This document shows positions 1 through 64,000 of a DNA stretch of 64,000 bases, piece by piece. This DNA is from Polycladidibacter stylochi (GTDB lineage: Bacteria > Pseudomonadota > Alphaproteobacteria > Rhizobiales > Stappiaceae): assembly GCF_001562055.1 (NCBI RefSeq), contig NZ_LLWE01000025.1, forward strand, positions 124,001 through 188,000, given 5' to 3'. The translations under genes were made by a program, and so were the position numbers. The stretch's first letter is position 1. Every line of letters starts with the position of its first letter. A model generated the notes under the pieces. That model had not been told where the DNA came from. It did not search any database and worked only from the letters and a program-made list of their open reading frames with translations.

Positions 1-2
1 CA

Positions 3-710
3 GCTGAGTATCAACGTCACCTAGCTGCCAGCCGAGAACGTTTGCGCAAGGGCGAACTCAAAACAAAACATGGCAATACTGATGATGCCCAGCTTACAGA
101 AGCTCAGCGCCAAGCACAGCAGGTAGCTGCAGCAAGGGCATTGGCCGCGTCTAGAGCATCCGTAACTCCGCCATCTGCCGGCCCTGCAGCAAGGGCTGCA
201 AGTGCTTTCGCAAAGCCCAACCCGCAACAAGGTGATGAGGCAGCAGCCAAAACCACTGACAGTAATCCGGTTGAAAATGCTGTAAAACTAGCGAGTGAAC
301 TACCTAAATTGCAGGTATCGGCTTCTACAAATGAAAAACAAGAATCCAAAGCGAGTGAAGCTAAAAAACACATTAACATTGATCTTGAAGAAGCTTTAAA
401 GCTTGATGTTACTGAAGAAAAAACAGCACCAGTACAGGCGAACGCAGAGCCAAAACCTGAAAGTGCTGCCAAGCAGGAAAGCACTGCCAGCGCAAAGCAA
501 ACAGACAAAGAAGACGACACAAAATCATCTCCCGATCTGGACCAACAACTGGACCTTGTAGATCATATAGAAAAGGCTTCCACACAAGAAACAAAGACAG
601 CCGACGAACAAGCTGAAGTCAAAACGACAAAAAACAAGAATGAAGACAAAGTCGCTAAAGAAATGGAACGTGAAATGGCGGACTTGCTAAACGAGCTCAA
701 CCCCCATTAA
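3..710 (+). CDS. C-terminal part of a protein before fliP (probably FliO)
   Basis: The reading frame is open to the left edge, so the gene starts outside the window; the internal TTG at 42 is not a convincing start. What is visible is a hydrophilic, low-complexity tail rich in Ala, Lys, Glu and Gln, ending in a short acidic/basic helix-like stretch (EMEREMADLLNELN). No membrane segment or catalytic motif is present. Its stop overlaps the fliP start by one base (TAATG), so the two are translationally coupled. FliO, a small membrane protein of the flagellar export gate with a variable cytoplasmic tail, commonly precedes fliP, which makes FliO the best guess. That rests on position only, because the conserved FliO part is not in the window. 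Confidence 0.5.
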   Translation, partial: AEYQRHLAASRERLRKGELKTKHGNTDDAQLTEAQRQAQQVAAARALAASRASVTPPSAGPAARAASAFAKPNPQQGDEAAAKTTDSNPVENAVKLASELPKLQVSASTNEKQESKASEAKKHINIDLEEALKLDVTEEKTAPVQANAEPKPESAAKQESTASAKQTDKEDDTKSSPDLDQQLDLVDHIEKASTQETKTADEQAEVKTTKNKNEDKVAKEMEREMADLLNELNPH

Positions 711-1483
711 TGCCAGAAAAGCAAATAAACCCAGAGATAAAAACTAGGAAAAAGCATCTCTATCTGGGTCTCTTTGCCACATTGCTGGGGCTTTACATAA
801 CCCCAGCACTTGCACAGACGATCAATATAGATTTTGGTGGTGCCAATAGCCTAACCGAGCGTGCCATGCAAATGGTTGCCATGTTGACCATACTGTCATT
901 GGCACCAAGCATTTTAATCATGGTCACCAGCTTCACGCGTATTGTGGTGGTGCTCTCGCTATTACGCTCGGCCATTGGTTTACAAACAGCGCCGCCCAAT
1001 GCTGTGATGATTTCGTTGGCTCTTTTTTTAACTGCCTTCGTTATGGAGCCAACATTCGAGCAAGCATATGACGTAGGCTTAAAGCCGCTTGCGCAAGGAA
1101 CGATCGAAATAGACCAGGCAATGGAACGTGTGGTCGAGCCGTTTCATATCTTCATGCGAACCCAAACGAGAGTAGAAGACCTTCAACTCTTTCAATCGCT
1201 CTCGCGCAAGCCAGCTCCTGAAACACCAGAGCAGATAAGCCTGCGGGTATTGGTACCAGCCTTTATGATTAGTGAGCTTCGCCGTGCATTCGAAATCGGC
1301 TTCCTGATTTATCTACCCTTCTTGATCATCGACCTTGTAATCGCTTCAATACTCATGTCTATGGGCATGATGATGCTGCCACCTGTTGTCATCTCCTTGC
1401 CCTTTAAGTTGATTTTCTTCGTGCTAATTGACGGATGGCAACTCATTGCCGGTTCACTCGTACGCAGCTTCACTGGCACTTAG
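710..1483 (+). CDS. fliP: Flagellar export gate protein FliP
   Basis: FliP is a core membrane subunit of the flagellar type III export gate (FliPQR), through which rod, hook and filament proteins leave the cytoplasm. The 257-residue product has the usual length. It has an N-terminal signal-like hydrophobic stretch (about 16-36, ending ALAQ), then hydrophobic segments around 55-75, 90-110, 195-220 and 225-250. The family-typical stretches ILIMVTSFTRIVVVLSLLR, PPNAVMISLALFLTAFVM and LVPAFMISELRRAFEIGF are all present. It overlaps the upstream gene by one base. A 200-bp gap separates it from the convergent TPR gene. No other export-gate gene lies within the window. Confidence 0.97.
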   Translation: MPEKQINPEIKTRKKHLYLGLFATLLGLYITPALAQTINIDFGGANSLTERAMQMVAMLTILSLAPSILIMVTSFTRIVVVLSLLRSAIGLQTAPPNAVMISLALFLTAFVMEPTFEQAYDVGLKPLAQGTIEIDQAMERVVEPFHIFMRTQTRVEDLQLFQSLSRKPAPETPEQISLRVLVPAFMISELRRAFEIGFLIYLPFLIIDLVIASILMSMGMMMLPPVVISLPFKLIFFVLIDGWQLIAGSLVRSFTGT

Positions 1484-1685
1484 CCATAGAGAACAACAAA
1501 GCATTCGCTCAGGTTCAATTATTGAAGATAGTTCTCAAACTACAGTAAATAAAATAAGATAAAGAGCACGCGCTGCAACTCTGGTCTTCCGCACGATCTC
1601 AGCCGATACTTTTAGTTACCACAATTGCTTTTTCGCTCATTTGAACCATAGGCAAACACCTATAATCTAGTTTCAAAAAAGCATA

Positions 1686-4600
1686 TCACTCAACCAAGTC
1701 ATCAGAGGTGACACTTGCATCGTTTTCCATGAGCACGCGTTGAGGTTGCTCCTCGTCCTGTCGCCAATATTTAGACGACAAATAATGGCGGCGATACTCG
1801 TCAAGAAAACTGTCAAGACTGTCAGCGGTTGAGACCGACTTAGCCACCTTGAGAAACTCAACACCTTTATCTTCCATAGAACGAGTTGCGACATCAAAAG
1901 CATTGGCTTGGGGGCTATCAAGCATTTTGGGACCATATTTCTGCGTCAAACGCTGAATACCAATTCTATCCTCGCCCATCGCATATGCCACTGCAGCACG
2001 CAAAATATCATGACGTTCAACTTCGTTTAACGGCGTCGGTTCGGCCCAGCGCGTACCATGCATTTTTTCCAGTTGCTCACCAGCCTTGCGCCACGACTTC
2101 ACCTCCCAAAGTGTATCAGCGCGTAAGCGATCTACATCCGTTCCATGCATGTTACGTACGAGCTCAAGCGCGAGATCAGGGCGACCGCTTTCGGCAAGGG
2201 CACGAGCCTCCACAATATTTCGCTGATGTAAGAGCGGGTCTGGCAATTGGCCTTGCCGTGTTTGGCTAAGCACGCGTAGCGCCTTCTCCGGCTTGCGATT
2301 AAGTAGGTGAACCACAGCCAAATCAGCAGCTATCTGCGCTTTGGCGGCACCTTTCAGCCGGTGATCAATTTGATGTTGCAAAATCGCCGCCGCTTGGTCC
2401 AGTAAATCCATATCGACCAAACGGTTGGCAAGCCGGCGCACCATCAAATCGCCTTGCCGTCCAGCTGGTACCAAATCACGAAAATCATAGAACAATGCCA
2501 AAGCCGTTACCGGATCCATTTGCGCCGCGCCACCACGAAGGAATAAATCGGCAAACACCTCTGCCATACGCTTTTGAATATCACGTGTAATGTCAGAATC
2601 TGGGTCAGACTGTATTGCCTGCGCCATTGCCTCAAACCCCGATCGATACTGACCTGAATTTGTTTGTAACTCCGCCAGGTATTGCAGTGTGCGCAGTTCC
2701 GTTTTATCTCCACGCCAAGAGGCTGCAAGCCCTTCAAGCGCTTTAATTGCATCTTGAATGGAGTAACTGCCATTTTGATAGTTTAGCCGTATAGAGCGTA
2801 ACGCCGCTTTGGCGGCAATGGGGCCATCACTCTCACCACTAATGTAATTATAGACCTCTAAAGCACCACTGGTTTGCCCTAGCGCCTCTGACGTTTTCGC
2901 CCTAAGAAAGTCGTAGAGTATCGATTGATCTTTGCTCACATTTTGCGGTTCAATAAACGAGAGAAATTTTTGCGCATCGCCATAGTTTCCAAGTTCCAGC
3001 TGTGTTTGCGCCCCGGCCAGATAGTAATCGGCCTGCAAGGAAAGCGGATACCGGGAAATCGCCTTTTCTGAATGACTGAGCGCAGAATAAGCACCGGCCC
3101 AATCTTCCAACTGTGCATCAGCCAAGCTCAACCAAACAGCAGCATCCGGATTGTCTTTCAATCGCTCATCATCAAGAACTTTTTTAGCCTCTAATGAACG
3201 GTGCGCCAGCACCTGAGCAGCCCCCTGCATTAAAAGATAACTGGGATCATTCGCTATTTCCGGTGAATCCTGCGCTGCCAACCCGAGCATTCCTATAGCT
3301 TCCTCGGCAAAGCCATGGGCAAGATAGAACCGCGCCATATCCTGTCGCAAGCCGGTCAGCTGATCTCCTTCAGCTGAAGCCGTGGCCACTTCAAGCGCCC
3401 TTAATTTCACAAGGAAAGCCGCATCATTTGCTGTTGTAAGAGTTGCAAACTCCAGCAAACCAGGGCGTTTTAACGCCTCCTTTGGGTCCTCATCGACAAG
3501 TTCGACCAACGTACCTTGCCGTGAAACCGCAAGTCCTCCCTCTTTCTTCAATATCAAACCATCTTTATGATGAACCAAGGCAAGACCATCGACCATGGGC
3601 ACCACTGCAACACCTTGTAAGGAGCGTAAAACAGTAGACGGTACCATGGACAATTCATGGGCAATGCCACGAACTGGTGCCAAACCAGTTGCAACAATTA
3701 TTTCGTCACCAACACGAATATCCTTAAGGCGATGAATTTTACCACTTGTTTTGAAAGAGAATTTCAGTTGGGTTTCTTTTAATTGAGATATACGCCGTTC
3801 AACATCAATTGATTTTGAAGGCGAAACCACCTTGTCTCCAACACTTAAAATCCAAGAATTTCCTTGCTCGTTTAATGACGCCAAGGCCGTTTTAACCAGT
3901 TCGAATTGCACAACAAGCGCATCGCCTTCGCGGTAACTCTTTATCGAATGGCTTAACCTACCAAGTGTTGTCCGGCTCGCCCCCAAATTAACAGTCAACG
4001 GACTATCGAACACCAACCACAAAATATCACCACGACGAAACACAGCAGCAGCAGTTGCCTCGTTAAACTCAAAGGCAAGACGGGCTATTTTATTAATGCG
4101 GCTTGCTTCCACGTTCACTCGGTTTGCCATAAAACTACTTTTCGTCGGCAACAAGCTCTCGGCGGTTAGCCTCTTATCTTTACGGCTGTCCTGCTGTTTG
4201 TTAAGGCCATCCTGCTGTGGCGTATTTGCAGCATTTTCCGGCACATCAAGCCGCTCAGTATTTACAGCAGCCGAAGTTTCAACTTTACTCGTCTCAATTG
4301 GCTTTTCCGGTGCAGGAGTACTTTTTTTATCAACCTTCTCAATAGGTTGACCTTTTTCAGTTTGAGCCATATCCAAGGCCGATTGCCTCGTCGTTGCTTG
4401 CTCTTCGTTTAGTTGATTAGAACTCTGCTGAAGCGCGTTTTCATCACTTAGAGCTTCACTCCCCGCCAAGATTATTCCTATCAAATCATCCTGTTTAGGT
4501 CTTGGTTGTGGTACACCATCCAAGTTTTGTTTCACCAAAACAGTTTCATCACTAGGTGTTGCATCTGGCAATGTTTCTGGAGGGGTCAATTCCGGCCCAT

Positions 4601-5756
4601 TACCATAATTTTGCACTGCCTTAACTGGCAACCCCTGATTGCCTTCAGCTCCCAACAGGTTCATTGGCGGTTTTGGTGCAGGGGGGGCTTTTTTCTGTAT
4701 CGGGTCTACCGGCGGTGCCACAGGTTGAGCCAAATCGCCACCACTTACTGGCGCAGAGGGAAGCTGCTCACCTAAAGAAATGACAAGCCCCTGTGCCTCT
4801 TCAATTTGCTTCTCATCAGGAGCAACGGCCTCATTAATGATTTGGTTAGCTTCATCTTGAGGTGTGACACGCTTTGGGGTCACGTCAATAACATAACTTT
4901 GCCCTTCTCTGAAAGCACGTAAATCGGCCGTTGGATCCAGACGCATACGAAAGAAAAGCTCGTTATTCTCGTTAAAACTACTAACCTTCTTAATCCCGTT
5001 AGGTGGGTCCGCAACAATCTGCGAAATATCCAACTTAACATCGTGATTAAAAATAACCTGTGCCATGTCTTCATTACGCACAAACGAGCTTTTAAAAGGA
5101 ACGTTCCAGTCAAAAACCAGTCTTGAGAAAGTTGGGTGAACACCCACGTTCAACCGCACTTCTGGTAGTAAACGCCGCTTTTTACTGCCTTCAAGCTCAT
5201 GTACACGCTTCAACGCCGCATCAGCACGCCGCGCTAAATCAGCAACCACATCCTTCGGCAGTGCTGGCGGCATACCCGTCCAGCTCAATGGCAAGAGGTC
5301 AATAAACAGCTTCTCGCCTGCTTCCATACTGTTGATTGTAACAGATTGCTTGAGTGCAAAGCGCAAAGCCGTGCCATCAGGATCGCGTCTGGCAATAGAA
5401 ATATAGTCTTTAAGCGCCCCGGGAACATCATCAACATTTACATCAATGCCCTTCGGAAAAGCCAGCTTCAACACACCTGAGTTGATCGAAGCCTCGTAGC
5501 TTGGCAAAAGTGTGCGGTCGGTAAAGCTAAGGACAATGCGTGCAAAACCTTGTTCTTCTTGTGCTCGTATCTTTGCTGGCATGGCAGCAAACGCACACGT
5601 AAAGCCAGTAAAGCTAATGGCAAATAATACAATGGCGAATCTAAGCAAAGAGCCCACGACTTGGGCATGGCGCAACTGCACAGCCCCCCATACACGAAGT
5701 GTGTTCTCGCAATCATTTGATTTTATCAGCTCGTTCACCACACCAACTTCTTTCAC
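1686..5756 (-). CDS. Large exported TPR protein of the motE operon
   Basis: The predicted product has 1356 residues. A hydrophobic stretch near residues 38-58 (LLRFAIVLFAISFTGFTCAFAA) looks like a late signal sequence, so the true start may lie downstream of the GTG at 5756. Three beta-rich segments resembling AMIN-type domains can be seen near residues 65-175, 195-295 and 550-640, separated by a long Pro/Gln/Glu/Ser-rich linker (about 310-530). The C-terminal half (about 790-1310) is helical with TPR-like repeats. It is the last gene of the fliL-fliM-DUF6468-motE run, 55 bp after motE. In Sinorhizobium MotE is the periplasmic chaperone of MotC, so this protein may be a periplasmic partner of the motor, but MotC is much shorter and I see no clear sequence match. 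Function is otherwise unknown. Confidence 0.85.
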   Translation of the reverse strand: MKEVGVVNELIKSNDCENTLRVWGAVQLRHAQVVGSLLRFAIVLFAISFTGFTCAFAAMPAKIRAQEEQGFARIVLSFTDRTLLPSYEASINSGVLKLAFPKGIDVNVDDVPGALKDYISIARRDPDGTALRFALKQSVTINSMEAGEKLFIDLLPLSWTGMPPALPKDVVADLARRADAALKRVHELEGSKKRRLLPEVRLNVGVHPTFSRLVFDWNVPFKSSFVRNEDMAQVIFNHDVKLDISQIVADPPNGIKKVSSFNENNELFFRMRLDPTADLRAFREGQSYVIDVTPKRVTPQDEANQIINEAVAPDEKQIEEAQGLVISLGEQLPSAPVSGGDLAQPVAPPVDPIQKKAPPAPKPPMNLLGAEGNQGLPVKAVQNYGNGPELTPPETLPDATPSDETVLVKQNLDGVPQPRPKQDDLIGIILAGSEALSDENALQQSSNQLNEEQATTRQSALDMAQTEKGQPIEKVDKKSTPAPEKPIETSKVETSAAVNTERLDVPENAANTPQQDGLNKQQDSRKDKRLTAESLLPTKSSFMANRVNVEASRINKIARLAFEFNEATAAAVFRRGDILWLVFDSPLTVNLGASRTTLGRLSHSIKSYREGDALVVQFELVKTALASLNEQGNSWILSVGDKVVSPSKSIDVERRISQLKETQLKFSFKTSGKIHRLKDIRVGDEIIVATGLAPVRGIAHELSMVPSTVLRSLQGVAVVPMVDGLALVHHKDGLILKKEGGLAVSRQGTLVELVDEDPKEALKRPGLLEFATLTTANDAAFLVKLRALEVATASAEGDQLTGLRQDMARFYLAHGFAEEAIGMLGLAAQDSPEIANDPSYLLMQGAAQVLAHRSLEAKKVLDDERLKDNPDAAVWLSLADAQLEDWAGAYSALSHSEKAISRYPLSLQADYYLAGAQTQLELGNYGDAQKFLSFIEPQNVSKDQSILYDFLRAKTSEALGQTSGALEVYNYISGESDGPIAAKAALRSIRLNYQNGSYSIQDAIKALEGLAASWRGDKTELRTLQYLAELQTNSGQYRSGFEAMAQAIQSDPDSDITRDIQKRMAEVFADLFLRGGAAQMDPVTALALFYDFRDLVPAGRQGDLMVRRLANRLVDMDLLDQAAAILQHQIDHRLKGAAKAQIAADLAVVHLLNRKPEKALRVLSQTRQGQLPDPLLHQRNIVEARALAESGRPDLALELVRNMHGTDVDRLRADTLWEVKSWRKAGEQLEKMHGTRWAEPTPLNEVERHDILRAAVAYAMGEDRIGIQRLTQKYGPKMLDSPQANAFDVATRSMEDKGVEFLKVAKSVSTADSLDSFLDEYRRHYLSSKYWRQDEEQPQRVLMENDASVTSDDLVE

Positions 5757-5811
5757 AAGCCGCCAAGCCTAATAACAGCTAACCCGTTCAAATACATAGA
5801 AACCCAGTGGC

Positions 5812-6531
5812 TTATTTGCCTTCAATTTTCGGCAGCATAGCCGTTCCCACTTTTTTAACCTTCAACCCACCAGAAGCCAGTGCAATGGTTAGCCGCTCCG
5901 CTACAGCCGGGTCCATCTCGGCCAATACATCAGCCATTTTCCTTGGCTGCATTTTTTTAACCACTTCAATTAGAATAGACATTTCAAGCCGATTAAAAAT
6001 GCGCGCGGCATTCTTGGCTTTCATGCTTTCGTAAATTTTCACCAAATCCAGAATTTGCTGGTTTTTCTCTTCTTTTTCTTGCTTTTTCGTAGTGACAACC
6101 GTTTTTTCAAGCGCTTTCAACTCAAGCATCTTTTTATTCAAACGCTCTTCAGTTGCCTGCAACATCTGCTCACGTAAATCCAGCTGCTGCTCCCGCTTGT
6201 TAAGCTCATCGCGGCGTTCACCCAAACTGCTCAACACAGCTCGCTCAGAAGGTGAAGCCCCAATGTCTTCCACCATATTCTTTGGCCCATCGACACGGCG
6301 AATGACATCCTGCTCATTCGCTTGGCTAGCCTCCCGAGCATTTTCACCCGCTGCTTCACTTTGGGCTACGAGATCACCGTCCGCCGAAGATGCCTCGCGA
6401 ATATCTTGCTGCGCCACCGCAGAACGTGCGAAACCAACCTCGTACTTGTCTTCAAGTACAAGACCAAGGATTTTAAGTAGAAGTAAAGCGCTGCCAGCAA
6501 AAGCAACAATAGGTAACAATCTAATCTTCAC
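5812..6531 (-). CDS. motE: MotE family flagellar protein
   Basis: MotE (COG3334) is a periplasmic protein needed for motility in rhizobia, described as a chaperone for MotC. The 239-residue product has an N-terminal membrane anchor or signal (residues about 5-22), an acidic linker, a coiled coil around 95-150 (ELNKREQQLDLREQML) and a C-terminal MgtE-N-like helical domain from about 165, including the segment KIYESMKAKNAARIFNRLE. The start is GTG, overlapping the stop of the DUF6468 gene by four bases (GTGA). The gene therefore belongs to the fliL-to-TPR operon and is probably translated by coupling. Confidence 0.9.
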   Translation of the reverse strand: MKIRLLPIVAFAGSALLLLKILGLVLEDKYEVGFARSAVAQQDIREASSADGDLVAQSEAAGENAREASQANEQDVIRRVDGPKNMVEDIGASPSERAVLSSLGERRDELNKREQQLDLREQMLQATEERLNKKMLELKALEKTVVTTKKQEKEEKNQQILDLVKIYESMKAKNAARIFNRLEMSILIEVVKKMQPRKMADVLAEMDPAVAERLTIALASGGLKVKKVGTAMLPKIEGK

Positions 6532-7085
6532 GCGCTGCGACCCCCTGCCCTACGCCGGTATTGTTCCAGGCGCGATGCAGTTTCATTAGCAGCCCGGCGC
6601 AAATCACTCGTAACACGCTTACGCGGTGTATAGGATGTCTCAAACTCAGGCGCAGTTTCCAAAGGAGCGCGTAAATTATCATCCTCTCGTTTTTCTTGCT
6701 GCCGATTGTGCTGCTGAGCCTCTTGGCGCTGCTTTGGTGCTTCACTATGGCTTTTCGCGCTTGCCTTTGCCTTTTCTGCAACACGGTCAATCCGCCCGAG
6801 AACTTCTTCCCCGTCATCCAGTTGTTCGGAGAGCTTCTTGGAAACGGCTTCAGCCTCGCCCAGCCGCACACCAAGTGTTCGATCAGCACTACCTGCCGTT
6901 GATTTAAGGCCCATAATGGCACGCTCGGCAATTTCCGTCGCCGTTATCAACTCGCCAATAGTCGCCCGCAAAGAAGCCTCATCAGAGCGTAGCCCCTTTA
7001 AGCGCTTGTTCAATGTCCAACAATAGCCAATGGTAATAACCAGAAGCACGGCAACAACACTTTCAACAATCAAACCCAGTTGCAT
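6528..7085 (-). CDS. DUF6468 flagellar-operon protein
   Basis: The 185-residue protein has one N-terminal transmembrane helix (about residues 5-24, VESVVAVLLVITIGYCWTL). A predicted cytoplasmic or periplasmic helical region follows, then a Gln/Arg/Glu-rich tail. The segment after the helix (LNKRLKGLRSDEASLRATI, then a conserved GELITAT) is typical of DUF6468 proteins found beside fliM in alphaproteobacteria. The biochemical role is unknown. Its start overlaps the fliM stop by one base and its stop overlaps motE by four, so it is an integral member of this operon. A part in motor or switch assembly is inference from position. Confidence 0.85.
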   Translation of the reverse strand: MQLGLIVESVVAVLLVITIGYCWTLNKRLKGLRSDEASLRATIGELITATEIAERAIMGLKSTAGSADRTLGVRLGEAEAVSKKLSEQLDDGEEVLGRIDRVAEKAKASAKSHSEAPKQRQEAQQHNRQQEKREDDNLRAPLETAPEFETSYTPRKRVTSDLRRAANETASRLEQYRRRAGGRSA

Positions 7086-8257
7086 TAGGTATGCTCCTCA
7101 TCACTACGCATAGACTTTTCAAAGGCTGCTAGAGTCATTTTTGGTTGCCGTAATCGGCGCGAAATTTCCACGGATACATTGGAACCAACGGAGCCTGGAA
7201 CTCCCTCGGTAAGTGGTATGCCACCGCTTTTAATTGCAATCGGGTCTTTGGGCCCCACGTCAAATACCAGTGTTTGCCCAACTTCAAACCCCATAACCCG
7301 TCTGAGTGAAATCTGGCTTTCATAAAGCACCGCGTCCACATTCACTTCAGAGCTGTAAACCTCGCTTGCCAAATGCTCTTCCCAAATGGAATCACGCCCG
7401 AGTTTTTCGCCCATGAACATTTGCAGGAGTAACTCGCGGATAGGCTCCAGTGTGGCATACGGCAATAAAATCTCGACTTTACCGCCACGATCTTCCATAT
7501 CAATGCGTAGCTCAACAAGGATTGCCGCATTGGCCGGTCGCGAAATTGCCGCAAAACGTGGGTTGGTCTCCAAGCGCTCAAGCGGTAGCTTAACGGGTGA
7601 CAATGGCTCAAAAGCATGCTCGGCATCGGCCAGAATGATTTCAATCATCTGACGCACCAAATTACTTTCAATCGTCGTATAAGGGCGCCCCTCAACGCGA
7701 ATGGTGCTAGAGCCGCGCCCGCCACCGAGCAAAACATCAATAACAGAGTAGATCAGCGAAGACTCAACTGTAACCAAGCCAAAGCCATCCCACTCATTGG
7801 CTTTAAAAACCCCGAGAATCGCAGGCAAAGGAATCGAGTTCAGGTAGTCTCCAAAACGGACTGAATTAATTGAATCCAGCGAAACCTCAACATTATCTGA
7901 TGTAAAATTGCGCAGAGAAGTTGTCGTCAAACGCACCAAACGGTCAAAAACAATCTCAAGCATCGGCAAGCGTTCATAAGAAACCATTGCCGAATTAATG
8001 AGTGCCCGAATGCCGCTTTCATTGCCACTAAGCGTTTCATCAATATTAAAGCCAAGAAGATTATCAATTTCTTCCTGATTGAGAACGCGGTCCGCACCAC
8101 GCCCATTATTTTCATTTTCGCCGTCGTCTTCATCAACCAGAGCAGCCCACTGAGCCGCAATATCCTCAGCGTTGCCCGCCCCTTGTTCTTCGAGGGCAGC
8201 ACCCCAGGCAGCAGCCAAGTCATCGTCATCTTCTTCAGGTTGCGTATTATCTGACAT
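7085..8257 (-). CDS. fliM: Flagellar motor switch protein FliM
   Basis: FliM is the middle subunit of the C-ring; it binds phosphorylated CheY and sets the direction of rotation. The 390-residue product is longer than the usual 330 because of an acidic N-terminus (residues 1-58). This leads to the conserved LNQEEIDNLLGF motif, a CheC-like middle domain (about 95-290) and a C-terminal SpoA-like domain (about 310-380). The canonical extreme N-terminal EIDALL-type CheY-binding peptide is thus displaced inward by about 60 residues. The gene starts 9 bp after fliL and overlaps the DUF6468 gene by one base. Confidence 0.96.
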   Translation of the reverse strand: MSDNTQPEEDDDDLAAAWGAALEEQGAGNAEDIAAQWAALVDEDDGENENNGRGADRVLNQEEIDNLLGFNIDETLSGNESGIRALINSAMVSYERLPMLEIVFDRLVRLTTTSLRNFTSDNVEVSLDSINSVRFGDYLNSIPLPAILGVFKANEWDGFGLVTVESSLIYSVIDVLLGGGRGSSTIRVEGRPYTTIESNLVRQMIEIILADAEHAFEPLSPVKLPLERLETNPRFAAISRPANAAILVELRIDMEDRGGKVEILLPYATLEPIRELLLQMFMGEKLGRDSIWEEHLASEVYSSEVNVDAVLYESQISLRRVMGFEVGQTLVFDVGPKDPIAIKSGGIPLTEGVPGSVGSNVSVEISRRLRQPKMTLAAFEKSMRSDEEHT

Positions 8258-8266
8258 TACGCCACC

Positions 8267-8740
8267 TCACTGAATCAGTATTTCTTTAAAAAGAATACCA
8301 TCCACACGCGCCGGATATACCGCTACATTTATGCGCCGAAGAAGCTGTTCTTTTAACCGAAACAAACCTGCTGACCCTTCAAGGTCTGCAGGGCGTAATT
8401 CACGAAGATAAATCTGGAAAGCATCCATGATACGAGGCAGAAATGGCTCGACCTGATCAATCATCTCCCGGCTTTCCATTTCAAGCGCAATGCGAACTTT
8501 AAGGTAAGTGAGTTGCCCTTCTGTTGAAAGGTTAACCAGCATCTCCGGCAAATCGTAGAAAACGACAGGTTTTCGCTCTTCTGTTCCCTCAATCAGCTGA
8601 TTATCAGAGCTAAACCAGCCTAAACTGTAGGCTGTCCCAGCAAGAAGACACAGCAAACCAAGCGCTATCGCTCCATAACGAACGAAGCCATTGCGCTTGC
8701 CTTTCTTTAAGCCTTCATCTTCTTGCGTTACATCACTCAT
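8267..8740 (-). CDS. fliL: Flagellar basal-body protein FliL
   Basis: FliL is a single-pass inner-membrane protein that associates with the stator and supports torque. The 157-residue product has a short charged N-terminus, one transmembrane helix (about 22-44) and a periplasmic FliL domain. That domain carries family-typical stretches such as FYDLPEMLVNLS, YLKVRIALEME and the C-terminal FKEILIQ. It is the first gene of the leftward operon that continues into fliM, DUF6468, motE and the TPR gene. Its promoter region is shared with divergent flgF and holds seven TTAA tetramers in 55 bp, but no exact sigma-54 element on this strand. Confidence 0.95.
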   Translation of the reverse strand: MSDVTQEDEGLKKGKRNGFVRYGAIALGLLCLLAGTAYSLGWFSSDNQLIEGTEERKPVVFYDLPEMLVNLSTEGQLTYLKVRIALEMESREMIDQVEPFLPRIMDAFQIYLRELRPADLEGSAGLFRLKEQLLRRINVAVYPARVDGILFKEILIQ

Positions 8741-8829
8741 AAATGCCCCAACTACAACAACGTTAAATTAATTTGCATTAACTTAATTTTTTTCATTAAC
8801 CATTTTTAACAGTTTAACCGCAAATCACC

Positions 8830-8850
8830 AGTAGGCAGTTCCTACCTACT
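8830..8850. promoter_or_regulatory. Dyad AGTAGG-N9-CCTACT, candidate enhancer for flgF
   Basis: A perfect 6-bp inverted repeat with a 9-bp spacer lies about 80-100 bp upstream of the flgF sigma-54 promoter. That is the usual place for an NtrC/FlbD-type activator. The same architecture (ACTAGG-N9-CCTAGT), with spacer similarity xAGxxxCTA, occurs upstream of the flgE sigma-54 promoter. A further half-site AGTAGGC lies at 8861-8867 and GCCTACT near 8958. The identity of the binding protein is inferred. Confidence 0.6.
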
Positions 8851-8930
8851 AACAATTTTTAGTAGGCAAAAACTGTTTATTTCTACCGAACTACCGTAAA
8901 GGACCCCATATTTTTTGCCGTTAAGTAGTT

Positions 8931-8946
8931 TGGCACGCAATTTGCT
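8931..8946 (+). promoter_or_regulatory. Sigma-54 promoter of flgF operon
   Basis: The sequence TGGCACGCAATTTGCT matches the -24/-12 consensus TGGCACG-N4-TTGCW at every defined position, with the required GG-N10-GC spacing (GG 8932-8933, GC 8944-8945). Transcription would start near 8957, about 65 nt before the flgF start codon. In Caulobacter, RpoN with FlbD and FliX drives hook and rod genes, and fliX is present 4 kb downstream. Confidence 0.9.
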
Positions 8947-8968
8947 AATTAGTTAACGCCTACTGGTT

Positions 8969-8986
8969 CGCCTCTGGGGAGAGGCG
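8969..8986 (+). promoter_or_regulatory. Hairpin in flgF 5' leader
   Basis: A perfect 7-bp stem (CGCCTCT / AGAGGCG) closed by a GGGG loop begins about 12 nt after the expected sigma-54 start and ends 35 nt before the flgF ATG. It may stabilise the mRNA 5' end or affect translation. There is no T-run, so it is not a terminator. Confidence 0.55.
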
Positions 8987-9021
8987 TGAACACCATTCAG
9001 GCATTTGCTGGGGAGCAAAAA

Positions 9022-9759
9022 ATGGATAATGCACAACTCATCGGTCTGTCCCGACAAATATCGCTACGTCGTCAGCTCGATAACACCGCCAATAATCTGG
9101 CTAACATCAATACGACTGGTTTTAAAACCCAGCAGATGTTGTTTGAAGAATACTTGATGCCTGTCGCGCACGTTAAAAGCTTGCCGGCTACTGAACGTAA
9201 TTTGTCATACTCCCACGACTACGGCACGAGCACAAACTTTGCGAATGGCACACTGCGCAATACCGGCAATCCTTTGGACATCGCACTCCAAGGCCCGGGC
9301 TTTTTAACTGTCGAAACAGTGCAAGGCCCTCAATATACCCGCGCAGGCAACTTACTGTTAGACCCTGATGGCACATTGATAACCCATAGCGGCAACCCGG
9401 TATTGGTAGAAGGTGCGGCACTGCAGATCGCTCAAGAAGATCAACCAATCACCATTGATAGGTCTGGCTTGGTTTCAAGTGCTCAAGGCGAGTTGGGCCG
9501 GCTGACAATTGTTGAATTTGATGACCCGCAACAACTGTCCCAAACAGGTAGTAACCTCTTTGAAGGTAACAATCCAATCCCGGCAGAAAATACCAGTGTA
9601 CTGCAAGGCTCCCTTGAAAGCTCGAATGTCGAGAGCGTAACCGAGATGGCGAAAATGATCGAAATCACCCGCATGTACGCCAGCATGAGCAAGCTTCTCA
9701 ACAAACAAGAAGAACTTGAACAACGCGCCATTCGTGAACTCGGCCGCTTGGATGCCTAA
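9022..9759 (+). CDS. flgF: Flagellar basal-body rod protein FlgF
   Basis: FlgF is a minor proximal-rod protein assembled outside the inner membrane by the flagellar export system. The chosen start gives 245 residues. It is preceded by GGGGAG 6 nt upstream and yields a normal N-terminus; a GTG at 8986 would overlap the leader hairpin and has no ribosome site. The rod-family signature appears at residues 9-40 (SRQISLRRQLDNTANNLAN, then NTTGFKT), with the C-terminal helix near 205-240. First gene of flgF-flgG-flgA-flgH, driven by the sigma-54 promoter at 8931. Confidence 0.95.
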   Translation: MDNAQLIGLSRQISLRRQLDNTANNLANINTTGFKTQQMLFEEYLMPVAHVKSLPATERNLSYSHDYGTSTNFANGTLRNTGNPLDIALQGPGFLTVETVQGPQYTRAGNLLLDPDGTLITHSGNPVLVEGAALQIAQEDQPITIDRSGLVSSAQGELGRLTIVEFDDPQQLSQTGSNLFEGNNPIPAENTSVLQGSLESSNVESVTEMAKMIEITRMYASMSKLLNKQEELEQRAIRELGRLDA

Positions 9760-9771
9760 GGGAAACAAGAC

Positions 9772-10554
9772 ATGAAAGCTCTATATATCGCCGCAACAGG
9801 CATGAAAGCACAAGAACTTAACGTTGAAGTCATTTCAAATAACGTGGCCAACATGCGCACCACAGGCTACAAGCGTCAACGGGCAGACTTTCAAGACTTA
9901 CTCTACGAAAACAAACGCAGAATGGGTACCGAAACTTCCGACACGGGCACGATGGTACCGAATGGCGTTCAACTTGGATCAGGTGTACGCACTGTCGCAA
10001 CGACCCGTATCATGACCCAAGGCACCGTGGCCCAATCTGGTAAAAGCCTCGATTTGGCAGTGCGCGGCGAAGGATTTTTCCAAATCAATATGCCAGATGG
10101 CACCAACGCCTACACGCGGGATGGCTCTTTCGCCCGCTCGCAAACCGGCCAAATCGTAACAGCCGATGGCTATACTCTCTCTCCTGGCATAACGATCCCA
10201 CAAGACGTCAAAGACCTCACGATTAATAAGCAAGGCCTTGTGCAAGCAATCGATACAGCGGGGCAAACTGTAACTCTTGGGCAAATTCAAATTGCCAGCT
10301 TTATCAACAAAGCAGGCCTTCAAGCGGTTGGCGATAACCTTTTCACTGCAACCGCAGCAAGCGGCGAGGCCCAGCTTGGTAACCCCGGCCAACAAAGCTA
10401 CGGCAGCATTTTGCAAGGCTACTTGGAAGCCGCCAATGTCGATGCAGTTACAGAGCTTTCCGATCTCATCTCGGCTCAACGTGCCTACGAAATGAATAGT
10501 AAAATCGTCAAAGCCGCTGACGAAATGTACTCAACAACAACAAACATGCGCTAG
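9772..10554 (+). CDS. flgG: Flagellar distal rod protein FlgG
   Basis: FlgG forms the distal rod that crosses the periplasm. The 260-residue product has the standard length. It has the N-terminal rod signature (AATGMKAQELNVEVISNNVA, then NMRTTGYKRQRADFQDLLYE), the FFQINMPDGTNAYTRDGSF stretch and the C-terminal EMNSKIVKAADEM helix. It follows flgF by 12 bp with a weak AAGG ribosome site. The whole rod-hook export signature is intact and nothing is unusual. Confidence 0.97.
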   Translation: MKALYIAATGMKAQELNVEVISNNVANMRTTGYKRQRADFQDLLYENKRRMGTETSDTGTMVPNGVQLGSGVRTVATTRIMTQGTVAQSGKSLDLAVRGEGFFQINMPDGTNAYTRDGSFARSQTGQIVTADGYTLSPGITIPQDVKDLTINKQGLVQAIDTAGQTVTLGQIQIASFINKAGLQAVGDNLFTATAASGEAQLGNPGQQSYGSILQGYLEAANVDAVTELSDLISAQRAYEMNSKIVKAADEMYSTTTNMR

Positions 10555-10563
10555 GGCTTGAAG

Positions 10564-11544
10564 ATGCATAAAATAATCCTCTTCATTTTCGGCGCTATGA
10601 GCTTGCTTTTGACAACCCAAAATCAAGCTGTGGCCCAAGAACCCGTCAGACTGCGCCCCGCAATAGTTGTCACCGCACCAATTGTTACTATTGGCGATTT
10701 TTTTGAAGGTGCAGGCATTTATGCGCAAACACCGCTGTTCCAAAGCCCCGACTATGGCACCACAGGCAGCGTTTCCGCACTCAGTGTGGTTGAAAATGCA
10801 AAAGCTGCGGGCTTCACAGTCGCACAAAAAAATAGCTTGGATTGGGTGAGTGTTACTCGAAAGGCTAAATTGATCAAGCGCGGTGAAATTGAGGCCTCCA
10901 TTACTGCTGAATTGCAAAACCGTGCTCAACAAAGCAACGCCATACTAACAGCAACTATTTCTAGCCCCCTACCAACACCCTTATATACAGACTGGAATGA
11001 GACAAACCCCACCACACTGCAAGATTTGCAAACCAACGCAGCAACCAACAGGTTCGTTGCAACAATGGGCTTAATGCAAAATGGCGAAATAAAATCCTTC
11101 CAGGTTGCAGGAAGCTTTCAAGCCCTCATTGCAGCAATTTCATTAAAGCACACACTTAAGTCCGGCGAAATAATTAGCAAAAATAATTTGGTAGAAATTA
11201 AAATACCGTACCGCCAATATCGAGCTCGCCAACTTATGACCCAAGAGCAAATTGTCGGTATGGCCGTAAAGCACCCCTTACCAGCAGGCAAAGCAATAAC
11301 AGCAAGAGACATCACCCAGCCAACACTTGTTGAGCGCGGCAGTGCAATAACTCTATTCTATCAAATACCTGGCATGCGATTAACAGCACAAGCAAAAGCC
11401 ATGAACGCCGGCGGACTACAAGATATTATTGAAGTGATGAACCTCACAACGCGTAAACGGCTATTTGCAACGGTCACCGGCCAAGGTCAGGCAACAGTCG
11501 TCACAAAAACCAATCAGTTTGCCAAGCTACAGAAAGCACAGTAA
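10564..11544 (+). CDS. flgA: P-ring assembly chaperone FlgA
   Basis: FlgA is a periplasmic chaperone for FlgI during P-ring assembly. The ATG at 10564 gives 326 residues with a signal peptide (MHKIILFIFGAMSLLLTTQN, cleavage near AVAQ); a TTG at 10558 is the alternative start. The N-terminal half carries a beta-rich domain, and the C-terminal part (about residues 190-320) is a SAF domain typical of FlgA (LKSGEIISKNNLVEI, LPAGKAITARDI). This is longer than the 220-residue enterobacterial FlgA but normal for alphaproteobacteria. The stop overlaps the flgH start by one base. Confidence 0.94.
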   Translation: MHKIILFIFGAMSLLLTTQNQAVAQEPVRLRPAIVVTAPIVTIGDFFEGAGIYAQTPLFQSPDYGTTGSVSALSVVENAKAAGFTVAQKNSLDWVSVTRKAKLIKRGEIEASITAELQNRAQQSNAILTATISSPLPTPLYTDWNETNPTTLQDLQTNAATNRFVATMGLMQNGEIKSFQVAGSFQALIAAISLKHTLKSGEIISKNNLVEIKIPYRQYRARQLMTQEQIVGMAVKHPLPAGKAITARDITQPTLVERGSAITLFYQIPGMRLTAQAKAMNAGGLQDIIEVMNLTTRKRLFATVTGQGQATVVTKTNQFAKLQKAQ

Positions 11545-12287
11545 TGCATCGTAAACTTCACTCATTTTTTGCATGTGCATTTTGTATTGTTCTGTCTGCT
11601 TGCGGTACTGCTGACCAGCTATCGCAAATTGGCAAAACCCCTGCATTAACAGCAATTCAAGACCCGACAACAATGCCGGGCTACCGCCCGGTACAAATGC
11701 CGATGCCAATGAAAGAAAGCGATCATTATGCGGCAAACTCGCTGTGGCGTTCCGGTAACCGCGCTTTCTTTAAGGACCAACGCGCCAAAAAAGTAGGCGA
11801 TATCTTAACGGTCATTGTCACGGTTTCAGATCAAGCAGCCTTTGATAACACTTCCAAACAAGGACGAACAGATAAGCAAAACATTGGTGCAGGCGGGGCC
11901 GTAGGTGCTGCCATCAACACGCTGGCGCTACCTGCAGGTATGAACGCCAGCTCATTAGCCACGTTAGATTCCACCAATAATTACACTGGAACTGGCAGTA
12001 TAGACCGAAAAGAAAAGCTCAGCACAACAGTGGCTGCAGTCGTGACACAAGTTCTACCCAACGGCAATCTCGTGGTGGAGGGCCGCCAGGAAATCAGAGT
12101 CAACTACGAAGTACGTGAATTAGTAGTTGGCGGTGTTATTCGCCCGCAAGATATTGCCGCAGATAATACAATTGATTCCAAAAAGATTGCCGAAGCTCGT
12201 ATTGGATATGGGGGACGCGGTCAAATAACCTCTGTTCAACAGCCTAGATACGGATCCCAAGCGCTAGATATCTTATTACCCTTTTAG
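11544..12287 (+). CDS. flgH: Flagellar L-ring lipoprotein FlgH
   Basis: FlgH is the outer-membrane lipoprotein forming the L-ring around the distal rod. The 247-residue product has a lipoprotein signal with the lipobox LSAC at residues 17-20. FlgH-typical stretches follow: SLWRSGNRAFFKDQRAKKVG, DILTVIV, then a long beta region ending in GSQALDILLPF. It begins on the last base of the flgA stop (TAATG) and is followed by a strong intrinsic terminator, so it ends the flgFGAH transcription unit. Confidence 0.96.
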   Translation: MHRKLHSFFACAFCIVLSACGTADQLSQIGKTPALTAIQDPTTMPGYRPVQMPMPMKESDHYAANSLWRSGNRAFFKDQRAKKVGDILTVIVTVSDQAAFDNTSKQGRTDKQNIGAGGAVGAAINTLALPAGMNASSLATLDSTNNYTGTGSIDRKEKLSTTVAAVVTQVLPNGNLVVEGRQEIRVNYEVRELVVGGVIRPQDIAADNTIDSKKIAEARIGYGGRGQITSVQQPRYGSQALDILLPF

Positions 12288-12388
12288 TCAGGTATAGACT
12301 GCTTTTGTACGAAGGCTAAAAAAGACATGTATTAGATGAAGTAAATAGCAACAATCTCCCCGCCGCATGCTCCCCAAGCAAACGGCAA

Positions 12389-12434
12389 GGCGGATTTGAT
12401 GATAGCTCCCCAGCACATCAAATCCGCCATTTTT
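12389..12434 (+). terminator. Intrinsic terminator of flgFGAH operon
   Basis: A perfect 13-bp stem (GGCGGATTTGATG / CATCAAATCCGCC, 12389-12401 and 12416-12428) with a 14-nt loop is followed by A and five T on the plus strand. It lies about 100 bp after the flgH stop. Confidence 0.9.
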
Positions 12435-12498
12435 CATTGCCAACTATACATTGAATATAGGAATGAGTTTCCCAATAATTGACTAGAAACTAATTTAA

Positions 12499-12915
12499 TC
12501 AATCATCACGATAAATCTTTTCTCGGCGCTCGTGGGCCTCCTGCGCCTCGATAGAAAGTGTTGCGATTGGTCGGGCATCCAACCGTTTGACAGAGATCGG
12601 CTCACCCGTCTCCTCACAATACCCGTAGCTGCCATCTTCAATGCGAGCAAGAGCCGCATCTATCTTGGCGATCAGCTTACGCTGACGATCCCGGGCACGC
12701 AGCTCAATAGACCGATCCGTTTCCGAAGAGGCCCGATCTGCTATATCCGGGTGATTTTGACTTTCTTCTTGTAGAGCAACAAGGGTTTCCTTGCTTTCTA
12801 ATAGAATGTCATCCTTCCAAGCATTCAACTTGCGGCGAAAATACTCCCGCTGCACGTCGTTCATGAATGGTTCGTCTTCACTAGGACGATAATCAATTGC
12901 GACTTCAACCGCCAT
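12499..12915 (-). CDS. dksA: DksA/TraR family transcription factor, one-cysteine type
   Basis: DksA binds the RNA polymerase secondary channel and works with ppGpp in the stringent response. The 138-residue product has the N-terminal coiled coil (about 25-95) with the tip motif D57-x-x-D60-x-A62 needed for activity. The C-terminal zinc-finger region keeps only one of the four cysteines (C100 in YGYCEETGEPI); the partner positions are Thr/Ser, as in many alphaproteobacterial DksA proteins. The ATG has GGAG 7 nt upstream. It sits between flgH and fliX, an association common in alphaproteobacterial flagellar clusters and possibly a growth-rate link. Confidence 0.93.
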   Translation of the reverse strand: MAVEVAIDYRPSEDEPFMNDVQREYFRRKLNAWKDDILLESKETLVALQEESQNHPDIADRASSETDRSIELRARDRQRKLIAKIDAALARIEDGSYGYCEETGEPISVKRLDARPIATLSIEAQEAHERREKIYRDD

Positions 12916-13078
12916 CTGTAACTCCGGCTACCTGTGTTGGCGGCTGGAATATAGCGATGCTTGAGCCAAACAACAACGGGGTAAGTAAAAGAAATATACC
13001 CTGAGTAAAAACACCAACCTCGAGCAGGCTAAATGTTGCACAAGAGCAACGCATCCCCCTCATAATTGGCAGAAACCA

Positions 13079-13501
13079 CTATTCAAAGTAACCAAGTTTA
13101 GCAAGCTCAACTTTTGCGCGCGTTTCGATGTCTGCAATCAAGCCATCTAGTTGAGATTGCCCGCTGGAAATTCTTAGTTTTAGCCGTCCAGTAAGTTTGT
13201 TTAAATTGGAAGGGTTTACCTGCCCTGTAATCAAATCAACTTTGAGCGCGTCAAGCATATCCAACAAACTACGGCCATGTAATATGGCCCGGCGCTTACG
13301 TTCTCCAGAATCTTCAAAGTTTTGCAGGCTTAATAAGCCATCAACACCAGCCAATGATGCCACAGAACTGCTACTGGCCGCAGCTCCTTCGCTTTGCACA
13401 CTATCATAAACCGGCTCAAACTGGCTGGCAGGACGAAGCCCCTTCTTTTTTGCGGAAGGGCCCACTGCATTCACAGCTTTACCAGTTTTTTGAATGATCA
13501 C
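13079..13501 (-). CDS. fliX: Flagellar assembly regulator FliX
   Basis: FliX is a trans-acting regulator that, in Caulobacter, couples assembly of early flagellar structures to the activity of the sigma-54 activator FlbD. The 140-residue product has a basic N-terminus, a variable Ala/Ser-rich linker and a helical C-terminal domain. The motif GRSLLDMLDALKVDLITGQV and the terminal AKVELAKLGYFE are typical. The start is GTG with a strong AAGGGG ribosome site 6 nt upstream. It is divergent from flgI, whose sigma-54 promoter it may indirectly control; FlbD itself is not in the window. Confidence 0.92.
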   Translation of the reverse strand: MIIQKTGKAVNAVGPSAKKKGLRPASQFEPVYDSVQSEGAAASSSSVASLAGVDGLLSLQNFEDSGERKRRAILHGRSLLDMLDALKVDLITGQVNPSNLNKLTGRLKLRISSGQSQLDGLIADIETRAKVELAKLGYFE

Positions 13502-13556
13502 GGCTTACCCCTTAGCAAATTGCAATAAGATTCTTCACCAATCAAGCTTAGCAACT

Positions 13557-13571
13557 CGGCAACTCTTGCCG
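13557..13571. promoter_or_regulatory. Dyad CGGCAA-CTC-TTGCCG upstream of flgI
   Basis: A perfect 6-bp inverted repeat with a 3-bp spacer lies about 110-120 bp upstream of the flgI sigma-54 promoter and 55 bp upstream of fliX. The position suits an FlbD-type enhancer site or fliX autoregulation. It differs from the TAGG-N9-CCTA dyads before flgF and flgE. Confidence 0.5.
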
Positions 13572-13678
13572 CACCAACTAATTTGCAAGCTGCACAGCTT
13601 TTTAGCTAATCACTGATACACTTCCCAAAACAGTTAAAATTACTCATGCACGAGCACTCATGGCAGGAAACTAAAAAC

Positions 13679-13694
13679 TGGCACGATTTTCGCA
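13679..13694 (+). promoter_or_regulatory. Sigma-54 promoter of flgI operon
   Basis: TGGCACGATTTTCGCA keeps a perfect -24 element (TGGCACG) and GG-N10-GC spacing (GG 13680-13681, GC 13692-13693). The -12 element is TCGCA instead of TTGCA. Transcription would start near 13705, about 29 nt before the flgI ATG. Confidence 0.82.
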
Positions 13695-13733
13695 TAACAA
13701 TGCTGTTAACTGGCTGTATTGGGGATTATCTTC

Positions 13734-14849
13734 ATGAAACTAAAACAATCTATAGGAATTGCTCTGAAGGTAATTTTTTTCTCATCGATAATGCTATCTT
13801 CAGCATTGGCCGCATCTCGCATTAAAGACATTGCAGACTTTGAAGGCATAAGAGAAAACCAGCTTATTGGTTATGGTCTGGTTGTCGGCCTGCAAGGTAC
13901 CGGCGATAGTTTAACCAACAGCCCATTCACCCGGCAAAGTTTGCAGTCTATGCTGGAAAGGCTTGGTATAAATACAAAACAGGTTGACCTTAAAACAAAA
14001 AATATCGCAGCCGTCATGGTTACAGCCAACCTCCCTGCCTTTGCCGCACAAGGCAGCCGAATAGATGTTGCCGTTAGCGCTTTGGGCGATTCCAAAAGCC
14101 TGCAAGGTGGCACTTTGCTTGTAACCCCTCTCATTGGCGCCAATGGAGAAACCTACGCTATTGCCCAAGGGCCGGTAACAATTGCCGGTTATCAAGCAAG
14201 CGGTGAAGCAGCAACCGTAGTTAAGGGCGTGCCGACCTCCGGCAGGGTAGCCAATGGCGGCTTGGTAGAAAAAGAGGTAGGATTTCAGCTAGCTAGCATG
14301 TCGACAGTCCGCATTGCCCTACGAAATCCGGACCTTACAACCTCACGCCGTATTGCCCTGGCCGTAAATGAGCTCATCGGCCTACCAACAGCTGAACCAT
14401 TAGACCCAGCCACAGTGAAACTAACCTTGCCGCGCCAATATGACGGTAATATCGTTGATCTACTCACCGATATTGAACAACTCGTCATAGAGCCGGACCT
14501 TCCTGCCCGTATTGTCATTGACGAGAGCTCTGGCATCATCGTCATGGGTAAGGATGTGAAGGTATCAACAGTAGCTGTAGCACAAGGCAATTTGACTGTT
14601 ACCATTAGCGAAACACCCCAAGCGTCTCAGCCCGATCCTTTTTCTCTAGGTGAAACTGAAGTGCTACCACGTTCCACCGTAGCTGTAACAGAAGATGAAG
14701 CCGACCTCGCTCTCGTTCCCGAAACCATAACTCTCAAAGAACTTGTTGATGGCCTGAATTCTCTCGGAATTGGCCCTCGTGACCTAATCGCCATTTTGCA
14801 AGCCATTAAAGCCTCAGGCGCTTTACAAGCAGATATTGAGGTCCTGTAA
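13734..14849 (+). CDS. flgI: Flagellar P-ring protein FlgI
   Basis: FlgI assembles in the periplasm as the peptidoglycan-embedded P-ring. From the ATG at 13734 it has 371 residues with a signal peptide ending SALAASR; the TTG at 13719 would add five residues and is less likely. Family hallmarks are present: RIKDIADFEGIRENQLIGYG at the mature N-terminus, GLQGTGDSLTNSPFTRQSLQ, and the C-terminal LVDGLNSLGIGPRDLIAILQ. It is first in a run with the cheL-type and FlgN-like genes, with zero or one-base junctions, and has its own sigma-54 promoter. Confidence 0.96.
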   Translation: MKLKQSIGIALKVIFFSSIMLSSALAASRIKDIADFEGIRENQLIGYGLVVGLQGTGDSLTNSPFTRQSLQSMLERLGINTKQVDLKTKNIAAVMVTANLPAFAAQGSRIDVAVSALGDSKSLQGGTLLVTPLIGANGETYAIAQGPVTIAGYQASGEAATVVKGVPTSGRVANGGLVEKEVGFQLASMSTVRIALRNPDLTTSRRIALAVNELIGLPTAEPLDPATVKLTLPRQYDGNIVDLLTDIEQLVIEPDLPARIVIDESSGIIVMGKDVKVSTVAVAQGNLTVTISETPQASQPDPFSLGETEVLPRSTVAVTEDEADLALVPETITLKELVDGLNSLGIGPRDLIAILQAIKASGALQADIEVL

Positions 14850-15155
14850 ATGCTTAGACCATCGATACCCTTCCAAACACCTCTGCAGCTTCAAGAAGTG
14901 CAATCAAGACTTACACCTGATGATAAGCAGCTTGAAGTAAAGGCGAAAGAGTTCGAAGCAGTTTTCATAAACCAAATGATGCAGTCAATCTTTCAAAACC
15001 TTGGCGAAGATTCTACTTTGAGTGCCGGCAAGGGATCTGAAATTTGGCGCTCTATGCTCGTTAACCAGTATGCAGAGCAATTTACAAAGAATGGTGGTTT
15101 GGGGTTAACCCCGACTATTCGCCAGCAACTACTAGAAATACAAGAGAACAGTTAA
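14850..15155 (+). CDS. Rod-binding protein (FlgJ N-terminal type, CheL-like)
   Basis: The 101-residue protein contains only the rod-capping domain of FlgJ (residues about 25-95, motif AKEFEAVFINQMMQSIF). It lacks the muramidase domain found in gammaproteobacterial FlgJ. In alphaproteobacteria this short form is often called CheL and helps rod assembly. The start immediately follows the flgI stop, and its own stop overlaps the next gene by one base, so the three genes are translated as a block. Peptidoglycan opening must be done by a separate enzyme not seen here. Confidence 0.92.
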   Translation: MLRPSIPFQTPLQLQEVQSRLTPDDKQLEVKAKEFEAVFINQMMQSIFQNLGEDSTLSAGKGSEIWRSMLVNQYAEQFTKNGGLGLTPTIRQQLLEIQENS

Positions 15156-15655
15156 TGAGTGACCTGACCAAGGATGCGAACCAAACTGCAGCGGCATTCT
15201 ATGAAAGCCAATCCATAACAACCAAAGATCAAGCCGAAAAGTTTTGTGAGCGCTTTGAAGTAGCTATGGCTGACCTGCTGGAGGTTATTGAGCAAGAAAC
15301 ACAATTACTAAAAGAAGGTAAGCTTGATTGTTTAAACAACATGGAACCTCAAAAAGCCCACGCCATTGAGAATTATATGAGCGGGATTCGCCTTGCAGGC
15401 CAAAACGCAATTGCTCTGGGCAATTTGGCACCCGATATGATTGGCACAATGAAAGAGAATCACGGCAAATTAAAACCTCTATTGATGACCAATCTACAAG
15501 TAGTTTCTACAGCAAAATCTGTGACTGATGCAGTCATTGATACCGTAGCAGAAGCTGTAGGTTCTCAATTAAAAACAGCTGGTTACAACTCAAAGGGCAC
15601 CAAAACAAGCCCATCGAAACAGGCAAGAGGTATAGCATGTAACCGATCTCTATAA
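15155..15655 (+). CDS. FlgN-like flagellar export chaperone
   Basis: The 166-residue product is mainly helical and hydrophilic, without signal peptide or membrane segment. Its layout fits a FlgN-type export chaperone: a first long helix, then LLEVIEQETQLLKEGKL, a second helix (PQKAHAIENYMSGI) and a third (KLKPLLMTNLQVVSTAKSV). The C-terminal 25 residues are basic and probably disordered. FlgN escorts the hook-junction proteins FlgK and FlgL, which are encoded 3-7 kb further on. Position right after cheL is usual in alphaproteobacteria. The assignment is by fold-like pattern and context rather than strong motifs. Confidence 0.7.
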   Translation: MSDLTKDANQTAAAFYESQSITTKDQAEKFCERFEVAMADLLEVIEQETQLLKEGKLDCLNNMEPQKAHAIENYMSGIRLAGQNAIALGNLAPDMIGTMKENHGKLKPLLMTNLQVVSTAKSVTDAVIDTVAEAVGSQLKTAGYNSKGTKTSPSKQARGIACNRSL

Positions 15656-15808
15656 TATTATCAGTAGCAAACATGATTTTGTTGCTTAGAGTAATTCAAA
15701 ATACCTAAATTCAATTCTTTAAACTAAGGAATTTTTATATTATAATAACATTGAGGTGGAAATTTTTACTGGAAACAAGCATAAACGCATTACATGGAGT
15801 TGAGCGAA

Positions 15809-16249
15809 ATGGAAATTACAGGGCCACGTCCAACGCTAACACAAAATCCTTTAATGGCTGATCCGACAAGCGCAAAGCAGGAGCAACAACAGGTCAAAAC
15901 CGAGCTTGCGGCTGGACAGGCTGTAACTGCCCTAAAAGAAAACACCGCTACGAGAGCAAGCTCGGAAAAAAGTCATCCTTCAGACACGCGAGCCAACAAC
16001 CACAATATCAAAGAAGAAGAAGTTAAACTCGTTCGGGAGTATCGTTATGACAACGAATACCGTGACATGGTTTACAAATTAAAGTCTGACCCAAGTGGTG
16101 AAGTAATCTTTGAAATTCCGTCCGAGACGTCCCGTAGGATTCGTGGCTATCTAGACAAACTCATCAACTTGCAAGAACAAGGTGTATTTGGCACCGCTTC
16201 TAATAAATATACCGATGCTCAAATTCCTCAGGACCTTATGAAGCCCTAA
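15809..16249 (+). CDS. Unknown small protein in flagellar cluster
   Basis: The chosen ATG has GGAG 9 nt upstream and gives 146 residues; an ATG at 15794 lacks a ribosome site. The N-terminal half is polar and probably disordered. The C-terminal half contains a charged, conserved-looking domain (VREYRYDNEYRDMVYKLKSD, then GEVIFEIPSETSRRIRGYLD). This faintly recalls FlaG, where a tyrosine-rich segment precedes I-P-P-K-type beta strands, but I cannot confirm it. It is monocistronic: a 153-bp AT-rich gap precedes it and a strong terminator follows. It faces the flagellin gene, so a filament-related role is possible. Confidence 0.75.
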   Translation: MEITGPRPTLTQNPLMADPTSAKQEQQQVKTELAAGQAVTALKENTATRASSEKSHPSDTRANNHNIKEEEVKLVREYRYDNEYRDMVYKLKSDPSGEVIFEIPSETSRRIRGYLDKLINLQEQGVFGTASNKYTDAQIPQDLMKP

Positions 16250-16285
16250 GGATATCCCAAAATTACAGTAGTCGGCGTATGAAAC

Positions 16286-16310
16286 AAGGTGCGATCATCG
16301 CACCTTTTTT
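16286..16310 (+). terminator. Intrinsic terminator after the unknown flagellar gene
   Basis: GGTGCGA / TCGCACC stem (16288-16294, 16298-16304) with a three-base TCA loop, followed by six T. It lies 40 bp after the stop at 16249. Confidence 0.93.
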
Positions 16311-16341
16311 GTTAGTTCAAAAAATCAATGCTGTTAAATAC

Positions 16342-16368
16342 AAAAGAGCGCAGCCCAAGGCCGCGCTC
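16342..16368 (-). terminator. Intrinsic terminator of flagellin gene
   Basis: Read on the minus strand, a GC-rich stem GAGCGCGGCC / GGCTGCGCTC (one G-T pair) with a TTG loop is followed by TTTTGTATTT. It starts 27 bp after the flagellin stop. Confidence 0.9.
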
Positions 16369-16394
16369 CAATAAACATCAATGTTTGGTATGAC

Positions 16395-17579
16395 TTAACG
16401 GATAAGCTGCAGCACACTCTGGTTAGCTTTCGCAGCCAACGCAAGGGTTGAGGTTGCCAACTGCTGCTGGGTTTGTAGCGCTGCCAAGTTCGCACCTTCC
16501 TTATTGGTATCAGCAAGTGTCAACTTACCAGCACCAACTTCTAACGTACTAATCATATCAGCTGTAAAACTTTTGCGGTTTTGCACAACTGAAAGATTGG
16601 TACCGAAGGTAGAGGCTTGCGCCCTTAGGGAATCTTGCGCTGTCTTCAGTGAGTTGATTGAATCTTCAATCGCTTTATCTTCAGTCCAGCCATTTTTAAC
16701 CAAACCTGCAGTACTAGCCGAGTTAAGATCCGCACCAGTTTCACTCGCTTTAGCAGTATAAGTAAACGAAATTTCGTCCTCAACATCACCGGTGATTTTC
16801 TTATCTGTGGAATTGACCGTAAAGTCTGTGCCAGATAACTCTTTCATCGCCGCAGTCAAATCACCAATTGTGTTATCAGCAGTTATCTCTACTTCTTTAG
16901 TAGTAGCATCATCACCAGTTCCATAAGTAATCTTGATCTTGCCGCCTTCTGCGTAATTATCAAGATCGGCAAGCTTTGTACTTGAATCAAAGGTACCAGT
17001 ACCTAAAGTAATTGCTCCCGAGTCAAACTTACCTTTTACTAGCTGCTGAACGCTATCAAGTTTCAAGTCACTTGTTGAGCTACTTAGGTCCGTAAAGTCA
17101 ACTGCTTTAATATCTAGCTTTGACTTACCATCCTCATTAAACTTAACTGTCAGATCGTTACCTGAACCACCAAGCAGGTTCTTACCTTTATAGCCTGAAT
17201 CTTTAGCCAAAGTTTCAATTTGCGTGCGTAAGTCGTTGAATTCTTTAGAATACTTGGCGCGTTGAGCTTTATCTTCTGTTTGCAAAGCTTGATTAGCTTT
17301 ACCTTTTGCAGCATCAACAAGCTTTGAAATCGCCTTGATACCCTTATCTGCCGCTGTCAAAGTCGATACAGACTGCCCCATATCATCTTGCAGATTAGAC
17401 AAATCAGACGCACGGTTATTAAGAGAAGCTGCAGTGAAGTAAGAGTTCGGATTATCAAGCGCAGAGTTTACCTTTTTACCAGTTGAAAGGCGCTCTTGTG
17501 TTGAACCGATAAGCTGGGCAGTGGACTGCAAAGTTGAAAGGTTAGAGCGAACTGCTGCGGTTAATGTAATATCAGCCAT
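16395..17579 (-). CDS. Flagellin
   Basis: Structural subunit of the flagellar filament. The 394-residue product has the conserved D0/D1 N-terminal coil (about 1-140; STGKKVNSALDNPNSYF) and C-terminal coil (about 305-394; QDSLRAQASTFGTNLSVVQN, ending ANQSVLQLIR). A variable Asp/Thr/Gly-rich surface domain lies between them. There is no cysteine. The start has AGGGA 7 nt upstream, and the gene has its own terminator. Its leader can fold into stem-loops, and the translation regulators flbT and flaF are encoded divergently 400 bp away. Only one flagellin gene is present in the window, whereas many relatives have several. Confidence 0.97.
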   Translation of the reverse strand: MADITLTAAVRSNLSTLQSTAQLIGSTQERLSTGKKVNSALDNPNSYFTAASLNNRASDLSNLQDDMGQSVSTLTAADKGIKAISKLVDAAKGKANQALQTEDKAQRAKYSKEFNDLRTQIETLAKDSGYKGKNLLGGSGNDLTVKFNEDGKSKLDIKAVDFTDLSSSTSDLKLDSVQQLVKGKFDSGAITLGTGTFDSSTKLADLDNYAEGGKIKITYGTGDDATTKEVEITADNTIGDLTAAMKELSGTDFTVNSTDKKITGDVEDEISFTYTAKASETGADLNSASTAGLVKNGWTEDKAIEDSINSLKTAQDSLRAQASTFGTNLSVVQNRKSFTADMISTLEVGAGKLTLADTNKEGANLAALQTQQQLATSTLALAAKANQSVLQLIR

Positions 17580-17621
17580 AATTAATCCCTTTCTAGGATT
17601 TTCTTTCTAATTTTGAAAGAT

Positions 17622-17641
17622 CATAGCCCTTCTGGACTATG
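17622..17641 (-). promoter_or_regulatory. Stem-loop in flagellin mRNA leader, possible FlbT target
   Basis: On the minus strand CATAGTCC-AGAA-GGGCTATG forms an 8-bp stem (one G-T pair) with a tetraloop about 45 nt before the flagellin ATG. A second weaker stem, CTTTC...GAAAG, follows at about 17601-17617. In Caulobacter FlbT binds the flagellin 5' untranslated region and destabilises it; flbT is present here. The 398-bp gap 17580-17977 has no clear sigma-54 site. Confidence 0.5.
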
Positions 17642-17880
17642 CGTTACCCACTCAATCTATCGTATATTGCATGCATTCTGCAACCATTTAATTACAACTT
17701 AAACTAAACCCATGAAAATTAATAATTTTTATCGATAGGATATACACAAAGCAGTTCAATGGCGCACGAATCATTAAATTTTATAATCCAAACTCATCAT
17801 AAACGCGTGCATTTTACCTTTTTTGGGTGCTCTTCATAAAACCTCATAAATCTACAATTAAATTAATGAGGGGATGAAAA

Positions 17881-17897
17881 AGTGAATATGTTTCACT
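17881..17897. promoter_or_regulatory. Dyad AGTGAA-TATGT-TTCACT upstream of flbT
   Basis: A perfect 6-bp inverted repeat with a 5-bp spacer, 81 bp before the flbT start, in the intergenic region shared with flagellin. The spacing suits a dimeric repressor or activator. The binding protein is unknown. Confidence 0.4.
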
Positions 17898-17977
17898 CAA
17901 ATATAAAACAATGTAAACTGCAAACTAGAGGAGTATATTGGTGAAAATAACTCCATTTGGTTGCACAGGGCTGTTAA

Positions 17978-18412
17978 ATGGCATTGAAAGTAGAGTTAAA
18001 ACCCGGCGAACAGGTGATCATTGGCGAATCCGTAATCACCAATGGCGGACCGCGTGCCAAGCTCTATATTGAGGGCAACGCCCCCATATTGCGCGAGAAG
18101 GATATAATGCGTGCCGAGAACGCCACATCTCCTGCGCAGCGCATATATTTACTTGTTCAGCTAATGTACCTGTCCAACTCGATTGAAGAGTTACAAGACC
18201 AATATTTTGAACAAGTAAACCAAATAGTTAAAGCAGCACCAAGCACTTTATCATATCTATCGAACATCAGTGACGCCATATTAGCAGACGATTTGTATGG
18301 GGCTTTAAAACGCGCCAAGGAACTGATGACCTATGAAAGGACACTGATCGGCCATGTATCAGCAAGCGACACAAGCCTATCAAAAAGCGGCAACGACGAC
18401 CACGGATCCTAG
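17978..18412 (+). CDS. flbT: Flagellin synthesis repressor FlbT
   Basis: FlbT is a post-transcriptional regulator that acts on flagellin mRNA in alphaproteobacteria. The 144-residue product shows the family pattern: an N-terminal beta domain (LKPGEQVIIGESVITNGGPR) and a helical C-terminal half (PAQRIYLLVQLMYLSNSIEE; DDLYGALKRAKELMTYERTL). The last 59 bases overlap flaF in another frame, so the final 20 residues (SDTSLSKSGNDDHGS end) probably reflect this constraint. Transcribed away from flagellin; paired with its antagonist flaF. Confidence 0.95.
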   Translation: MALKVELKPGEQVIIGESVITNGGPRAKLYIEGNAPILREKDIMRAENATSPAQRIYLLVQLMYLSNSIEELQDQYFEQVNQIVKAAPSTLSYLSNISDAILADDLYGALKRAKELMTYERTLIGHVSASDTSLSKSGNDDHGS

Positions 18413-18728
18413 AGAACTTGAAGCCGAAATGCTCATGAAAGCAGCCGCTAAACTGTCAGTTCTACTAAATAATGGCGACAACCTTAGCGAAGAGCAACGC
18501 AACGAGATTTTGACCTTCAATCGGACCGCTTGGACAATTCTAGCGACAGAAGCCACTGCCGAAGATAACCCGTTACCTATTGAAGTAAAAACAAATATTG
18601 GCAATCTAGCCATTTTCACATTCAATGAAACAATTGCATTGTTGGCTGGCCAAGAAACAGATACGTTAGAAACCTTGATCAACATTAACAAGGCAATCGC
18701 CGCTGGCCTTAGAGGCCAAACCGCATAA
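18354..18728 (+). CDS. flaF: Flagellar biosynthesis regulator FlaF
   Basis: FlaF promotes flagellin synthesis or export, opposing FlbT in Caulobacter, and has been reported to bind flagellin. The 124-residue product starts MYQQATQAYQKAA, as in the family. It continues with ELEAEMLMKAAAKL, a LTFNRTAWTILATEA stretch and a C-terminal helix. It starts inside flbT (59-bp overlap in a different frame), an unusually deep overlap that should tie the two translation rates. A 9-bp hairpin follows the gene. Confidence 0.95.
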   Translation: MYQQATQAYQKAATTTTDPRELEAEMLMKAAAKLSVLLNNGDNLSEEQRNEILTFNRTAWTILATEATAEDNPLPIEVKTNIGNLAIFTFNETIALLAGQETDTLETLININKAIAAGLRGQTA

Positions 18729-18734
18729 AGGTAT

Positions 18735-18766
18735 AAGGCTGGTTACAATGTCATCGCACCAGCCTT
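18735..18766. terminator. Hairpin between convergent flaF and flgL
   Basis: A perfect 9-bp stem AAGGCTGGT / ACCAGCCTT with a 14-nt loop, six bases after the flaF stop. It lacks a T-run on either strand, so it may protect the mRNA end instead of terminating by itself. Confidence 0.5.
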
Positions 18767-18812
18767 AAAACCAAATTAAATGAGAAATTCTATCCAAAAT
18801 CAGATTAACAGA

Positions 18813-20393
18813 TCATAACTTCAAATAATCTGACAGGCTTAAGTTTAAGAGTGACGATGTCATTCGATAAGAAGCCTGAAGGTTATTCGTCATTTCTGAG
18901 AGCTCAACGGCAACTTGAGTACGATCAACATTCTCAATTTTCCCACTCAGAATTTTATAGGAATTAGATCGCTGAGAAAGCCTTTCCGAACTGTTATTTA
19001 TAGTGGTTTTAGCCGCACTAATTTCAGTTGCGATTGATTGAACGCCCGATATTTTTGAGTCATTCACTGCCATTGCCCGATCGGTCTTATCTGCAAGAAC
19101 ATTGTAATAGGATTCAGCAATAGCTTTGCTTTGAGCATCCGCCTCGTCTGTCGGTTTAAAATCGGCTGCAATGAAAACAGAAAGGTTTTTCATTTGCTCG
19201 GCAAAAGGCTTTTCATTCGCTCTTACCCCGTAACCGACCTTCAAGCCGCGGTCCACCTCAACGATCTTGTCATCACGTACTTTGCTATCCTGCGTATAGC
19301 CACGATACCATCCCAGAATTTTTCCATTAGCGTTTTCAAGCAGTTCACCACTGGCATCCGGAAGTTTCGGCACAGCAGGAGAGCGCCCGTCCTCATATAA
19401 TCCAAAGAATTCATTACCGGCCTGACTGGCTGCCACCGCTTTTAAATCCGTTTGGCCCGCTGTCTTAAGAGCTTGACCAATTGCTGTTTCAAGGCTTTTT
19501 GCCGTTTCAAACCGCGCTTTTGCAGGATTACTATTCTTGGAAATAACAAAATTACTAGCCGTAGCTGTCCCTGTCGTCTTTGCACTCAACGCCAAAGTTT
19601 TAAATGACCCGTCAGGCAACGACAGCTCAACCTGCACACGATCTCCCTCACGCGGCAATCCGGTGAGCTTGATATCCAAACCGGCAGGAACCGGATTTGC
19701 CGGATCTGTCGTTAAATCCGCCGCGCGATAATTCATCGAAATAACAGATGAACTCGCTGTTCCGCCATGAATTTTGAAGCCAAAAGGCGTTTCTTTTGAG
19801 CGAGTTAGCTTTACTGTGCTTTCCCCTGTTCCATCACTCGCAGCTGTGTTGACCTTGCCTTTGCCATCACTGCCAAGATGCGCGGAACTAAAACGCGCCA
19901 TAACATCTTTAAGACCCAGTTTGCCGCCGTGTCCATTCATGATGTGATCGAAAGAGGCAACAGGCTCACTTTCGCTTACTTTGCCGCCATATAAGTTATA
20001 CCCGGCCACATTTGTATTAAGCTGGCTAATTGTTTCCAAGAGGAGAATTTTTGTTGTCGCTTGCGAGGTCGTTGCACCATCTGTGGTCAATTGATAGTCA
20101 TTGGGATTGATGGCACTTACGGTTTCAGAACGTAATTTTTCTATTCTCTCCAGCGACTTACCAAGTTGAGTGATATGCGTAGTCGCAATTTCCGAAACAC
20201 TCTTATAGGCATCAATAGTTGAAATCTCTTGACGCATTTTCAAACTGGTAATGCCATCGGCACCCAAACCACCAAAACTTTCCGTCTTCTTGCCGGTGGT
20301 TAGTTGGACCGATAAATCTTCAATTTGCGTCCTTTGCTGGCGCAAAAGTGCCGAAAGGTAGCTGGCAGAACCACTTAAACCAACAACAGACAT
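18813..20393 (-). CDS. flgL: Hook-filament junction protein FlgL
   Basis: FlgL is the second junction protein between hook and filament. The N-terminal coil matches the flagellin/FlgL family (LSVQLTTGKKTESFGGLGAD; ITSLKMRQEISTIDAYK), and the C-terminal coil ends LSDYLKL. At 526 residues it is much longer than the common 300-400. The extra length lies in the central surface domain (about 150-400), which contains Gly/Asp/Thr-rich beta segments. It follows flgK by 126 bp of AT-rich sequence without a clear promoter, so it is probably transcribed from the flgE promoter. Confidence 0.92.
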   Translation of the reverse strand: MSVVGLSGSASYLSALLRQQRTQIEDLSVQLTTGKKTESFGGLGADGITSLKMRQEISTIDAYKSVSEIATTHITQLGKSLERIEKLRSETVSAINPNDYQLTTDGATTSQATTKILLLETISQLNTNVAGYNLYGGKVSESEPVASFDHIMNGHGGKLGLKDVMARFSSAHLGSDGKGKVNTAASDGTGESTVKLTRSKETPFGFKIHGGTASSSVISMNYRAADLTTDPANPVPAGLDIKLTGLPREGDRVQVELSLPDGSFKTLALSAKTTGTATASNFVISKNSNPAKARFETAKSLETAIGQALKTAGQTDLKAVAASQAGNEFFGLYEDGRSPAVPKLPDASGELLENANGKILGWYRGYTQDSKVRDDKIVEVDRGLKVGYGVRANEKPFAEQMKNLSVFIAADFKPTDEADAQSKAIAESYYNVLADKTDRAMAVNDSKISGVQSIATEISAAKTTINNSSERLSQRSNSYKILSGKIENVDRTQVAVELSEMTNNLQASYRMTSSLLNLSLSDYLKL

Positions 20394-20519
20394 CCCAAAC
20401 TCCTTTCAAAACCACGATGAACCACCATATTCAAAACGGCTGCAAAACAGATGCAAAACGGTTCAATTTCAGCTCAACTTCGGTTCAACCTAACGATCAA
20501 AACTGCCAGTACGCATCAC

Positions 20520-22379
20520 CTAACGCACCAGAGCCATGAGCTGCTCAAACAATTTGTTACTAGCATTCAAAACGCGTGCATTCGCTGAATATGCATTCTG
20601 CAACTGCATGAGATTCACCAACTCGGTATCCACGTCAACTTTGTAGCTGCTTTCATATGCTTTTTGCGAAAGTGATAGTGCGGTTTTAGCCGACGTTAAA
20701 GCGCTTTTGGCACTGGTCGCCACCTGCCCTTGCTTGGAAATAACTTCGTTCGCAAAATCGGCGATGGTTCCATGGTAGGGTGCGCCTTGGCCACCAATAC
20801 CCGACTGTGGGTCAAAATCAATTCGTGTAGAGCTAATAGCCTCGGTTAAAAATTGCGCCCGTGCCTGATCCGCCCCACTTCCACTAGGGTCTTGCCCTTC
20901 AAGCAACCCGGGATTAGATAATAACGCATCATTAATAGTTATCCGCTTGGCATACCCAACCTTTTGACCACCATTTTCCAATGCACCGCTATAGGGTGTC
21001 CCGCCATTTTCTGAATCATAGAAAACAGGCAGCGCCAAACCGCTTTGACGGGCTGTCGTCTGCGTAGATTTAACCATCAACGAGGTCAACTTTGCCGACG
21101 TTGCGCCCGTATCGGCAAAAATTTGTAACTCTCCACTTGCAGGTGCGCTGACTTCAAAACTAGCCCCTAAGGCACTGGCAACTTGACTTTGCAAACTGGC
21201 AGCACCGGCAGAAATATCAATCCCGTAAACAATGTCATCAGCTTTGGCCGTAGCACGGCCATCCAGTGGTAGTAAGGATGGGTCAGAAACGGCGACAAAG
21301 GTTACATCGCGTGCATTACCATGCGCATCGGTAAACGACATTTCAATTCGGTCACCACTGGTTTTAAAGCCAGAGGCATCCACTTTATAACCAAGTTTCA
21401 CAGGCGGGCTATTGCCATCATCGCCAGCTACTCCTTGTTTTGTATTGGTCGAAAGTGATTGTGATAATTGAGCGGCAAGCTCATCCAATCTTGCTTGCGC
21501 TTCTGGCAACACTTTATCACGTAGTGTCAAGCGTCCGCCAATTGTACCGCCCTTAAAATCTGCTGGCTGCAAAGAACTTCTAGAACCGCTAGGTGAAACC
21601 ACTTCGACTGGGTTCCCCACCGCACCCGGCCCTAGAGACGCGGAAGATGAAAACGATAATTGTGCAGCTTTCACGTCATACAGAGTTAAACCGGAAACGG
21701 TTGAAATACGTAGCTCCCCATCACCGTCGCGGTGAACATCAATATCAAGATACTTGGATAACTCTCCAAGCTTTTGGTCCATTACATCATTCATACCGGC
21801 AACCGAGCGACCACTCGCCCGCTCGGCAATAATATCTTTTTCCAAAACCTCGATATCTTTTAATAACAGGTTCGTGCGCTCAACCTCGCTGGTAACCCCG
21901 GCCTCAGCCCCTTCGCGCAAACTTTGCACCTGCGCCGAACTGGCATTTAGTTCAGCGGCAAAAGTCCGGGCACTGGAAATCACTTGCGATTGATTGCTTT
22001 GCGATTTTGGATCACTCGCCAGTTTAATGAGAGACGAATTAAAATTATTCAATAATTTAGGTAAGCTGGATTCACTATCAATCTTGCCCATATAGTCATC
22101 AAGGCGCTTGGTAAAATCGGCAACCACCTGCTCAAAAGCGTTGGAGCTACTTTTTTGCCAATAACTGTCGCGCAACATTTCATCCACTTGCCGTTGCACC
22201 TGTGAGCTCACGACAGTTGACGTGGACGAGCTACCCGCATTATTGGCAATAGTCTCTACGCTTTTACGCGTGTAACCAACCGTATTCGCGTTGGCAATAT
22301 TATCAGAGGTTACGGCAAGCTTACTTTGTGTAGCCCTAAGCCCCGCAAAAGCCGAATGGATAGCAGACCCCAAACTCAT
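20520..22379 (-). CDS. flgK: Hook-associated protein FlgK
   Basis: FlgK is the first hook-filament junction protein. The start at 22379 (MSLGSAIHSAFAGLRATQSK) has GAGGG 7 nt upstream and gives the conserved N-terminus; the longer frame up to 22421 is not needed. The product has 619 residues. It has the rod-hook signature SDNIANANTVGYTRKSVET, a coiled region to about 220, beta domains in the middle, and the C-terminal helix LMQLQNAYSANARVLNASNK. It lies 69 bp after flgE in the same direction. Confidence 0.95.
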   Translation of the reverse strand: MSLGSAIHSAFAGLRATQSKLAVTSDNIANANTVGYTRKSVETIANNAGSSSTSTVVSSQVQRQVDEMLRDSYWQKSSSNAFEQVVADFTKRLDDYMGKIDSESSLPKLLNNFNSSLIKLASDPKSQSNQSQVISSARTFAAELNASSAQVQSLREGAEAGVTSEVERTNLLLKDIEVLEKDIIAERASGRSVAGMNDVMDQKLGELSKYLDIDVHRDGDGELRISTVSGLTLYDVKAAQLSFSSSASLGPGAVGNPVEVVSPSGSRSSLQPADFKGGTIGGRLTLRDKVLPEAQARLDELAAQLSQSLSTNTKQGVAGDDGNSPPVKLGYKVDASGFKTSGDRIEMSFTDAHGNARDVTFVAVSDPSLLPLDGRATAKADDIVYGIDISAGAASLQSQVASALGASFEVSAPASGELQIFADTGATSAKLTSLMVKSTQTTARQSGLALPVFYDSENGGTPYSGALENGGQKVGYAKRITINDALLSNPGLLEGQDPSGSGADQARAQFLTEAISSTRIDFDPQSGIGGQGAPYHGTIADFANEVISKQGQVATSAKSALTSAKTALSLSQKAYESSYKVDVDTELVNLMQLQNAYSANARVLNASNKLFEQLMALVR

Positions 22380-22447
22380 GAGAGAACCCTCGCCTACCTG
22401 CTGGCTGGCAACAAACAACAACCAGCAAGTGAATCAATAATTTTCAT

Positions 22448-24121
22448 CTATCGTACGATATTCAGCACAGAATCCAACATCTGATTTGCCGTCGATAGAA
22501 CTTTGGAATTTGCCGAATACGCTTGTTGCGTAATAATCAGCTTTGAGAACTCACCGGCGATATCGGCATTCGAGCTTTCAATGGCCTTGGCCCGTATGGT
22601 GCCACCATTACGAAAATCCGGCTCGCCAGAGGTCGGCGTTTTAGAAAATGCCGCGCCATCCATACGCTGCAGTTCTTGCTCAGCAGCAAAAGTGGCAATA
22701 GGCACTTTATAAAGTTTTTGCGATTTACCGTTAGAATAGTTGCCGGTAATAAAGCCATCACTGCTAATGCTGGTGGAACGTAGCTCACCCGCCGGATAAC
22801 CGTTCTGCGCAATATCGGTACCAGTTGCAAAGCCGACCTTATCCTCATATTGCGTCAGCTTGTCCTTACCAAAGTTCAAAACATGGTCACCAGCCGAAAC
22901 ACCATTTACTTCCAGACCGGAAATTAAAATGGCACCATCGGCGGGCGTAACCATCCGCCCTGCTGCATCAAAGGTTACATCACCTACTTTTTTCCATGCA
23001 ACCGTTGCCCCACTGGCACCTGTGGTATTGTTATAATAAAGCGACCAGTTATCTTCCCGGTTTAACGCCCAGCGCAACTCCACATTCACCGGCGTACCAT
23101 TCTTGTCATATACAGTAACCGAACCACCTGTAATCGTTGAGTTTAAAAAATTCGTCGAGTTTTGCGCCAAAACCTCATCGGTCGTAATTGCACCACCCGC
23201 CGGTTTATTGGAAACAGGGGTGAGTGTTATGTTCGGATTAACACCGCCACCAGTAACGTCATTCGTCAAACTAAAAGCAACATTGGCGTCAATCTTCAGC
23301 TTACCATCGCTTTTGATATCGGCGGCAACACCGTTAAATTGATTGAGAAAATCAATATATTCCTTCACCAGAGTATCGCTTTTCACGGAAAGTGTTTTTG
23401 TCACACCACCACCGACAGCTGTAATCGTATTACCGGCTACAAAACTGGGTGAATCAACAAGCTTATCGGAAGTGATGAGCACAGTACCGGTACCGTTTTT
23501 CAGCTCACTACTTTCATCACTCACGGTTGTCGCAAAAACAGCTGGGTTGATATACTGCGAGTTCGGAACCTTTTGATTGTAGCGCGCCGTTGATGGCGTT
23601 GAAGGCAGGTTAGCCTGATAAGTGATTTTATCTGACGGCTTAGCCGGCATGGGTAGGTCGGCAATTTGTATAGGGGCAAGTTTATCACCCGTAGCCCCCG
23701 TCTCCGCGGATACCTCATAACCCTGCAAATAATAACCGCCGGTATTGACAAGGTAGCGACTTAAATTCAGTTCAAAATCACCGGCTCTTGTATAAAATTT
23801 ATCGGGTGTTGTTTGACTAAGGCCCGATTGGTTCGTCACCACAAAGTAACCCTTACCATTAATGGCCATATGGGTATCTTTACTGGAACCGCGAATATCA
23901 CCTTGCAGAGCATTGGTCGCTTGCGAACTGGCAAGCACAGTACCGGCCACCTGAAGGCTTTGTTTGGAACCTGCACCCGACACCAAATCACTGAAACTGG
24001 TATCCAGTCGCTTGTAACCCGTCGTTGCCGAATTCGCCACGTTACCTGAAATGTTCTCCAGCGCTTTAGATTGGGCATCAAGCCCGGTCGTCGCCGAATT
24101 AATTGCACCATAAATACTCAT
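22448..24121 (-). CDS. flgE: Flagellar hook protein FlgE
   Basis: FlgE builds the hook, the flexible joint between rod and filament. The 557-residue product has the N-terminal rod-hook motif (ALENISGNVANSATTGYKRL), a FlgE central domain with D1/D2 beta segments, and the C-terminal signature FSKLIITQQAYSANSKVLST followed by ANQMLDSVLNIVR. Size is above the enterobacterial 400 residues but normal for Hyphomicrobiales. The gene heads the leftward flgE-flgK-flgL set and has a sigma-54 promoter 46-59 bp upstream with two dyads behind it. Confidence 0.95.
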   Translation of the reverse strand: MSIYGAINSATTGLDAQSKALENISGNVANSATTGYKRLDTSFSDLVSGAGSKQSLQVAGTVLASSQATNALQGDIRGSSKDTHMAINGKGYFVVTNQSGLSQTTPDKFYTRAGDFELNLSRYLVNTGGYYLQGYEVSAETGATGDKLAPIQIADLPMPAKPSDKITYQANLPSTPSTARYNQKVPNSQYINPAVFATTVSDESSELKNGTGTVLITSDKLVDSPSFVAGNTITAVGGGVTKTLSVKSDTLVKEYIDFLNQFNGVAADIKSDGKLKIDANVAFSLTNDVTGGGVNPNITLTPVSNKPAGGAITTDEVLAQNSTNFLNSTITGGSVTVYDKNGTPVNVELRWALNREDNWSLYYNNTTGASGATVAWKKVGDVTFDAAGRMVTPADGAILISGLEVNGVSAGDHVLNFGKDKLTQYEDKVGFATGTDIAQNGYPAGELRSTSISSDGFITGNYSNGKSQKLYKVPIATFAAEQELQRMDGAAFSKTPTSGEPDFRNGGTIRAKAIESSNADIAGEFSKLIITQQAYSANSKVLSTANQMLDSVLNIVR

Positions 24122-24164
24122 AGGTGACCCCTAATAGATCGCAAATTTTATCTAAGGCTTGGCT

Positions 24165-24182
24165 AAGCAATTGCCATGCCAA
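24165..24182 (-). promoter_or_regulatory. Sigma-54 promoter of flgE operon
   Basis: On the minus strand the sequence reads TTGGCATGGCAATTGCTT, with GG at 24180-24179 and GC at 24168-24167 (GG-N10-GC). Only one -24 base departs from TTGGCACG. The start of transcription would be near 24155, about 34 nt before flgE. Confidence 0.87.
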
Positions 24183-24255
24183 TAAATAGATTATGTGAAA
24201 TCAATGAATTACAAAAACATTTCGCGGCTGACTGTAGTAGGGAACCCGGCGCAGC

Positions 24256-24292
24256 GGGCAATATCTGCCCACTAGGGAGAATCTACCTAGTG
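24256..24292. promoter_or_regulatory. Twin dyads upstream of flgE, candidate enhancer
   Basis: GGGCA-ATATC-TGCCC (24256-24270) abuts CACTAGG-N9-CCTAGTG (24270-24292). They lie about 75-125 bp upstream of the flgE sigma-54 promoter. The second dyad has the same arm length class and 9-bp spacer as the element before flgF, and shares 13 of 19 core positions with it. This supports a common activator, probably FlbD. Confidence 0.6.
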
Positions 24293-24401
24293 CTGTATGC
24301 GTCAAAAGACCTAGGCGAGAGCCGGCAAACATCGCGATTAACAATTGCAGCCTTCCACATGCTCAAGTAGTCTGCCAGCCGTTGAAGAGCAGAGGACAAG
24401 A

Positions 24402-25226
24402 ATGCAGTTTCAAGGTACATCTAGCTACGTCGCAACCGAAGATCTCTCGATTGCCGTTAATGCAGCCATTACACTAGGACGCCCCCTACTGGTCAAGGGC
24501 GAACCGGGGACAGGCAAAACAGCCCTTGCCGAGGAAATAGCCAGTTCACTAGGCCGCGAGCTGCTCGAATGGCACATAAAATCCACCACCAAGGCCCAGC
24601 AGGGCCTGTACGAGTACGATGCAGTATCAAGGCTTCGCGACAGCCAATTGGGTGACCCTCGCGTTGAAGATATCAAAAACTACATCAAAAAGGGTAGACT
24701 GTGGCAAGCCTTTGAAATGGAAACGCCACCGGTTTTACTTATCGACGAGATTGATAAGGCGGATATTGAGTTTCCCAACGATCTGCTGCAAGAGCTTGAT
24801 CGCATGGAATTTCATGTTTACGAAACCGGCCAGACGATCAAAGCCCAAAAACGCCCGATTGTCATTATCACCTCTAACAATGAAAAAGACCTGCCCGACG
24901 CATTCCTGCGCCGCTGCTTCTTTCATTTTATCCGCTTCCCCGACGCGCAAACCATGGCACAAATCGTCAAGGTTCACCACGGCGATATAAAAGAGCGTTT
25001 ACTAGAGGCCGCCCTAAAAAGCTTCTACGATCTGCGCAGCACACAAGGATTAAAGAAAAAGCCGTCAACTTCTGAGCTCATCGACTGGATTAAACTGCTA
25101 TTAAACGAAGATATTGATCCGCAGACCTTGGAAGAAATCAACAGCACAACCACCGCCCTGCCCTTGAATGGAGCTCTGTTAAAAAACGAGCAGGACCTGC
25201 AACGCTTTGTACCCATAGCCGATTAA
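24402..25226 (+). CDS. MoxR family AAA+ ATPase
   Basis: MoxR ATPases act with von Willebrand A proteins as chaperones that insert metals or mature enzyme complexes. The ATG at 24402 has AGAGGA upstream and gives 274 residues. It has Walker A at 33-41 (GEPGTGKTA), Walker B at 111-117 (VLLIDEI), a sensor-1 Asn in ITSNNEKDLPDAFLRRC and the arginine-finger region RRC. The VWA/CoxE-like partner normally sits directly downstream; here the only candidate is at 30828, with unrelated genes between. A small exported protein follows 23 bp later. The client is unknown. Confidence 0.92.
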   Translation: MQFQGTSSYVATEDLSIAVNAAITLGRPLLVKGEPGTGKTALAEEIASSLGRELLEWHIKSTTKAQQGLYEYDAVSRLRDSQLGDPRVEDIKNYIKKGRLWQAFEMETPPVLLIDEIDKADIEFPNDLLQELDRMEFHVYETGQTIKAQKRPIVIITSNNEKDLPDAFLRRCFFHFIRFPDAQTMAQIVKVHHGDIKERLLEAALKSFYDLRSTQGLKKKPSTSELIDWIKLLLNEDIDPQTLEEINSTTTALPLNGALLKNEQDLQRFVPIAD

Positions 25227-25249
25227 GGCCGCCAAGAATAACCAAAATA

Positions 25250-25891
25250 ATGATCATAAAAAAAAGCAACAACACACGCCCCAACTGCTGGCAGCGAATA
25301 CAGCTCACTGTCAGCCACTTCCTGCTTGCGCTTGGCATATTTATGGCACTGAACCTCATAGCTTCCCACGCTTTAGCCGATGAACGCGCCTCGGAAGGGG
25401 TTTTGTACCGCCCCTATGATCTGCGCTCGGGCTGGCGCAAACAACTCAACGCCTTAACCCATTTTAACGGCATGAGCTGTCCCGACTGGCTATTGGGGCT
25501 GGAACGGGTTGCCATATTACCGGACAACCGCCATTTGGGTATCGGCTGTAAATACGAAAGCAATGACGCCAATTTACTGGCGATCTTCCGCCAGCATAAC
25601 AAGGGCGATGCACTGCCCATGATGGCAACCCTGACCCAGAATTACGCGCAAAGCGGCTTTAAAGCCCTTGCCGACAACAAGCTTTATAAAGGCATTACTT
25701 TTATCACTGGCCACAGCAAAACCAGCTCCACCTATGAATCTCTTTGGATTTTTGAAGGGAGTACAAACGATTACAGCCTTTGGGTGGCCCAACGTGCGCC
25801 GGTTTTTCCGCAAGAAACCGATAAAATACTGCAAGCCTTTTTTGATCGGGCCAAATTAATAGACACCAAAAGCCGGCAACCTCAGCAATAG
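25250..25891 (+). CDS. Exported protein of unknown function
   Basis: The 213-residue product has a signal peptide with a long n-region (hydrophobic core about 22-42, SHFLLALGIFMALNLIASHA, cleavage near ALA-DE). The mature part is a 170-residue alpha/beta-looking domain with two cysteines (CPDW and GCKY), which could form a disulfide. There is no recognisable catalytic motif. It starts 23 bp after the moxR-like gene in the same direction, so co-transcription is likely. The convergent oxidase gene ends 4 bp after it. Confidence 0.75.
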   Translation: MIIKKSNNTRPNCWQRIQLTVSHFLLALGIFMALNLIASHALADERASEGVLYRPYDLRSGWRKQLNALTHFNGMSCPDWLLGLERVAILPDNRHLGIGCKYESNDANLLAIFRQHNKGDALPMMATLTQNYAQSGFKALADNKLYKGITFITGHSKTSSTYESLWIFEGSTNDYSLWVAQRAPVFPQETDKILQAFFDRAKLIDTKSRQPQQ

Positions 25892-25895
25892 AAGG

Positions 25896-27212
25896 TTAGC
25901 GCTTCGCCCGCCGCCATTGCGGCATCATAACCCCTTCTTCAAGCCGATCAGCCATTTGCAGGCGATAATATTCCATCTGTGCAACGGCCCGCCCCATCAT
26001 ACCACCGTTCCAGGAGGCCCCGTAGGAGGCAAACAGCTTCCAACGCTCGTCGCCCTCGGCAATGCCACTAGCAACCAGTGCTCCCCCCATGGCGGTTGTA
26101 TTCAAACCATGTCCGCCAAAACCGGTCAGCGCCCAAAGCCCCGGCTTGACCTCGCCAATAACGGGCATTTTGTGACGTGCATAACCCATTAACCCGGACC
26201 AGGAAAACTCGATCGGGCACTCACCAAGTGCCGGGTATACATCTTGAATATGGCCGCGCAGCATCTCTGCCAAATGCGCTGGCTCCTCACGCCGCGTGGT
26301 AATATGCCCACCCCACAGCAAGCGGTCTTGGTCCACAACCCGGTAATAATCACCCGCACGCCGCGTATCGGCAATGCAGCCCGGAAAACGAATAGCCGCT
26401 TTCAACATATCACCGAGTTTTGCCGTGGTGATAACATAGCTCGCAACCGGAACCATGCTTTGGTCAACGCTTTTGCAGGCACCGTTCAGCACACCATAGG
26501 CGCTCGTTGCCATAATGACACTCTCGCAATGCACACACCCTAAAGGCGTATGCACGCGCCAACCGGCCCCAACCCCTTTAACTCGTTGCGCAAGAGTGGC
26601 CTCAAAGATCCGCCCACCAAGGCGGATAACCTTGCGCTTTAATGCCTCCACATAGGACAGCGGATTGATATGAAATGGACTTTGGTCATAAAGCCCGAAA
26701 TGGTAACGCTCGGTAGATAAAACACTTTGCAATTGCGGCTGATCCCACAATTGCAGTTCAACGCCATAGTTCTGCCCAAGGTGATCGCGCTGCCTGAGTA
26801 ACTGGTCTTGATTGCCATGCCGTTGCACTTTTAACCAGCCGGTACCCGCAACAATATGTTTTATGTTCTCCTGAACAATTGTTTGCCGCACATAGTTAAC
26901 ACCCCCGCGTGAAAGGCGGTAGAGCGTGCGAGCATTATCAAGACCCACTTTTTTTTCAATAAGCGACAACCGCTCGGAGAACCCGGAGGAAACAAAGCCG
27001 CCATTGCGCCCGGACGCGCCCCAGCCAACACGCTCGGCCTCTAAAACAACCACATGCCGTCCGCGCTTCAAAAGCTCTATGGCGCAAGTAAGCCCGGCCA
27101 AACCGCCCCCGACAATGCAAATATCACTATGAAACTTACCAACCAGTTCTGGTTGATGAGGAGAATTCCCGCAGTGAGCTGCATAAAATGAAGCAACGTG
27201 AGTTGACTGCAC
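25896..27212 (-). CDS. FAD-dependent amine/amino-acid oxidoreductase (DadA/PuuB-like)
   Basis: A flavoenzyme of the DAO superfamily. It has 438 residues with the N-terminal dinucleotide-binding motif ICIVGGGLAGLTCAIELLKRG followed by the acidic beta-2 end VVVLEAE, then GWGASGRNGGFVSSG. The C-terminal FAD motif is WALTGFGGHGLNTTAMGG. This combination is typical of gamma-glutamylputrescine oxidase-like (PuuB/OrdL) proteins that deaminate amines or secondary amino acids to an aldehyde or oxo acid with H2O2. The start is GTG. It stands alone, without puu-type neighbours, so the substrate is open. Confidence 0.87.
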   Translation of the reverse strand: MQSTHVASFYAAHCGNSPHQPELVGKFHSDICIVGGGLAGLTCAIELLKRGRHVVVLEAERVGWGASGRNGGFVSSGFSERLSLIEKKVGLDNARTLYRLSRGGVNYVRQTIVQENIKHIVAGTGWLKVQRHGNQDQLLRQRDHLGQNYGVELQLWDQPQLQSVLSTERYHFGLYDQSPFHINPLSYVEALKRKVIRLGGRIFEATLAQRVKGVGAGWRVHTPLGCVHCESVIMATSAYGVLNGACKSVDQSMVPVASYVITTAKLGDMLKAAIRFPGCIADTRRAGDYYRVVDQDRLLWGGHITTRREEPAHLAEMLRGHIQDVYPALGECPIEFSWSGLMGYARHKMPVIGEVKPGLWALTGFGGHGLNTTAMGGALVASGIAEGDERWKLFASYGASWNGGMMGRAVAQMEYYRLQMADRLEEGVMMPQWRRAKR

Positions 27213-27455
27213 TTAAGTTAGTCCCGATGGTCAATATTATTGTTTGATTCCCAACAACTTCAAATAGCAAATATAGTTATTCACCCTTAGGCCTGTTGCT
27301 TAAATTGCCCACAGTCAAGCCATATTATTACAAAGGAATAGTATCTACAGGTTGCTTTCTAAAGTCGTCATTGGCTAAAACTTTTCTTAGGCTTCGTCAA
27401 GCTTTATGGTAAATCTAAGGCAAACTGACCACTTTTTCTTTTTTATTAAAATCAT

Positions 27456-27489
27456 CCTCACATAATGTAAGGTAACTAAATATGTGAGG
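27456..27489. repeat. Inverted repeat upstream of sixA
   Basis: Perfect 9-bp arms CCTCACATA and TATGTGAGG are separated by 16 bp, about 70-100 bp before the SixA-like gene. It may be an operator or an RNA hairpin in the leader. The 343-bp gap 27213-27555 is otherwise AT-rich and shows nothing I can name. Confidence 0.45.
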
Positions 27490-27555
27490 GGTGTTGATTA
27501 ACAACTCGCCAAACCTCTATAAAGCCATAACAGCATTTCTCCAAGGAGCCTTAAG

Positions 27556-28083
27556 ATGTTGAGACTCATACTGATCCGCCACGCCAAATCTGATTGGGGA
27601 GATGCACGCCTAGAGGATCATAAGCGCCCGTTAAATGAAGAGGGCTTCAAGGCGGCAAAGGCACTGGCAAACCACATGCGCAGCCATAATTTGATTCCCG
27701 ATCAAATTATCTGTTCAACGGCCTTAAGAACACGCCAAACCTTGCAACCCATGCTTGAGTGTTTGCAAGAAAGTTGCCGTATCAGCCTGCTTGAAGACCT
27801 CTACGATCCCAAGCAAAGCGACTACCTTGAAAGCATCGGCGCATTTGGCGGACTGGCCTGCACGCTAATGCTCATCGGCCATTTACCGGCGATACAGCAA
27901 ACCGCACTGGATTTATGTGGCACGGGCAACCCGCAACTTATTGAAGAGATCGAGCATAGTTTTCCCACTGCTGCCATGGCGATTATAGATTTTGAACGCG
28001 CCAGGTGGTCAGAGCTTGCCCGCCAAGATGGCCGTATTGTTTCCTTCATTCGCCCCAAGCAAATGGATACAATAACAACATAA
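27556..28083 (+). CDS. SixA-like phosphohistidine phosphatase
   Basis: Histidine-phosphatase superfamily (phosphoglycerate mutase-like). SixA removes phosphate from histidine in phosphotransfer proteins, in E. coli from the Hpt domain of ArcB and from PTSNtr. The 175-residue product begins MLRLILIRHAKS with the R8-H9 catalytic motif. It has DHKRPLNEEG, the second arginine in CSTALRTRQT, and the second histidine in MLIGHLPAIQ. AAGGAG lies 8 nt before the ATG. It precedes ycjX by 37 bp in the same direction. A stand-alone Hpt protein is encoded at 36.5 kb, but a link between them is only a possibility. Confidence 0.9.
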   Translation: MLRLILIRHAKSDWGDARLEDHKRPLNEEGFKAAKALANHMRSHNLIPDQIICSTALRTRQTLQPMLECLQESCRISLLEDLYDPKQSDYLESIGAFGGLACTLMLIGHLPAIQQTALDLCGTGNPQLIEEIEHSFPTAAMAIIDFERARWSELARQDGRIVSFIRPKQMDTITT

Positions 28084-28120
28084 GCCAAACGCCATCTAAC
28101 AGAAAAGAATTTGCAATTTC

Positions 28121-29623
28121 ATGCCCTTGTCCCCAAATAGAATTGGGGAGACCAAAACATTGAGTATCATCGATCACCTATACGAAGAAACCCGTGGCAC
28201 ATTACAGTCACTTTCACAAACAGCTACCGATTTAACCACGCCAAGCCTACGCATTGGTGTTACAGGTTTGGCTCGGGCTGGTAAGACCGTCTTCATTTCC
28301 TCACTTGTCCATAACTTGCTGCATGGCGGCCGCTTGCCGCTATTTAGCGCAGGAGCATCGGGGCGAATTTCTTCGGTTCAGTTGCAACCGCAGCCAGACG
28401 ATAATGTGCCCCGCTTTGAATACGAGCAGCACCTGAACACATTATTGGAAGAACGCCTCTGGCCCAACTCCACCCGCCAGATTTCGCAGTTGCGCTTAAC
28501 CATTGCCTTTGAAAGTGCCAGCTACTTCAACCGCAAATTCAAAAGCGGCCAACTACATCTGGATATTATTGATTATCCAGGGGAATGGCTATTGGATTTG
28601 CCGCTGTTACAACAAGACTTCAAACAATTCAGCACCAAAGCATTCGACAGGTTAAAGGCCCGTCCTGACTTGGCTGAGGATTTCCTCAGCGCTTTACAGA
28701 CCCACCAGAAAGCACTTTTACAACCGGCAAACGAAACCATAGCAAAAGAATTGGCTGCCAAGTTTACCAAATACCTTGCAAATTGCCGCGCCGAAGAAAA
28801 CGCACTATCCATGCTCCCCCCGGGCCGTTTTCTCATGCCCGGAGACTTAGAGGGCTCACCCGCACTCACCTTTTGCCCGCTGGACGTTGCAACAATACCC
28901 GAAACGTATCCCAAAAACAGCCTAGCTGCCATGATGGCGCATCGTTATGAAGCCTATAAACGCCATGTCATAAAACCATTCTTTAAAAACCACTTTGCCA
29001 AACTCGATCGTCAAATTGTACTGGTAGATACACTGCAAGCGCTCAACGCAGGTCCGGCTGCCCTACATGATCTTGGGGACGCACTCTTGGAAATATTGCA
29101 AGCTTTCCGGCCCGGCTCTTCAAGTTGGCTGACCAGCTTCATGTCACGGCGTATTGACCGAATTCTGTTTGCCGCCACAAAGGCAGACCATGTACAACGG
29201 GAAGACCACGACAAATTGCAGGCAATTTTAGCCCACCTGTTGCAAGCGGCGATCAACCGCGCCGAAACGGCTGGGGCACAAATTGATGTGCTTGCCCTAG
29301 CCTCGGTAAAAGCCACAAGGCAGGCTATCATGCAGCGCGATGGCGAAAGCTTTCCAGCGCTCATAGGCATTCCCTTACCTGGACAAATCATTGATGGCAG
29401 CCATTGCGATGGCGCATCACAAGCCGCTGTATTTCCAGGTGACTTACCAAAGGATATCGCCCAGTTCATGGAAAATACCAACCAGCACTATGATTTTGGC
29501 GTCCGCTATGCCCGTTTCCGCCCCCCAGAACTGCAAAGAACGGCTGAGGGAATAACCATGTCCTTACCGCATATCAGGCTGGACCGCGTTATAGAATTTT
29601 TACTGGGAGATAAACTTGCATGA
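28121..29623 (+). CDS. ycjX: YcjX-like GTP-binding protein
   Basis: YcjX (DUF463) is a P-loop NTPase related to the stress-induced E. coli YcjX; its physiological task is not settled. The product has up to 500 residues. It has a P-loop at about 48-56 (GLARAGKTV), a switch/G3-like DIIDYPGEW near 150 and the long helical insertion of the family. Two starts are possible: ATG at 28121 without a ribosome site, or TTG at 28160 preceded by GGGGAG (LSIIDHLYEE start), which fits family length better. It overlaps ycjF by four bases (ATGA). Confidence 0.9.
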   Translation: MPLSPNRIGETKTLSIIDHLYEETRGTLQSLSQTATDLTTPSLRIGVTGLARAGKTVFISSLVHNLLHGGRLPLFSAGASGRISSVQLQPQPDDNVPRFEYEQHLNTLLEERLWPNSTRQISQLRLTIAFESASYFNRKFKSGQLHLDIIDYPGEWLLDLPLLQQDFKQFSTKAFDRLKARPDLAEDFLSALQTHQKALLQPANETIAKELAAKFTKYLANCRAEENALSMLPPGRFLMPGDLEGSPALTFCPLDVATIPETYPKNSLAAMMAHRYEAYKRHVIKPFFKNHFAKLDRQIVLVDTLQALNAGPAALHDLGDALLEILQAFRPGSSSWLTSFMSRRIDRILFAATKADHVQREDHDKLQAILAHLLQAAINRAETAGAQIDVLALASVKATRQAIMQRDGESFPALIGIPLPGQIIDGSHCDGASQAAVFPGDLPKDIAQFMENTNQHYDFGVRYARFRPPELQRTAEGITMSLPHIRLDRVIEFLLGDKLA

Positions 29624-30768
29624 TAAAGCCTCCTTCTAAGAACCCAAACAACAACGCAAGTACGCCTGCTGCAAGTAGGCAGCAGCGCAGGGCGCCAAAA
29701 TCATTCATCATAGACGATACAACGGCGAAGCAGCAGCAATCGCAGCAACCGCAGCCGCAACAACCTATTCAAAATGCTCCATTAGTCGTGGCTATCGAAG
29801 CCCATGAGGAAACGGCCCAGCAAGAGCCCGTGAGCACTGCTGAAACTCGGCACACCAACCACAAGAACCCATCAGCGCGTTCCTTCAAAAACAGGGCTAT
29901 GAAGCTGCTTGTTTTGGGTTTTGGTGGCCTGCTATCGCTTTCAATAGGGTTGGCAATTGATCAACTCATACGCGACTTGTTTACCCGCTATGAATGGTTG
30001 GGCTGGGTTGGCGTTGCATTTTTATGCTTGGGGGCACTGGCTCTCGCTTTTATTTGCGTCAACGAATTGCGCTCGCTATCGCGCCTGAAGCAGATCGACA
30101 ATTTGAGAAATAAGTTCAACGCACTAAAACAAAATAGTGACGAGCATAAAACCGATGCAGCATTAAAGCAGCTGATAGCACTTTACCAAGACCGCCCCCA
30201 TACAGCCAAAGGGCGCGCTATTCTCAATGCCCACATGCAAGAGGTCATCGACCCGAAGGACTTGTTGATACTGGCAGAACGCGACCTGCTGGTGCCCATT
30301 GACCAGCAAGCAAGACAACTGGTAATCCATAGTGCCAAACGCGTATCCATCGTCACCGCCCTTTCGCCGCGTGCACTGGTTGATATCGGCATTGTGTTTT
30401 ACGAATGCCTAAAGCTCATTAAAAACATTGCCCAGCTCTATGGTGGAAGACCCGGCACATTAGGCTATTGGCGTCTCGCTTCACACGTGGCCACTCACTT
30501 GGCTTTAACCGGCGGTTTGGCAGCCGGAGACGGTTTGCTAGAGCAGTTTATTGGCCAAGGCTTGGCCGCCAAGGTCTCCGCCCGTATGGGTGAAGGGGTT
30601 GTGAATGGCTTTTTAACATCACGGGTTGGTATCGCAGCTATTGATTGCTGTCGCCCTGCCCCCTTTATTGAGGCCAAAGGACCGCAAATAAGCGAGGTCC
30701 TGAGCGAAATCATGCGTAAGGAAAAAGCCGAAAAAACCGAAAGAGCCAACAAATACAAAGGCTATTAG
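29620..30768 (+). CDS. ycjF: YcjF family membrane protein (DUF697/TIGR01620)
   Basis: The 382-residue product has a polar, Gln/Pro-rich N-terminus (1-90), two transmembrane helices (about 93-113 and 125-148) and a C-terminal DUF697-like helical domain. The conserved stretches LAERDLLVPIDQQARQLV and ARMGEGVVNGFLTSRVG are typical of YcjF. ycjX and ycjF are adjacent in many proteobacteria, and the four-base overlap here indicates coupled translation. Function is unknown; a membrane partner for the YcjX GTPase is plausible. Confidence 0.9.
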   Translation: MIKPPSKNPNNNASTPAASRQQRRAPKSFIIDDTTAKQQQSQQPQPQQPIQNAPLVVAIEAHEETAQQEPVSTAETRHTNHKNPSARSFKNRAMKLLVLGFGGLLSLSIGLAIDQLIRDLFTRYEWLGWVGVAFLCLGALALAFICVNELRSLSRLKQIDNLRNKFNALKQNSDEHKTDAALKQLIALYQDRPHTAKGRAILNAHMQEVIDPKDLLILAERDLLVPIDQQARQLVIHSAKRVSIVTALSPRALVDIGIVFYECLKLIKNIAQLYGGRPGTLGYWRLASHVATHLALTGGLAAGDGLLEQFIGQGLAAKVSARMGEGVVNGFLTSRVGIAAIDCCRPAPFIEAKGPQISEVLSEIMRKEKAEKTERANKYKGY

Positions 30769-30827
30769 CCTATAGATGTAAAAATAGCGTCTCGACAAAC
30801 CGAACTCGTTATGCCTAGGGTGCAGCC

Positions 30828-32006
30828 ATGTTTATTGAATTTTTCCTTGAGCTGAAAACCGCCGGTCTGCCAGTTTCCCTGCGCGAATACCTCACCTTGA
30901 TGGAGGCCCTTGATGCTGGTCTTTCCAATCAGGATGTCGAGAGGTTCTATTATCTTTCACGCATGGTGCTCGTGAAGGATGAAGCGAATTTCGATAAGTT
31001 TGACAGAGTGTTTGCCACTAGGTTCGAAGGGCTAAACTTACTGAGTGAAATACCCATTGAGCAACTGCCCAGTGAGTGGTTGGCCAAACTTGCCGAAAAG
31101 CACTTAAGTGAAGAGGACAAGGCCCTGATTAAATCTGTGGGCGGCTTTGAAAAGCTCATGGAAACCTTGGCCCAGCGTTTGAAAGAACAAGGTGAACGCC
31201 ACCAGGGCGGCAGCAAGTGGATAGGTACAGCAGGAACGTCGCCCTTTGGTGCCTATGGCTACAACCCGGAAGGGGTACGCATTGGCCAAAACGAAAGCCG
31301 GCATCGCCGTGCCGTCAAAGTCTGGGACCGCCGCGAATATCAAGACCTTGACAGTTCGCGTGAATTGGGCACCCGTAACATCAAGGTTGCGCTCAAACGC
31401 CTGCGCAAATTTGCAAGGCAAGGTGCGGAGGACGAACTGGATCTTGATAACACAATTTCGCACACTGCCAGAAACGGCCTGCTGGATATCAAAATGCGCC
31501 CCGAGCGCCGCAACACTGTTAAGGTGCTGTTGTTTTTCGATATTGGTGGCTCTATGGACGACCATATTCGCACATGTGAGGAGCTTTTTTCTGCTGCCAA
31601 GACCGAATTCAAAGTGATGGAGTATTTTTACTTCCACAATTGCCCCTATGAATTTGTGTGGAAGCACAACGCCCGCCGCCATGATGAACGCATCAATACA
31701 ATCGATGTACTGCACAAATACCCGGCAGACTATAAGCTGATTTTTGTAGGAGATGCTTCCATGAGCCCCTACGAGATTATCTATCCAGGTGGAGCCGTAG
31801 AACATTGGAATGAAGAATCGGGTGAAACTTGGCTAAGGCGGATAACCGATATTTATTCTAAAAATGTATGGTTAAACCCCGTTTCGCAAAACCACTGGCA
31901 TTTCACGCCAAGTATTGCTTTAGTCAATGACATTATGAAAGGGAAAATGTACCCCTTAACGCTAGAAGGTCTTGAAAATGCTATGAAAGAACTGGCCCGC
32001 TCCTAA
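30828..32006 (+). CDS. VWA domain protein (CoxE-like), likely MoxR partner
   Basis: The 392-residue product has an N-terminal helical region (FLELKTAGLPVSLREYLTLM) and a central Gly/Ser-rich stretch (125-150). The C-terminal von Willebrand A-like domain begins about 230. The metal-site motif is D238-x-G-G-S242 (LLFFDIGGSMDD) instead of the classical DxSxS, as in related CoxE-like proteins. A second acidic site is FVGDASMSPYEI. Such proteins normally lie next to a MoxR ATPase; here the only MoxR gene is 5.6 kb upstream at 24402. A 60-bp gap separates it from ycjF, so it may be co-transcribed with ycjX-ycjF. Confidence 0.88.
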   Translation: MFIEFFLELKTAGLPVSLREYLTLMEALDAGLSNQDVERFYYLSRMVLVKDEANFDKFDRVFATRFEGLNLLSEIPIEQLPSEWLAKLAEKHLSEEDKALIKSVGGFEKLMETLAQRLKEQGERHQGGSKWIGTAGTSPFGAYGYNPEGVRIGQNESRHRRAVKVWDRREYQDLDSSRELGTRNIKVALKRLRKFARQGAEDELDLDNTISHTARNGLLDIKMRPERRNTVKVLLFFDIGGSMDDHIRTCEELFSAAKTEFKVMEYFYFHNCPYEFVWKHNARRHDERINTIDVLHKYPADYKLIFVGDASMSPYEIIYPGGAVEHWNEESGETWLRRITDIYSKNVWLNPVSQNHWHFTPSIALVNDIMKGKMYPLTLEGLENAMKELARS

Positions 32007-32163
32007 AAGTTCTACACACCTGTTAACGACCCAAGTTTGTTAGATAACAAAAAATGAATATATATCTCGCCTGTACGTTAAGGAAGTTAAGCTTCAGCCA
32101 AGCTTAGCACAAGCATTTAACCCCTAGATTGCAATAGGTGCCATTACAGGTGAGAAGGCAACA

Positions 32164-33753
32164 ATGTTAAATTGTACACAAAGAAATTACTTGGCGAATT
32201 TTATTAAATATTTGCCTATAATTTTATTTTACTTCTCAGCCGCGCCTAGCTCTCATGCAAATTTACTTGATGACAATCTAGTACCCGCCATATTGTTTGA
32301 GCAATGCTTGGACGAAACATCTGGCACCTTAACCAGCAGCGAGTTTGTTGACTGCCTTAACAGCAAAGTTGGTGTCGACAAGAACCAGGCAGAAATAGAG
32401 CACAAACCGGATCGGTCTATTTCCGTGGATGAGGATTACAACACAACACTACCGGTTGAGTTCTACCCCGAGGATTTGCTGCGCTGCGAGTCCATAAATG
32501 GCAAGCGCAGAATATGTAAACTGAAAAGCATGTCCTCTCGCAATATAGTCTTGCTAAGGCAAACAGGTGCCGCCCTTTGCCGAAAAGGCAAGAGCTGGGG
32601 CACCACAATCTCCGGTATTTGGGTTGACAGAGGCTGTCGCGGTATCTTCTTTATCGGCCAGCCAGAGCGCCACAGCACAATAAATGCAAATAGGCCACAC
32701 AAAAAGCAGAACAGAAAGCTAAATAACCTGCCTCTGCCTACCAAAACGAAAGATGGCTGGGTTCTATGCGCTTATGCGGGTCAGCTTTGCAAAGTCCCCT
32801 ACCCGACTGTTGTACGCTTCGGCCGCCCTGATGCTTATTATGAACGACTGGTTCAAGATGAGATTGCCTGCAAAAAGACCCGATTTGGCGACCCTGCCAG
32901 CCATCAGAAAAAAGCTTGCTATTTTCGTCCAATGATACAACAGCCTGTCGTAGCGAACAAACCAACGGCCCGGTGGGAGCCGCCAGTCTTAAAGCAGCAG
33001 GCAGGTCCCCTACGCCGGGCACGTTTTGCCTGCGAAAACCGCTTAAAGGCACAAATTTCCGAGTACAACCCGCAACGTGTTGATTTATCTTTGGGTTTAG
33101 GTAGCTTTGAAAATGCCAGCTTAAACAAGCAACCGGCACTTGAGCTCAATGCCAACACCTTATCAGGGCGCGGTGTAATTGCCGAAAATGGCAATTATGT
33201 TCCACTCACGTTCATTTGCCGCTTGAACAGAACCCATAAAAGCGCACTCACCACGAGCTATTCGCTCGCGACCAAAGAGCTCATTGCCGCAGATATGTTG
33301 CAAAACCGGGAAAAATTCCAGCATCCCTCCGAAAGAGCCGGTCTAAGTCTCTCCCAAAAGCAATGGTACATAAGCAAGAGACAACAAAGCTGGTTGGTAC
33401 ATGGACAGCCGGAAACCGATGACCGTGATTTCATTGCCTCATGTCAACCGGGCTCGGCAAAAGCAACGATCACTTTTCAAAGCACAGTTCCAACACTTGA
33501 TACGGGCGATTCTGTACGCCTCAGCATTGCAATGGGCGATTACATCGAAGACTATATTGCCATAGGCGGCAGCCGCAATAACGAATTCGGCGTTTCTTTG
33601 CCAAAGCTGGAACTGGGAATATCTGACCCGCTTTGGCAAAAGCTGATTTCGCAAAGCACGCTGCAAATTAATATCGGCGGTCATCAAATATATAATGTCA
33701 ATTTAAAAGGTAGCGCCAACCCCGTACGCCAATTTGTTGCCTCCTGCCTTTAA
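32164..33753 (+). CDS. Exported cysteine-rich protein with DUF3011-like domain
   Basis: The 529-residue product has a signal peptide (hydrophobic core about 14-30, ending SHA). At about 107-164 is a DUF3011-like domain: CES near 108, then QTGAALCRKGKSWG and GIWVDRGCRGIF, a pattern known from secreted proteins of unknown function. A second cysteine-paired module (about 198-257) has CAYAGQLCKVPYPTVVRFG, and a third beta-rich region (about 280-370) has cysteines in FACENR and TFICRL. The rest is Gln/Ser-rich and ends in a conserved-looking beta domain to FVASCL. At least twelve cysteines suggest disulfides in the periplasm or outside. AAGG precedes the ATG. Confidence 0.8.
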   Translation: MLNCTQRNYLANFIKYLPIILFYFSAAPSSHANLLDDNLVPAILFEQCLDETSGTLTSSEFVDCLNSKVGVDKNQAEIEHKPDRSISVDEDYNTTLPVEFYPEDLLRCESINGKRRICKLKSMSSRNIVLLRQTGAALCRKGKSWGTTISGIWVDRGCRGIFFIGQPERHSTINANRPHKKQNRKLNNLPLPTKTKDGWVLCAYAGQLCKVPYPTVVRFGRPDAYYERLVQDEIACKKTRFGDPASHQKKACYFRPMIQQPVVANKPTARWEPPVLKQQAGPLRRARFACENRLKAQISEYNPQRVDLSLGLGSFENASLNKQPALELNANTLSGRGVIAENGNYVPLTFICRLNRTHKSALTTSYSLATKELIAADMLQNREKFQHPSERAGLSLSQKQWYISKRQQSWLVHGQPETDDRDFIASCQPGSAKATITFQSTVPTLDTGDSVRLSIAMGDYIEDYIAIGGSRNNEFGVSLPKLELGISDPLWQKLISQSTLQINIGGHQIYNVNLKGSANPVRQFVASCL

Positions 33754-33792
33754 TCAGTTCAATGGGGCACAAACGCAACGCTCTTAAAGCAC

Positions 33793-34605
33793 CTAGGGCT
33801 TTTCGCCTTTAAGGACATTGCGGTAATACTGCCCCGGCGTGGTACCAAAAGTGCTCTTGAATTGCTGGATAAATCCGCTGGCCCCCTCATAACCCAGTTG
33901 ATGCGATATCTCCGAAACACGCAGACCACTGGCAAGCAACTCCAATGCACCCAACATTTTTACCTGTGCGCACCAAACTCGATAATTTTGACCCGTTGCC
34001 TTTTTGAAATGACGCTCGAAACTTCGCACCGACATCGCCAAACCACGCGCGGCCCCATCGATACTTGGTGCCAGGGCTGGCGCTTCACGCACCTGCTGAC
34101 AAAATTCTTCTAAGCCGCGATGCCCTTGCGCCATAGAAACCTGTAGCGACAAAGTTGCCGCAGGCAGCGCGCAAATCTGATCAGCAATCACATCAGCTAG
34201 TCGGCCGGTTTCACTATCACGCATGTAATGCTGCGGACGGCGCATCATCACCTTGATAAGCTCTCTCAATAAGGGGGTTACTTGCACAACGCCACAATCC
34301 TGCGGCAGATGCTCATAAAATGATGTGTTGAGATAAAGTGTGCGAAACTTCACTGCACGCGGATAAGCACTGGCATGCATCACTCCCGCTGGCACCCATA
34401 CCGCGCGCTCCGGGGGAATAACAAAAGAGCCTGAACTCGTATCAACCCGCATAACACCACTATAGATATGCATCAGCTGACCATGATCCGGGTGACAGTG
34501 TGCCTGCGTTTCCACACCTTCGCCAATGTCCGCCGCATGCGCCCACACAGAAACCTTCGCATCGTGATTGGGCCGCACCAGAACATCCGGGTGCACATCA
34601 TCCAT
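33793..34605 (-). CDS. AraC family transcriptional regulator with cupin sensor domain
   Basis: The 270-residue product has an N-terminal cupin-type domain (HCHPDHGQLMHIYSGVMRV; PPERAVWVPAGVMH) for effector sensing. The C-terminal AraC DNA-binding domain has two helix-turn-helix units (AARGLAMSVRSFERHFKKAT and VSEISHQLGYEGASGFIQQF, ending FGTTPGQYYR). It is divergent from an MFS transporter with a 165-bp shared promoter region, so it probably controls that transporter. The effector is unknown. No clear direct-repeat operator stood out in the gap. Confidence 0.92.
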   Translation of the reverse strand: MDDVHPDVLVRPNHDAKVSVWAHAADIGEGVETQAHCHPDHGQLMHIYSGVMRVDTSSGSFVIPPERAVWVPAGVMHASAYPRAVKFRTLYLNTSFYEHLPQDCGVVQVTPLLRELIKVMMRRPQHYMRDSETGRLADVIADQICALPAATLSLQVSMAQGHRGLEEFCQQVREAPALAPSIDGAARGLAMSVRSFERHFKKATGQNYRVWCAQVKMLGALELLASGLRVSEISHQLGYEGASGFIQQFKSTFGTTPGQYYRNVLKGEKP

Positions 34606-34770
34606 CGCTAGACACTCCCGTAATCAACACCAAGGCCCTCAAGCTTTTGCAAATAACTTTCAATTTGGCGACTTAGCAATATTTTTTGGCATATTACCGC
34701 TAACGCGCAATAAGTACAACTGTTAATAATCAAAGAAAGCACGACAATAAAAGATTTGAATAGGAACCCC

Positions 34771-35991
34771 ATGTTTAACGCTTTAAAGGACCCACACTAC
34801 GGCTATCGTTCACCGATAATGCTGCTTGTTTTGCTCTCCGTTGCCATGCAGCTTTCTTTCGGCGCTTGGTGGAACTTGATGAACAATTTCGCAGTTCATG
34901 AGCTGGGCTTTGGCGGCCCGGAGATTGGGCTGCAACAATCCGTACGTGAAATTCCCGGTCTATTAGCTGCCTCCATTGTTATTTTTCTATTGCTATTCAC
35001 CGAGCAAACCTTTGCTTATATTTCTCTCGTCGTTCTGGGGATTGGCGTTGCAGTGACCGGTATTTTTGCCAGTAAAATCGGTTTTCTTACAACCACATTC
35101 ATAATGTCCATCGGCTTTCATTATTTTGAAACCCTGCGCCAATCGCTCTCATTGCAATGGCTGCCCAAGCAAACCGCGGCCCATAACATGGGGCGTATAC
35201 TCTCCATTTCCGCCTTTGCTCAGCTTTGTACCTATGGCCTGATTTATTTAAGCTGGCAGTTTTTACCTGTCACCTATGCGCAATCATTCATGACAGCAGG
35301 CCTTGTGAGCACTCTTCTTGTGATTATTGCGGCATTTGTATTCCCGCATTTCAAAAACGGAGTGCGCCAAAACAAGAAGCTCGTACTACGTAAGCGTTAT
35401 TGGTTGTTTTATGCGCTTACTTTTATGGGTGGGGCACGCCGGCAAATTTTCACCGTCTTCGCCGGCTTCTTGATGGTCGAAAAATTTGGCTATGAAGTCC
35501 ATCAGGTGGCAAGCCTGTTTTTAATCAACGGACTTATCAGCGTTTTCCTATCAGCAAAACTCGGTGCCTTCATAGGCAAATTTGGCGAGAGAACCTCTCT
35601 TACCCTAGAATATGTTGGACTAATACTAGTATTTGTCAGCTATGCCTTTGTGAGTAATGTTTATGTCGCTGGTGCGCTATACGTGATCGACCACGCCTTC
35701 TTTGCTATGGCAATTGCGATCAAAACCTACTTCCAAAAGATCGCCGATCCCGCAGACATTGCCCCGACCTCTGGCGTTTCCTTTACCATCAATCACATTG
35801 CTGCTGTATTTATCCCTGTTCTTTTCGGGATGATTTGGCTGTACTCGCCTACACTGGTATTTCTACTTGGTGCAGCAATGGCCTTTGTGAGCCTTGTACT
35901 CGCCCGCCTGGTGCCCCACCAGCCCGCAGTTGGTAATGAGTTCGCCTTCCTCGAAAAACAAAGTAGCGCCATAACGCAAGCTGCTGAATAA
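34771..35991 (+). CDS. MFS transporter
   Basis: Major facilitator superfamily permease of 406 residues, with about twelve hydrophobic segments between residues 15 and 395. The ATG at 34771 has AGGA 5-8 nt upstream; the TTG at 34756 is less likely. The loop after helix 2 reads GPEIGLQQSVREIPGL, unlike the classical GRxxDRxGRR. Substrate is unknown. It is divergent from the AraC-type regulator and followed by a bidirectional terminator, so it is probably a single-gene unit controlled by its neighbour. Confidence 0.88.
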   Translation: MFNALKDPHYGYRSPIMLLVLLSVAMQLSFGAWWNLMNNFAVHELGFGGPEIGLQQSVREIPGLLAASIVIFLLLFTEQTFAYISLVVLGIGVAVTGIFASKIGFLTTTFIMSIGFHYFETLRQSLSLQWLPKQTAAHNMGRILSISAFAQLCTYGLIYLSWQFLPVTYAQSFMTAGLVSTLLVIIAAFVFPHFKNGVRQNKKLVLRKRYWLFYALTFMGGARRQIFTVFAGFLMVEKFGYEVHQVASLFLINGLISVFLSAKLGAFIGKFGERTSLTLEYVGLILVFVSYAFVSNVYVAGALYVIDHAFFAMAIAIKTYFQKIADPADIAPTSGVSFTINHIAAVFIPVLFGMIWLYSPTLVFLLGAAMAFVSLVLARLVPHQPAVGNEFAFLEKQSSAITQAAE

Positions 35992-36016
35992 GGGTAAAGC
36001 TCTTAAGAGCATGCGA

Positions 36017-36046
36017 AAAGGGCATGCCACCACGGACATGCCCTTT
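36017..36046. terminator. Bidirectional terminator between MFS gene and ferredoxin gene
   Basis: Stem AAAGGGCATG / CATGCCCTTT with a 10-nt loop has TTT on the plus and TTTT on the minus side. It serves two convergent genes. A 12-bp palindrome GCTCTTAAGAGC lies just before it at 35999-36010. Confidence 0.8.
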
Positions 36047-36070
36047 AAAAGCTAAAGTAAAGGTGTTCTC

Positions 36071-36418
<348 letters not shown>

Positions 36419-36529
36419 CTATGGCTTATAGTAAACGCGAATTGCTGGGCTTATTATTTTTACATTGACCTTAGATAGCCTCGCAGCAGCCTACTTGCAA
36501 CAATCCACCAGGAAAATAATAGCTAAAAA

Positions 36530-36889
36530 CTAGAGGCTTCGCTCTAAAAGCCCCTCAATTTCATTAAGTGTTTTTTCAGTTAAATCAAATACTTCAGCAA
36601 GTAAATCATCAGGGAGCTTCTCACTACCTACAGGTATTATCTCAATTGCTTGAGAAAGCTTAAAGGCACCAATACCAACACTTGCCCCTTTTAAACGGTG
36701 TAAGTCGTTCTCTTGCTCAAGTGCGCTGCCATTTGGCTTACGTAAACTGGCGACAAGCTCACGAACTTGGCGTTGATAAACCTGTAAAATTTCGACACAA
36801 AAACCTTGGTCTGAAAATGTAACACTTTTCAGGTGCTCTAAATCAATAAACCCGCTGCGGGCCGCCTGACCGTCCGTTTGCGTTTGCAT
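36530..36889 (-). CDS. Single-domain histidine phosphotransfer (Hpt) protein
   Basis: The 119-residue product is all helical. The Hpt motif is LHRLKGASVGIGAFKL, with the phospho-accepting histidine at H64. It lacks kinase or receiver domains, so it should pass phosphate between a hybrid kinase and a response regulator encoded elsewhere. GAGGA precedes the ATG. Its upstream region includes an exact CtrA-type site (TTAA-N7-TTAA, 37067-37081) about 180 bp away. A SixA-like phosphohistidine phosphatase at 27.5 kb could in principle act on it. Confidence 0.9.
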   Translation of the reverse strand: MQTQTDGQAARSGFIDLEHLKSVTFSDQGFCVEILQVYQRQVRELVASLRKPNGSALEQENDLHRLKGASVGIGAFKLSQAIEIIPVGSEKLPDDLLAEVFDLTEKTLNEIEGLLERSL

Positions 36890-37066
36890 GGTCTGTCCTC
36901 AATGTAATGTTCGCCGCCTTGCTGACGCAGCAATGAATGGCAAACGAGAACTGATTCTAAAATCAGTCATTTATGACAATTGGGCGATAAAAAACCGCCT
37001 CGCTTTTATTGGAATTGCCCTTCAAGAATCAGAGTCTAGAAAAAAATTCACAAATTATTTTTATGG

Positions 37067-37081
37067 TTAACAGGTAGTTAA
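37067..37081. promoter_or_regulatory. CtrA-type full site (first)
   Basis: TTAACAGGTAGTTAA matches TTAA-N7-TTAA exactly. It lies about 180 bp upstream of the Hpt gene start and about 700 bp before the giant gene. Confidence 0.55.
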
Positions 37082-37297
37082 TGCCACAAATGTAAGCGCT
37101 ACAGCACCGTGTAACCATCGTCTATTTTTGTTCAACGAACATGTGCCGACCTTGCCACAATGGTTAACACACAAACTCAACTTTTGAGTGCTTTATCCAC
37201 CCTAAACATTTTTTAGGAGCATTTCTATTAACCTTAATTATTTCGTAAACCATGTAAAACGTAAGGCGTTACCTATGTTCAACGAGAGTGTTGAAAA

Positions 37298-37426
37298 ATG
37301 AAAAAACACGTCGACCCTTTCTCCTCAATACCAGCCCATAAAAGCCGTTTTCAGCTCAATCTCATTAACTTCTTAACTTTTTCATATTGGAGAATTTTCA
37401 CGAAGGGAATCCCTCAGAATTCCTAG
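37298..37426 (+). CDS. Possible 42-residue small ORF
   Basis: An ATG-started frame in the long gap before the giant gene encodes a basic peptide beginning MKKHVDPFSSIPAHKSRF, with a short hydrophobic middle (LNLINFLTFSYW). GAGAG lies about 10 nt upstream. Nothing about it is recognised, and it may be chance. The whole gap 36890-37763 (874 bp) contains no other credible gene; it holds two CtrA-type sites and an inverted repeat TTCAAC-N6-GTTGAA at 37278-37295. Confidence 0.2.
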   Translation: MKKHVDPFSSIPAHKSRFQLNLINFLTFSYWRIFTKGIPQNS

Positions 37427-37579
37427 GTAGAATCTTTCCTTGAGTCAGAAACATCCACACAGACAATCCAATGCAAATGAGTTTTGCCACCGGATCCACA
37501 AGAGGCGCCAAACGCTTGTTGTACACGCAAGGTCTTTGTGCCATTAGATGAAAGCATGCTGCAAGGTGGGTGGTTTTAA

Positions 37580-37594
37580 ATTAACGTATCGTTA
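37580..37594. promoter_or_regulatory. CtrA-type full site (second), upstream of giant gene
   Basis: TTAACGTATCGTTAA matches TTAA-N7-TTAA exactly, 170 bp before the start codon of the GPR-like gene. Further TTAA half-sites flank it (37575-37578 and 37597-37600). CtrA is the cell-cycle master regulator of alphaproteobacteria, so this suggests cell-cycle control. Confidence 0.6.
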
Positions 37595-37763
37595 AAGTTA
37601 ATTTACGGATCATTCGTGCAATTACACAATAAAAAATCCTCGAAGACTCTGAGGCAAATTATAGTTAACTATTGCTAACCTTTGCAAATGCGCTGCGGCT
37701 CAGTATGGCGAGAAAACTGTGCCTAACAGCTATTAGTAATGAGTATGTATACGAGGCGAAAAA

Positions 37764-40700
37764 ATGGCGAACACCCCGAAGGCGAAAGCTCCGTCGGAAG
37801 TTGCCCTCTCAGCAGTTGAAGAGGCGTTGTCCTCTGGTTTTGGCGCAATGGAAGACCAAGACGCCCTGTTTGAGAGCGACAGCAAAAAGGTTGATCAGGA
37901 AGTTAAGGATGAAGCGAGTGCTGAAAAACCGAAACTTTCAGAGGAAAAGCTCCAAGAAAAGTTGAGCGACAAATCAACCAGACCCGAGCGCAAGCGCAAT
38001 AGAGGTAGTCGCCCCCCCGCAGCCAGCAATGATGATCGCCAGTCTGTGGCCTCGCTCATGATCGCCATGCAGGCAAAGCCGTCACTGGCACCTTATTGGT
38101 TTGCATTTGCGCTCACCGTTGTTTGGGCGGGACTAGGTGCGGTTTTTGCCCGCTCCTCTTTTGATATCAATTGGGCGGCAATTACAAACTTTACCGAATT
38201 TGCGTCCTCGCCATCCTTGGTATTGGCAACCGTCGCCATTGTTATACCTGTCCTGTTCTTCTGGATGATGGCCTTTATGATTTGGCGTGCGCAAGAAATG
38301 CGCAATGTGGCCCGCTCCATGAGCGAAGTGGCTATGCGCCTTGCCGAACCAGAAGATTTTGCCCGCGAAAGCATTTTGAATGTGGGTCAAGCCATTCGCC
38401 GCGAAGTGCAAGCTATGGGCGATGGTATCGAGCGCTCCATTGCCCGCGCCGGTGAACTGGAAGTGATCTTACATAAAGAAGTTGCTTCCCTAGAAAATTC
38501 TTATAACGACAACGAAGTCAAAATCCGCCGCTTGGTAGACGAGCTGGTCTCTCAACGTGAAGCCATCCAACTCAACGCCTCGCTTGTTAAGGAAACGATC
38601 TCAGGAACCCATGAGGGCCTCGCCAGCCAGTTAAGTTCCACATCGGAGGAGTTCGCCAGCTCCGTAGATCGTGCCAGGGAACGCCTGACCACCGCCATTG
38701 AAGCCGAACTGGAAAAACTCACCGCCCGCATCGAAGAGCAAATGAGCGATGCCCGCGAGAGCTTTGTTGGCTCTGGTAGTGAAATGCTCACCTCGCTAAC
38801 CAGCCGCTCCGATGATTACGTTGAGCGCTTGACTTCAACAGGTACCGAGCTTGTTGACACCCTTACCAACTCCGGTAAAGAACTCTCCGCAACACTTTCC
38901 GAGCGCGGCAAAGAAGTAAATGATACCTTCACCAAGTCAGCCAACAAATTCGTCGATGGCCTGACCACCCGCGGTGATGAACTCAATGCCCGTCTGGCAG
39001 AAACCTCTGACAGCCTGGTCGATACGCTAAACGCCCGCTCAGATGAAATGAACAACGCACTGTCGGCTACCGGCGACAGAATTGAAGACGCACTGGAAGC
39101 ACGCTCTAACCAGGTAAGCGAACTGCTAACCCAAAAAGGCCAGATGCTTGGCAAGTCGCTCAAGCGTGCCGGTGAAGGTCTGGCCGACACGGTTGTCGAC
39201 AGCACCGAAGCGCTGCGTATTGCCCTTGAAAACAAAGGCGATAACCTTACCAGTGAAATTGAGCGTACCGCCAACAGCGTAACCAAGCGCTTTGTGGAAA
39301 CCAGTGAGCAGCTCAACGCCACACTCAACAACACCGCCACCGGTGTCACCGAGCGCTTTAATGCCGCCTCCGTTGACCTCAACACCACGCTCTCAAGTGG
39401 TCTGGAAGAGTTTAACGAAAACGTCAGTGCCGTTAGCACCCAGCTGAAAGATACTTTGATTACCACCACAGTCGAGGTAACCGACAGTATCCACGATGCC
39501 AACTCCACACTGCAAACCACAGTTGCCAGTGGCGTTACCCACATTAACGAAACCGTTGTTAGTGCCTCGGGCCAGCTTTCCACCACTGTAACAACTGGTC
39601 TGGAAGAGTTTAATGAGAATGTTTCCAGTGTTAGTGCGCAACTGCACGAAAGCCTGCGTGCCACCACCAGCGATGTGACGCAGCGCATTGAAGCATCATC
39701 AACAGAACTCTCGGCCAGCCTGTCTTACGGCATGACCAACATTACCGATACCGTGTCCAGATCGACCTCGCAGCTCAACAATGTCTTGAGCGCGAGCTTG
39801 AAGGACTTTAACGACAGCGCCACCAGCGCCAGCTCACAATTGGCAGAAACGCTATACGCCACAACCGCCAATGTGACCGACAGTATCGCAACAACAAACG
39901 AAGAGATTAACGCAACTCTCGGCGTGGGCATCACCCGCATCACCGATAAGGTGGCCGAAATGCAAGAGCAGATGGGCGAGACCTTAACCACCTCGCTCAC
40001 CGCCTTCAGTGAAGGGGTGGATGGAGCCAACCAGCGCCTCTCCGACAGTTTGCAAGCCACTACGAGCGAAATTGCCGGCAAGATTGGCTCGGTGAACGAA
40101 GAACTCGGCATTACGCTGACTTCCGGTGTCAACCATATCAACCAAACCCTGCAAGACACCACCAATACCCTTGATAGCACTGTTACCACGGGTGTGAATA
40201 CATTAACCAGCTCACTCAGCGCTGCCAGCGATGATCTCAAACAAAACCTTGAGAAAACCAGCAGTGATGTGACGGATAAAGTCGTCACAGTAAACGCAGA
40301 GCTAACCGAAACACTGGCAAACGGCGTCACAGCTGTTAACCAGAGTGTTTCCAGTGCAACCGGCAAGCTGAAAGATAGCCTTGAGGCAACCTCGACCAGC
40401 GTAACCGGTAAAGTAACGCAAGTTAACGCCGAACTGGAGCAAGCCCTTGCATCGGGCATTGCCTCCCTAACCAGTGCCATGAGCACAGCAAGTGGCGAGC
40501 TCACAGATACCCTTAATGTGACCACCAGTGAAATGACTGGTAAAATGGGTAGCATTAACAACGAGCTTGGCACCACGCTTGAAACCGGTCTCACAACAAT
40601 CAACCGCACTGTTAATGACACCACAGAGCGCTTGACCACCACATTGAACGAGACCTCTGCCACTGTGCATGAAAATTTGACAACAGCCAGCAGAACGCTA

Positions 40701-43700
40701 AACACCAGCGTCAGCGAAGCTTTGGAAAACGTCAGCAACAGCGTCGATGGCATGAATCGTCAAGTCGGGGCAACCCTTGCCTCTGGCCTCAGCACCTTGA
40801 ACCAGTCGCTTGGCGAATCCACCATGCAGCTTGACGAAGCGCTCACCGCTTCCACCGAGCAAGCAACCAGCCAGATGAGCAGCGCACGAAACACCTTGGT
40901 TGAGACCGTTTCCTCATCCCTCAAGGACGTTTCTGAAAAAGTCACCAGCATGAATGCAATGGTCGATACCACGTTGTCGACCGGTCTCAGCTCGCTAACC
41001 AATGCTGTTGACACAGCAACCGAGCGTTTGGATAACACGCTCACCAACACAACGGACCGTGTATCGAGCGATCTTAACAACGCAAGTGACAGCCTGCGCG
41101 ATACAGTTGCGACCTCGCTCAATGATGTCAGCGAAAAAGTTGACACCATGAACAATACGGTCAGCACCACCTTGTCGACCGGTATATCGGCGATGAATGA
41201 AGCCGTTGAAACAGCTTCAAGCCGCTTGCAGGTCAGCCTGAACGATACCTCGACCCGAGTTGCTGGCGAGCTCAACACCGCGCATAGCGAGTTGAATGAC
41301 ACCTTGAACAGCAAGCTGGGCCAGATTGACCAGACCCTGACCAGCGCAAACGCCCAGCTGGACAACACGCTGGCAACGGGTGTCAGCTCCATTAACGAAA
41401 CGGTTACAAGCGCAACACAGAATATTAATGCCAAGGTTTCTGCGACCACAACAGAGCTTTCCGAGCATCTTGGCTCTGAAAGTGATAGGCTCACAGTCAG
41501 CATTTCCGACACTGTAAACGCATTAACCAACCGTGTGGGCGAAGCCAATTCCAGCCTTGAGGCACACCTTTCCCATACGCTTGAAGGCATCACCACCCGC
41601 TTTATGGGTGCAGGCGAAAAACTGCACGAGCAACTGCGCAATAGCGGCGAGGAAATCAACACCAACATTTCCGAAACCGGTGGCCAGCTCATCACCACCA
41701 TAACAGCACGCTCCAACGACATCATAACAAATGTCGATGAGCGCTTTGAGAACCTTGATTTTGCCCTGCGTGAAACTGGCAGCAAAGTCTCCGAGGGGAT
41801 CGCCGAGCGTGGCCGCGAGATTAACGAAAATATCGCCGTTAACTGTAGCGAGGTTATTGACACCTTCACCAACCGCTCGAAAGAGGTTTCCGAAGTTCTC
41901 TCCGGTGCCGGCGAGAGCATTGTGGAAGATCTCTCCCTCCGCAGTTCGGAAATTGTGGGCCGCCTGAGCGATACTTCCACCAGCTTCAGCAAGACCATCA
42001 GTACGGATACCAGCGAATTTGTTGAGCGTCTTGACGATATCTCCGCCCGTATTCATGAAAGCATTACTGTTAACGGTGCAGCATTAGATGAAACCCTTGC
42101 CAACCGTGGCGCTGAACTGGCGCTGTTGATTGAAAACAAGGCCGTTGACTTCAAAGTTGCTATGGAAACAGTGAGCGGCGAAATCACCGGCTCCTTGGGT
42201 CAACGTACCGACGAGTTAACGGTAAAGCTTGCCGACACCGGTACAGAACTGGCGCGCCTCATCGGCTCCCGCTCTGAACGCTTGACGGACGAGCTGAACG
42301 AGATCAGCGATAAGTTTACCGACACCTTGGATTTGAAAGGTGGTCACTTGACTGCCAACCTTGGTGCCCGCCTGACCGAAATGGATCAGCTGGTGGGTGA
42401 CAAAGGAAATGAGCTGGTTCAATCCCTTGATTTACGCTCGCAAAACCTTTCAGCCTCAATCGACAGCCGTTTGAACACGCTGGACAACACTCTTGAGGAA
42501 CGCACCAGCGCATTTGAAAGCACGCTGGACAGCCGCGCAGGAACTCTCTCTGACACCCTGCAAAGCCGCACCCACGAGCTGAACGAAACGCTGGAAACCA
42601 GAACAACCGTTGTGGTGAATGCAATTGAGGCCGGTACTGAGCTTCTTTCCAGTACTTTGGAAGAGCAAACCGTCTCGGTTGCCAAAATCCTTGAGGATAA
42701 AACCGACATAATCGCGGTTAACCTGGCCACAAAAGTAGAGGCAGCTGGTGATACCATGACCAGCAAGGCCGAAGAAATTACCGAAGGCCTATCGGTCCGC
42801 ACCGCCAACATTGAGCAATCAATTTCTTCCTCTTTGGAAAACTTTGACAAAACAGTGGGCGATAAAGTGGAAGCAGCAGCAACCGTTATCTCCGATAAGG
42901 CAGAACACTTGGCTGGCTCCATGTCCAACGGTGCCGAGAGAATTGACCATGCATTGGATGCCCGAGCACGCCAGATAAGTGAAACACTTGTCGCCAGAAC
43001 CCGTGAAATTGCCAGTGCATTCAAGGAAGGTCAGGAAGAGATGACCGATGCCTTGGATTCGCGCTTGGAAGAAGCTGGTAAGGTCATTATTCGCCAATCG
43101 GAACAGATGACTGACGCTCTTACCAATCGTGTGGATGAAATCAACATCACACTAGGGGCCAAGGTATCGGATGTGGCTGATACGCTAGATACCCGGGCTT
43201 CCGCTTTGGAAAGCATTCTAAGCGAGCGCGTGGAAGCCATTTCCAACAAAATTGGCGGCGAGAGTGAAAAAGCAGCTTCAATTCTAACTGAAGCCCTTAG
43301 CGAAATTACAGGCTCGTTAAACACTGAAAGTGAACGTGCCCGTGAAATCATTCTTGATGTCGTTGCTAAAGCATCCCAAGCGCTGGATGAGGAACGCACC
43401 AAAACACAAGAAACTGTCACAGAGACCATGCTGGCTCTTTCCGGCACGATTTCTAGTGAAGGTGAAAAAACCGTTGCCTCTGTCAACGAGACGATGGCTT
43501 CGGCAAAAGGCAGCCTAACCGGAGAAAGCACCGCTGTTCGCGATTTGGTACTGGCAACTGTTGAAGAAGCTGCCAAGAGCATGACCGTAGAAGCGGAAAA
43601 TGCCCGTGCGGCCTACGCGCAAACATTGGCGCAAATGTCCACGAACCTGGCAACCGAAACCCAAGATGCCCGTGATGGCATGCTGGCAGCCATTGAAGAT

Positions 43701-45983
43701 GTAACCGGTCGCTTAAACGCCGAAGGTGAAAAATCGACCAAAATCATCGAAGAGTCGGTTGATAAGATCCGCGACTTGCTCGCAGGCGAATCCGCCGAAG
43801 TTAGAACCCGCGTCTTCGCAGTTATTGAAGAGGCTGCGGGAACGCTATCTGACCGCGTCCATGCCGTTTCAGAAGAATTGTTGCAAAAGGCAACCAACCT
43901 CAACGAAGCCTTTGGAACCCGTTCTTCAGAACTTTCCAGCATTATCAGCAAGGATGGTAATGATTTGATCGTGGCCATTGAGGAAAGAGCCGAAGGTCTC
44001 ACCTCGCGCGTTGAAAAAGTTCAAAGCGCGATCCTTGATGCCGTGAACGTGAAGGGCAAAGAGATGGTGGACAACTTCGCTCGCTCGGGCGTTGATGCCA
44101 CCAAAACAATGGTTGAAGCTGGTGAAAAACTGACCAATGCCATTGATGAGCGTGCCTTGGCTGCAACCAGCTCGCTAGAAACAGCCCACGATAGTTTTGC
44201 AAAACAGGTCGAGCAGCTCGTAACAACACTGGATGAGCGCGGCGATATGGCAGCAAAAGCCATGGTCAACACCCGCGAACGTCTGGAAAAAGATGTCACG
44301 AAACTACTCACCGCCACGGCTAAGCAGGGAGTTGAAATAACCAACAACCTGCAACAAAGTAGCGAGCAAGCGGCAAGTACTTTGGGCGATGCCGTGACGC
44401 AGATTAAAGAAACTATCGATCAGCACTCGCAAGAAGCCGTTGGCAAGTTGCAAACCACTAACGGCCAGCTTTCCAATGAAATTGCGAAAATTATCGAGCA
44501 ACTGGAAGGTACAAACGCCTCGCTTGGTACCATTTTGGCAACCGCCGGCAGTAACCTGACCGATGTGGAAGGTGGCCTGGCTCAACGCGCCGAAGAGTTC
44601 CGCACAGCCATTGATCGGGCTGTAAACCAGACCGAACAAGCCAACTCAACCATTGAGGCACAAGTTGAGCTGCTGCGAGAAAGCACAACTTCCGTTCTGG
44701 AAGATGCTGCCAAAATCACCAAGGGTATGGATGATCAGAACCAACAGCTTGCCAAGTCTATTCTTGATCTGGAAGACGCCAATACAGCTGTTGAAAGCCG
44801 CATTACAGATCGCCGCTTGGCAATTGAGGCCCTTTCCCAGACCTTGATTGAAAAGACATCCGGGGTTGAGGAATTGATGTCCACCTACACCGGAAACCTT
44901 GGCGATGTGCTGGAAGCTGCCGACGACAAAGCACGTCAGGTTGCGGGCATGCTGAAAGCCGCAGCAGAAGCAGCCACCAAATCCGTATCCGAACAGTTTG
45001 AAAGCATGCGGATGACGGCGGGTGTGGAAAGCCAGAAAGCAAGGGACAGCATTCGCGCTTCACAAGATGAAATCATCGGCGATATGCAAAAAACCCTTTC
45101 CGATGCTGCTGGCCAGTTTATCCAGACCACCACGCAAATGCGCGAAGTCGCTTTCCAGGTACACCAAGAACTGGAGGCAACAAGGCAAGAGCTGAATGCG
45201 GGCCTCTTGGCATTGCCAGAAGAAGCTGAAGCCTCTACCTCCGCATTGCGCCGCGTTGTCACAGACCAGGTGAAAGCACTTGAAGAGCTGTCAATGATTG
45301 TTGCCAAACAGTCTTCACAGCTTGATGTTTCCGCTCCTGGCGAAACCCGGACGCTTGCCAACCCGGAAGCTTCCCACACAAGAGCGACAACCCCTCCTGC
45401 CCCGCGCCCGGCAACACGTAAGGCCAGCGCACAAAAAGCAGAAGCAGCTCCGGCAAAAGCGGCAAAACCTGCGGCAACGAAAACCAGAGCGGCAAAGGCA
45501 AAAGAAGAGCCACAAGGCACTCAACCAGTCGATGAAAAAGGCTGGATGAGTGATTTGCTCCGCCGTGCTTCAAATGAAGCTGAGGAAAACCGCAAGAACG
45601 CAGGCCGCCAGAGCAGCCAGCCAACACGTTCTCCAAAACATGTGGTTGAGTCCTTAAATTCACTCAGCATGGATATTGCCCGCTCTGTCGATCATGAAAC
45701 ATTTGTTGATCTATGGGAGCGCTACAAACGCGGGGAACGGGACGTCTTCACACGCCGCCTTTACACGCTACAAGGCCAGCAGACATTTGACGAAATCAAG
45801 AAAAAGTACAAGCAAGATGGCGAATTCCGAGGCGCTGTTGAACAGTACATCAAGGATTTCGAACAACTGCTAACCCAAGTGTCTCGCAACGATAAAGACA
45901 ACAAAATGGCACAAACCTACCTCACCTCGGATACAGGCAAGGTTTACACCATGCTGGCTCACGCCAGTGGCCGTTTTGATTGA
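37764..45983 (+). CDS. Giant apolipoprotein-like protein, GPR/RgsE type (polar growth)
   Basis: The product has 2739 residues. Residues 1-105 are acidic then basic and probably disordered. Two transmembrane helices follow (about 110-130 and 152-174), then a linker helix and a coiled coil to about 272. Next comes an uninterrupted array of 11-residue units (274-2154), a further helical region (2155-2470), and an Ala/Pro/Lys-rich linker (about 2520-2595). The C-terminal globular domain holds SLSMDIARSVDHETF, YKRGERDVFTRRLYTLQGQ and SDTGKVYTMLAHASGRFD. This matches proteins called apolipoprotein A1/A4/E domain proteins in Hyphomicrobiales, including Agrobacterium GPR (growth pole ring) and Sinorhizobium RgsE, needed for polar growth. 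It is several hundred residues longer than GPR. GAGG precedes the ATG. Orthology is my inference from architecture and order-level signs. Confidence 0.87.
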   Translation: MANTPKAKAPSEVALSAVEEALSSGFGAMEDQDALFESDSKKVDQEVKDEASAEKPKLSEEKLQEKLSDKSTRPERKRNRGSRPPAASNDDRQSVASLMIAMQAKPSLAPYWFAFALTVVWAGLGAVFARSSFDINWAAITNFTEFASSPSLVLATVAIVIPVLFFWMMAFMIWRAQEMRNVARSMSEVAMRLAEPEDFARESILNVGQAIRREVQAMGDGIERSIARAGELEVILHKEVASLENSYNDNEVKIRRLVDELVSQREAIQLNASLVKETISGTHEGLASQLSSTSEEFASSVDRARERLTTAIEAELEKLTARIEEQMSDARESFVGSGSEMLTSLTSRSDDYVERLTSTGTELVDTLTNSGKELSATLSERGKEVNDTFTKSANKFVDGLTTRGDELNARLAETSDSLVDTLNARSDEMNNALSATGDRIEDALEARSNQVSELLTQKGQMLGKSLKRAGEGLADTVVDSTEALRIALENKGDNLTSEIERTANSVTKRFVETSEQLNATLNNTATGVTERFNAASVDLNTTLSSGLEEFNENVSAVSTQLKDTLITTTVEVTDSIHDANSTLQTTVASGVTHINETVVSASGQLSTTVTTGLEEFNENVSSVSAQLHESLRATTSDVTQRIEASSTELSASLSYGMTNITDTVSRSTSQLNNVLSASLKDFNDSATSASSQLAETLYATTANVTDSIATTNEEINATLGVGITRITDKVAEMQEQMGETLTTSLTAFSEGVDGANQRLSDSLQATTSEIAGKIGSVNEELGITLTSGVNHINQTLQDTTNTLDSTVTTGVNTLTSSLSAASDDLKQNLEKTSSDVTDKVVTVNAELTETLANGVTAVNQSVSSATGKLKDSLEATSTSVTGKVTQVNAELEQALASGIASLTSAMSTASGELTDTLNVTTSEMTGKMGSINNELGTTLETGLTTINRTVNDTTERLTTTLNETSATVHENLTTASRTLNTSVSEALENVSNSVDGMNRQVGATLASGLSTLNQSLGESTMQLDEALTASTEQATSQMSSARNTLVETVSSSLKDVSEKVTSMNAMVDTTLSTGLSSLTNAVDTATERLDNTLTNTTDRVSSDLNNASDSLRDTVATSLNDVSEKVDTMNNTVSTTLSTGISAMNEAVETASSRLQVSLNDTSTRVAGELNTAHSELNDTLNSKLGQIDQTLTSANAQLDNTLATGVSSINETVTSATQNINAKVSATTTELSEHLGSESDRLTVSISDTVNALTNRVGEANSSLEAHLSHTLEGITTRFMGAGEKLHEQLRNSGEEINTNISETGGQLITTITARSNDIITNVDERFENLDFALRETGSKVSEGIAERGREINENIAVNCSEVIDTFTNRSKEVSEVLSGAGESIVEDLSLRSSEIVGRLSDTSTSFSKTISTDTSEFVERLDDISARIHESITVNGAALDETLANRGAELALLIENKAVDFKVAMETVSGEITGSLGQRTDELTVKLADTGTELARLIGSRSERLTDELNEISDKFTDTLDLKGGHLTANLGARLTEMDQLVGDKGNELVQSLDLRSQNLSASIDSRLNTLDNTLEERTSAFESTLDSRAGTLSDTLQSRTHELNETLETRTTVVVNAIEAGTELLSSTLEEQTVSVAKILEDKTDIIAVNLATKVEAAGDTMTSKAEEITEGLSVRTANIEQSISSSLENFDKTVGDKVEAAATVISDKAEHLAGSMSNGAERIDHALDARARQISETLVARTREIASAFKEGQEEMTDALDSRLEEAGKVIIRQSEQMTDALTNRVDEINITLGAKVSDVADTLDTRASALESILSERVEAISNKIGGESEKAASILTEALSEITGSLNTESERAREIILDVVAKASQALDEERTKTQETVTETMLALSGTISSEGEKTVASVNETMASAKGSLTGESTAVRDLVLATVEEAAKSMTVEAENARAAYAQTLAQMSTNLATETQDARDGMLAAIEDVTGRLNAEGEKSTKIIEESVDKIRDLLAGESAEVRTRVFAVIEEAAGTLSDRVHAVSEELLQKATNLNEAFGTRSSELSSIISKDGNDLIVAIEERAEGLTSRVEKVQSAILDAVNVKGKEMVDNFARSGVDATKTMVEAGEKLTNAIDERALAATSSLETAHDSFAKQVEQLVTTLDERGDMAAKAMVNTRERLEKDVTKLLTATAKQGVEITNNLQQSSEQAASTLGDAVTQIKETIDQHSQEAVGKLQTTNGQLSNEIAKIIEQLEGTNASLGTILATAGSNLTDVEGGLAQRAEEFRTAIDRAVNQTEQANSTIEAQVELLRESTTSVLEDAAKITKGMDDQNQQLAKSILDLEDANTAVESRITDRRLAIEALSQTLIEKTSGVEELMSTYTGNLGDVLEAADDKARQVAGMLKAAAEAATKSVSEQFESMRMTAGVESQKARDSIRASQDEIIGDMQKTLSDAAGQFIQTTTQMREVAFQVHQELEATRQELNAGLLALPEEAEASTSALRRVVTDQVKALEELSMIVAKQSSQLDVSAPGETRTLANPEASHTRATTPPAPRPATRKASAQKAEAAPAKAAKPAATKTRAAKAKEEPQGTQPVDEKGWMSDLLRRASNEAEENRKNAGRQSSQPTRSPKHVVESLNSLSMDIARSVDHETFVDLWERYKRGERDVFTRRLYTLQGQQTFDEIKKKYKQDGEFRGAVEQYIKDFEQLLTQVSRNDKDNKMAQTYLTSDTGKVYTMLAHASGRFD
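38583..44225 (+). repeat. 171 tandem 11-residue (33-bp) units in the giant gene
   Basis: Residues 274-2154 divide into exactly 171 units of 11 residues with no insertion or deletion. The pattern has hydrophobic residues at unit positions 2, 6 and often 9 or 10 (for example ELTETLANGVT, AVNQSVSSATG, KLKDSLEATST). This hendecad spacing (4,3,4) favours long amphipathic or right-handed coiled helices. Between about residues 540 and 1180 units group into 44-residue (132-bp) super-repeats. Units are diverged, so it is not a recent DNA expansion. Before about residue 1200 units are Ser/Thr/Asn-rich; later ones are Glu/Lys/Arg/Ala-rich. Confidence 0.93.
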
Positions 45984-46005
45984 TCGTGCAAGCACCGACA
46001 ACGTT

Positions 46006-46034
46006 AAAAGGGCCGCCCATTGGGTGGCCCTTTT
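46006..46034 (+). terminator. Intrinsic terminator of the giant gene
   Basis: AAAAGGGCCGCCC / GGGTGGCCCTTTT stem (one G-T pair) with an ATT loop, followed by CTTT, 23 bp after the stop codon. Confidence 0.9.
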
Positions 46035-46067
46035 CTTTGGAAGAAATCAAAGCGAAGTTCAGAGCTT

Positions 46068-47084
46068 TTAACGAGCAGGCTCTTGTGTATTTGAAAACTC
46101 GAGCACATCTTTTGATAGCTTGGTCTCTAAACGAGCCAAGTGTGAAGCTTTTGTCAAAAGAACTTGGCAAGCATCGCGCCACGAGGGATCATCTTCATAA
46201 AGCGCTGTTTTCAAATAGGCCGCGGTCAAACGCTGCACAATAGCAAGGCGATCTGGGTCCTCATCTGCTGTTTCCTTGGCATCATATCCAGCAATACCCC
46301 CAAGGCCATGTTGTCCGCCAGTTAAACTCAGAAGGTATTCGCAGCCCGGCCCATGTTCATAAGCTGCGCGATACCACTCAGGGCCACGTACAGTCATAAA
46401 GGGATTGAGATCCTCACTTCCGACCACACAAAGAGATTGTGTCGTTAGATAGGAGTAATCAGGGTTAAGCTCGGGAAAATTCTCTTTTGCAAATGCACTC
46501 AACTCTTCGCCCCCATTGCCAGGGGGAGCGAGTAAAACACCCGCTTTCACTCTAGGTTCAAGAACATTAACATCAATTTCTTGAGCATTGGCAGGGTTTG
46601 TCAGCCTTGCGCCAAGCAACATGCCAATAGTCTGACCTCCCATCGAATGCCCAACAGCTGCAATACGCTGATGATCCAAGCGCCCGGCAAGCAAAGGGGT
46701 TATTCTTTCAATTATGCTCAAGCTATCCAGTATATGTTTCATCTCCAGAACCCGCATGTGCCAGAATAATGGCGCTCCGGCTTCACTATGCGCCAATCCG
46801 GCAACCTTGGAGTTTGCATGCGTTGGCTGAATAACGACAAAGCCCTGTTCGGCATAAAAATTCGCAAGTGGTGTGTACCCATCCTTAGAAGGAAGATAAA
46901 GTGAAGGTCCATCACCATGCGATAGCAGGATAATAGGAAGCCCACGACCTTGAACAGGCATTGTAATGCTCAACTCCAAAGGGACGCTACGAAACTCAGG
47001 GTGTAAGATCACTGGATTAATGACAACAGTTTGCTTAGGAACCCCTAAAGGAATTTGGCTCGCAACTTTTAGAAGATTATTCAT
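46068..47084 (-). CDS. Alpha/beta hydrolase (PAF-acetylhydrolase/dienelactone hydrolase-like)
   Basis: From the ATG at 47084 (AGG 9 nt upstream) the product has 338 residues; the frame to 47117 is an unlikely extension. It has the oxyanion region LPIILLSHGDG near 49-59, the nucleophile elbow GHSMGG with Ser147, and a likely catalytic His in TGGQHGLGG. No signal peptide is seen. The family hydrolyses esters or lipids; the substrate is unknown. It is divergent from a TetR-type regulator across a 159-bp gap holding a 43-bp palindrome, so it is probably the regulator's target, possibly induced by a xenobiotic ester. Confidence 0.85.
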   Translation of the reverse strand: MNNLLKVASQIPLGVPKQTVVINPVILHPEFRSVPLELSITMPVQGRGLPIILLSHGDGPSLYLPSKDGYTPLANFYAEQGFVVIQPTHANSKVAGLAHSEAGAPLFWHMRVLEMKHILDSLSIIERITPLLAGRLDHQRIAAVGHSMGGQTIGMLLGARLTNPANAQEIDVNVLEPRVKAGVLLAPPGNGGEELSAFAKENFPELNPDYSYLTTQSLCVVGSEDLNPFMTVRGPEWYRAAYEHGPGCEYLLSLTGGQHGLGGIAGYDAKETADEDPDRLAIVQRLTAAYLKTALYEDDPSWRDACQVLLTKASHLARLETKLSKDVLEFSNTQEPAR

Positions 47085-47145
47085 GATATGGACCTGATAA
47101 GTGAAGAAGTAATACAAAACGATAAATTGAGTGGCCCAACTTCAT

Positions 47146-47188
47146 AAGTGGAACACTGATCCATTTAATACGGATCAACGTTCCACTT
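47146..47188. promoter_or_regulatory. 43-bp palindromic operator between hydrolase and TetR genes
   Basis: AAGTGGAAC-AC-TGATCC on the left and GGATCA-AC-GTTCCACTT on the right form a dyad (15 of 17 positions per arm) around a 9-bp AT-rich centre. It lies 56 bp before the TetR start and 62 bp before the hydrolase start. It fits a double or extended TetR operator. Confidence 0.75.
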
Positions 47189-47243
47189 GTCAATACTATA
47201 AGATTTCACAGCCTATTATTTCATTATTTCGAAAGGAAACAGC

Positions 47244-47837
47244 TTGGCTTCCCAAACCCAGAATTCAAAACCCAAAGCACTAAGGTTAGACGCTCGCAGA
47301 AATGAAGATGCGATACTAGAAGCTGCAAAATCTCTTTTTATGGAAAAAGGCGTCAATGTACCGGTAAGAGAAATAGCAAGCCAAGCCGGAGTTGGTATTG
47401 GCACCACATATAGAAGGTTCCCGAAACGCTCAGACCTAATTACAGCCGTATTTAAAAGAGAAGTCGATGCATGTGCCCAAAGCGCGGAAGAGCTATTGAG
47501 CACCAATTCTCCTACTGCTGCCCTATCACATTGGCTAAAGCAATACGCAGAATTCATTGCAACAAAAAAAGGGATGGCAGAGGCACTACATTCGGGTGAT
47601 CAAGCTTATCAGGCATTGCCGGACTATTTTCGTGCCAAATTCGAGCCTGCCCTAAGTGAACTATTAGCAAAGGCAGCACTTGCTGGCGAAATGCGCGACG
47701 ATATTCCAGCTTTTGACATTTTACGCGCAATTGGCAACTTATCTGTCGCGCAAGGTGAGGACAGCAAACGCCACATTAACATGATGATTGATTTACTAAT
47801 CGATGGTCTTTGCTCAATGAAACACGTAGAAACTTGA
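47244..47837 (+). CDS. TetR family transcriptional regulator
   Basis: The 197-residue product has a TetR HTH domain at about 18-64 (AILEAAKSLFMEKGVNVPVREIASQAGVGIGTTYRRFPKRSDLI) and a helical ligand domain with family features (KGMAEALHSGDQA). The start is TTG with AAAGGAAAC upstream. It probably represses itself and the divergent hydrolase through the 43-bp palindrome. The ligand is unknown. Confidence 0.93.
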   Translation: MASQTQNSKPKALRLDARRNEDAILEAAKSLFMEKGVNVPVREIASQAGVGIGTTYRRFPKRSDLITAVFKREVDACAQSAEELLSTNSPTAALSHWLKQYAEFIATKKGMAEALHSGDQAYQALPDYFRAKFEPALSELLAKAALAGEMRDDIPAFDILRAIGNLSVAQGEDSKRHINMMIDLLIDGLCSMKHVET

Positions 47838-47893
47838 CAATAATTTCAACAAATTACTTCAACACTACACATAGCATCGGCTATACCAAAAGC

Positions 47894-48490
47894 TCATGCA
47901 CCAAGTCTGGTGAGCACCCAGCCCGTCATATCGAGAAGGACCTGATCACTCGCAGCATTAAGCGCATCAACCCCATCATTAACCGCAAGGGTCTTGGCCG
48001 GCACTTGGCTGCGGAATAAGCGGTAGGCAACAGTTTTCCCATTATGGTCGTTCACCAGGCGCACCGCCACTTCAACAAGAGCTTGTTTAGGTTGGGTCTG
48101 CACTTCAAAACGGCGAATAGTTGTCTGCAGTTGATAATCAATCAACAATCCCTGCCCTGGTAAGGCAACACCGTTCAGCCCGCCGGTATCTTCCAAAGCA
48201 GCAACCAAATTAGCTTGAAAAACCTTGGGTAAACTATCACTCCAAGCCACCTTAGGGTAATAGGTGTAACTGGGGCCAACCTCGCTAACCGCAATATGGC
48301 TGGTGTCAAGTGCTTGCAAAGCAATCGGCTGAGCGACCAGTATTTGCTGTGAACGTGCCTTCCCTCTAAACTGCGAGGTGTCAGGAGAGCTCAAGCCGTA
48401 GAGCACATCAGGCCCGCTAGCAGCACATGCCGCCAAACCTAAAAGCAGCACACCCGAAACATAGTTTTTAAAACTGGCTATCCCTGACAC
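47894..48490 (-). CDS. ABC transport auxiliary lipoprotein (PqiC-like)
   Basis: The 198-residue product from the GTG at 48490 (AAAGG 9 nt upstream) has a lipoprotein signal with lipobox LAAC (LLGLAACAASG). A PqiC-like domain follows with VAWSDSLPKVFQANLVAALE and QLQTTIRRFEV. In MCE systems such lipoproteins contact the outer membrane and receive the lipid tunnel. It is the last gene of the mlaE-mlaF-mlaD operon, 74 bp after mlaD. A TTG at 48499 is a weaker alternative start. Confidence 0.88.
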   Translation of the reverse strand: MSGIASFKNYVSGVLLLGLAACAASGPDVLYGLSSPDTSQFRGKARSQQILVAQPIALQALDTSHIAVSEVGPSYTYYPKVAWSDSLPKVFQANLVAALEDTGGLNGVALPGQGLLIDYQLQTTIRRFEVQTQPKQALVEVAVRLVNDHNGKTVAYRLFRSQVPAKTLAVNDGVDALNAASDQVLLDMTGWVLTRLGA

Positions 48491-48564
48491 AACAGGCAAC
48501 CTTTCAATAAATTTTCATTAACTCTTATAGCTCTAGGAGATCTTACGGTAAAAATCAAAGAGTT

Positions 48565-50217
48565 TCACCGTCGTTTTGGACCGTTAAAAACCGGTGTGTC
48601 TTCGCCGCCAAAAATCACCCGGTTTGGATTCCTGTCAAAATTGGCAGCTGCACGTTCGATCTCTTTAAGCGTTCGACTGAGCTGTTGCATCGCTGCAGAA
48701 AACTCACTCGGCCCCTTGGCGCTAAACCGGCGTAAATTCGTCGTTATAGGTCCAATGCTTTCATCAAGCTTTTCCGCAACCTTGCGAATAGCCTCAAAAG
48801 CCTTTGTAGCCTCGCCAATCAGCCCTTGGCCCCCTTCCGAGTTTACCATGCCATCAACACTCGTCATCAGACCGTCCAGCTTGTCAGAGGCTTTACTCAG
48901 GTTGCCACTAACATGCTTTGCATCCGTTATGACTTGATCGATATCTCCCTTGCGCTCAGCAACACCGCTTGCAAGTGTATCAACCGATTGCGCTGCACTG
49001 GCAAAGTCATCCAGCGCCTGTTCAACCTTGCCACTCTTACCAGCAAGAGAGGCCGTAACCTGCTCAATATCGCCTATAATATTTGAGAGTTTGTTTTGGT
49101 CCACTGCTTGGCTAATACCGCTAATATTCGTTGCAGCATCACGCACGTTAACAACAGCTTCATCTGTATTTTTCAAGATGTTTTTAAACCGCCCCTTTTC
49201 GCCAGCAACTTCGGCTGTAACCGCGGCAGCATCACGTGTGATATCACGGCTGGAGACAACAATTTCATCCATCTCACGCTCACGCGATTTCATAAGCTTG
49301 CCAAGGCTAGCAGCACCTGCCATCACATCTTGAACCTGCTCAGGCTTCACGGCTGTAAGAATCTGGTCCACACCACTTAAGCTCTTGTTGAGCCCTTCAC
49401 CAAACCGGTCAAACTGCTTTGTTGCCTTTTTGATATCTGTAACCGCCTCGTTAATACCTGTTCCAGATTTTGCCAAATCTGCTGTAAGCGTTTCTGTATT
49501 CTCGACAATTTTACCCAGCTTATCGGGTGGAACATTGGCAAGCAGGACCTCACCACGGTCCACCAGATTACCAATACGACCTGAGAGATCGGTTATCGCC
49601 TTGGATGTATCGGAAATATTGCCCATGAAGCTTCTCACACCATCCGAGTTGGCCGCCAATGCATCACTAAACTTGGCAAAGTTTTGTATACCGCGCTTAA
49701 TGTCGGGTTTACTATCTGCAACCAAAACATCAATATTGCCCAAAGTTTGGTCTGCCTTGCGCAAAATATCCTTGGCCCCTTGCAAAAGGTCTTCAAACTG
49801 GGAACGCTGCGCATAAATAACTGGAACTTCGTCGTCTTCAGCATCAAACAAAGGCTCAGCAAGTTGCGAGCCACCGGTTAAGTCCACATAGGCAACACCA
49901 GTAAGCCCGGTAAAGCCCAAAGTGGCCACGCTATCCTTACGCAGCGGTGTGCTCACATCAACCCGCACGGTTGCAATCACCAGCTTGGGGTTTGTCGGGT
50001 CAAAAGTTAAATTGGTAACATCGCCAATTTTGATGCCGTTAAATAAGACACTCCCCCCCTTGGGTAAGCCGGTAACAGCACCGGGGAAAACCACTTTGAT
50101 ATCACGCTTTTCCGTGCCTTCACTTGAGCTCATAAGCCAAAAAGTGAAGATAAACATTGATGCAATAACGGCAAGAACAAAACTGCCTATAACCAATGTA
50201 TTGGCCCGGGTTTCCAT
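48565..50217 (-). CDS. mlaD: MlaD-like MCE protein, long form
   Basis: MCE proteins bind and pass phospholipids between membranes. The 550-residue product has one N-terminal transmembrane helix (about 8-29) and one MCE domain (about 38-116, FPGAVTGLPKGGSVLFNGIKIG). A very long helical tail (about 140-530) consists of short repeated amphipathic helices. E. coli MlaD has 183 residues, so this long form, common in alphaproteobacteria, may use the tail as a periplasm-spanning tube, as in LetB or PqiB-type assemblies. It starts 9 bp after mlaF. Confidence 0.92.
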   Translation of the reverse strand: METRANTLVIGSFVLAVIASMFIFTFWLMSSSEGTEKRDIKVVFPGAVTGLPKGGSVLFNGIKIGDVTNLTFDPTNPKLVIATVRVDVSTPLRKDSVATLGFTGLTGVAYVDLTGGSQLAEPLFDAEDDEVPVIYAQRSQFEDLLQGAKDILRKADQTLGNIDVLVADSKPDIKRGIQNFAKFSDALAANSDGVRSFMGNISDTSKAITDLSGRIGNLVDRGEVLLANVPPDKLGKIVENTETLTADLAKSGTGINEAVTDIKKATKQFDRFGEGLNKSLSGVDQILTAVKPEQVQDVMAGAASLGKLMKSREREMDEIVVSSRDITRDAAAVTAEVAGEKGRFKNILKNTDEAVVNVRDAATNISGISQAVDQNKLSNIIGDIEQVTASLAGKSGKVEQALDDFASAAQSVDTLASGVAERKGDIDQVITDAKHVSGNLSKASDKLDGLMTSVDGMVNSEGGQGLIGEATKAFEAIRKVAEKLDESIGPITTNLRRFSAKGPSEFSAAMQQLSRTLKEIERAAANFDRNPNRVIFGGEDTPVFNGPKRR

Positions 50218-50226
50218 ATGCTATCC

Positions 50227-51039
50227 TCACACCCTTTTCAGGGCGCGTGCCCCACAAAAATAATTTTGTACCCAAGGGTGGTCGAATGCCATCATATCCT
50301 CAAGAGTACCGTCAACTAAAACTCTACGATCACCAAGAACCGCAATACGATCGCAAATACTGTGCAAACTATCCAGATCGTGCGTAACCATATAAACCGT
50401 TAATCCCAGTGTTTCCCTTAGCTTGGCAATCAAATCGTCAAATTCGGCTGCGCCAATCGGGTCTAGCCCCGAGGTGGGCTCATCCAAAAACACCAATTCA
50501 GGATCCAGTGCTAACGAGCGGGCAAGAGCTGCCCGTTTAATCATACCGCCAGAAAGCTCCGACGGATACTTATCCGCAGCTTCCCGCGGCAACCCAACCA
50601 TCTCGACTTTTAAAACCGCGAGCTCATCCATGAGCTTTTGCGGTAGCTTGAGATACTCGCGCATGGGAACTTGAATGTTTTGCCGTACTGTGAGCGAGGA
50701 AAAGAGCGCGCCTTGTTGAAACAATACACCCCAACGGCGTTCAACGTATTTACGTTCCCGCTCGCTGATTTTCTCCAATTGCCGACCGAAAACAGTAATT
50801 GCACCGGATTGCTTACGATTAAGCCCTAATATCGTGCGCATCAACACTGATTTGCCCATACCGGAACCGCCAACAAACCCCAAAATTTCACCGCGATACA
50901 AATCAAGGCTCAGGTGTTGTAAAACCGAAAAGCCGCTAAAAGAGACACTGATCTTATCGGCCCTTAAAATCACTTCGCGGCCGCTTTGATCAAGAATGCA
51001 GTCCATAGGCTTATTGTCTTTGCTTACATGCGCAATCAT
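50227..51039 (-). CDS. mlaF: MlaF-like ABC transporter ATPase
   Basis: ATPase of a lipid ABC transporter. The 270-residue product has Walker A at 57-64 (GGSGMGKS), the Q-loop LFQQGALFSSLT, the signature at 162-166 (LSGGM, then IKRAALARSLALDP), Walker B at 182-189 (LVFLDEPT) and the switch His in VTHDLDSL. It begins 3 bp after the mlaE stop. Together with MlaE, MlaD and the lipoprotein it makes a complete inner-membrane module; a soluble MlaC carrier is absent from this operon. Confidence 0.95.
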   Translation of the reverse strand: MIAHVSKDNKPMDCILDQSGREVILRADKISVSFSGFSVLQHLSLDLYRGEILGFVGGSGMGKSVLMRTILGLNRKQSGAITVFGRQLEKISERERKYVERRWGVLFQQGALFSSLTVRQNIQVPMREYLKLPQKLMDELAVLKVEMVGLPREAADKYPSELSGGMIKRAALARSLALDPELVFLDEPTSGLDPIGAAEFDDLIAKLRETLGLTVYMVTHDLDSLHSICDRIAVLGDRRVLVDGTLEDMMAFDHPWVQNYFCGARALKRV

Positions 51040-51042
51040 CCA

Positions 51043-52191
51043 TTAAAGCCCTATTGCTGCAAAAAACATGGCAAACACACCATCAACAAAGATAACCATA
51101 AAAATGGATTTTACGACAGATGACGTGGTTTTGGAACCAAGGGATTCAGCGGAGCCCTCCACTTTCATTCCCTCAACACAAGCAACCAGGCCAATGATAA
51201 GCGCCATAAACGGCGCTTTAATAATACCAATAAACAAGGTCTCAACCGTCACCGCAGCCTGCAACTGCGAGAAGTAGGCATTGGGCAAAATATCCAAGTA
51301 AGCCCAGCAGACAAATCCCGCACCAACCAGCGCCGCAATATCCGATAAAAATACAAGAAGCGGCATAGCCAACATTAAAGCCACAATGCGCGGCATCACC
51401 AGAACTTCTGTAATACGCAAGCCAATGACATTGAGGGCATCCACTTCTTCACGCATTTTCATCGAGCCAAGTTCGGCCGTAAAAGCAGACCCTGAACGCC
51501 CTGCCACCATAATCGCCGTGAGGATAACGCCAATTTCGCGCAGCACCAGAACCCCGGAGAGGTTGACAACAAACATATCTGCTCCGAATTGCCGCAGATA
51601 AAATCCACCTTGTTGGGCAATAATCCCGCCAATAAGCAAGCTCATCAACATCACAATGGGCACAGCGCCCATGCACGTTTTTTGAAATTGTACCGCAATC
51701 GATATAGGGCGAAGCCGCCTTGGTTGTGCAATAACTGCTGCTGTATTCAGCGCAATAGAGCCCAGAGTGCCTGTAAGGTCCTTAATGTCTTCAATAACTT
51801 CCAGCGTCACTTCACCTGTCGATTCAAGAGTACGCAGCCAAACCGATTTGGCCTCGCGTCGTTTGAACAACTCGGGATGGTGACGCCCCACCTCATCAAG
51901 AAGAACCTGGAATGTGTCCTTTACCTGCAAAAATCGCACCTTATGCCCTTGTGCCTCCAACTCGGCACGCGTGCGCAATAGCAACCAGGCTCCAGAAGTA
52001 TCCAACCGTTGTATCTGTGAAAAATCGACTTGGATTTCGCCATGTGGCCGCTGCGCAAGCTGTATTGCAAGCTCGCTTTCAAGAGCAGCGATATGCGAAA
52101 CAATCCAAGCACCTTTGGCTTTCAAATAGCCCGTTTGACCATCGATCAGAAACATAAGCGATGCTTCATTGTCTATAACATTGCGCCCCAT
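51043..52191 (-). CDS. mlaE: MlaE-like permease with N-terminal STAS domain
   Basis: The 382-residue product combines an N-terminal STAS domain (about 15-115, QVDFSQIQRLDTSGAWLLLR) with the MlaE/permease domain (about 150-380). Typical stretches are REIGVILTAIMVAGRSGSAFTAELGSMKMREEVDALNVIG and four or five membrane segments. In E. coli MlaE and the STAS protein MlaB are separate; here they are fused, as in many alphaproteobacteria. It heads the leftward operon; a 234-bp divergent gap separates it from the epimerase gene. Confidence 0.94.
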   Translation of the reverse strand: MGRNVIDNEASLMFLIDGQTGYLKAKGAWIVSHIAALESELAIQLAQRPHGEIQVDFSQIQRLDTSGAWLLLRTRAELEAQGHKVRFLQVKDTFQVLLDEVGRHHPELFKRREAKSVWLRTLESTGEVTLEVIEDIKDLTGTLGSIALNTAAVIAQPRRLRPISIAVQFQKTCMGAVPIVMLMSLLIGGIIAQQGGFYLRQFGADMFVVNLSGVLVLREIGVILTAIMVAGRSGSAFTAELGSMKMREEVDALNVIGLRITEVLVMPRIVALMLAMPLLVFLSDIAALVGAGFVCWAYLDILPNAYFSQLQAAVTVETLFIGIIKAPFMALIIGLVACVEGMKVEGSAESLGSKTTSSVVKSIFMVIFVDGVFAMFFAAIGL

Positions 52192-52425
52192 ATTTCCGAA
52201 TCTGCTCCCTTACTCATCACGACTAGCAAACATATACAAGACACAACCTACCAGCGCAAAGCAAACCTAGCAAAAGCTAGTAGTTTGCCTGTGTTAAGGA
52301 TCACGATTAGTGCCCATATAAGTATTTTACGATGCCAAACGACACAAAAACAATTGAATTACATAGACAGAACAGGAAACTTAACCATAAATAAGATGAA
52401 AACGTCCAGCTGAGATCAATTGACC

Positions 52426-53424
52426 ATGACCGTAAAACTAAGTGTATTTGCAGAGGATTTTGCCATTAACGGCAGCTTTACCATATCGCGCGGCACAAAA
52501 ACGCATGCACAAACGGTAAGAGTACAGCTCGAAAAGCAAACCAGCACTACAACAAGCATTTACGCACAAGGCGAATGCATACCCTATTCAAGATACGATG
52601 AGAGCTTTGAAAGCACCATAGATTTAATCAAACAGCATCAACAGATCATCGAGGCAGGGATAACGCCTCTTGAACTGTTAGATGCCATGCCCGCAGGTGC
52701 CGCACGAAATGCAATTGATTGCGCCCTTTGGGATTTGGCTGCAAAAACAAATAGCAAACCGGTCCACCAATTGCTTTCTCTCCCCGCACCGACACCGGTT
52801 GAAACAGCCTTTACAATCTCCGTTGGCACCCCTGAGAAAATGGCACAGGACGCACAACAGGCCAGTAGTAGGCCTCTGCTGAAAGTAAAGCTCGCAGGCA
52901 CTGGTGACAAAGAACGCCTACAAGCGGTTCGAAAAGCTGCACCGCACAGCAAACTGATTATTGATGCCAACGAAGCATGGACACCACAAACATTAGAAGA
53001 AAACATTGCAATCTGCGAGCAATTTGGCGTGAGCTTGATTGAACAGCCGTTACCTGCCGGCAACGATGCAGCACTCGCAACCATCAAGACCTCAATACTT
53101 ATCTGTGCGGATGAAAGCTTGCATACCGCCAATGATCTGGAAGCGTTGCAAGACCGCTATACCGCAGTAAATATTAAGCTGGATAAAACCGGTGGCTTAA
53201 CCGAAGCACTCGCACTAGCGCAAAAGGCCCGAAAGCTAAATTTCAAAATTATGACCGGCTGCATGCTCGGGACATCATTAGCCATGGCTCCAGCAATTCT
53301 CATCGCCCAACAAAGTGATTTCGTCGATCTGGATGGGCCATTGTTGTTGAAGGAGGATCGCAAGCCCGCCCTCGTTTACAAAGGCTCCCTGCTATATCCC
53401 GCCCCCACATCATTATGGGGCTGA
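52426..53424 (+). CDS. L-Ala-D/L-Glu epimerase (enolase superfamily)
   Basis: This enzyme epimerises L-Ala-D-Glu from recycled murein peptides to L-Ala-L-Glu. The 332-residue product from the ATG at 52426 aligns closely with the E. coli enzyme at the catalytic residues. It has K153 and K155 (KVK), the metal ligands D180 (IIDANEAW), E206 (IEQP) and D229 (ADES), and the second base K251 (NIKLDKTGG). The C-terminal substrate loop MTGCMLGTSLAMAPA is present. The TTG at 52420 is an alternative start. It is not in an operon with other murein recycling genes. Confidence 0.92.
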   Translation: MTVKLSVFAEDFAINGSFTISRGTKTHAQTVRVQLEKQTSTTTSIYAQGECIPYSRYDESFESTIDLIKQHQQIIEAGITPLELLDAMPAGAARNAIDCALWDLAAKTNSKPVHQLLSLPAPTPVETAFTISVGTPEKMAQDAQQASSRPLLKVKLAGTGDKERLQAVRKAAPHSKLIIDANEAWTPQTLEENIAICEQFGVSLIEQPLPAGNDAALATIKTSILICADESLHTANDLEALQDRYTAVNIKLDKTGGLTEALALAQKARKLNFKIMTGCMLGTSLAMAPAILIAQQSDFVDLDGPLLLKEDRKPALVYKGSLLYPAPTSLWG

Positions 53425-53545
53425 GCTAAGGGACCGGCAAATTATGGGCGGCATGATTTATCGCTAAGCATGAGCAGTAAGAAGAACCAACTATGCCCAC
53501 GCTTAACTTTAAGCGCGTAAATCGCCACCCATACCAAAGCTTCGC

Positions 53546-54739
53546 TCATGATGAACGAAGCCGCACCTCAAGCTTAGTTTGATCCACGCGCGCCAATAAA
53601 ATGACCAGCAAGCCAACCGTTGCAACAACCGACATAGCAAAAAACGCATAGGCAGGTTCGATTTCATAAAGCCAGCCACTAGCAATGCCGGTAAGTCCGG
53701 TAAATAAACCGGTATAGGTTTGGAAAAAACCTTGGGCCGTACCAAGGCGTGCAGCGGATACAACGCGTGACTGATAGGTCATAAGCGCTAAGTAAACCAT
53801 ACCGAAGTTCAAACCGTGTAGCAGCTGAACGGCAAATGCACTAAGAAAGTCATTGGCATACGGAAACAATACCCAGCGCACAATAGCACCACTAACACCA
53901 ATAAATAAAATTGGCATAATGCCAAAACGTTTAACCAAACGACCACCAAGCAAAAACACTGTTATTTCAGCAATAACACCCACAGACCAAAGGAGCCCGA
54001 CATCGGTGTCTCTCAAACCATTGGCAAGCCAAAAAAGGCTACCAAAACTGAACAGAGCTCCCATGCTTCCTAAGGCCAAACCGGCACCAAGCAAAACCAT
54101 ATGAAGTTGCTTTTGCCGCAATTCGTTAGAGGTGGAACGCTCGTTTGCCTTCGCTTCCCCACGTGTTTCCGAGGGCATACTAGGCAAGCTTAATGCCGAA
54201 ACAATAACCACAACAAAAGCAAGTGCAATAAAGAACAACAAATGGCGTGCTGGTAAAAAGCCAATATACCAACCACCAAACATATTCGCCACAATAAAGG
54301 CCAATGAACCGACCGAACGCATTCGGCCATAATCCAGACCTCGATTATTGACCGCCTCAAAGGCATAGGCATCACTTAACGGCGTAATCGGAGCCATAAA
54401 AATTGAGATGACTGCCACAACAAGAACAACGAGGTAATACCCGGTTATATATGCCAGCAAGACATACGCAAGCAGGCAAAACAATGCATAAAGTGCAATA
54501 GAGAACCGTCGGCGTCCCCCCCGATCAGACAGCATTGTTAGAACAGGCGTTGAGACCACCTTGAGCAAGTTGGGCAATGAAACAATAAACGCTATTTGTA
54601 CCGGAGAATACATAAGATCCTCTAGGTAAACAGGGAAGTAAGGAATAAACAACCCAAGTACAAAACCAAAACTGGCAAACAGCAAGCTGATACCTGCCGT
54701 AAGATAAAAGGTGCCCGCTGGGCCTTGAGCAATCGACAT
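53546..54739 (-). CDS. MFS transporter (MFS_1-like, nucleoside/aromatic-acid type)
   Basis: The 397-residue permease has about twelve hydrophobic segments. The cytoplasmic loop VLTMLSDRGGRRRFSIAL is the classical MFS loop 2-3 signature. The N-terminus LLFASFGFVLGLFIPYFPVYLED resembles the MFS_1-like family that includes 3-phenylpropionate (HcaT) and nucleoside permeases. The substrate is unknown. The gene stands alone, converging with the epimerase gene and divergent from the CheZ-like gene. Confidence 0.88.
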   Translation of the reverse strand: MSIAQGPAGTFYLTAGISLLFASFGFVLGLFIPYFPVYLEDLMYSPVQIAFIVSLPNLLKVVSTPVLTMLSDRGGRRRFSIALYALFCLLAYVLLAYITGYYLVVLVVAVISIFMAPITPLSDAYAFEAVNNRGLDYGRMRSVGSLAFIVANMFGGWYIGFLPARHLLFFIALAFVVVIVSALSLPSMPSETRGEAKANERSTSNELRQKQLHMVLLGAGLALGSMGALFSFGSLFWLANGLRDTDVGLLWSVGVIAEITVFLLGGRLVKRFGIMPILFIGVSGAIVRWVLFPYANDFLSAFAVQLLHGLNFGMVYLALMTYQSRVVSAARLGTAQGFFQTYTGLFTGLTGIASGWLYEIEPAYAFFAMSVVATVGLLVILLARVDQTKLEVRLRSS

Positions 54740-55068
54740 AGCGTGTCACATTCATATTAGGGTAAAAGTCTGATTACCTCGATCACAGGTTGTGACAGAA
54801 GCCAAACTTAAAAATTTATTGAGGTTACACGTGTTTCGGGAAAATTTACCGTTTTCCAACACTGTTAGAATTGACTAGGAACACTTCTAGTTTTATTTGA
54901 GTAATCTGTATATGAAATGGTTGTGATTGCAAGAGCTGTTGTTTTCCCCTGTTATTTGCCCCTACGGCTGTTTTCAGCCCCCAGGAGCTTTATTTACGGG
55001 GAATATTTTAGTCTAATGCAAGTCGCATATATATAATTTAATGTGGCAATTAGAATGAGGCGTCGATA
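54740..55068. other. 329-bp divergent intergenic region
   Basis: No gene is seen. It holds short dyads only: GGAAAA-TTTACCG-TTTTCC near 54838-54858 and a small hairpin GGCTG-TTTT-CAGCC at 54966-54979. The 3' part (TATATATAATTTAAT near 55028) could be the promoter of the CheZ-like gene. No sigma-54 or exact CtrA site was found. Confidence 0.5.
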
Positions 55069-56334
55069 ATGGCTGAAAACCTTAGAAAATATGAGTTGGA
55101 TGACGCTGAATATGAAACAATTCAATCGGCCATTTTAGAAACAGAACGCGGCCAACGCTTTTTACGCGACTATGTCAAAAAGTCTCAGACGAAAGACACC
55201 AAGGCGCTACTCGAGGCCTTGGGCCGCCTTGAGGCCACTTTAAAAGATAAAGAACTGCCTTCCGAGCTCGATTCGTTCCGCTTATACATCTACGAGATGC
55301 ACGAGGCGATTGAGCGAACAAAAGCAGAAATTGCCAAAGTAAAGACAAAAAGCGGCGAGACAGCCACCTTTACAACCGCCTCTAATGAACTCGATGCCAT
55401 TGTCTCTTCCACAGAAACCGCAACGCAAACCATTTTGGAAGCCTCCGAGATTATTCAGGAGAGCATTTGGACACTACGCGACACCAACGCAGACCCTGAT
55501 CTGTGCGAGACCATCGACAACAAGGCCACAGACATTTTGATGGCTTGCTCCTTTCAGGACCTTACCGGACAGCGGATACAAAAGGTTGTAAATGCGCTTT
55601 ACTATCTGGAAGAGCGTATCAATAAGATGATTGGTATCTGGGCTGTTGATCTCTCCGAATTTGGTATTACCGTACCTAAAAGCAAAGAAGAGGACGAGAT
55701 TGAAGAGCCAAGTGCATTTGAAGACACACGACCCGACGCCCACCTCCTGAACGGCCCGCAACTTGAAGGTAAAGGTGTTGCACAAGATGCCATTGATGCT
55801 CTCTTTGAAAGCACAGATATGGACAGCTTCACCATTGAAGATGATATCATCATCAGCCCAAGTGAACTTGCTGCCACCACCCCACAACCACCAAAACAAA
55901 CCATCGAAACTCCATCTCCAGCGCCGGCACAAGAGGTCGATATATGGGACATGGTGCTTGATATGGATACAAACGGCGACAATGAAATTAAAGTCGAGGC
56001 GGTAACTATTGAAACCGAAGAGCCGCCAATACAAGAAGCTCAATTCGAGGAAGTAACAGAGCTACTGGAAAGTAACAGCACGGCAAAGCCGGAACAGCCC
56101 ACGCTCGCTCTGCCAATAACCACTAAAGACGCAACCCAAAACACATCAGAAGATAATAGCCCAACGCCTATAAAGGCAGCGGATAACCTGCTTGAAAGCA
56201 CTGCGCTCACAGCCCCATCTTCTCAAGTAAATGGCAACAGTCGCCGCATTCGAAAGCCAATTAGCAAAAACACAGGTAATGAAGACCCCCTGGAAGCGCT
56301 TTCAACCGGTGAGCGCTTGGAGCTATTTTCCTAG
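55069..56334 (+). CDS. CheZ-like protein phosphatase with long C-terminal extension
   Basis: CheZ dephosphorylates CheY-P and so ends the chemotaxis signal. The N-terminal 190 residues are helical and include FQDLTGQRIQKVV, with D164 and Q168 in the positions of the CheZ catalytic motif (D143 and Q147 in E. coli). The remaining 230 residues are acidic, Pro/Thr/Glu-rich and low in complexity, and end in a short basic segment with DPLEALSTGERLELFS, which might be a CheY-binding or anchoring peptide. Total length 421 residues against 214 in E. coli. GAGG lies 10 nt before the ATG. No che genes are adjacent. Confidence 0.85.
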   Translation: MAENLRKYELDDAEYETIQSAILETERGQRFLRDYVKKSQTKDTKALLEALGRLEATLKDKELPSELDSFRLYIYEMHEAIERTKAEIAKVKTKSGETATFTTASNELDAIVSSTETATQTILEASEIIQESIWTLRDTNADPDLCETIDNKATDILMACSFQDLTGQRIQKVVNALYYLEERINKMIGIWAVDLSEFGITVPKSKEEDEIEEPSAFEDTRPDAHLLNGPQLEGKGVAQDAIDALFESTDMDSFTIEDDIIISPSELAATTPQPPKQTIETPSPAPAQEVDIWDMVLDMDTNGDNEIKVEAVTIETEEPPIQEAQFEEVTELLESNSTAKPEQPTLALPITTKDATQNTSEDNSPTPIKAADNLLESTALTAPSSQVNGNSRRIRKPISKNTGNEDPLEALSTGERLELFS

Positions 56335-56384
56335 CTTCAACTTTACAAAGCCGCAAAATGCACATTGCTTGGGAGAATAGAGGC

Positions 56385-56404
56385 GGAACACTCAAGAGTG
56401 TTCC
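56385..56404. repeat. Inverted repeat at the end of the glycosyltransferase gene
   Basis: GGAACACT-CAAG-AGTGTTCC makes a perfect 8-bp hairpin overlapping the last codons and stop of the glycosyltransferase, between convergent genes. It has no T-run and may act as a mRNA 3' end or weak terminator. Confidence 0.5.
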
Positions 56405-57444
56405 AATCTCTGCATTTCTTTAAGCTGTGCGGCATATTTTTGCGCTGAAAGAGCGTTGCGATAAAACTGCTCAGCGCACGCGCGCCAACTATACTTTAAG
56501 GCAACTTGTCTACAATGGGCACGATCAATTTCGAGCGCTGCCAGAGCCGCCTTTTGCAAATCATCATCCAATACACCGGCACCGCTATTACCAATAACAT
56601 CAATAGGACCCATGACCGGATACGCGGCGACCGGAGTACCACTCGAAATGGCCTCAAGTAACACATTACCAAATGTATCCGTTAGACTTGGAAACACGAA
56701 AACGTCCGCGCTCGCATAATACTGCGCCAGCTCATCACCCTGTTTCGCCCCTGTAAACAGAACATCGGGATATTTCTGCTTCAGCAACTCCAATTGCGGC
56801 CCATCACCAACAACCACTTTGGTTCCTGGTAAATCCAGCTGTAAAAAAGCCTCAATATTTTTCTCTATAGCCACCCGGCCCACATTGAGAAAAATAGGCC
56901 CCTCAACGCCCCCATTAAAAACGCTTTCGTGATCAGGCCGAAAGCGATCATGATCGACACCACGAGACCAGCGCATCATCCGCTTAAAACCGCGTTGCGC
57001 TAGTTCATTTTCGAGTGACTGCGTGGCAACCATGCAGCCAGAACCCGAATTATGGAAACGCCGTAACCACGCATAACTAAGCGAAAGCGGTATAGGTAGA
57101 CGAGCGTTCAAATACTCTGGGAAACGTGTGTGATAGCTGGTGGTAAAAACCAACCCCTCTTGCCGCGCAACCCGCTGCGCCATCAAGCCAAGCGGCCCCT
57201 CTGTGGCAATATGCAAATGACTACAATTAAACGAGCTAATGCGTTTTCGTACTGCTGCTGGCCAAGTAACACTTAATCGTATTTCTGGATATGAAGGCAT
57301 CGGGATATTTTTAAATTCAAGCGGTGTTAAAAACTCAACCCGAACCCCAAGAGCACTCAACTCTTCCGCCAGTTTTTCCAAAGAACGCACAACACCATTT
57401 ATTTGCGGGCGCCATGCATCCGTGACTATTAACAGGGAACTCAT
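56392..57444 (-). CDS. Glycosyltransferase family 4 (GT-B) protein
   Basis: The 350-residue product has the GT-B layout. The N-terminal acceptor domain starts with VTDAWRPQINGVVRSLEKLA. The C-terminal nucleotide-sugar domain has FLNVGRVAIEKNIEAFLQLD, VVGDGPQLELL and the EX7E-like region FVFPSLTDTFGNVLLEAISSG. The opening resembles the mannosyl/glycolipid transferases of the MgtA type. It overlaps the phosphoesterase gene by four bases (ATGA), so both enzymes probably act on the same envelope glycolipid or lipid A-related substrate. Sugar and acceptor are not determined. Confidence 0.9.
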   Translation of the reverse strand: MSSLLIVTDAWRPQINGVVRSLEKLAEELSALGVRVEFLTPLEFKNIPMPSYPEIRLSVTWPAAVRKRISSFNCSHLHIATEGPLGLMAQRVARQEGLVFTTSYHTRFPEYLNARLPIPLSLSYAWLRRFHNSGSGCMVATQSLENELAQRGFKRMMRWSRGVDHDRFRPDHESVFNGGVEGPIFLNVGRVAIEKNIEAFLQLDLPGTKVVVGDGPQLELLKQKYPDVLFTGAKQGDELAQYYASADVFVFPSLTDTFGNVLLEAISSGTPVAAYPVMGPIDVIGNSGAGVLDDDLQKAALAALEIDRAHCRQVALKYSWRACAEQFYRNALSAQKYAAQLKEMQRLEHS

Positions 57445-58241
57445 GCAGCAACTTCTTGACCGGTTTTACGCTCAGCGGTTTCAACTTCCTCAGAAATCCG
57501 CCAATGGATAACTTCGAAATTTCCCTCTACAGTTTCGGCAACAGCTGTGCAGCTTTCAACCCAATCACCGGTATTTAAATAGTGGAGGCCATATTGCTCG
57601 TGGCTCGCAGCATGGTGAATATGACCGCAAATCACACCATCAACTTTCTGCCGTCGAGCCTCACCCACTAATGTCTCTTCAAACTTGCCAATGAAGTTAA
57701 CTGCATTTTTCACTTTCATTTTTGCCCATGCAGAAAGCGACCAGTAAGTTAACCCTAATTTACGCCGGAAGTAATTTAAAACCGTGTTGAGGTTAAGCGC
57801 AGTGACATAGGCCCAGTCCCCAAGCAGGGCCAACCACTTGGCATGGCGCACCACCACATCAAATTGATCGCCATGGATGACAAGATAGTTTTTGCCGTTA
57901 GCCCCTTCATGTATGATCTGGTCCACAACTTCAACGCCACCCAGCTGGAGCCCTAAATAGCCGCGTAAAAATTCATCGTGATTGCCCGGAACATATATAA
58001 CGCGCGAGCCCTTGCGCGCTTTTCGCAATACCTTTTGTACAACATCATTATGTGCTTGCGGCCAATACCAAGAGCGCTTCAAACGCCAGCCATCAATAAT
58101 GTCACCAACAAGATAGATAGTATCGGCATCATTATTCTTGAGAAAATCAAGAAGTATATGAGCCTGACAACCCCGTGTTCCCAGGTGTATGTCCGACAAA
58201 AATAGGCTTTTAAACTTCCGGTTCTGAGGTTGCTCACTCAC
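57441..58241 (-). CDS. UDP-2,3-diacylglucosamine diphosphatase-like metallophosphoesterase (LpxH-like)
   Basis: Calcineurin-like phosphoesterase of 266 residues from a GTG at 58241, preceded by GGAGG at 7 nt. The five metal motifs are present: FLSDIHLG, VGDIIDGW, GNHDE, IHGDQFD and CGHIHH. It resembles LpxH-type proteins that split UDP-2,3-diacylglucosamine in lipid A synthesis. However, many alphaproteobacteria use LpxI for that step and carry LpxH-like proteins of unsettled role. The tight overlap with a glycosyltransferase suggests work on a membrane glycolipid. The frame extends to 58283, but that start has no ribosome site. Confidence 0.88.
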   Translation of the reverse strand: MSEQPQNRKFKSLFLSDIHLGTRGCQAHILLDFLKNNDADTIYLVGDIIDGWRLKRSWYWPQAHNDVVQKVLRKARKGSRVIYVPGNHDEFLRGYLGLQLGGVEVVDQIIHEGANGKNYLVIHGDQFDVVVRHAKWLALLGDWAYVTALNLNTVLNYFRRKLGLTYWSLSAWAKMKVKNAVNFIGKFEETLVGEARRQKVDGVICGHIHHAASHEQYGLHYLNTGDWVESCTAVAETVEGNFEVIHWRISEEVETAERKTGQEVAA

Positions 58242-58505
58242 CACATCACCTCCACAAGTAAAAATACAGGTGCGCTTAAACATGATTCACAAGAAGCTTA
58301 TGTGACACATAAGGAATTTATCTTAGCCAAGCCTATAAATACTCTTAGACAAACCACCATAAATTAATATGAATTAAACATAGCTAGATAAACACTGATG
58401 CATCACATTACATCTGCAACTTTACCCTGAAACGCTACGTATATTGATGATTAATATTCACCAATGAAGCGTTTCAACTAGGGCTGTTTTTAAAAGCTCC
58501 CTTTA

Positions 58506-59795
58506 TCAAAAAGTATATCTAGCAGCCAAGGAAAGTATATCCACCGAAGCGTTCACATCCCCTTGTATGGATACCCCGTTATAATCATGGTGACCGGGAA
58601 CCAATACAATATTACTCTCGTCGGGGAAGATATGCGTATAACCGAAGTCAATGCCAATTTTCTCATTGAAGTTGTAGCTCACACCACCACTAAGCCAAGT
58701 ACGATCGGAATCAGGTAAACGCGCTGTACGATTGCCAGAGTTGATAGGCGACCATTCACGCGCAACCCCTGCCCGAACAGTCCACTGGTCATTAAAGTCA
58801 TATTCCCCGCCAATTGCGGCATAAAACCCATCATCATAAAAGAATTCCAGAGCCGAAATTTGCGTACCAGAGATATTATTGATCTTGAATGCGCTAAACC
58901 GGCTCCAATTGGTCCACTCAAAAGTGCCATACAGCCGTGCCTTACTATTAATTTCCTGTTGCAAAGAAAGGCTAACCATTTCAGGAAGAACCAAATCTGC
59001 ATGGATAAAAGTGGCTGAGTCACCGCGTAACAGCCACCCATCCAGATCATGTGCGACCGGAGAGCGATACCCCAAACCAATTTGCGTACCTTCAAATGGT
59101 TTATACAACAGTCCTAAGGTTCCACCCCAACCTAAATCTTGGTCCTCACCGCGCAGCTCAACATTTATAGAATTAGTAAACACGCCCCCCGCTTGCTTAA
59201 GGCGAACCTGCAAATATTGCAGTTGTAAACCAACTCCTAAAGACAACTCATCTGTTAACTTGAAGGCCACAGCAGGGTTCACATTTACGGATAGGACTTT
59301 GGAAGAGCGGTTGTAAGATTGCCCGCTCCAGTTAATGTTAGGCTTTGTTGAGAGCCCGAAAGGCGCATTCACCCCCAGCCCCAAGCTAATCCTATCATTA
59401 AACTGGTATGTACCATAGCTTGCGGCCACCCAGCCCGGAATCCCAACATCCCCCGGCTGCTCGTTAGCGGCCCCGGGAATAGCACTGAGAGGAGCATTGC
59501 GGCTATCCAATCGCGCACTATTAACATTCACATCAGAATTTACATTAATCAAAGTGTTTACAAGCTCTGACTTCATGCCTTTATGCTCAACCATTGTAGC
59601 CGGGTTCCAAAACATTGAACTTAAGCTGTCAGAGGCTGTCGCATTACCGGCAAATGATAGCCCTTGATAATATGCAGACTGCTCGCGAAGTGCAAAAGCA
59701 CCCCCATGTGCATGGGTGGAAACAAGTAACAAACCAAGGGTTGCATGAGAACAAACAAGCAGCAATTTTGCTTTTAAACTGGTTGACATATGCAC
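58506..59795 (-). CDS. OmpP1/FadL family outer membrane protein
   Basis: The 429-residue product has a signal peptide (core LLLVCSHATLGLLLVSTHA, cleavage near AHG). The FadL hallmark follows directly: GGAFALREQSAYYQGLSFAG, then NATASDSLSSMFWNPATMV, the plug or hatch segment. The rest is a beta-barrel with aromatic-ending strands, and the last residue is Phe (LSLAARYTF), as expected for BAM recognition. FadL-type channels take up long-chain fatty acids or aromatic hydrophobic compounds. It is monocistronic between a 222-bp upstream gap and the convergent-facing region near 58.4 kb; no fad genes are nearby. Confidence 0.93.
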   Translation of the reverse strand: MHMSTSLKAKLLLVCSHATLGLLLVSTHAHGGAFALREQSAYYQGLSFAGNATASDSLSSMFWNPATMVEHKGMKSELVNTLINVNSDVNVNSARLDSRNAPLSAIPGAANEQPGDVGIPGWVAASYGTYQFNDRISLGLGVNAPFGLSTKPNINWSGQSYNRSSKVLSVNVNPAVAFKLTDELSLGVGLQLQYLQVRLKQAGGVFTNSINVELRGEDQDLGWGGTLGLLYKPFEGTQIGLGYRSPVAHDLDGWLLRGDSATFIHADLVLPEMVSLSLQQEINSKARLYGTFEWTNWSRFSAFKINNISGTQISALEFFYDDGFYAAIGGEYDFNDQWTVRAGVAREWSPINSGNRTARLPDSDRTWLSGGVSYNFNEKIGIDFGYTHIFPDESNIVLVPGHHDYNGVSIQGDVNASVDILSLAARYTF

Positions 59796-59965
59796 TGTAA
59801 TCCCCCCTTAGCAGCACAAACTGTTTTGCCACAAGCAAAAAAGCAAAACCCGCTAAATACCAATAGTAACCAACAAATATATCATTCAAACCCTTGAAAT
59901 ATATTGGTTATTCAACAAAGCCGCCAAACATGATATTTATATCAACTATTATTTAAAGTATTAAG

Positions 59966-59995
59966 CAAAAAGCCCCTGCAAATATTACAGGGGCT
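59966..59995 (-). terminator. Intrinsic terminator of thiM-thiD-dctP operon
   Basis: On the minus strand AGCCCCTG / CAGGGGCT (8-bp stem, 9-nt loop) is followed by a T-run (TTTTT with the last stem base). It lies about 50 bp after the stop of the TRAP binding protein gene and closes the operon. Confidence 0.9.
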
Positions 59996-60046
59996 AGTAA
60001 AATTATAACCAAAACAAGTGTGTAAAACCTTGTAGATCAGTATATA

Positions 60047-61177
60047 TTAATCCTTATCACGCAGTCCAAGGTAGCTCACGAGAGATAACTTGCTCCAGCC
60101 AGAATAGTCGGACTTCGCTTTGCTGTAACTTTGATAAACTTCTTTTGCTCCATTATCTTTTGCAATAAAGTCAGCCATTACATCATCGGCAGCAACCCTT
60201 AAAGCCGTTTCCAACTCATTCGAAAACCCATTAAGTTTAACGCCTTCGTGGTTGATGAGTTCACTCAGGGCATACGCGTTGGCAGCATTTGCCTCTGCGA
60301 GCGCAATATCAGCCTCAATGCGGCATGCTGTTTTCACAATTTCCTGTAGGTCCTTGTCCAGCCCTTCAAACGCAACTTTGTTCAAAAGCGCTTCACCCGT
60401 ACCGTTTGGCTTATTAAACCCCGGAGCGTAATAGTTCTTGGCGATTTTTTGAAACCCTAGCGCGCCATCTGTCCACGGCCCCAAAAACTCGACAGCATCA
60501 ACAACACCAGACTGAAAAGCGGTAAACAACTCACTAGAGGAAATAGAAACAGCACTGGCACCAAGATGCCGCAAAACTTCCCCACCAATGCCAACAGCTC
60601 GTATTTTCAAGCCCTTCATGTCGGTGGGGCTATGAATTTCTTCCTTAAACCAGCCGGCCATTGTTGGGCCGGTGTTTCCAGCCATTAAGGGCAACACGCC
60701 AAATGGCGCATATAAATTGTTCCATAGCTCTTGCCCGCCACCCTGTTCAATCCATGTAACATGCTCACTTGGTGTAAGCCCGAATGGCACCGTACAAAAG
60801 AACGCTGCAGCAGGCATTTTTCCCTGCCAATACAAAGAAGCAGAATGACCCATTTGGGCCGTTCCGCTGGAAACAGCATCAAAAACTTCAAATGCTGGCA
60901 CCAGTTCACCGGCCGCGTACAATCGAACACGCATCCGCCCACCGCTCATAGTGTTAATGCGATCACAAATCCGCTGTGCACTCATGCCAGGACCTGGTAA
61001 ATTCTTCGGCCATGATGTCACCATTTTCCACTCGATTGTGGCGTCAGCTTCATCAGCGTGAGCTTGGTTAGTCAACAATCCGGCACCACCGGCAATGCCA
61101 GCGCTAGCGACGACTTTGCTACCCAATTGTTTCATCGCCTCACGGCGGGACATCTTTTTCATTTCGATAACTTTCAT
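60047..61177 (-). CDS. TRAP transporter substrate-binding protein (DctP/COG4663-like), Tat-exported
   Basis: Periplasmic solute-binding protein of 376 residues. The N-terminus has a twin-arginine signal (MSRREAMKQLGSKVVASAGI, cleavage near AHA). The mature part follows the DctP fold: EWKMVTSWPKNLPGPGMSAQ, GGRMRVRLYAAGELVPAFEV, and the anion-contacting region LKIRAVGIGGEVLRHLGASA. The best class match is the mannitol/chloroaromatic (2-oxo acid) branch. The ATG lies one base after the thiD stop (TGA-t-ATG), so it is translated by coupling under the TPP riboswitch. No TRAP membrane subunits are in the window. A longer frame to 61429 overlaps thiD and is rejected. Confidence 0.9.
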   Translation of the reverse strand: MKVIEMKKMSRREAMKQLGSKVVASAGIAGGAGLLTNQAHADEADATIEWKMVTSWPKNLPGPGMSAQRICDRINTMSGGRMRVRLYAAGELVPAFEVFDAVSSGTAQMGHSASLYWQGKMPAAAFFCTVPFGLTPSEHVTWIEQGGGQELWNNLYAPFGVLPLMAGNTGPTMAGWFKEEIHSPTDMKGLKIRAVGIGGEVLRHLGASAVSISSSELFTAFQSGVVDAVEFLGPWTDGALGFQKIAKNYYAPGFNKPNGTGEALLNKVAFEGLDKDLQEIVKTACRIEADIALAEANAANAYALSELINHEGVKLNGFSNELETALRVAADDVMADFIAKDNGAKEVYQSYSKAKSDYSGWSKLSLVSYLGLRDKD

Positions 61178-61178
61178 A

Positions 61179-61994
61179 TCAACCAAGGTTATTGTGCGCC
61201 CACAACTCAAAAAAATGATGAACAGGCCCATGCCCGCGCCCAACTTGCAGCCGATCCGCATGGAAAATAGCGTTATTGACGTAATCTTTCGCAACACAAA
61301 CAGCTTCAACCAAGTTGCTGCCTTTGGCCCGTTCTGCCGCAATTGCCGCTGACAGGGTACAACCGGTCCCGTGCGTATTCTCAGTTTTGTGGCGTGGACC
61401 GGATAACCACTGCTCTCCAACAGCGCCAATCAATAGATCATCACTAGTTGCCCCACAAAAATGCCCGCCCTTAATCAGGACATTTTCACACCCAAGTGCC
61501 AGCAATCGTGCACCTTGCTCGGCCATATCCTCTTTACTCTCGGCAACATCACAGCCAAGGAGGTGCGCAGCCTCATGCAAGTTAGGTGTTATCAGCTCGG
61601 CAAGTGGGAACAGCTTATCAGTCAAGGCATTTACGGCACTACTTTGCAACAAAACGTCGCCACTCGTCGCCACCATCACCGGGTCAAGAACAACCGGGAC
61701 ATTTTGATACTGTTGTAGCGCCTCGGCAACGCACTCGATAACTAGCGGTTGCGAAAGCATGCCGATTTTCACCGCGCCAATTTTTAGATCACTAAAAACC
61801 GACTGGATTTGCGCCCCCACAAAGTCAGCGGAAACATCAAAGATACCCTGAACACCCACTGTGTTTTGTGCAGTTAGTGCACTGATAACACTGGCACCAT
61901 ATACACCGCGCGCCGAAAACGCTTTTAAATCCGCTTGGATACCAGCACCGCCCCCGGAATCTGAGCCAGCAATTGTAACTGCATTTGCAATCAT
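61179..61994 (-). CDS. thiD: Hydroxymethylpyrimidine/phosphomethylpyrimidine kinase ThiD
   Basis: ThiD phosphorylates HMP twice to HMP-PP for thiamine synthesis. The ribokinase-like product has 271 residues from the ATG at 61994 (ATG 62015 is an alternative). It has the N-terminal [19 protein letters not shown] motif, the [11 protein letters not shown] segment and the C-terminal anion-hole motif [15 protein letters not shown]. It lies 51 bp after thiM, and its stop is one base from the start of the TRAP binding protein. The operon is under a TPP riboswitch. Confidence 0.96.
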
Positions 61995-62045
61995 AGTAAT
62001 TCTCGTTTCCCTCATTGGTTATTCTTAGGACCGGATTGCTTCTTC

Positions 62046-62849
62046 TTAAGGTAAGGGTAAATCAGTAAGAGAATGGCTAGCGACCTTTAATCGCGCCATA
62101 ACATCATCGAGTGTTAGGCTATATAGCTGATCTATAAATGCGCCGCTAAAGCTACCCGGCCCATTTACTTGTTCTGCAGCTATCTCACCAGCCACATTAT
62201 AGCAGCCAACAGCAGCTACAACCGCTTGCGCCAGGTTTTCTTCAGCGGCTAAAAACACGCCCATATACCCGGAGAGTGCGCAGCCCATAGCAGTTACGCG
62301 GTCCATGAGCAGGCTTCCATTATCAATGGTGTAAACAGTACCGCCACAGTAGATGCGATCTTGCGCACCGGTGATACAAAGCACAGACTTACCGCTCAAA
62401 AAGAGTGCTTGCCAGCGATCCAGCCCCAAATAGTGTTTTAGCGCCATTGCCTCTGGTAAATTACACCGAAGCACGCTTGCACCCTGCTCCAAGAGCCGGG
62501 CCGCATAAGCACACCGTTGTTCTGAACGCTCCACTTTAACCGGGTCCAAAATCCAGCGCTTTGCTGTTTCAACGCACCTTGCACTGGCAACATTAATCGC
62601 CGCTTCCCTGTGCTCTTCCCACATCCCCAAATTCATGGCAACAACATCAACACTATCAACAAATGCATTCATCTCTCTCGCTGCACTTGTCATTGAAGGT
62701 GTGCCACCCGCAGCCAGGATAATATTGGCTGTTACATTCTGCGCGACTGGGTTGGTAAGGCAGTGCACTTTAACAGAGCGCTGCCGGACATTTTGCAAAA
62801 CACATGCTACAGCATGGCTATCTAATATTGTGGGTATTATATTATTCAC
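62046..62849 (-). CDS. thiM: Hydroxyethylthiazole kinase ThiM
   Basis: ThiM phosphorylates the thiazole alcohol (THZ) as a salvage step. The 267-residue product starts at GTG with GAGG 6 nt upstream. It has VHCLTNPVAQNVTANIILAAG at the N-terminus, the LDPVK segment and the active-site loop DRVTAMGCALSGY with Cys190, as in the family. It is first in the operon thiM-thiD-dctP. The ribosome site lies between two arms CAGTGC / GCACTG, which could sequester it when TPP is bound to the riboswitch. Confidence 0.95.
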   Translation of the reverse strand: MNNIIPTILDSHAVACVLQNVRQRSVKVHCLTNPVAQNVTANIILAAGGTPSMTSAAREMNAFVDSVDVVAMNLGMWEEHREAAINVASARCVETAKRWILDPVKVERSEQRCAYAARLLEQGASVLRCNLPEAMALKHYLGLDRWQALFLSGKSVLCITGAQDRIYCGGTVYTIDNGSLLMDRVTAMGCALSGYMGVFLAAEENLAQAVVAAVGCYNVAGEIAAEQVNGPGSFSGAFIDQLYSLTLDDVMARLKVASHSLTDLPLP

Positions 62850-62936
62850 AGTGCGCCTCGCCCCAAGTATTGCGGCGAACAGCTAAGCACTGCGCAATTG
62901 CCCTTATCATAAGGCAAGTAAAGCAAATCTAGCAAG

Positions 62937-63031
62937 CCAATTCCCTCCGCCGGAATAACCCGGATCAGGTTCAAGGAGTTGACAATATTGTCTCTCAGCT
63001 CAAAGCTTCAGGCTTTAAGCACCCCCATTGG
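62937..63031 (-). ncRNA. TPP riboswitch (THI element)
   Basis: Read on the minus strand, the element shows P1 arms CCAAT / ATTGG, GGGGGTGC, the core CTGAGAG, the helix ACTCCTTGAACCTGAT, GGGTTAT, and GGCGGAGGGAA. All are hallmarks of the thiamine pyrophosphate aptamer. About 90 nt separate it from the thiM start. That expression platform holds a hairpin TTGCCTTA-TGA-TAAGGGCAA and a pairing CAGTGC / GCACTG around the thiM ribosome site, without a T-run. Control of translation initiation is therefore more likely than termination. Confidence 0.96.
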
Positions 63032-63208
63032 TATTGTTTTGCTAGCAAAACATTTTGAGAGTCTCAAGCAGTTTTTTACTGTTATAGTGGAAAGCAAGTC
63101 ACACTCAGGTATTGAAAGCAAGACACTTAGTTTTGTATGCAATCCAAACGCAGGTTGATCTTCAAGAAAAGCCTGCCAACACGCAAAAGCAAGCTTGGAA
63201 GAAATGCA

Positions 63209-63445
63209 ATGACACCTTTTTTTATAATGATTAAATGTGAGCTGGGCAAAACCTATAAAGTTGCCGACATGATTTCCGCAGCTGAAATTGCCTCGGAAGT
63301 TTACTCGACCTCCGGCGACTACGATCTACTGGTGAAAGTTTACGTAGAAAACCAACAGGATATTGGCCATTTTATTGCCGAGAATATTCATAATATCGAA
63401 GGCATAAAAGATACCAAAACAATTATCACTTTCAAAGCATTTTAA
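63209..63445 (+). CDS. Stand-alone Lrp/AsnC ligand-binding (RAM) domain protein
   Basis: The product has 78 residues from the ATG at 63209, which has GGAAGA upstream; an in-frame ATG at 63137 would add a basic 24-residue leader. The sequence matches the C-terminal effector domain of Lrp/AsnC regulators (FFIMIKCELGKTYKVADMIS; STSGDYDLLVKVYVENQQDI; IEGIKDTKTIITF). It has no DNA-binding domain. Such single-domain proteins may bind amino acids or other regulators. It is divergent from the TPP-riboswitch operon, with a shared promoter region of about 175 bp. Confidence 0.88.
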   Translation: MTPFFIMIKCELGKTYKVADMISAAEIASEVYSTSGDYDLLVKVYVENQQDIGHFIAENIHNIEGIKDTKTIITFKAF

Positions 63446-63462
63446 TATCTAATGCAAGAGCG

Positions 63463-63496
63463 AGAAGCTGACGCGCCCGAACGTGTGCCAGCTTCT
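63463..63496. terminator. Hairpin between Lrp-domain and EamA genes
   Basis: AGAAGCTG / CAGCTTCT stem with an 18-nt loop, extended by AGCG / CGCT, in the 63-bp gap between convergent genes. No T-run is present, so termination strength is uncertain. Confidence 0.5.
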
Positions 63497-63508
63497 AACG
63501 CTTACATA

Positions 63509-64000
63509 TCAAGCCTTTGAAGGCGTTGAAGCCCGCCCTTGTCGATTGCGATTGTATCCCCGCTTCTTTTCGCGATAGATCACAAAAATCCCGGAGGCAA
63601 CAACAATCGCCGTTCCCAAAAGCACCTCAATTGAGACTTCGTCGCCAAATAATATGTAACCGAACAAAATCGCCCAAATCATATTCACATAGTCAAATGG
63701 CGCTATTGTTGAGGCATCAGCATAACGGTAGCTTTGTGTCAGCAATATTTGCCCGATACCACCGGCAATTCCCATGGTGACCAACAGCAAAAGCTCTGTT
63801 AAATTTGGCATAACCCATTCAAGTTGCGGGAAAATCCATCCCAATGGAAAGCTCATAAGACCAATGATGGCCGAACATACCGTAAACCAAAGTACGATAG
63901 TTGAAGCCCGCTCGCTAACACACAGTTGACGAACCGTAATCATAGCACAAGCACCAAAAAATGCTGATCCAAAAGCAGCTATAAGTCCAATCATTGAAGT
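63509..64000 (-). CDS. EamA/DMT family permease, C-terminal part (cut by window)
   Basis: The frame stays open to the right edge, so the ATG at 63994 is probably internal and the gene begins outside. The visible part of about 163 residues spans one EamA half with five hydrophobic segments. The typical end of the domain is there: TQSYRYADASTIAPFDYVNMIWAILFGYILFGDEV, then LLGTAIVVASGIFVIYRE. Family members export metabolites or drugs; the substrate is unknown. The tail is basic (KKRGYNRNRQGR). Confidence 0.88.
   Translation of the reverse strand, partial: TSMIGLIAAFGSAFFGACAMITVRQLCVSERASTIVLWFTVCSAIIGLMSFPLGWIFPQLEWVMPNLTELLLLVTMGIAGGIGQILLTQSYRYADASTIAPFDYVNMIWAILFGYILFGDEVSIEVLLGTAIVVASGIFVIYREKKRGYNRNRQGRASTPSKA

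Follow-up and report, generated by a model that had tools for sequence, protein, structure and literature searches.

Register and length of the 11-residue repeat array in a Stappiaceae orthologue of the growth-pole protein GPR/RgsE

In rod-shaped Hyphomicrobiales (Rhizobiales), GPR acts as the organiser of the growth pole. Its probable orthologue in the window, the 64,000-nucleotide stretch of Polycladidibacter stylochi DNA analysed here (source genome of 3.68 Mb in 43 contigs, family Stappiaceae), contains a run of 1866 residues that keeps an 11-residue register without a slip, and comparison with its relatives suggests, at the level of sequence, that this array gains and loses length mostly as whole units or whole helical turns. 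The protein is of a known kind; what appears to be new is the measurable length grammar of its array, which we did not find described. We give a probability of roughly 0.55 to the reading that the array forms a membrane-anchored, continuous, parallel, in-register homo-oligomeric hendecad rod. The features of the window to which we refer are the following.

36071-36391, minus strand: 2Fe-2S ferredoxin gene, upstream of gpr
36530-36889, minus strand: small ORF with an HRLKGAS motif
37764-45983, plus strand: gpr/rgsE orthologue, 2739 aa, the single match in its own genome
38094..38150, plus strand: hydrophobic segment 1, probably transmembrane, residues 111-129 (hydropathy; AF2 helix 109-133)
38196..38294, plus strand: hydrophobic segment 2, probably transmembrane, residues 145-177 (hydropathy; AF2 helix 150-194)
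38277..38582, plus strand: conserved juxtamembrane helical region, residues 172-273, running into the array
38583..44225, plus strand: array of 171 units of 11 residues, residues 274-2154
38592-44189, plus strand: slip-free core of the array by HMM, residues 277-2142
39441..41486, plus strand: array units 27-88, Ser/Thr-rich, with a super-repeat of 66 residues (31% identity at this lag)
44190..45146, plus strand: helical region after the array, residues 2143-2461, whose phase shifts regularly by 3 and 7 residues
45627..45980, plus strand: conserved, all-helical C-terminal domain, residues 2622-2739
47894-52191, minus strand: mla/mce lipid-transport operon (auxiliary lipoprotein, MlaD, ATPase, MlaE), convergent with and downstream of gpr

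The assignment to GPR/RgsE proposed in the earlier note was upheld, and on sequence grounds we regard the protein as a well-supported Pseudovibrio (Stappiaceae) orthologue of this known family: it matches PF01442 at 413 bits (cut-off 90) in 15 stretches covering most of the protein, has two probable membrane segments, and has N- and C-terminal homologues throughout the order, including Shinella, Hoeflea, and Xaviernesmea loci. Orthology was drawn from this shared architecture and distribution, not from direct alignment with Atu1348 or SMc00190. The C-terminal 139 residues had a homologue in 85 of 85 family genomes and in 389 of 397 order genomes, in agreement with the published presence of RgsE homologues across all Rhizobiales families (PMC7327166). 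Like the window protein, GPR (Atu1348, 2115 aa) and RgsE (SMc00190, 2089 aa) have two N-terminal membrane helices, a long PF01442 region, a low-complexity stretch, a conserved C-terminal end, and an order-wide distribution; unlike them, the window protein is 2739 residues long with a slip-free hendecad run of 1866. RgsE is described as a large protein containing repeats and as many as ten apolipoprotein domains, and deletion of rgsE in S. meliloti Rm2011 leaves a strain that grows (PMC7327166); the 2115-residue GPR of A. tumefaciens is described as having two membrane helices and 1,700 residues of continuous helix and as appearing in six foci that form a 200-nm ring (PMC8262873). The suggestion that the window protein exceeds known GPR in length was correct against the published 2115 and 2089 residues but not among 137 orthologues, of which seven have longer open frames, that of the window being the eighth longest. 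In the portions of the published accounts that we covered, GPR/RgsE is described in terms of apolipoprotein domains, short coiled coils, and repeats, not of an 11-residue register or quantised length. We found neither property described for GPR in the literature searched, which consisted mostly of papers outside subscription, and the main text of PMC8262873 contains neither "repeat" nor "11 amino".

Two hydrophobic segments, at residues 111-129 and 143-177, precede the array and exceed 1.6 in hydropathy; their interpretation as membrane helices draws on this and on the AF2 helices. For residues 96-500, AF2 predicted long helices that connect the second membrane helix with the array; near residues 337-349 the helix breaks at low confidence, and the pTM is 0.26. 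Residues 274-2400 are without proline, and the net charge of residues 274-2154 is -152. The post-array region (2143-2461) has a stronger 18/5 periodicity and a phase-shift pattern that is alike across the genus, and beyond residue ~2461 a linker is followed by the conserved C-terminal domain, which has 64 invariant columns in a 180-residue alignment of 44 sequences.

The earlier division of the translation into 171 units is arithmetically correct, with residue 274 starting at 38583, residue 2154 ending at 44225, and 1881 = 171 x 11. The accompanying claim of an unbroken phase stood for nearly all of the array: a 12-state register HMM in which slips were allowed found none over residues 277-2142 (169.6 units), but it placed a phase shift at about residue 2143, followed by mixed spacing up to about 2461, so that the last one or two units are ambiguous. 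Among the hydrophobic unit positions that had been named, 2 and 6 were confirmed, being hydrophobic in 153 and 170 of 171 units (the sole exception at position 6 is an Ala in unit 38), whereas "9/10" was an overstatement, with only 10% of units hydrophobic at position 9 and 26% at position 10. The spectrum of hydrophobicity (ILMFVWY) had the anticipated peak at 3.667 residues, and this periodicity together with continuous core positions is that of a hendecad coiled coil. Chance periodicity was ruled out by 2000 shuffles, in which the best-phase hydrophobic fraction never exceeded 0.374 (observed, 0.994). Power at 11/3 was 219 against at most 13.7 in 2000 order shuffles that kept the hydrophobic spacings, so the register lock exceeds that of a generic amphipathic helix without register, which was thereby ruled out as well. 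An assembly artefact was rejected as the origin of the array because the units of the window are too diverged to be found by TRF as a tandem DNA repeat. Toward the C-terminal end the pattern weakens, with 13 of the 18 exceptions at position 2 falling in units 143-170. Across units 143-171 (43269-44225) Ala is frequent at position 2, and hydrophobic residues or Ala become commoner at position 10, as if the stripe were slowly turning toward this end of the array.

For comparison among relatives, 137 of 161 proteins were kept after removal of 17 genome repeats and seven proteins without a good N anchor. The slip-free run of 1866 residues in the window protein was the longest among them; within Pseudovibrio this run varied from 122.5 to 169.6 units, or by about 38%. 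Phase slips called by the HMM were 3, 7, 10, or 6 modulo 11 in 1229 of 1253 cases, although the HMM favours such slips by construction. Array length was taken as the spacing from residue 231, a conserved N-terminal anchor, to residue 2468, the C-terminal anchor. The 16 Pseudovibrio orthologues had 12 distinct lengths in only two residue classes modulo 11, with 1731, 2193, and 2237 in class 4 and 1823, 1845, 1867, 1889, 1911, 1955, 1977, 2087, and 2153 in class 8, and within each class every difference was a multiple of 22. In a tree built from the non-repeat parts, class 4 fell apart into two clades, one of L002/L003 and one of the window protein with L006, so that the genus must have undergone two or more shifts of 4 or 7 residues. 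The expectation that arrays of one clade should differ by multiples of 11 therefore held within each class but not between the two, which differ by 4 or 7 residues. Among 25 proteins from the rest of the family we found class 1 (14), class 8 (8), and class 4 (1), in steps of 7 residues, with L035 and L041 unclassed where the N anchor fails; all 11 length classes occur in the wider order, and many also among the non-Stappiaceae named loci.

Gaps in pairwise alignments followed the same pattern. In the 15 Pseudovibrio pairs whose arrays reach an identity of 0.86 or more, drawn from a set of 27 and sharing members so that they are not independent, all 22 array gaps were multiples of 22, and each of the 21 gaps outside the array was 1-7 residues long. 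Over the 27 pairs, compared without the near-identical L010, L011, and L013, multiples of 11 made up 72 of 90 gaps in the array versus 1 of 77 outside; the other 18 array gaps came from diverged pairs, some being compensating and some being 62 residues long (66 minus 4) at the class shift. L002 and L003 aligned over 1731 residues without a gap at 86% identity. In 14 pairs with array identity of at least 0.87, the gaps of L004, L005, L007, L008, L009, L012, and L014 all lay in mid-array, at offsets of 511-821 from the N anchor, with constant end lengths.

Among 46 disjoint orthologue pairs, gaps were multiples of 11 in 74 of 117 cases within the array versus 1 of 160 outside, and gaps of at most 6 residues numbered 4 in 65,396 array residues versus 146 in 17,910 residues outside (Fisher p 2e-91), all four in the array coming from pairs below 0.67 identity. 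Sequence outside the array includes flexible linkers, and a fairer control is MlaD, which is encoded in the adjacent operon and has a helical tail. This tail had 6 small gaps in 10,669 residues over 26 pairs, versus none in 33,819 residues of the GPR arrays of the same 26 pairs, counted in pairs with both anchors (L105 is without one), where 28 of 40 gaps were multiples of 11. Relative to a structured control, then, small indels are suppressed several-fold at least, not 130-fold.

Tandem DNA repeats in the 137 arrays numbered 251 rows. In 247 of these the period was 24 nt or longer and always a multiple of 3; the remaining four had periods of 15, 19, 21, and 21 nt. Expressed in residues, 198 of the 247 periods were multiples of 11, one was 8, and 48 were 18, 29, 36, 40, 47, 51, 58, 62, 65, 69, 80, 87, 94, 120, or 159. 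The first 13 of these non-11 values (18-94) each correspond to an integral number of helical turns if 3.60-3.65 residues make up a turn, while period 8 fails; the corresponding chance product of about 7e-7 is rough, given a range chosen post hoc and periods that are not fully independent. The 15 non-11 values listed also all take the form 11a+7b, as does any number above 59, so only the seven from 18 to 58 are informative. Other clades repeat in whole helical turns, of 29 or 40 residues for example. Near-identical tandem expansions were present in other genera at residues 860-1065 of L074, 1476-1716 of L109, and 1224-1460 of L154, with periods of 29, 66, and 94 residues and 94-96% DNA matches.

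Selection differed by helix face. Across the 46 pairs, dN/dS was 0.067-0.069 at positions 9, 2, and 6, 0.091 at 10, 0.105 at 3, 0.13 at 1 and 5, 0.154 at 7, and 0.208-0.223 at 11, 4, and 8, a profile that forms a single smooth lobe about the helix, with its centre on the stripe but of greater width. For the pair L002/L003, polar flanking positions 1, 3, and 5 were about as conserved as the core (0.032-0.059) and more so than in the pooled pairs, but with dS of about 1.2 these ratios are rough, and two closer pairs had too few changes to tell. We read the breadth of the conserved lobe as a sign that helices pack against each other to either side of the stripe, a pattern with which a lipid-facing helix would also be compatible. 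The strong structural selection claimed in the earlier note was borne out by the scarcity of small indels, the lowest dN/dS on the stripe, and the occurrence of only 60 prolines in 176,319 array residues (153 arrays, some genomes repeated), but recombination between in-phase repeats also produces whole-unit length changes, so selection is only part of the cause.

In the model that we favour, two N-terminal membrane helices would hold GPR in the inner membrane, and a nearly continuous helix would lead from the membrane into the cytoplasm. Several chains would associate laterally, parallel to each other and in register, by contacts at stripe positions 9-2-6-10, with the conserved helical C-terminal domain at the far end of the rod. 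Duplication or loss of in-phase segments by mutation would alter the length, and selection would remove indels that turn the stripe. We infer the oligomerisation, the parallel orientation, and the cytoplasmic extension of the rod, and likewise a scaffold role at the pole, for which we draw on published work in A. tumefaciens and S. meliloti. If fully helical, the array would span about 280 nm, by arithmetic on an assumed continuous helix. The register lock, the scarcity of small indels, the length quantum, the conserved face, the few prolines, and the predicted helices all speak for the rod; against it stand the observation that only two of eleven positions are strongly hydrophobic, the low-confidence break at residues 337-349 and pTM of 0.26 in the AF2 model, and the fact that recombination alone would also be expected to give whole-unit changes.

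In the main rival, which we consider a real but clearly lesser possibility, the array would lie on the inner membrane or other lipid as a giant amphipathic helix, with the 11-residue lock keeping one face turned lipidward. The PF01442 match above the gathering score, structure matches to ApoA-IV, ApoA-I, and ApoE, and the mla/mce lipid-transport operon adjoining gpr in most loci examined are in keeping with such a helix, as is the precedent of perilipin 4, in which 29 tandem 33-mers without indels form a weakly hydrophobic 3-11 helix (PMC5889406). Perilipin 4 and the GPR array are alike in being very long, uninterrupted 11-mer helices with a weak hydrophobic face, but the perilipin 33-mers are strongly conserved and carry a net charge of +1, and changing this to -1 per 33-mer abolished droplet targeting (PMC5889406), whereas GPR bears membrane helices and the net charge was negative in 153 of 153 arrays, some from repeated genomes (-0.046 to -0.093 per residue). 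A HeliQuest-type score was likewise negative on average, exceeding 0.68 in 2.6% of windows, and the polar flanks 1, 3, and 5 were about as conserved as the core in L002/L003 and intermediate in the 46 pairs. The charge, -152 in the window array, and the score make a lipid coat less probable.

It is unlikely that the quantised length is a mere by-product of recombination or slippage between in-phase copies, with selection acting only for an amphipathic helix. Such exchange would account for the 132-nt tandem DNA units, 91-92% alike, in L016 and L010, for the within-class differences in multiples of 22, and for the strongest self-similarity at lag 22 or 44 in most Pseudovibrio arrays, but it leaves unexplained the near absence of gaps of 1-6 residues relative both to the sequence outside and to the MlaD tail, as well as the phase-dependent dN/dS, and TRF detected no tandem DNA repeat in the window array. 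We find it more improbable still that the array folds as separate apolipoprotein-like bundles, each a long helix with a three-helix bundle, as in the SWISS-MODEL models built on ApoA-IV (PMC8262873): bundles need turns, so the few prolines and the unbroken phase count against them, and AF2 predicted long helices over residues 96-500.

Known systems offer partial parallels to the proposed rod. TolQ belongs to the MotA/TolQ/ExbB family, for whose channel domain there was no Pfam match in the whole window protein or in residues 96-273, and no ZorB-like Pfam match was found among 17 neighbours scanned. A two-hybrid signal was obtained between RgsE of S. meliloti and TolQ (PMC7327166), and the GPR profile matched the ZorA structures 8vvn (E 6e-4) and 8qyd (E 9e-4); the cytoplasmic residues of ZorA form a pentameric rod (PMC11890865). 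Among solved structures found, the ZorA tail of Zorya is the closest parallel, and by analogy it may be likened to GPR as a membrane-anchored, long helical cytoplasmic rod with profile similarity, although the GPR array is about four times longer than ZorA residues 237-696. The N-terminal GPR profile had a far better match in ApoA-IV (E 8e-25) and better ones in the designed bundles 4tql (E 2e-7) and 4uos (E 6e-7), and since these outrank ZorA, such matches may only reflect shared helical periodicity. Membership in ZorA was rejected despite a PADLOC E value of 2e-49, the best stretches lying in the tail of the models; the PADLOC ZorA3 match and the NCBIfam ZorA match (6e-27, below its cut-off) are a trap for automatic defence-system annotation. 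Phage tape-measure proteins also have lengths set in 11-residue units, and their mixed period 11-11-18 (= 40) resembles in kind the periods of 29 and 40 in GPR relatives (PMC3271669), but GPR is cellular, membrane-anchored, and without a tryptophan or phenylalanine marker residue, and it is not known to measure a length.

Published deletions in A. tumefaciens GPR bear on the rod in part. The 20-aa deletion A-IV-4cc interfered most strongly when mixed with wild type, and alone gave paired foci and partial complementation (PMC8262873), behaviour that fits in part what in-register homo-oligomers would predict. A-IV-1cc, another 20-aa deletion, also interfered, yet gave paired foci with or without wild type and complemented well alone (PMC8262873), so not every register-breaking deletion is severe. 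In our reading these deletions may act through the register; a loss of 20 or 21 residues does not amount to a whole number of 11-residue units.

Downstream of gpr, 62 of the 73 named loci that comprise at least 20 kb of sequence carry an mlaF homologue on the opposite strand; across the order, 13 of 20 loci have mla homologues no further than 9 kb downstream. This neighbourhood hints at a link between GPR and envelope lipids. A homologue of the ferredoxin was found at E 1e-5 in 77 of 80 named loci, with its position checked in five examples. The small ORF at 36530-36889 had no Pfam match and only weak homologues, in 17 of 80 loci; judged by eye from its HRLKGAS motif, it resembles an Hpt phosphotransfer protein.

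The earlier note had further suggested that unit number may set ring geometry. In its full form, with GPR as a register-locked molecular ruler whose rods of ~200-300 nm set the reach or diameter of the growth-pole ring by their number of units, we consider this doubtful; if it were true, Pseudovibrio species, with ~122 to 170 units, would tune their pole geometry by pairs of hendecads. The present results suggest that a published 20-aa deletion may break the register rather than remove a special coiled coil. The whole-hendecad length rule, together with the length variation within one genus, constitutes a natural experiment on how the growth-pole ring is built.
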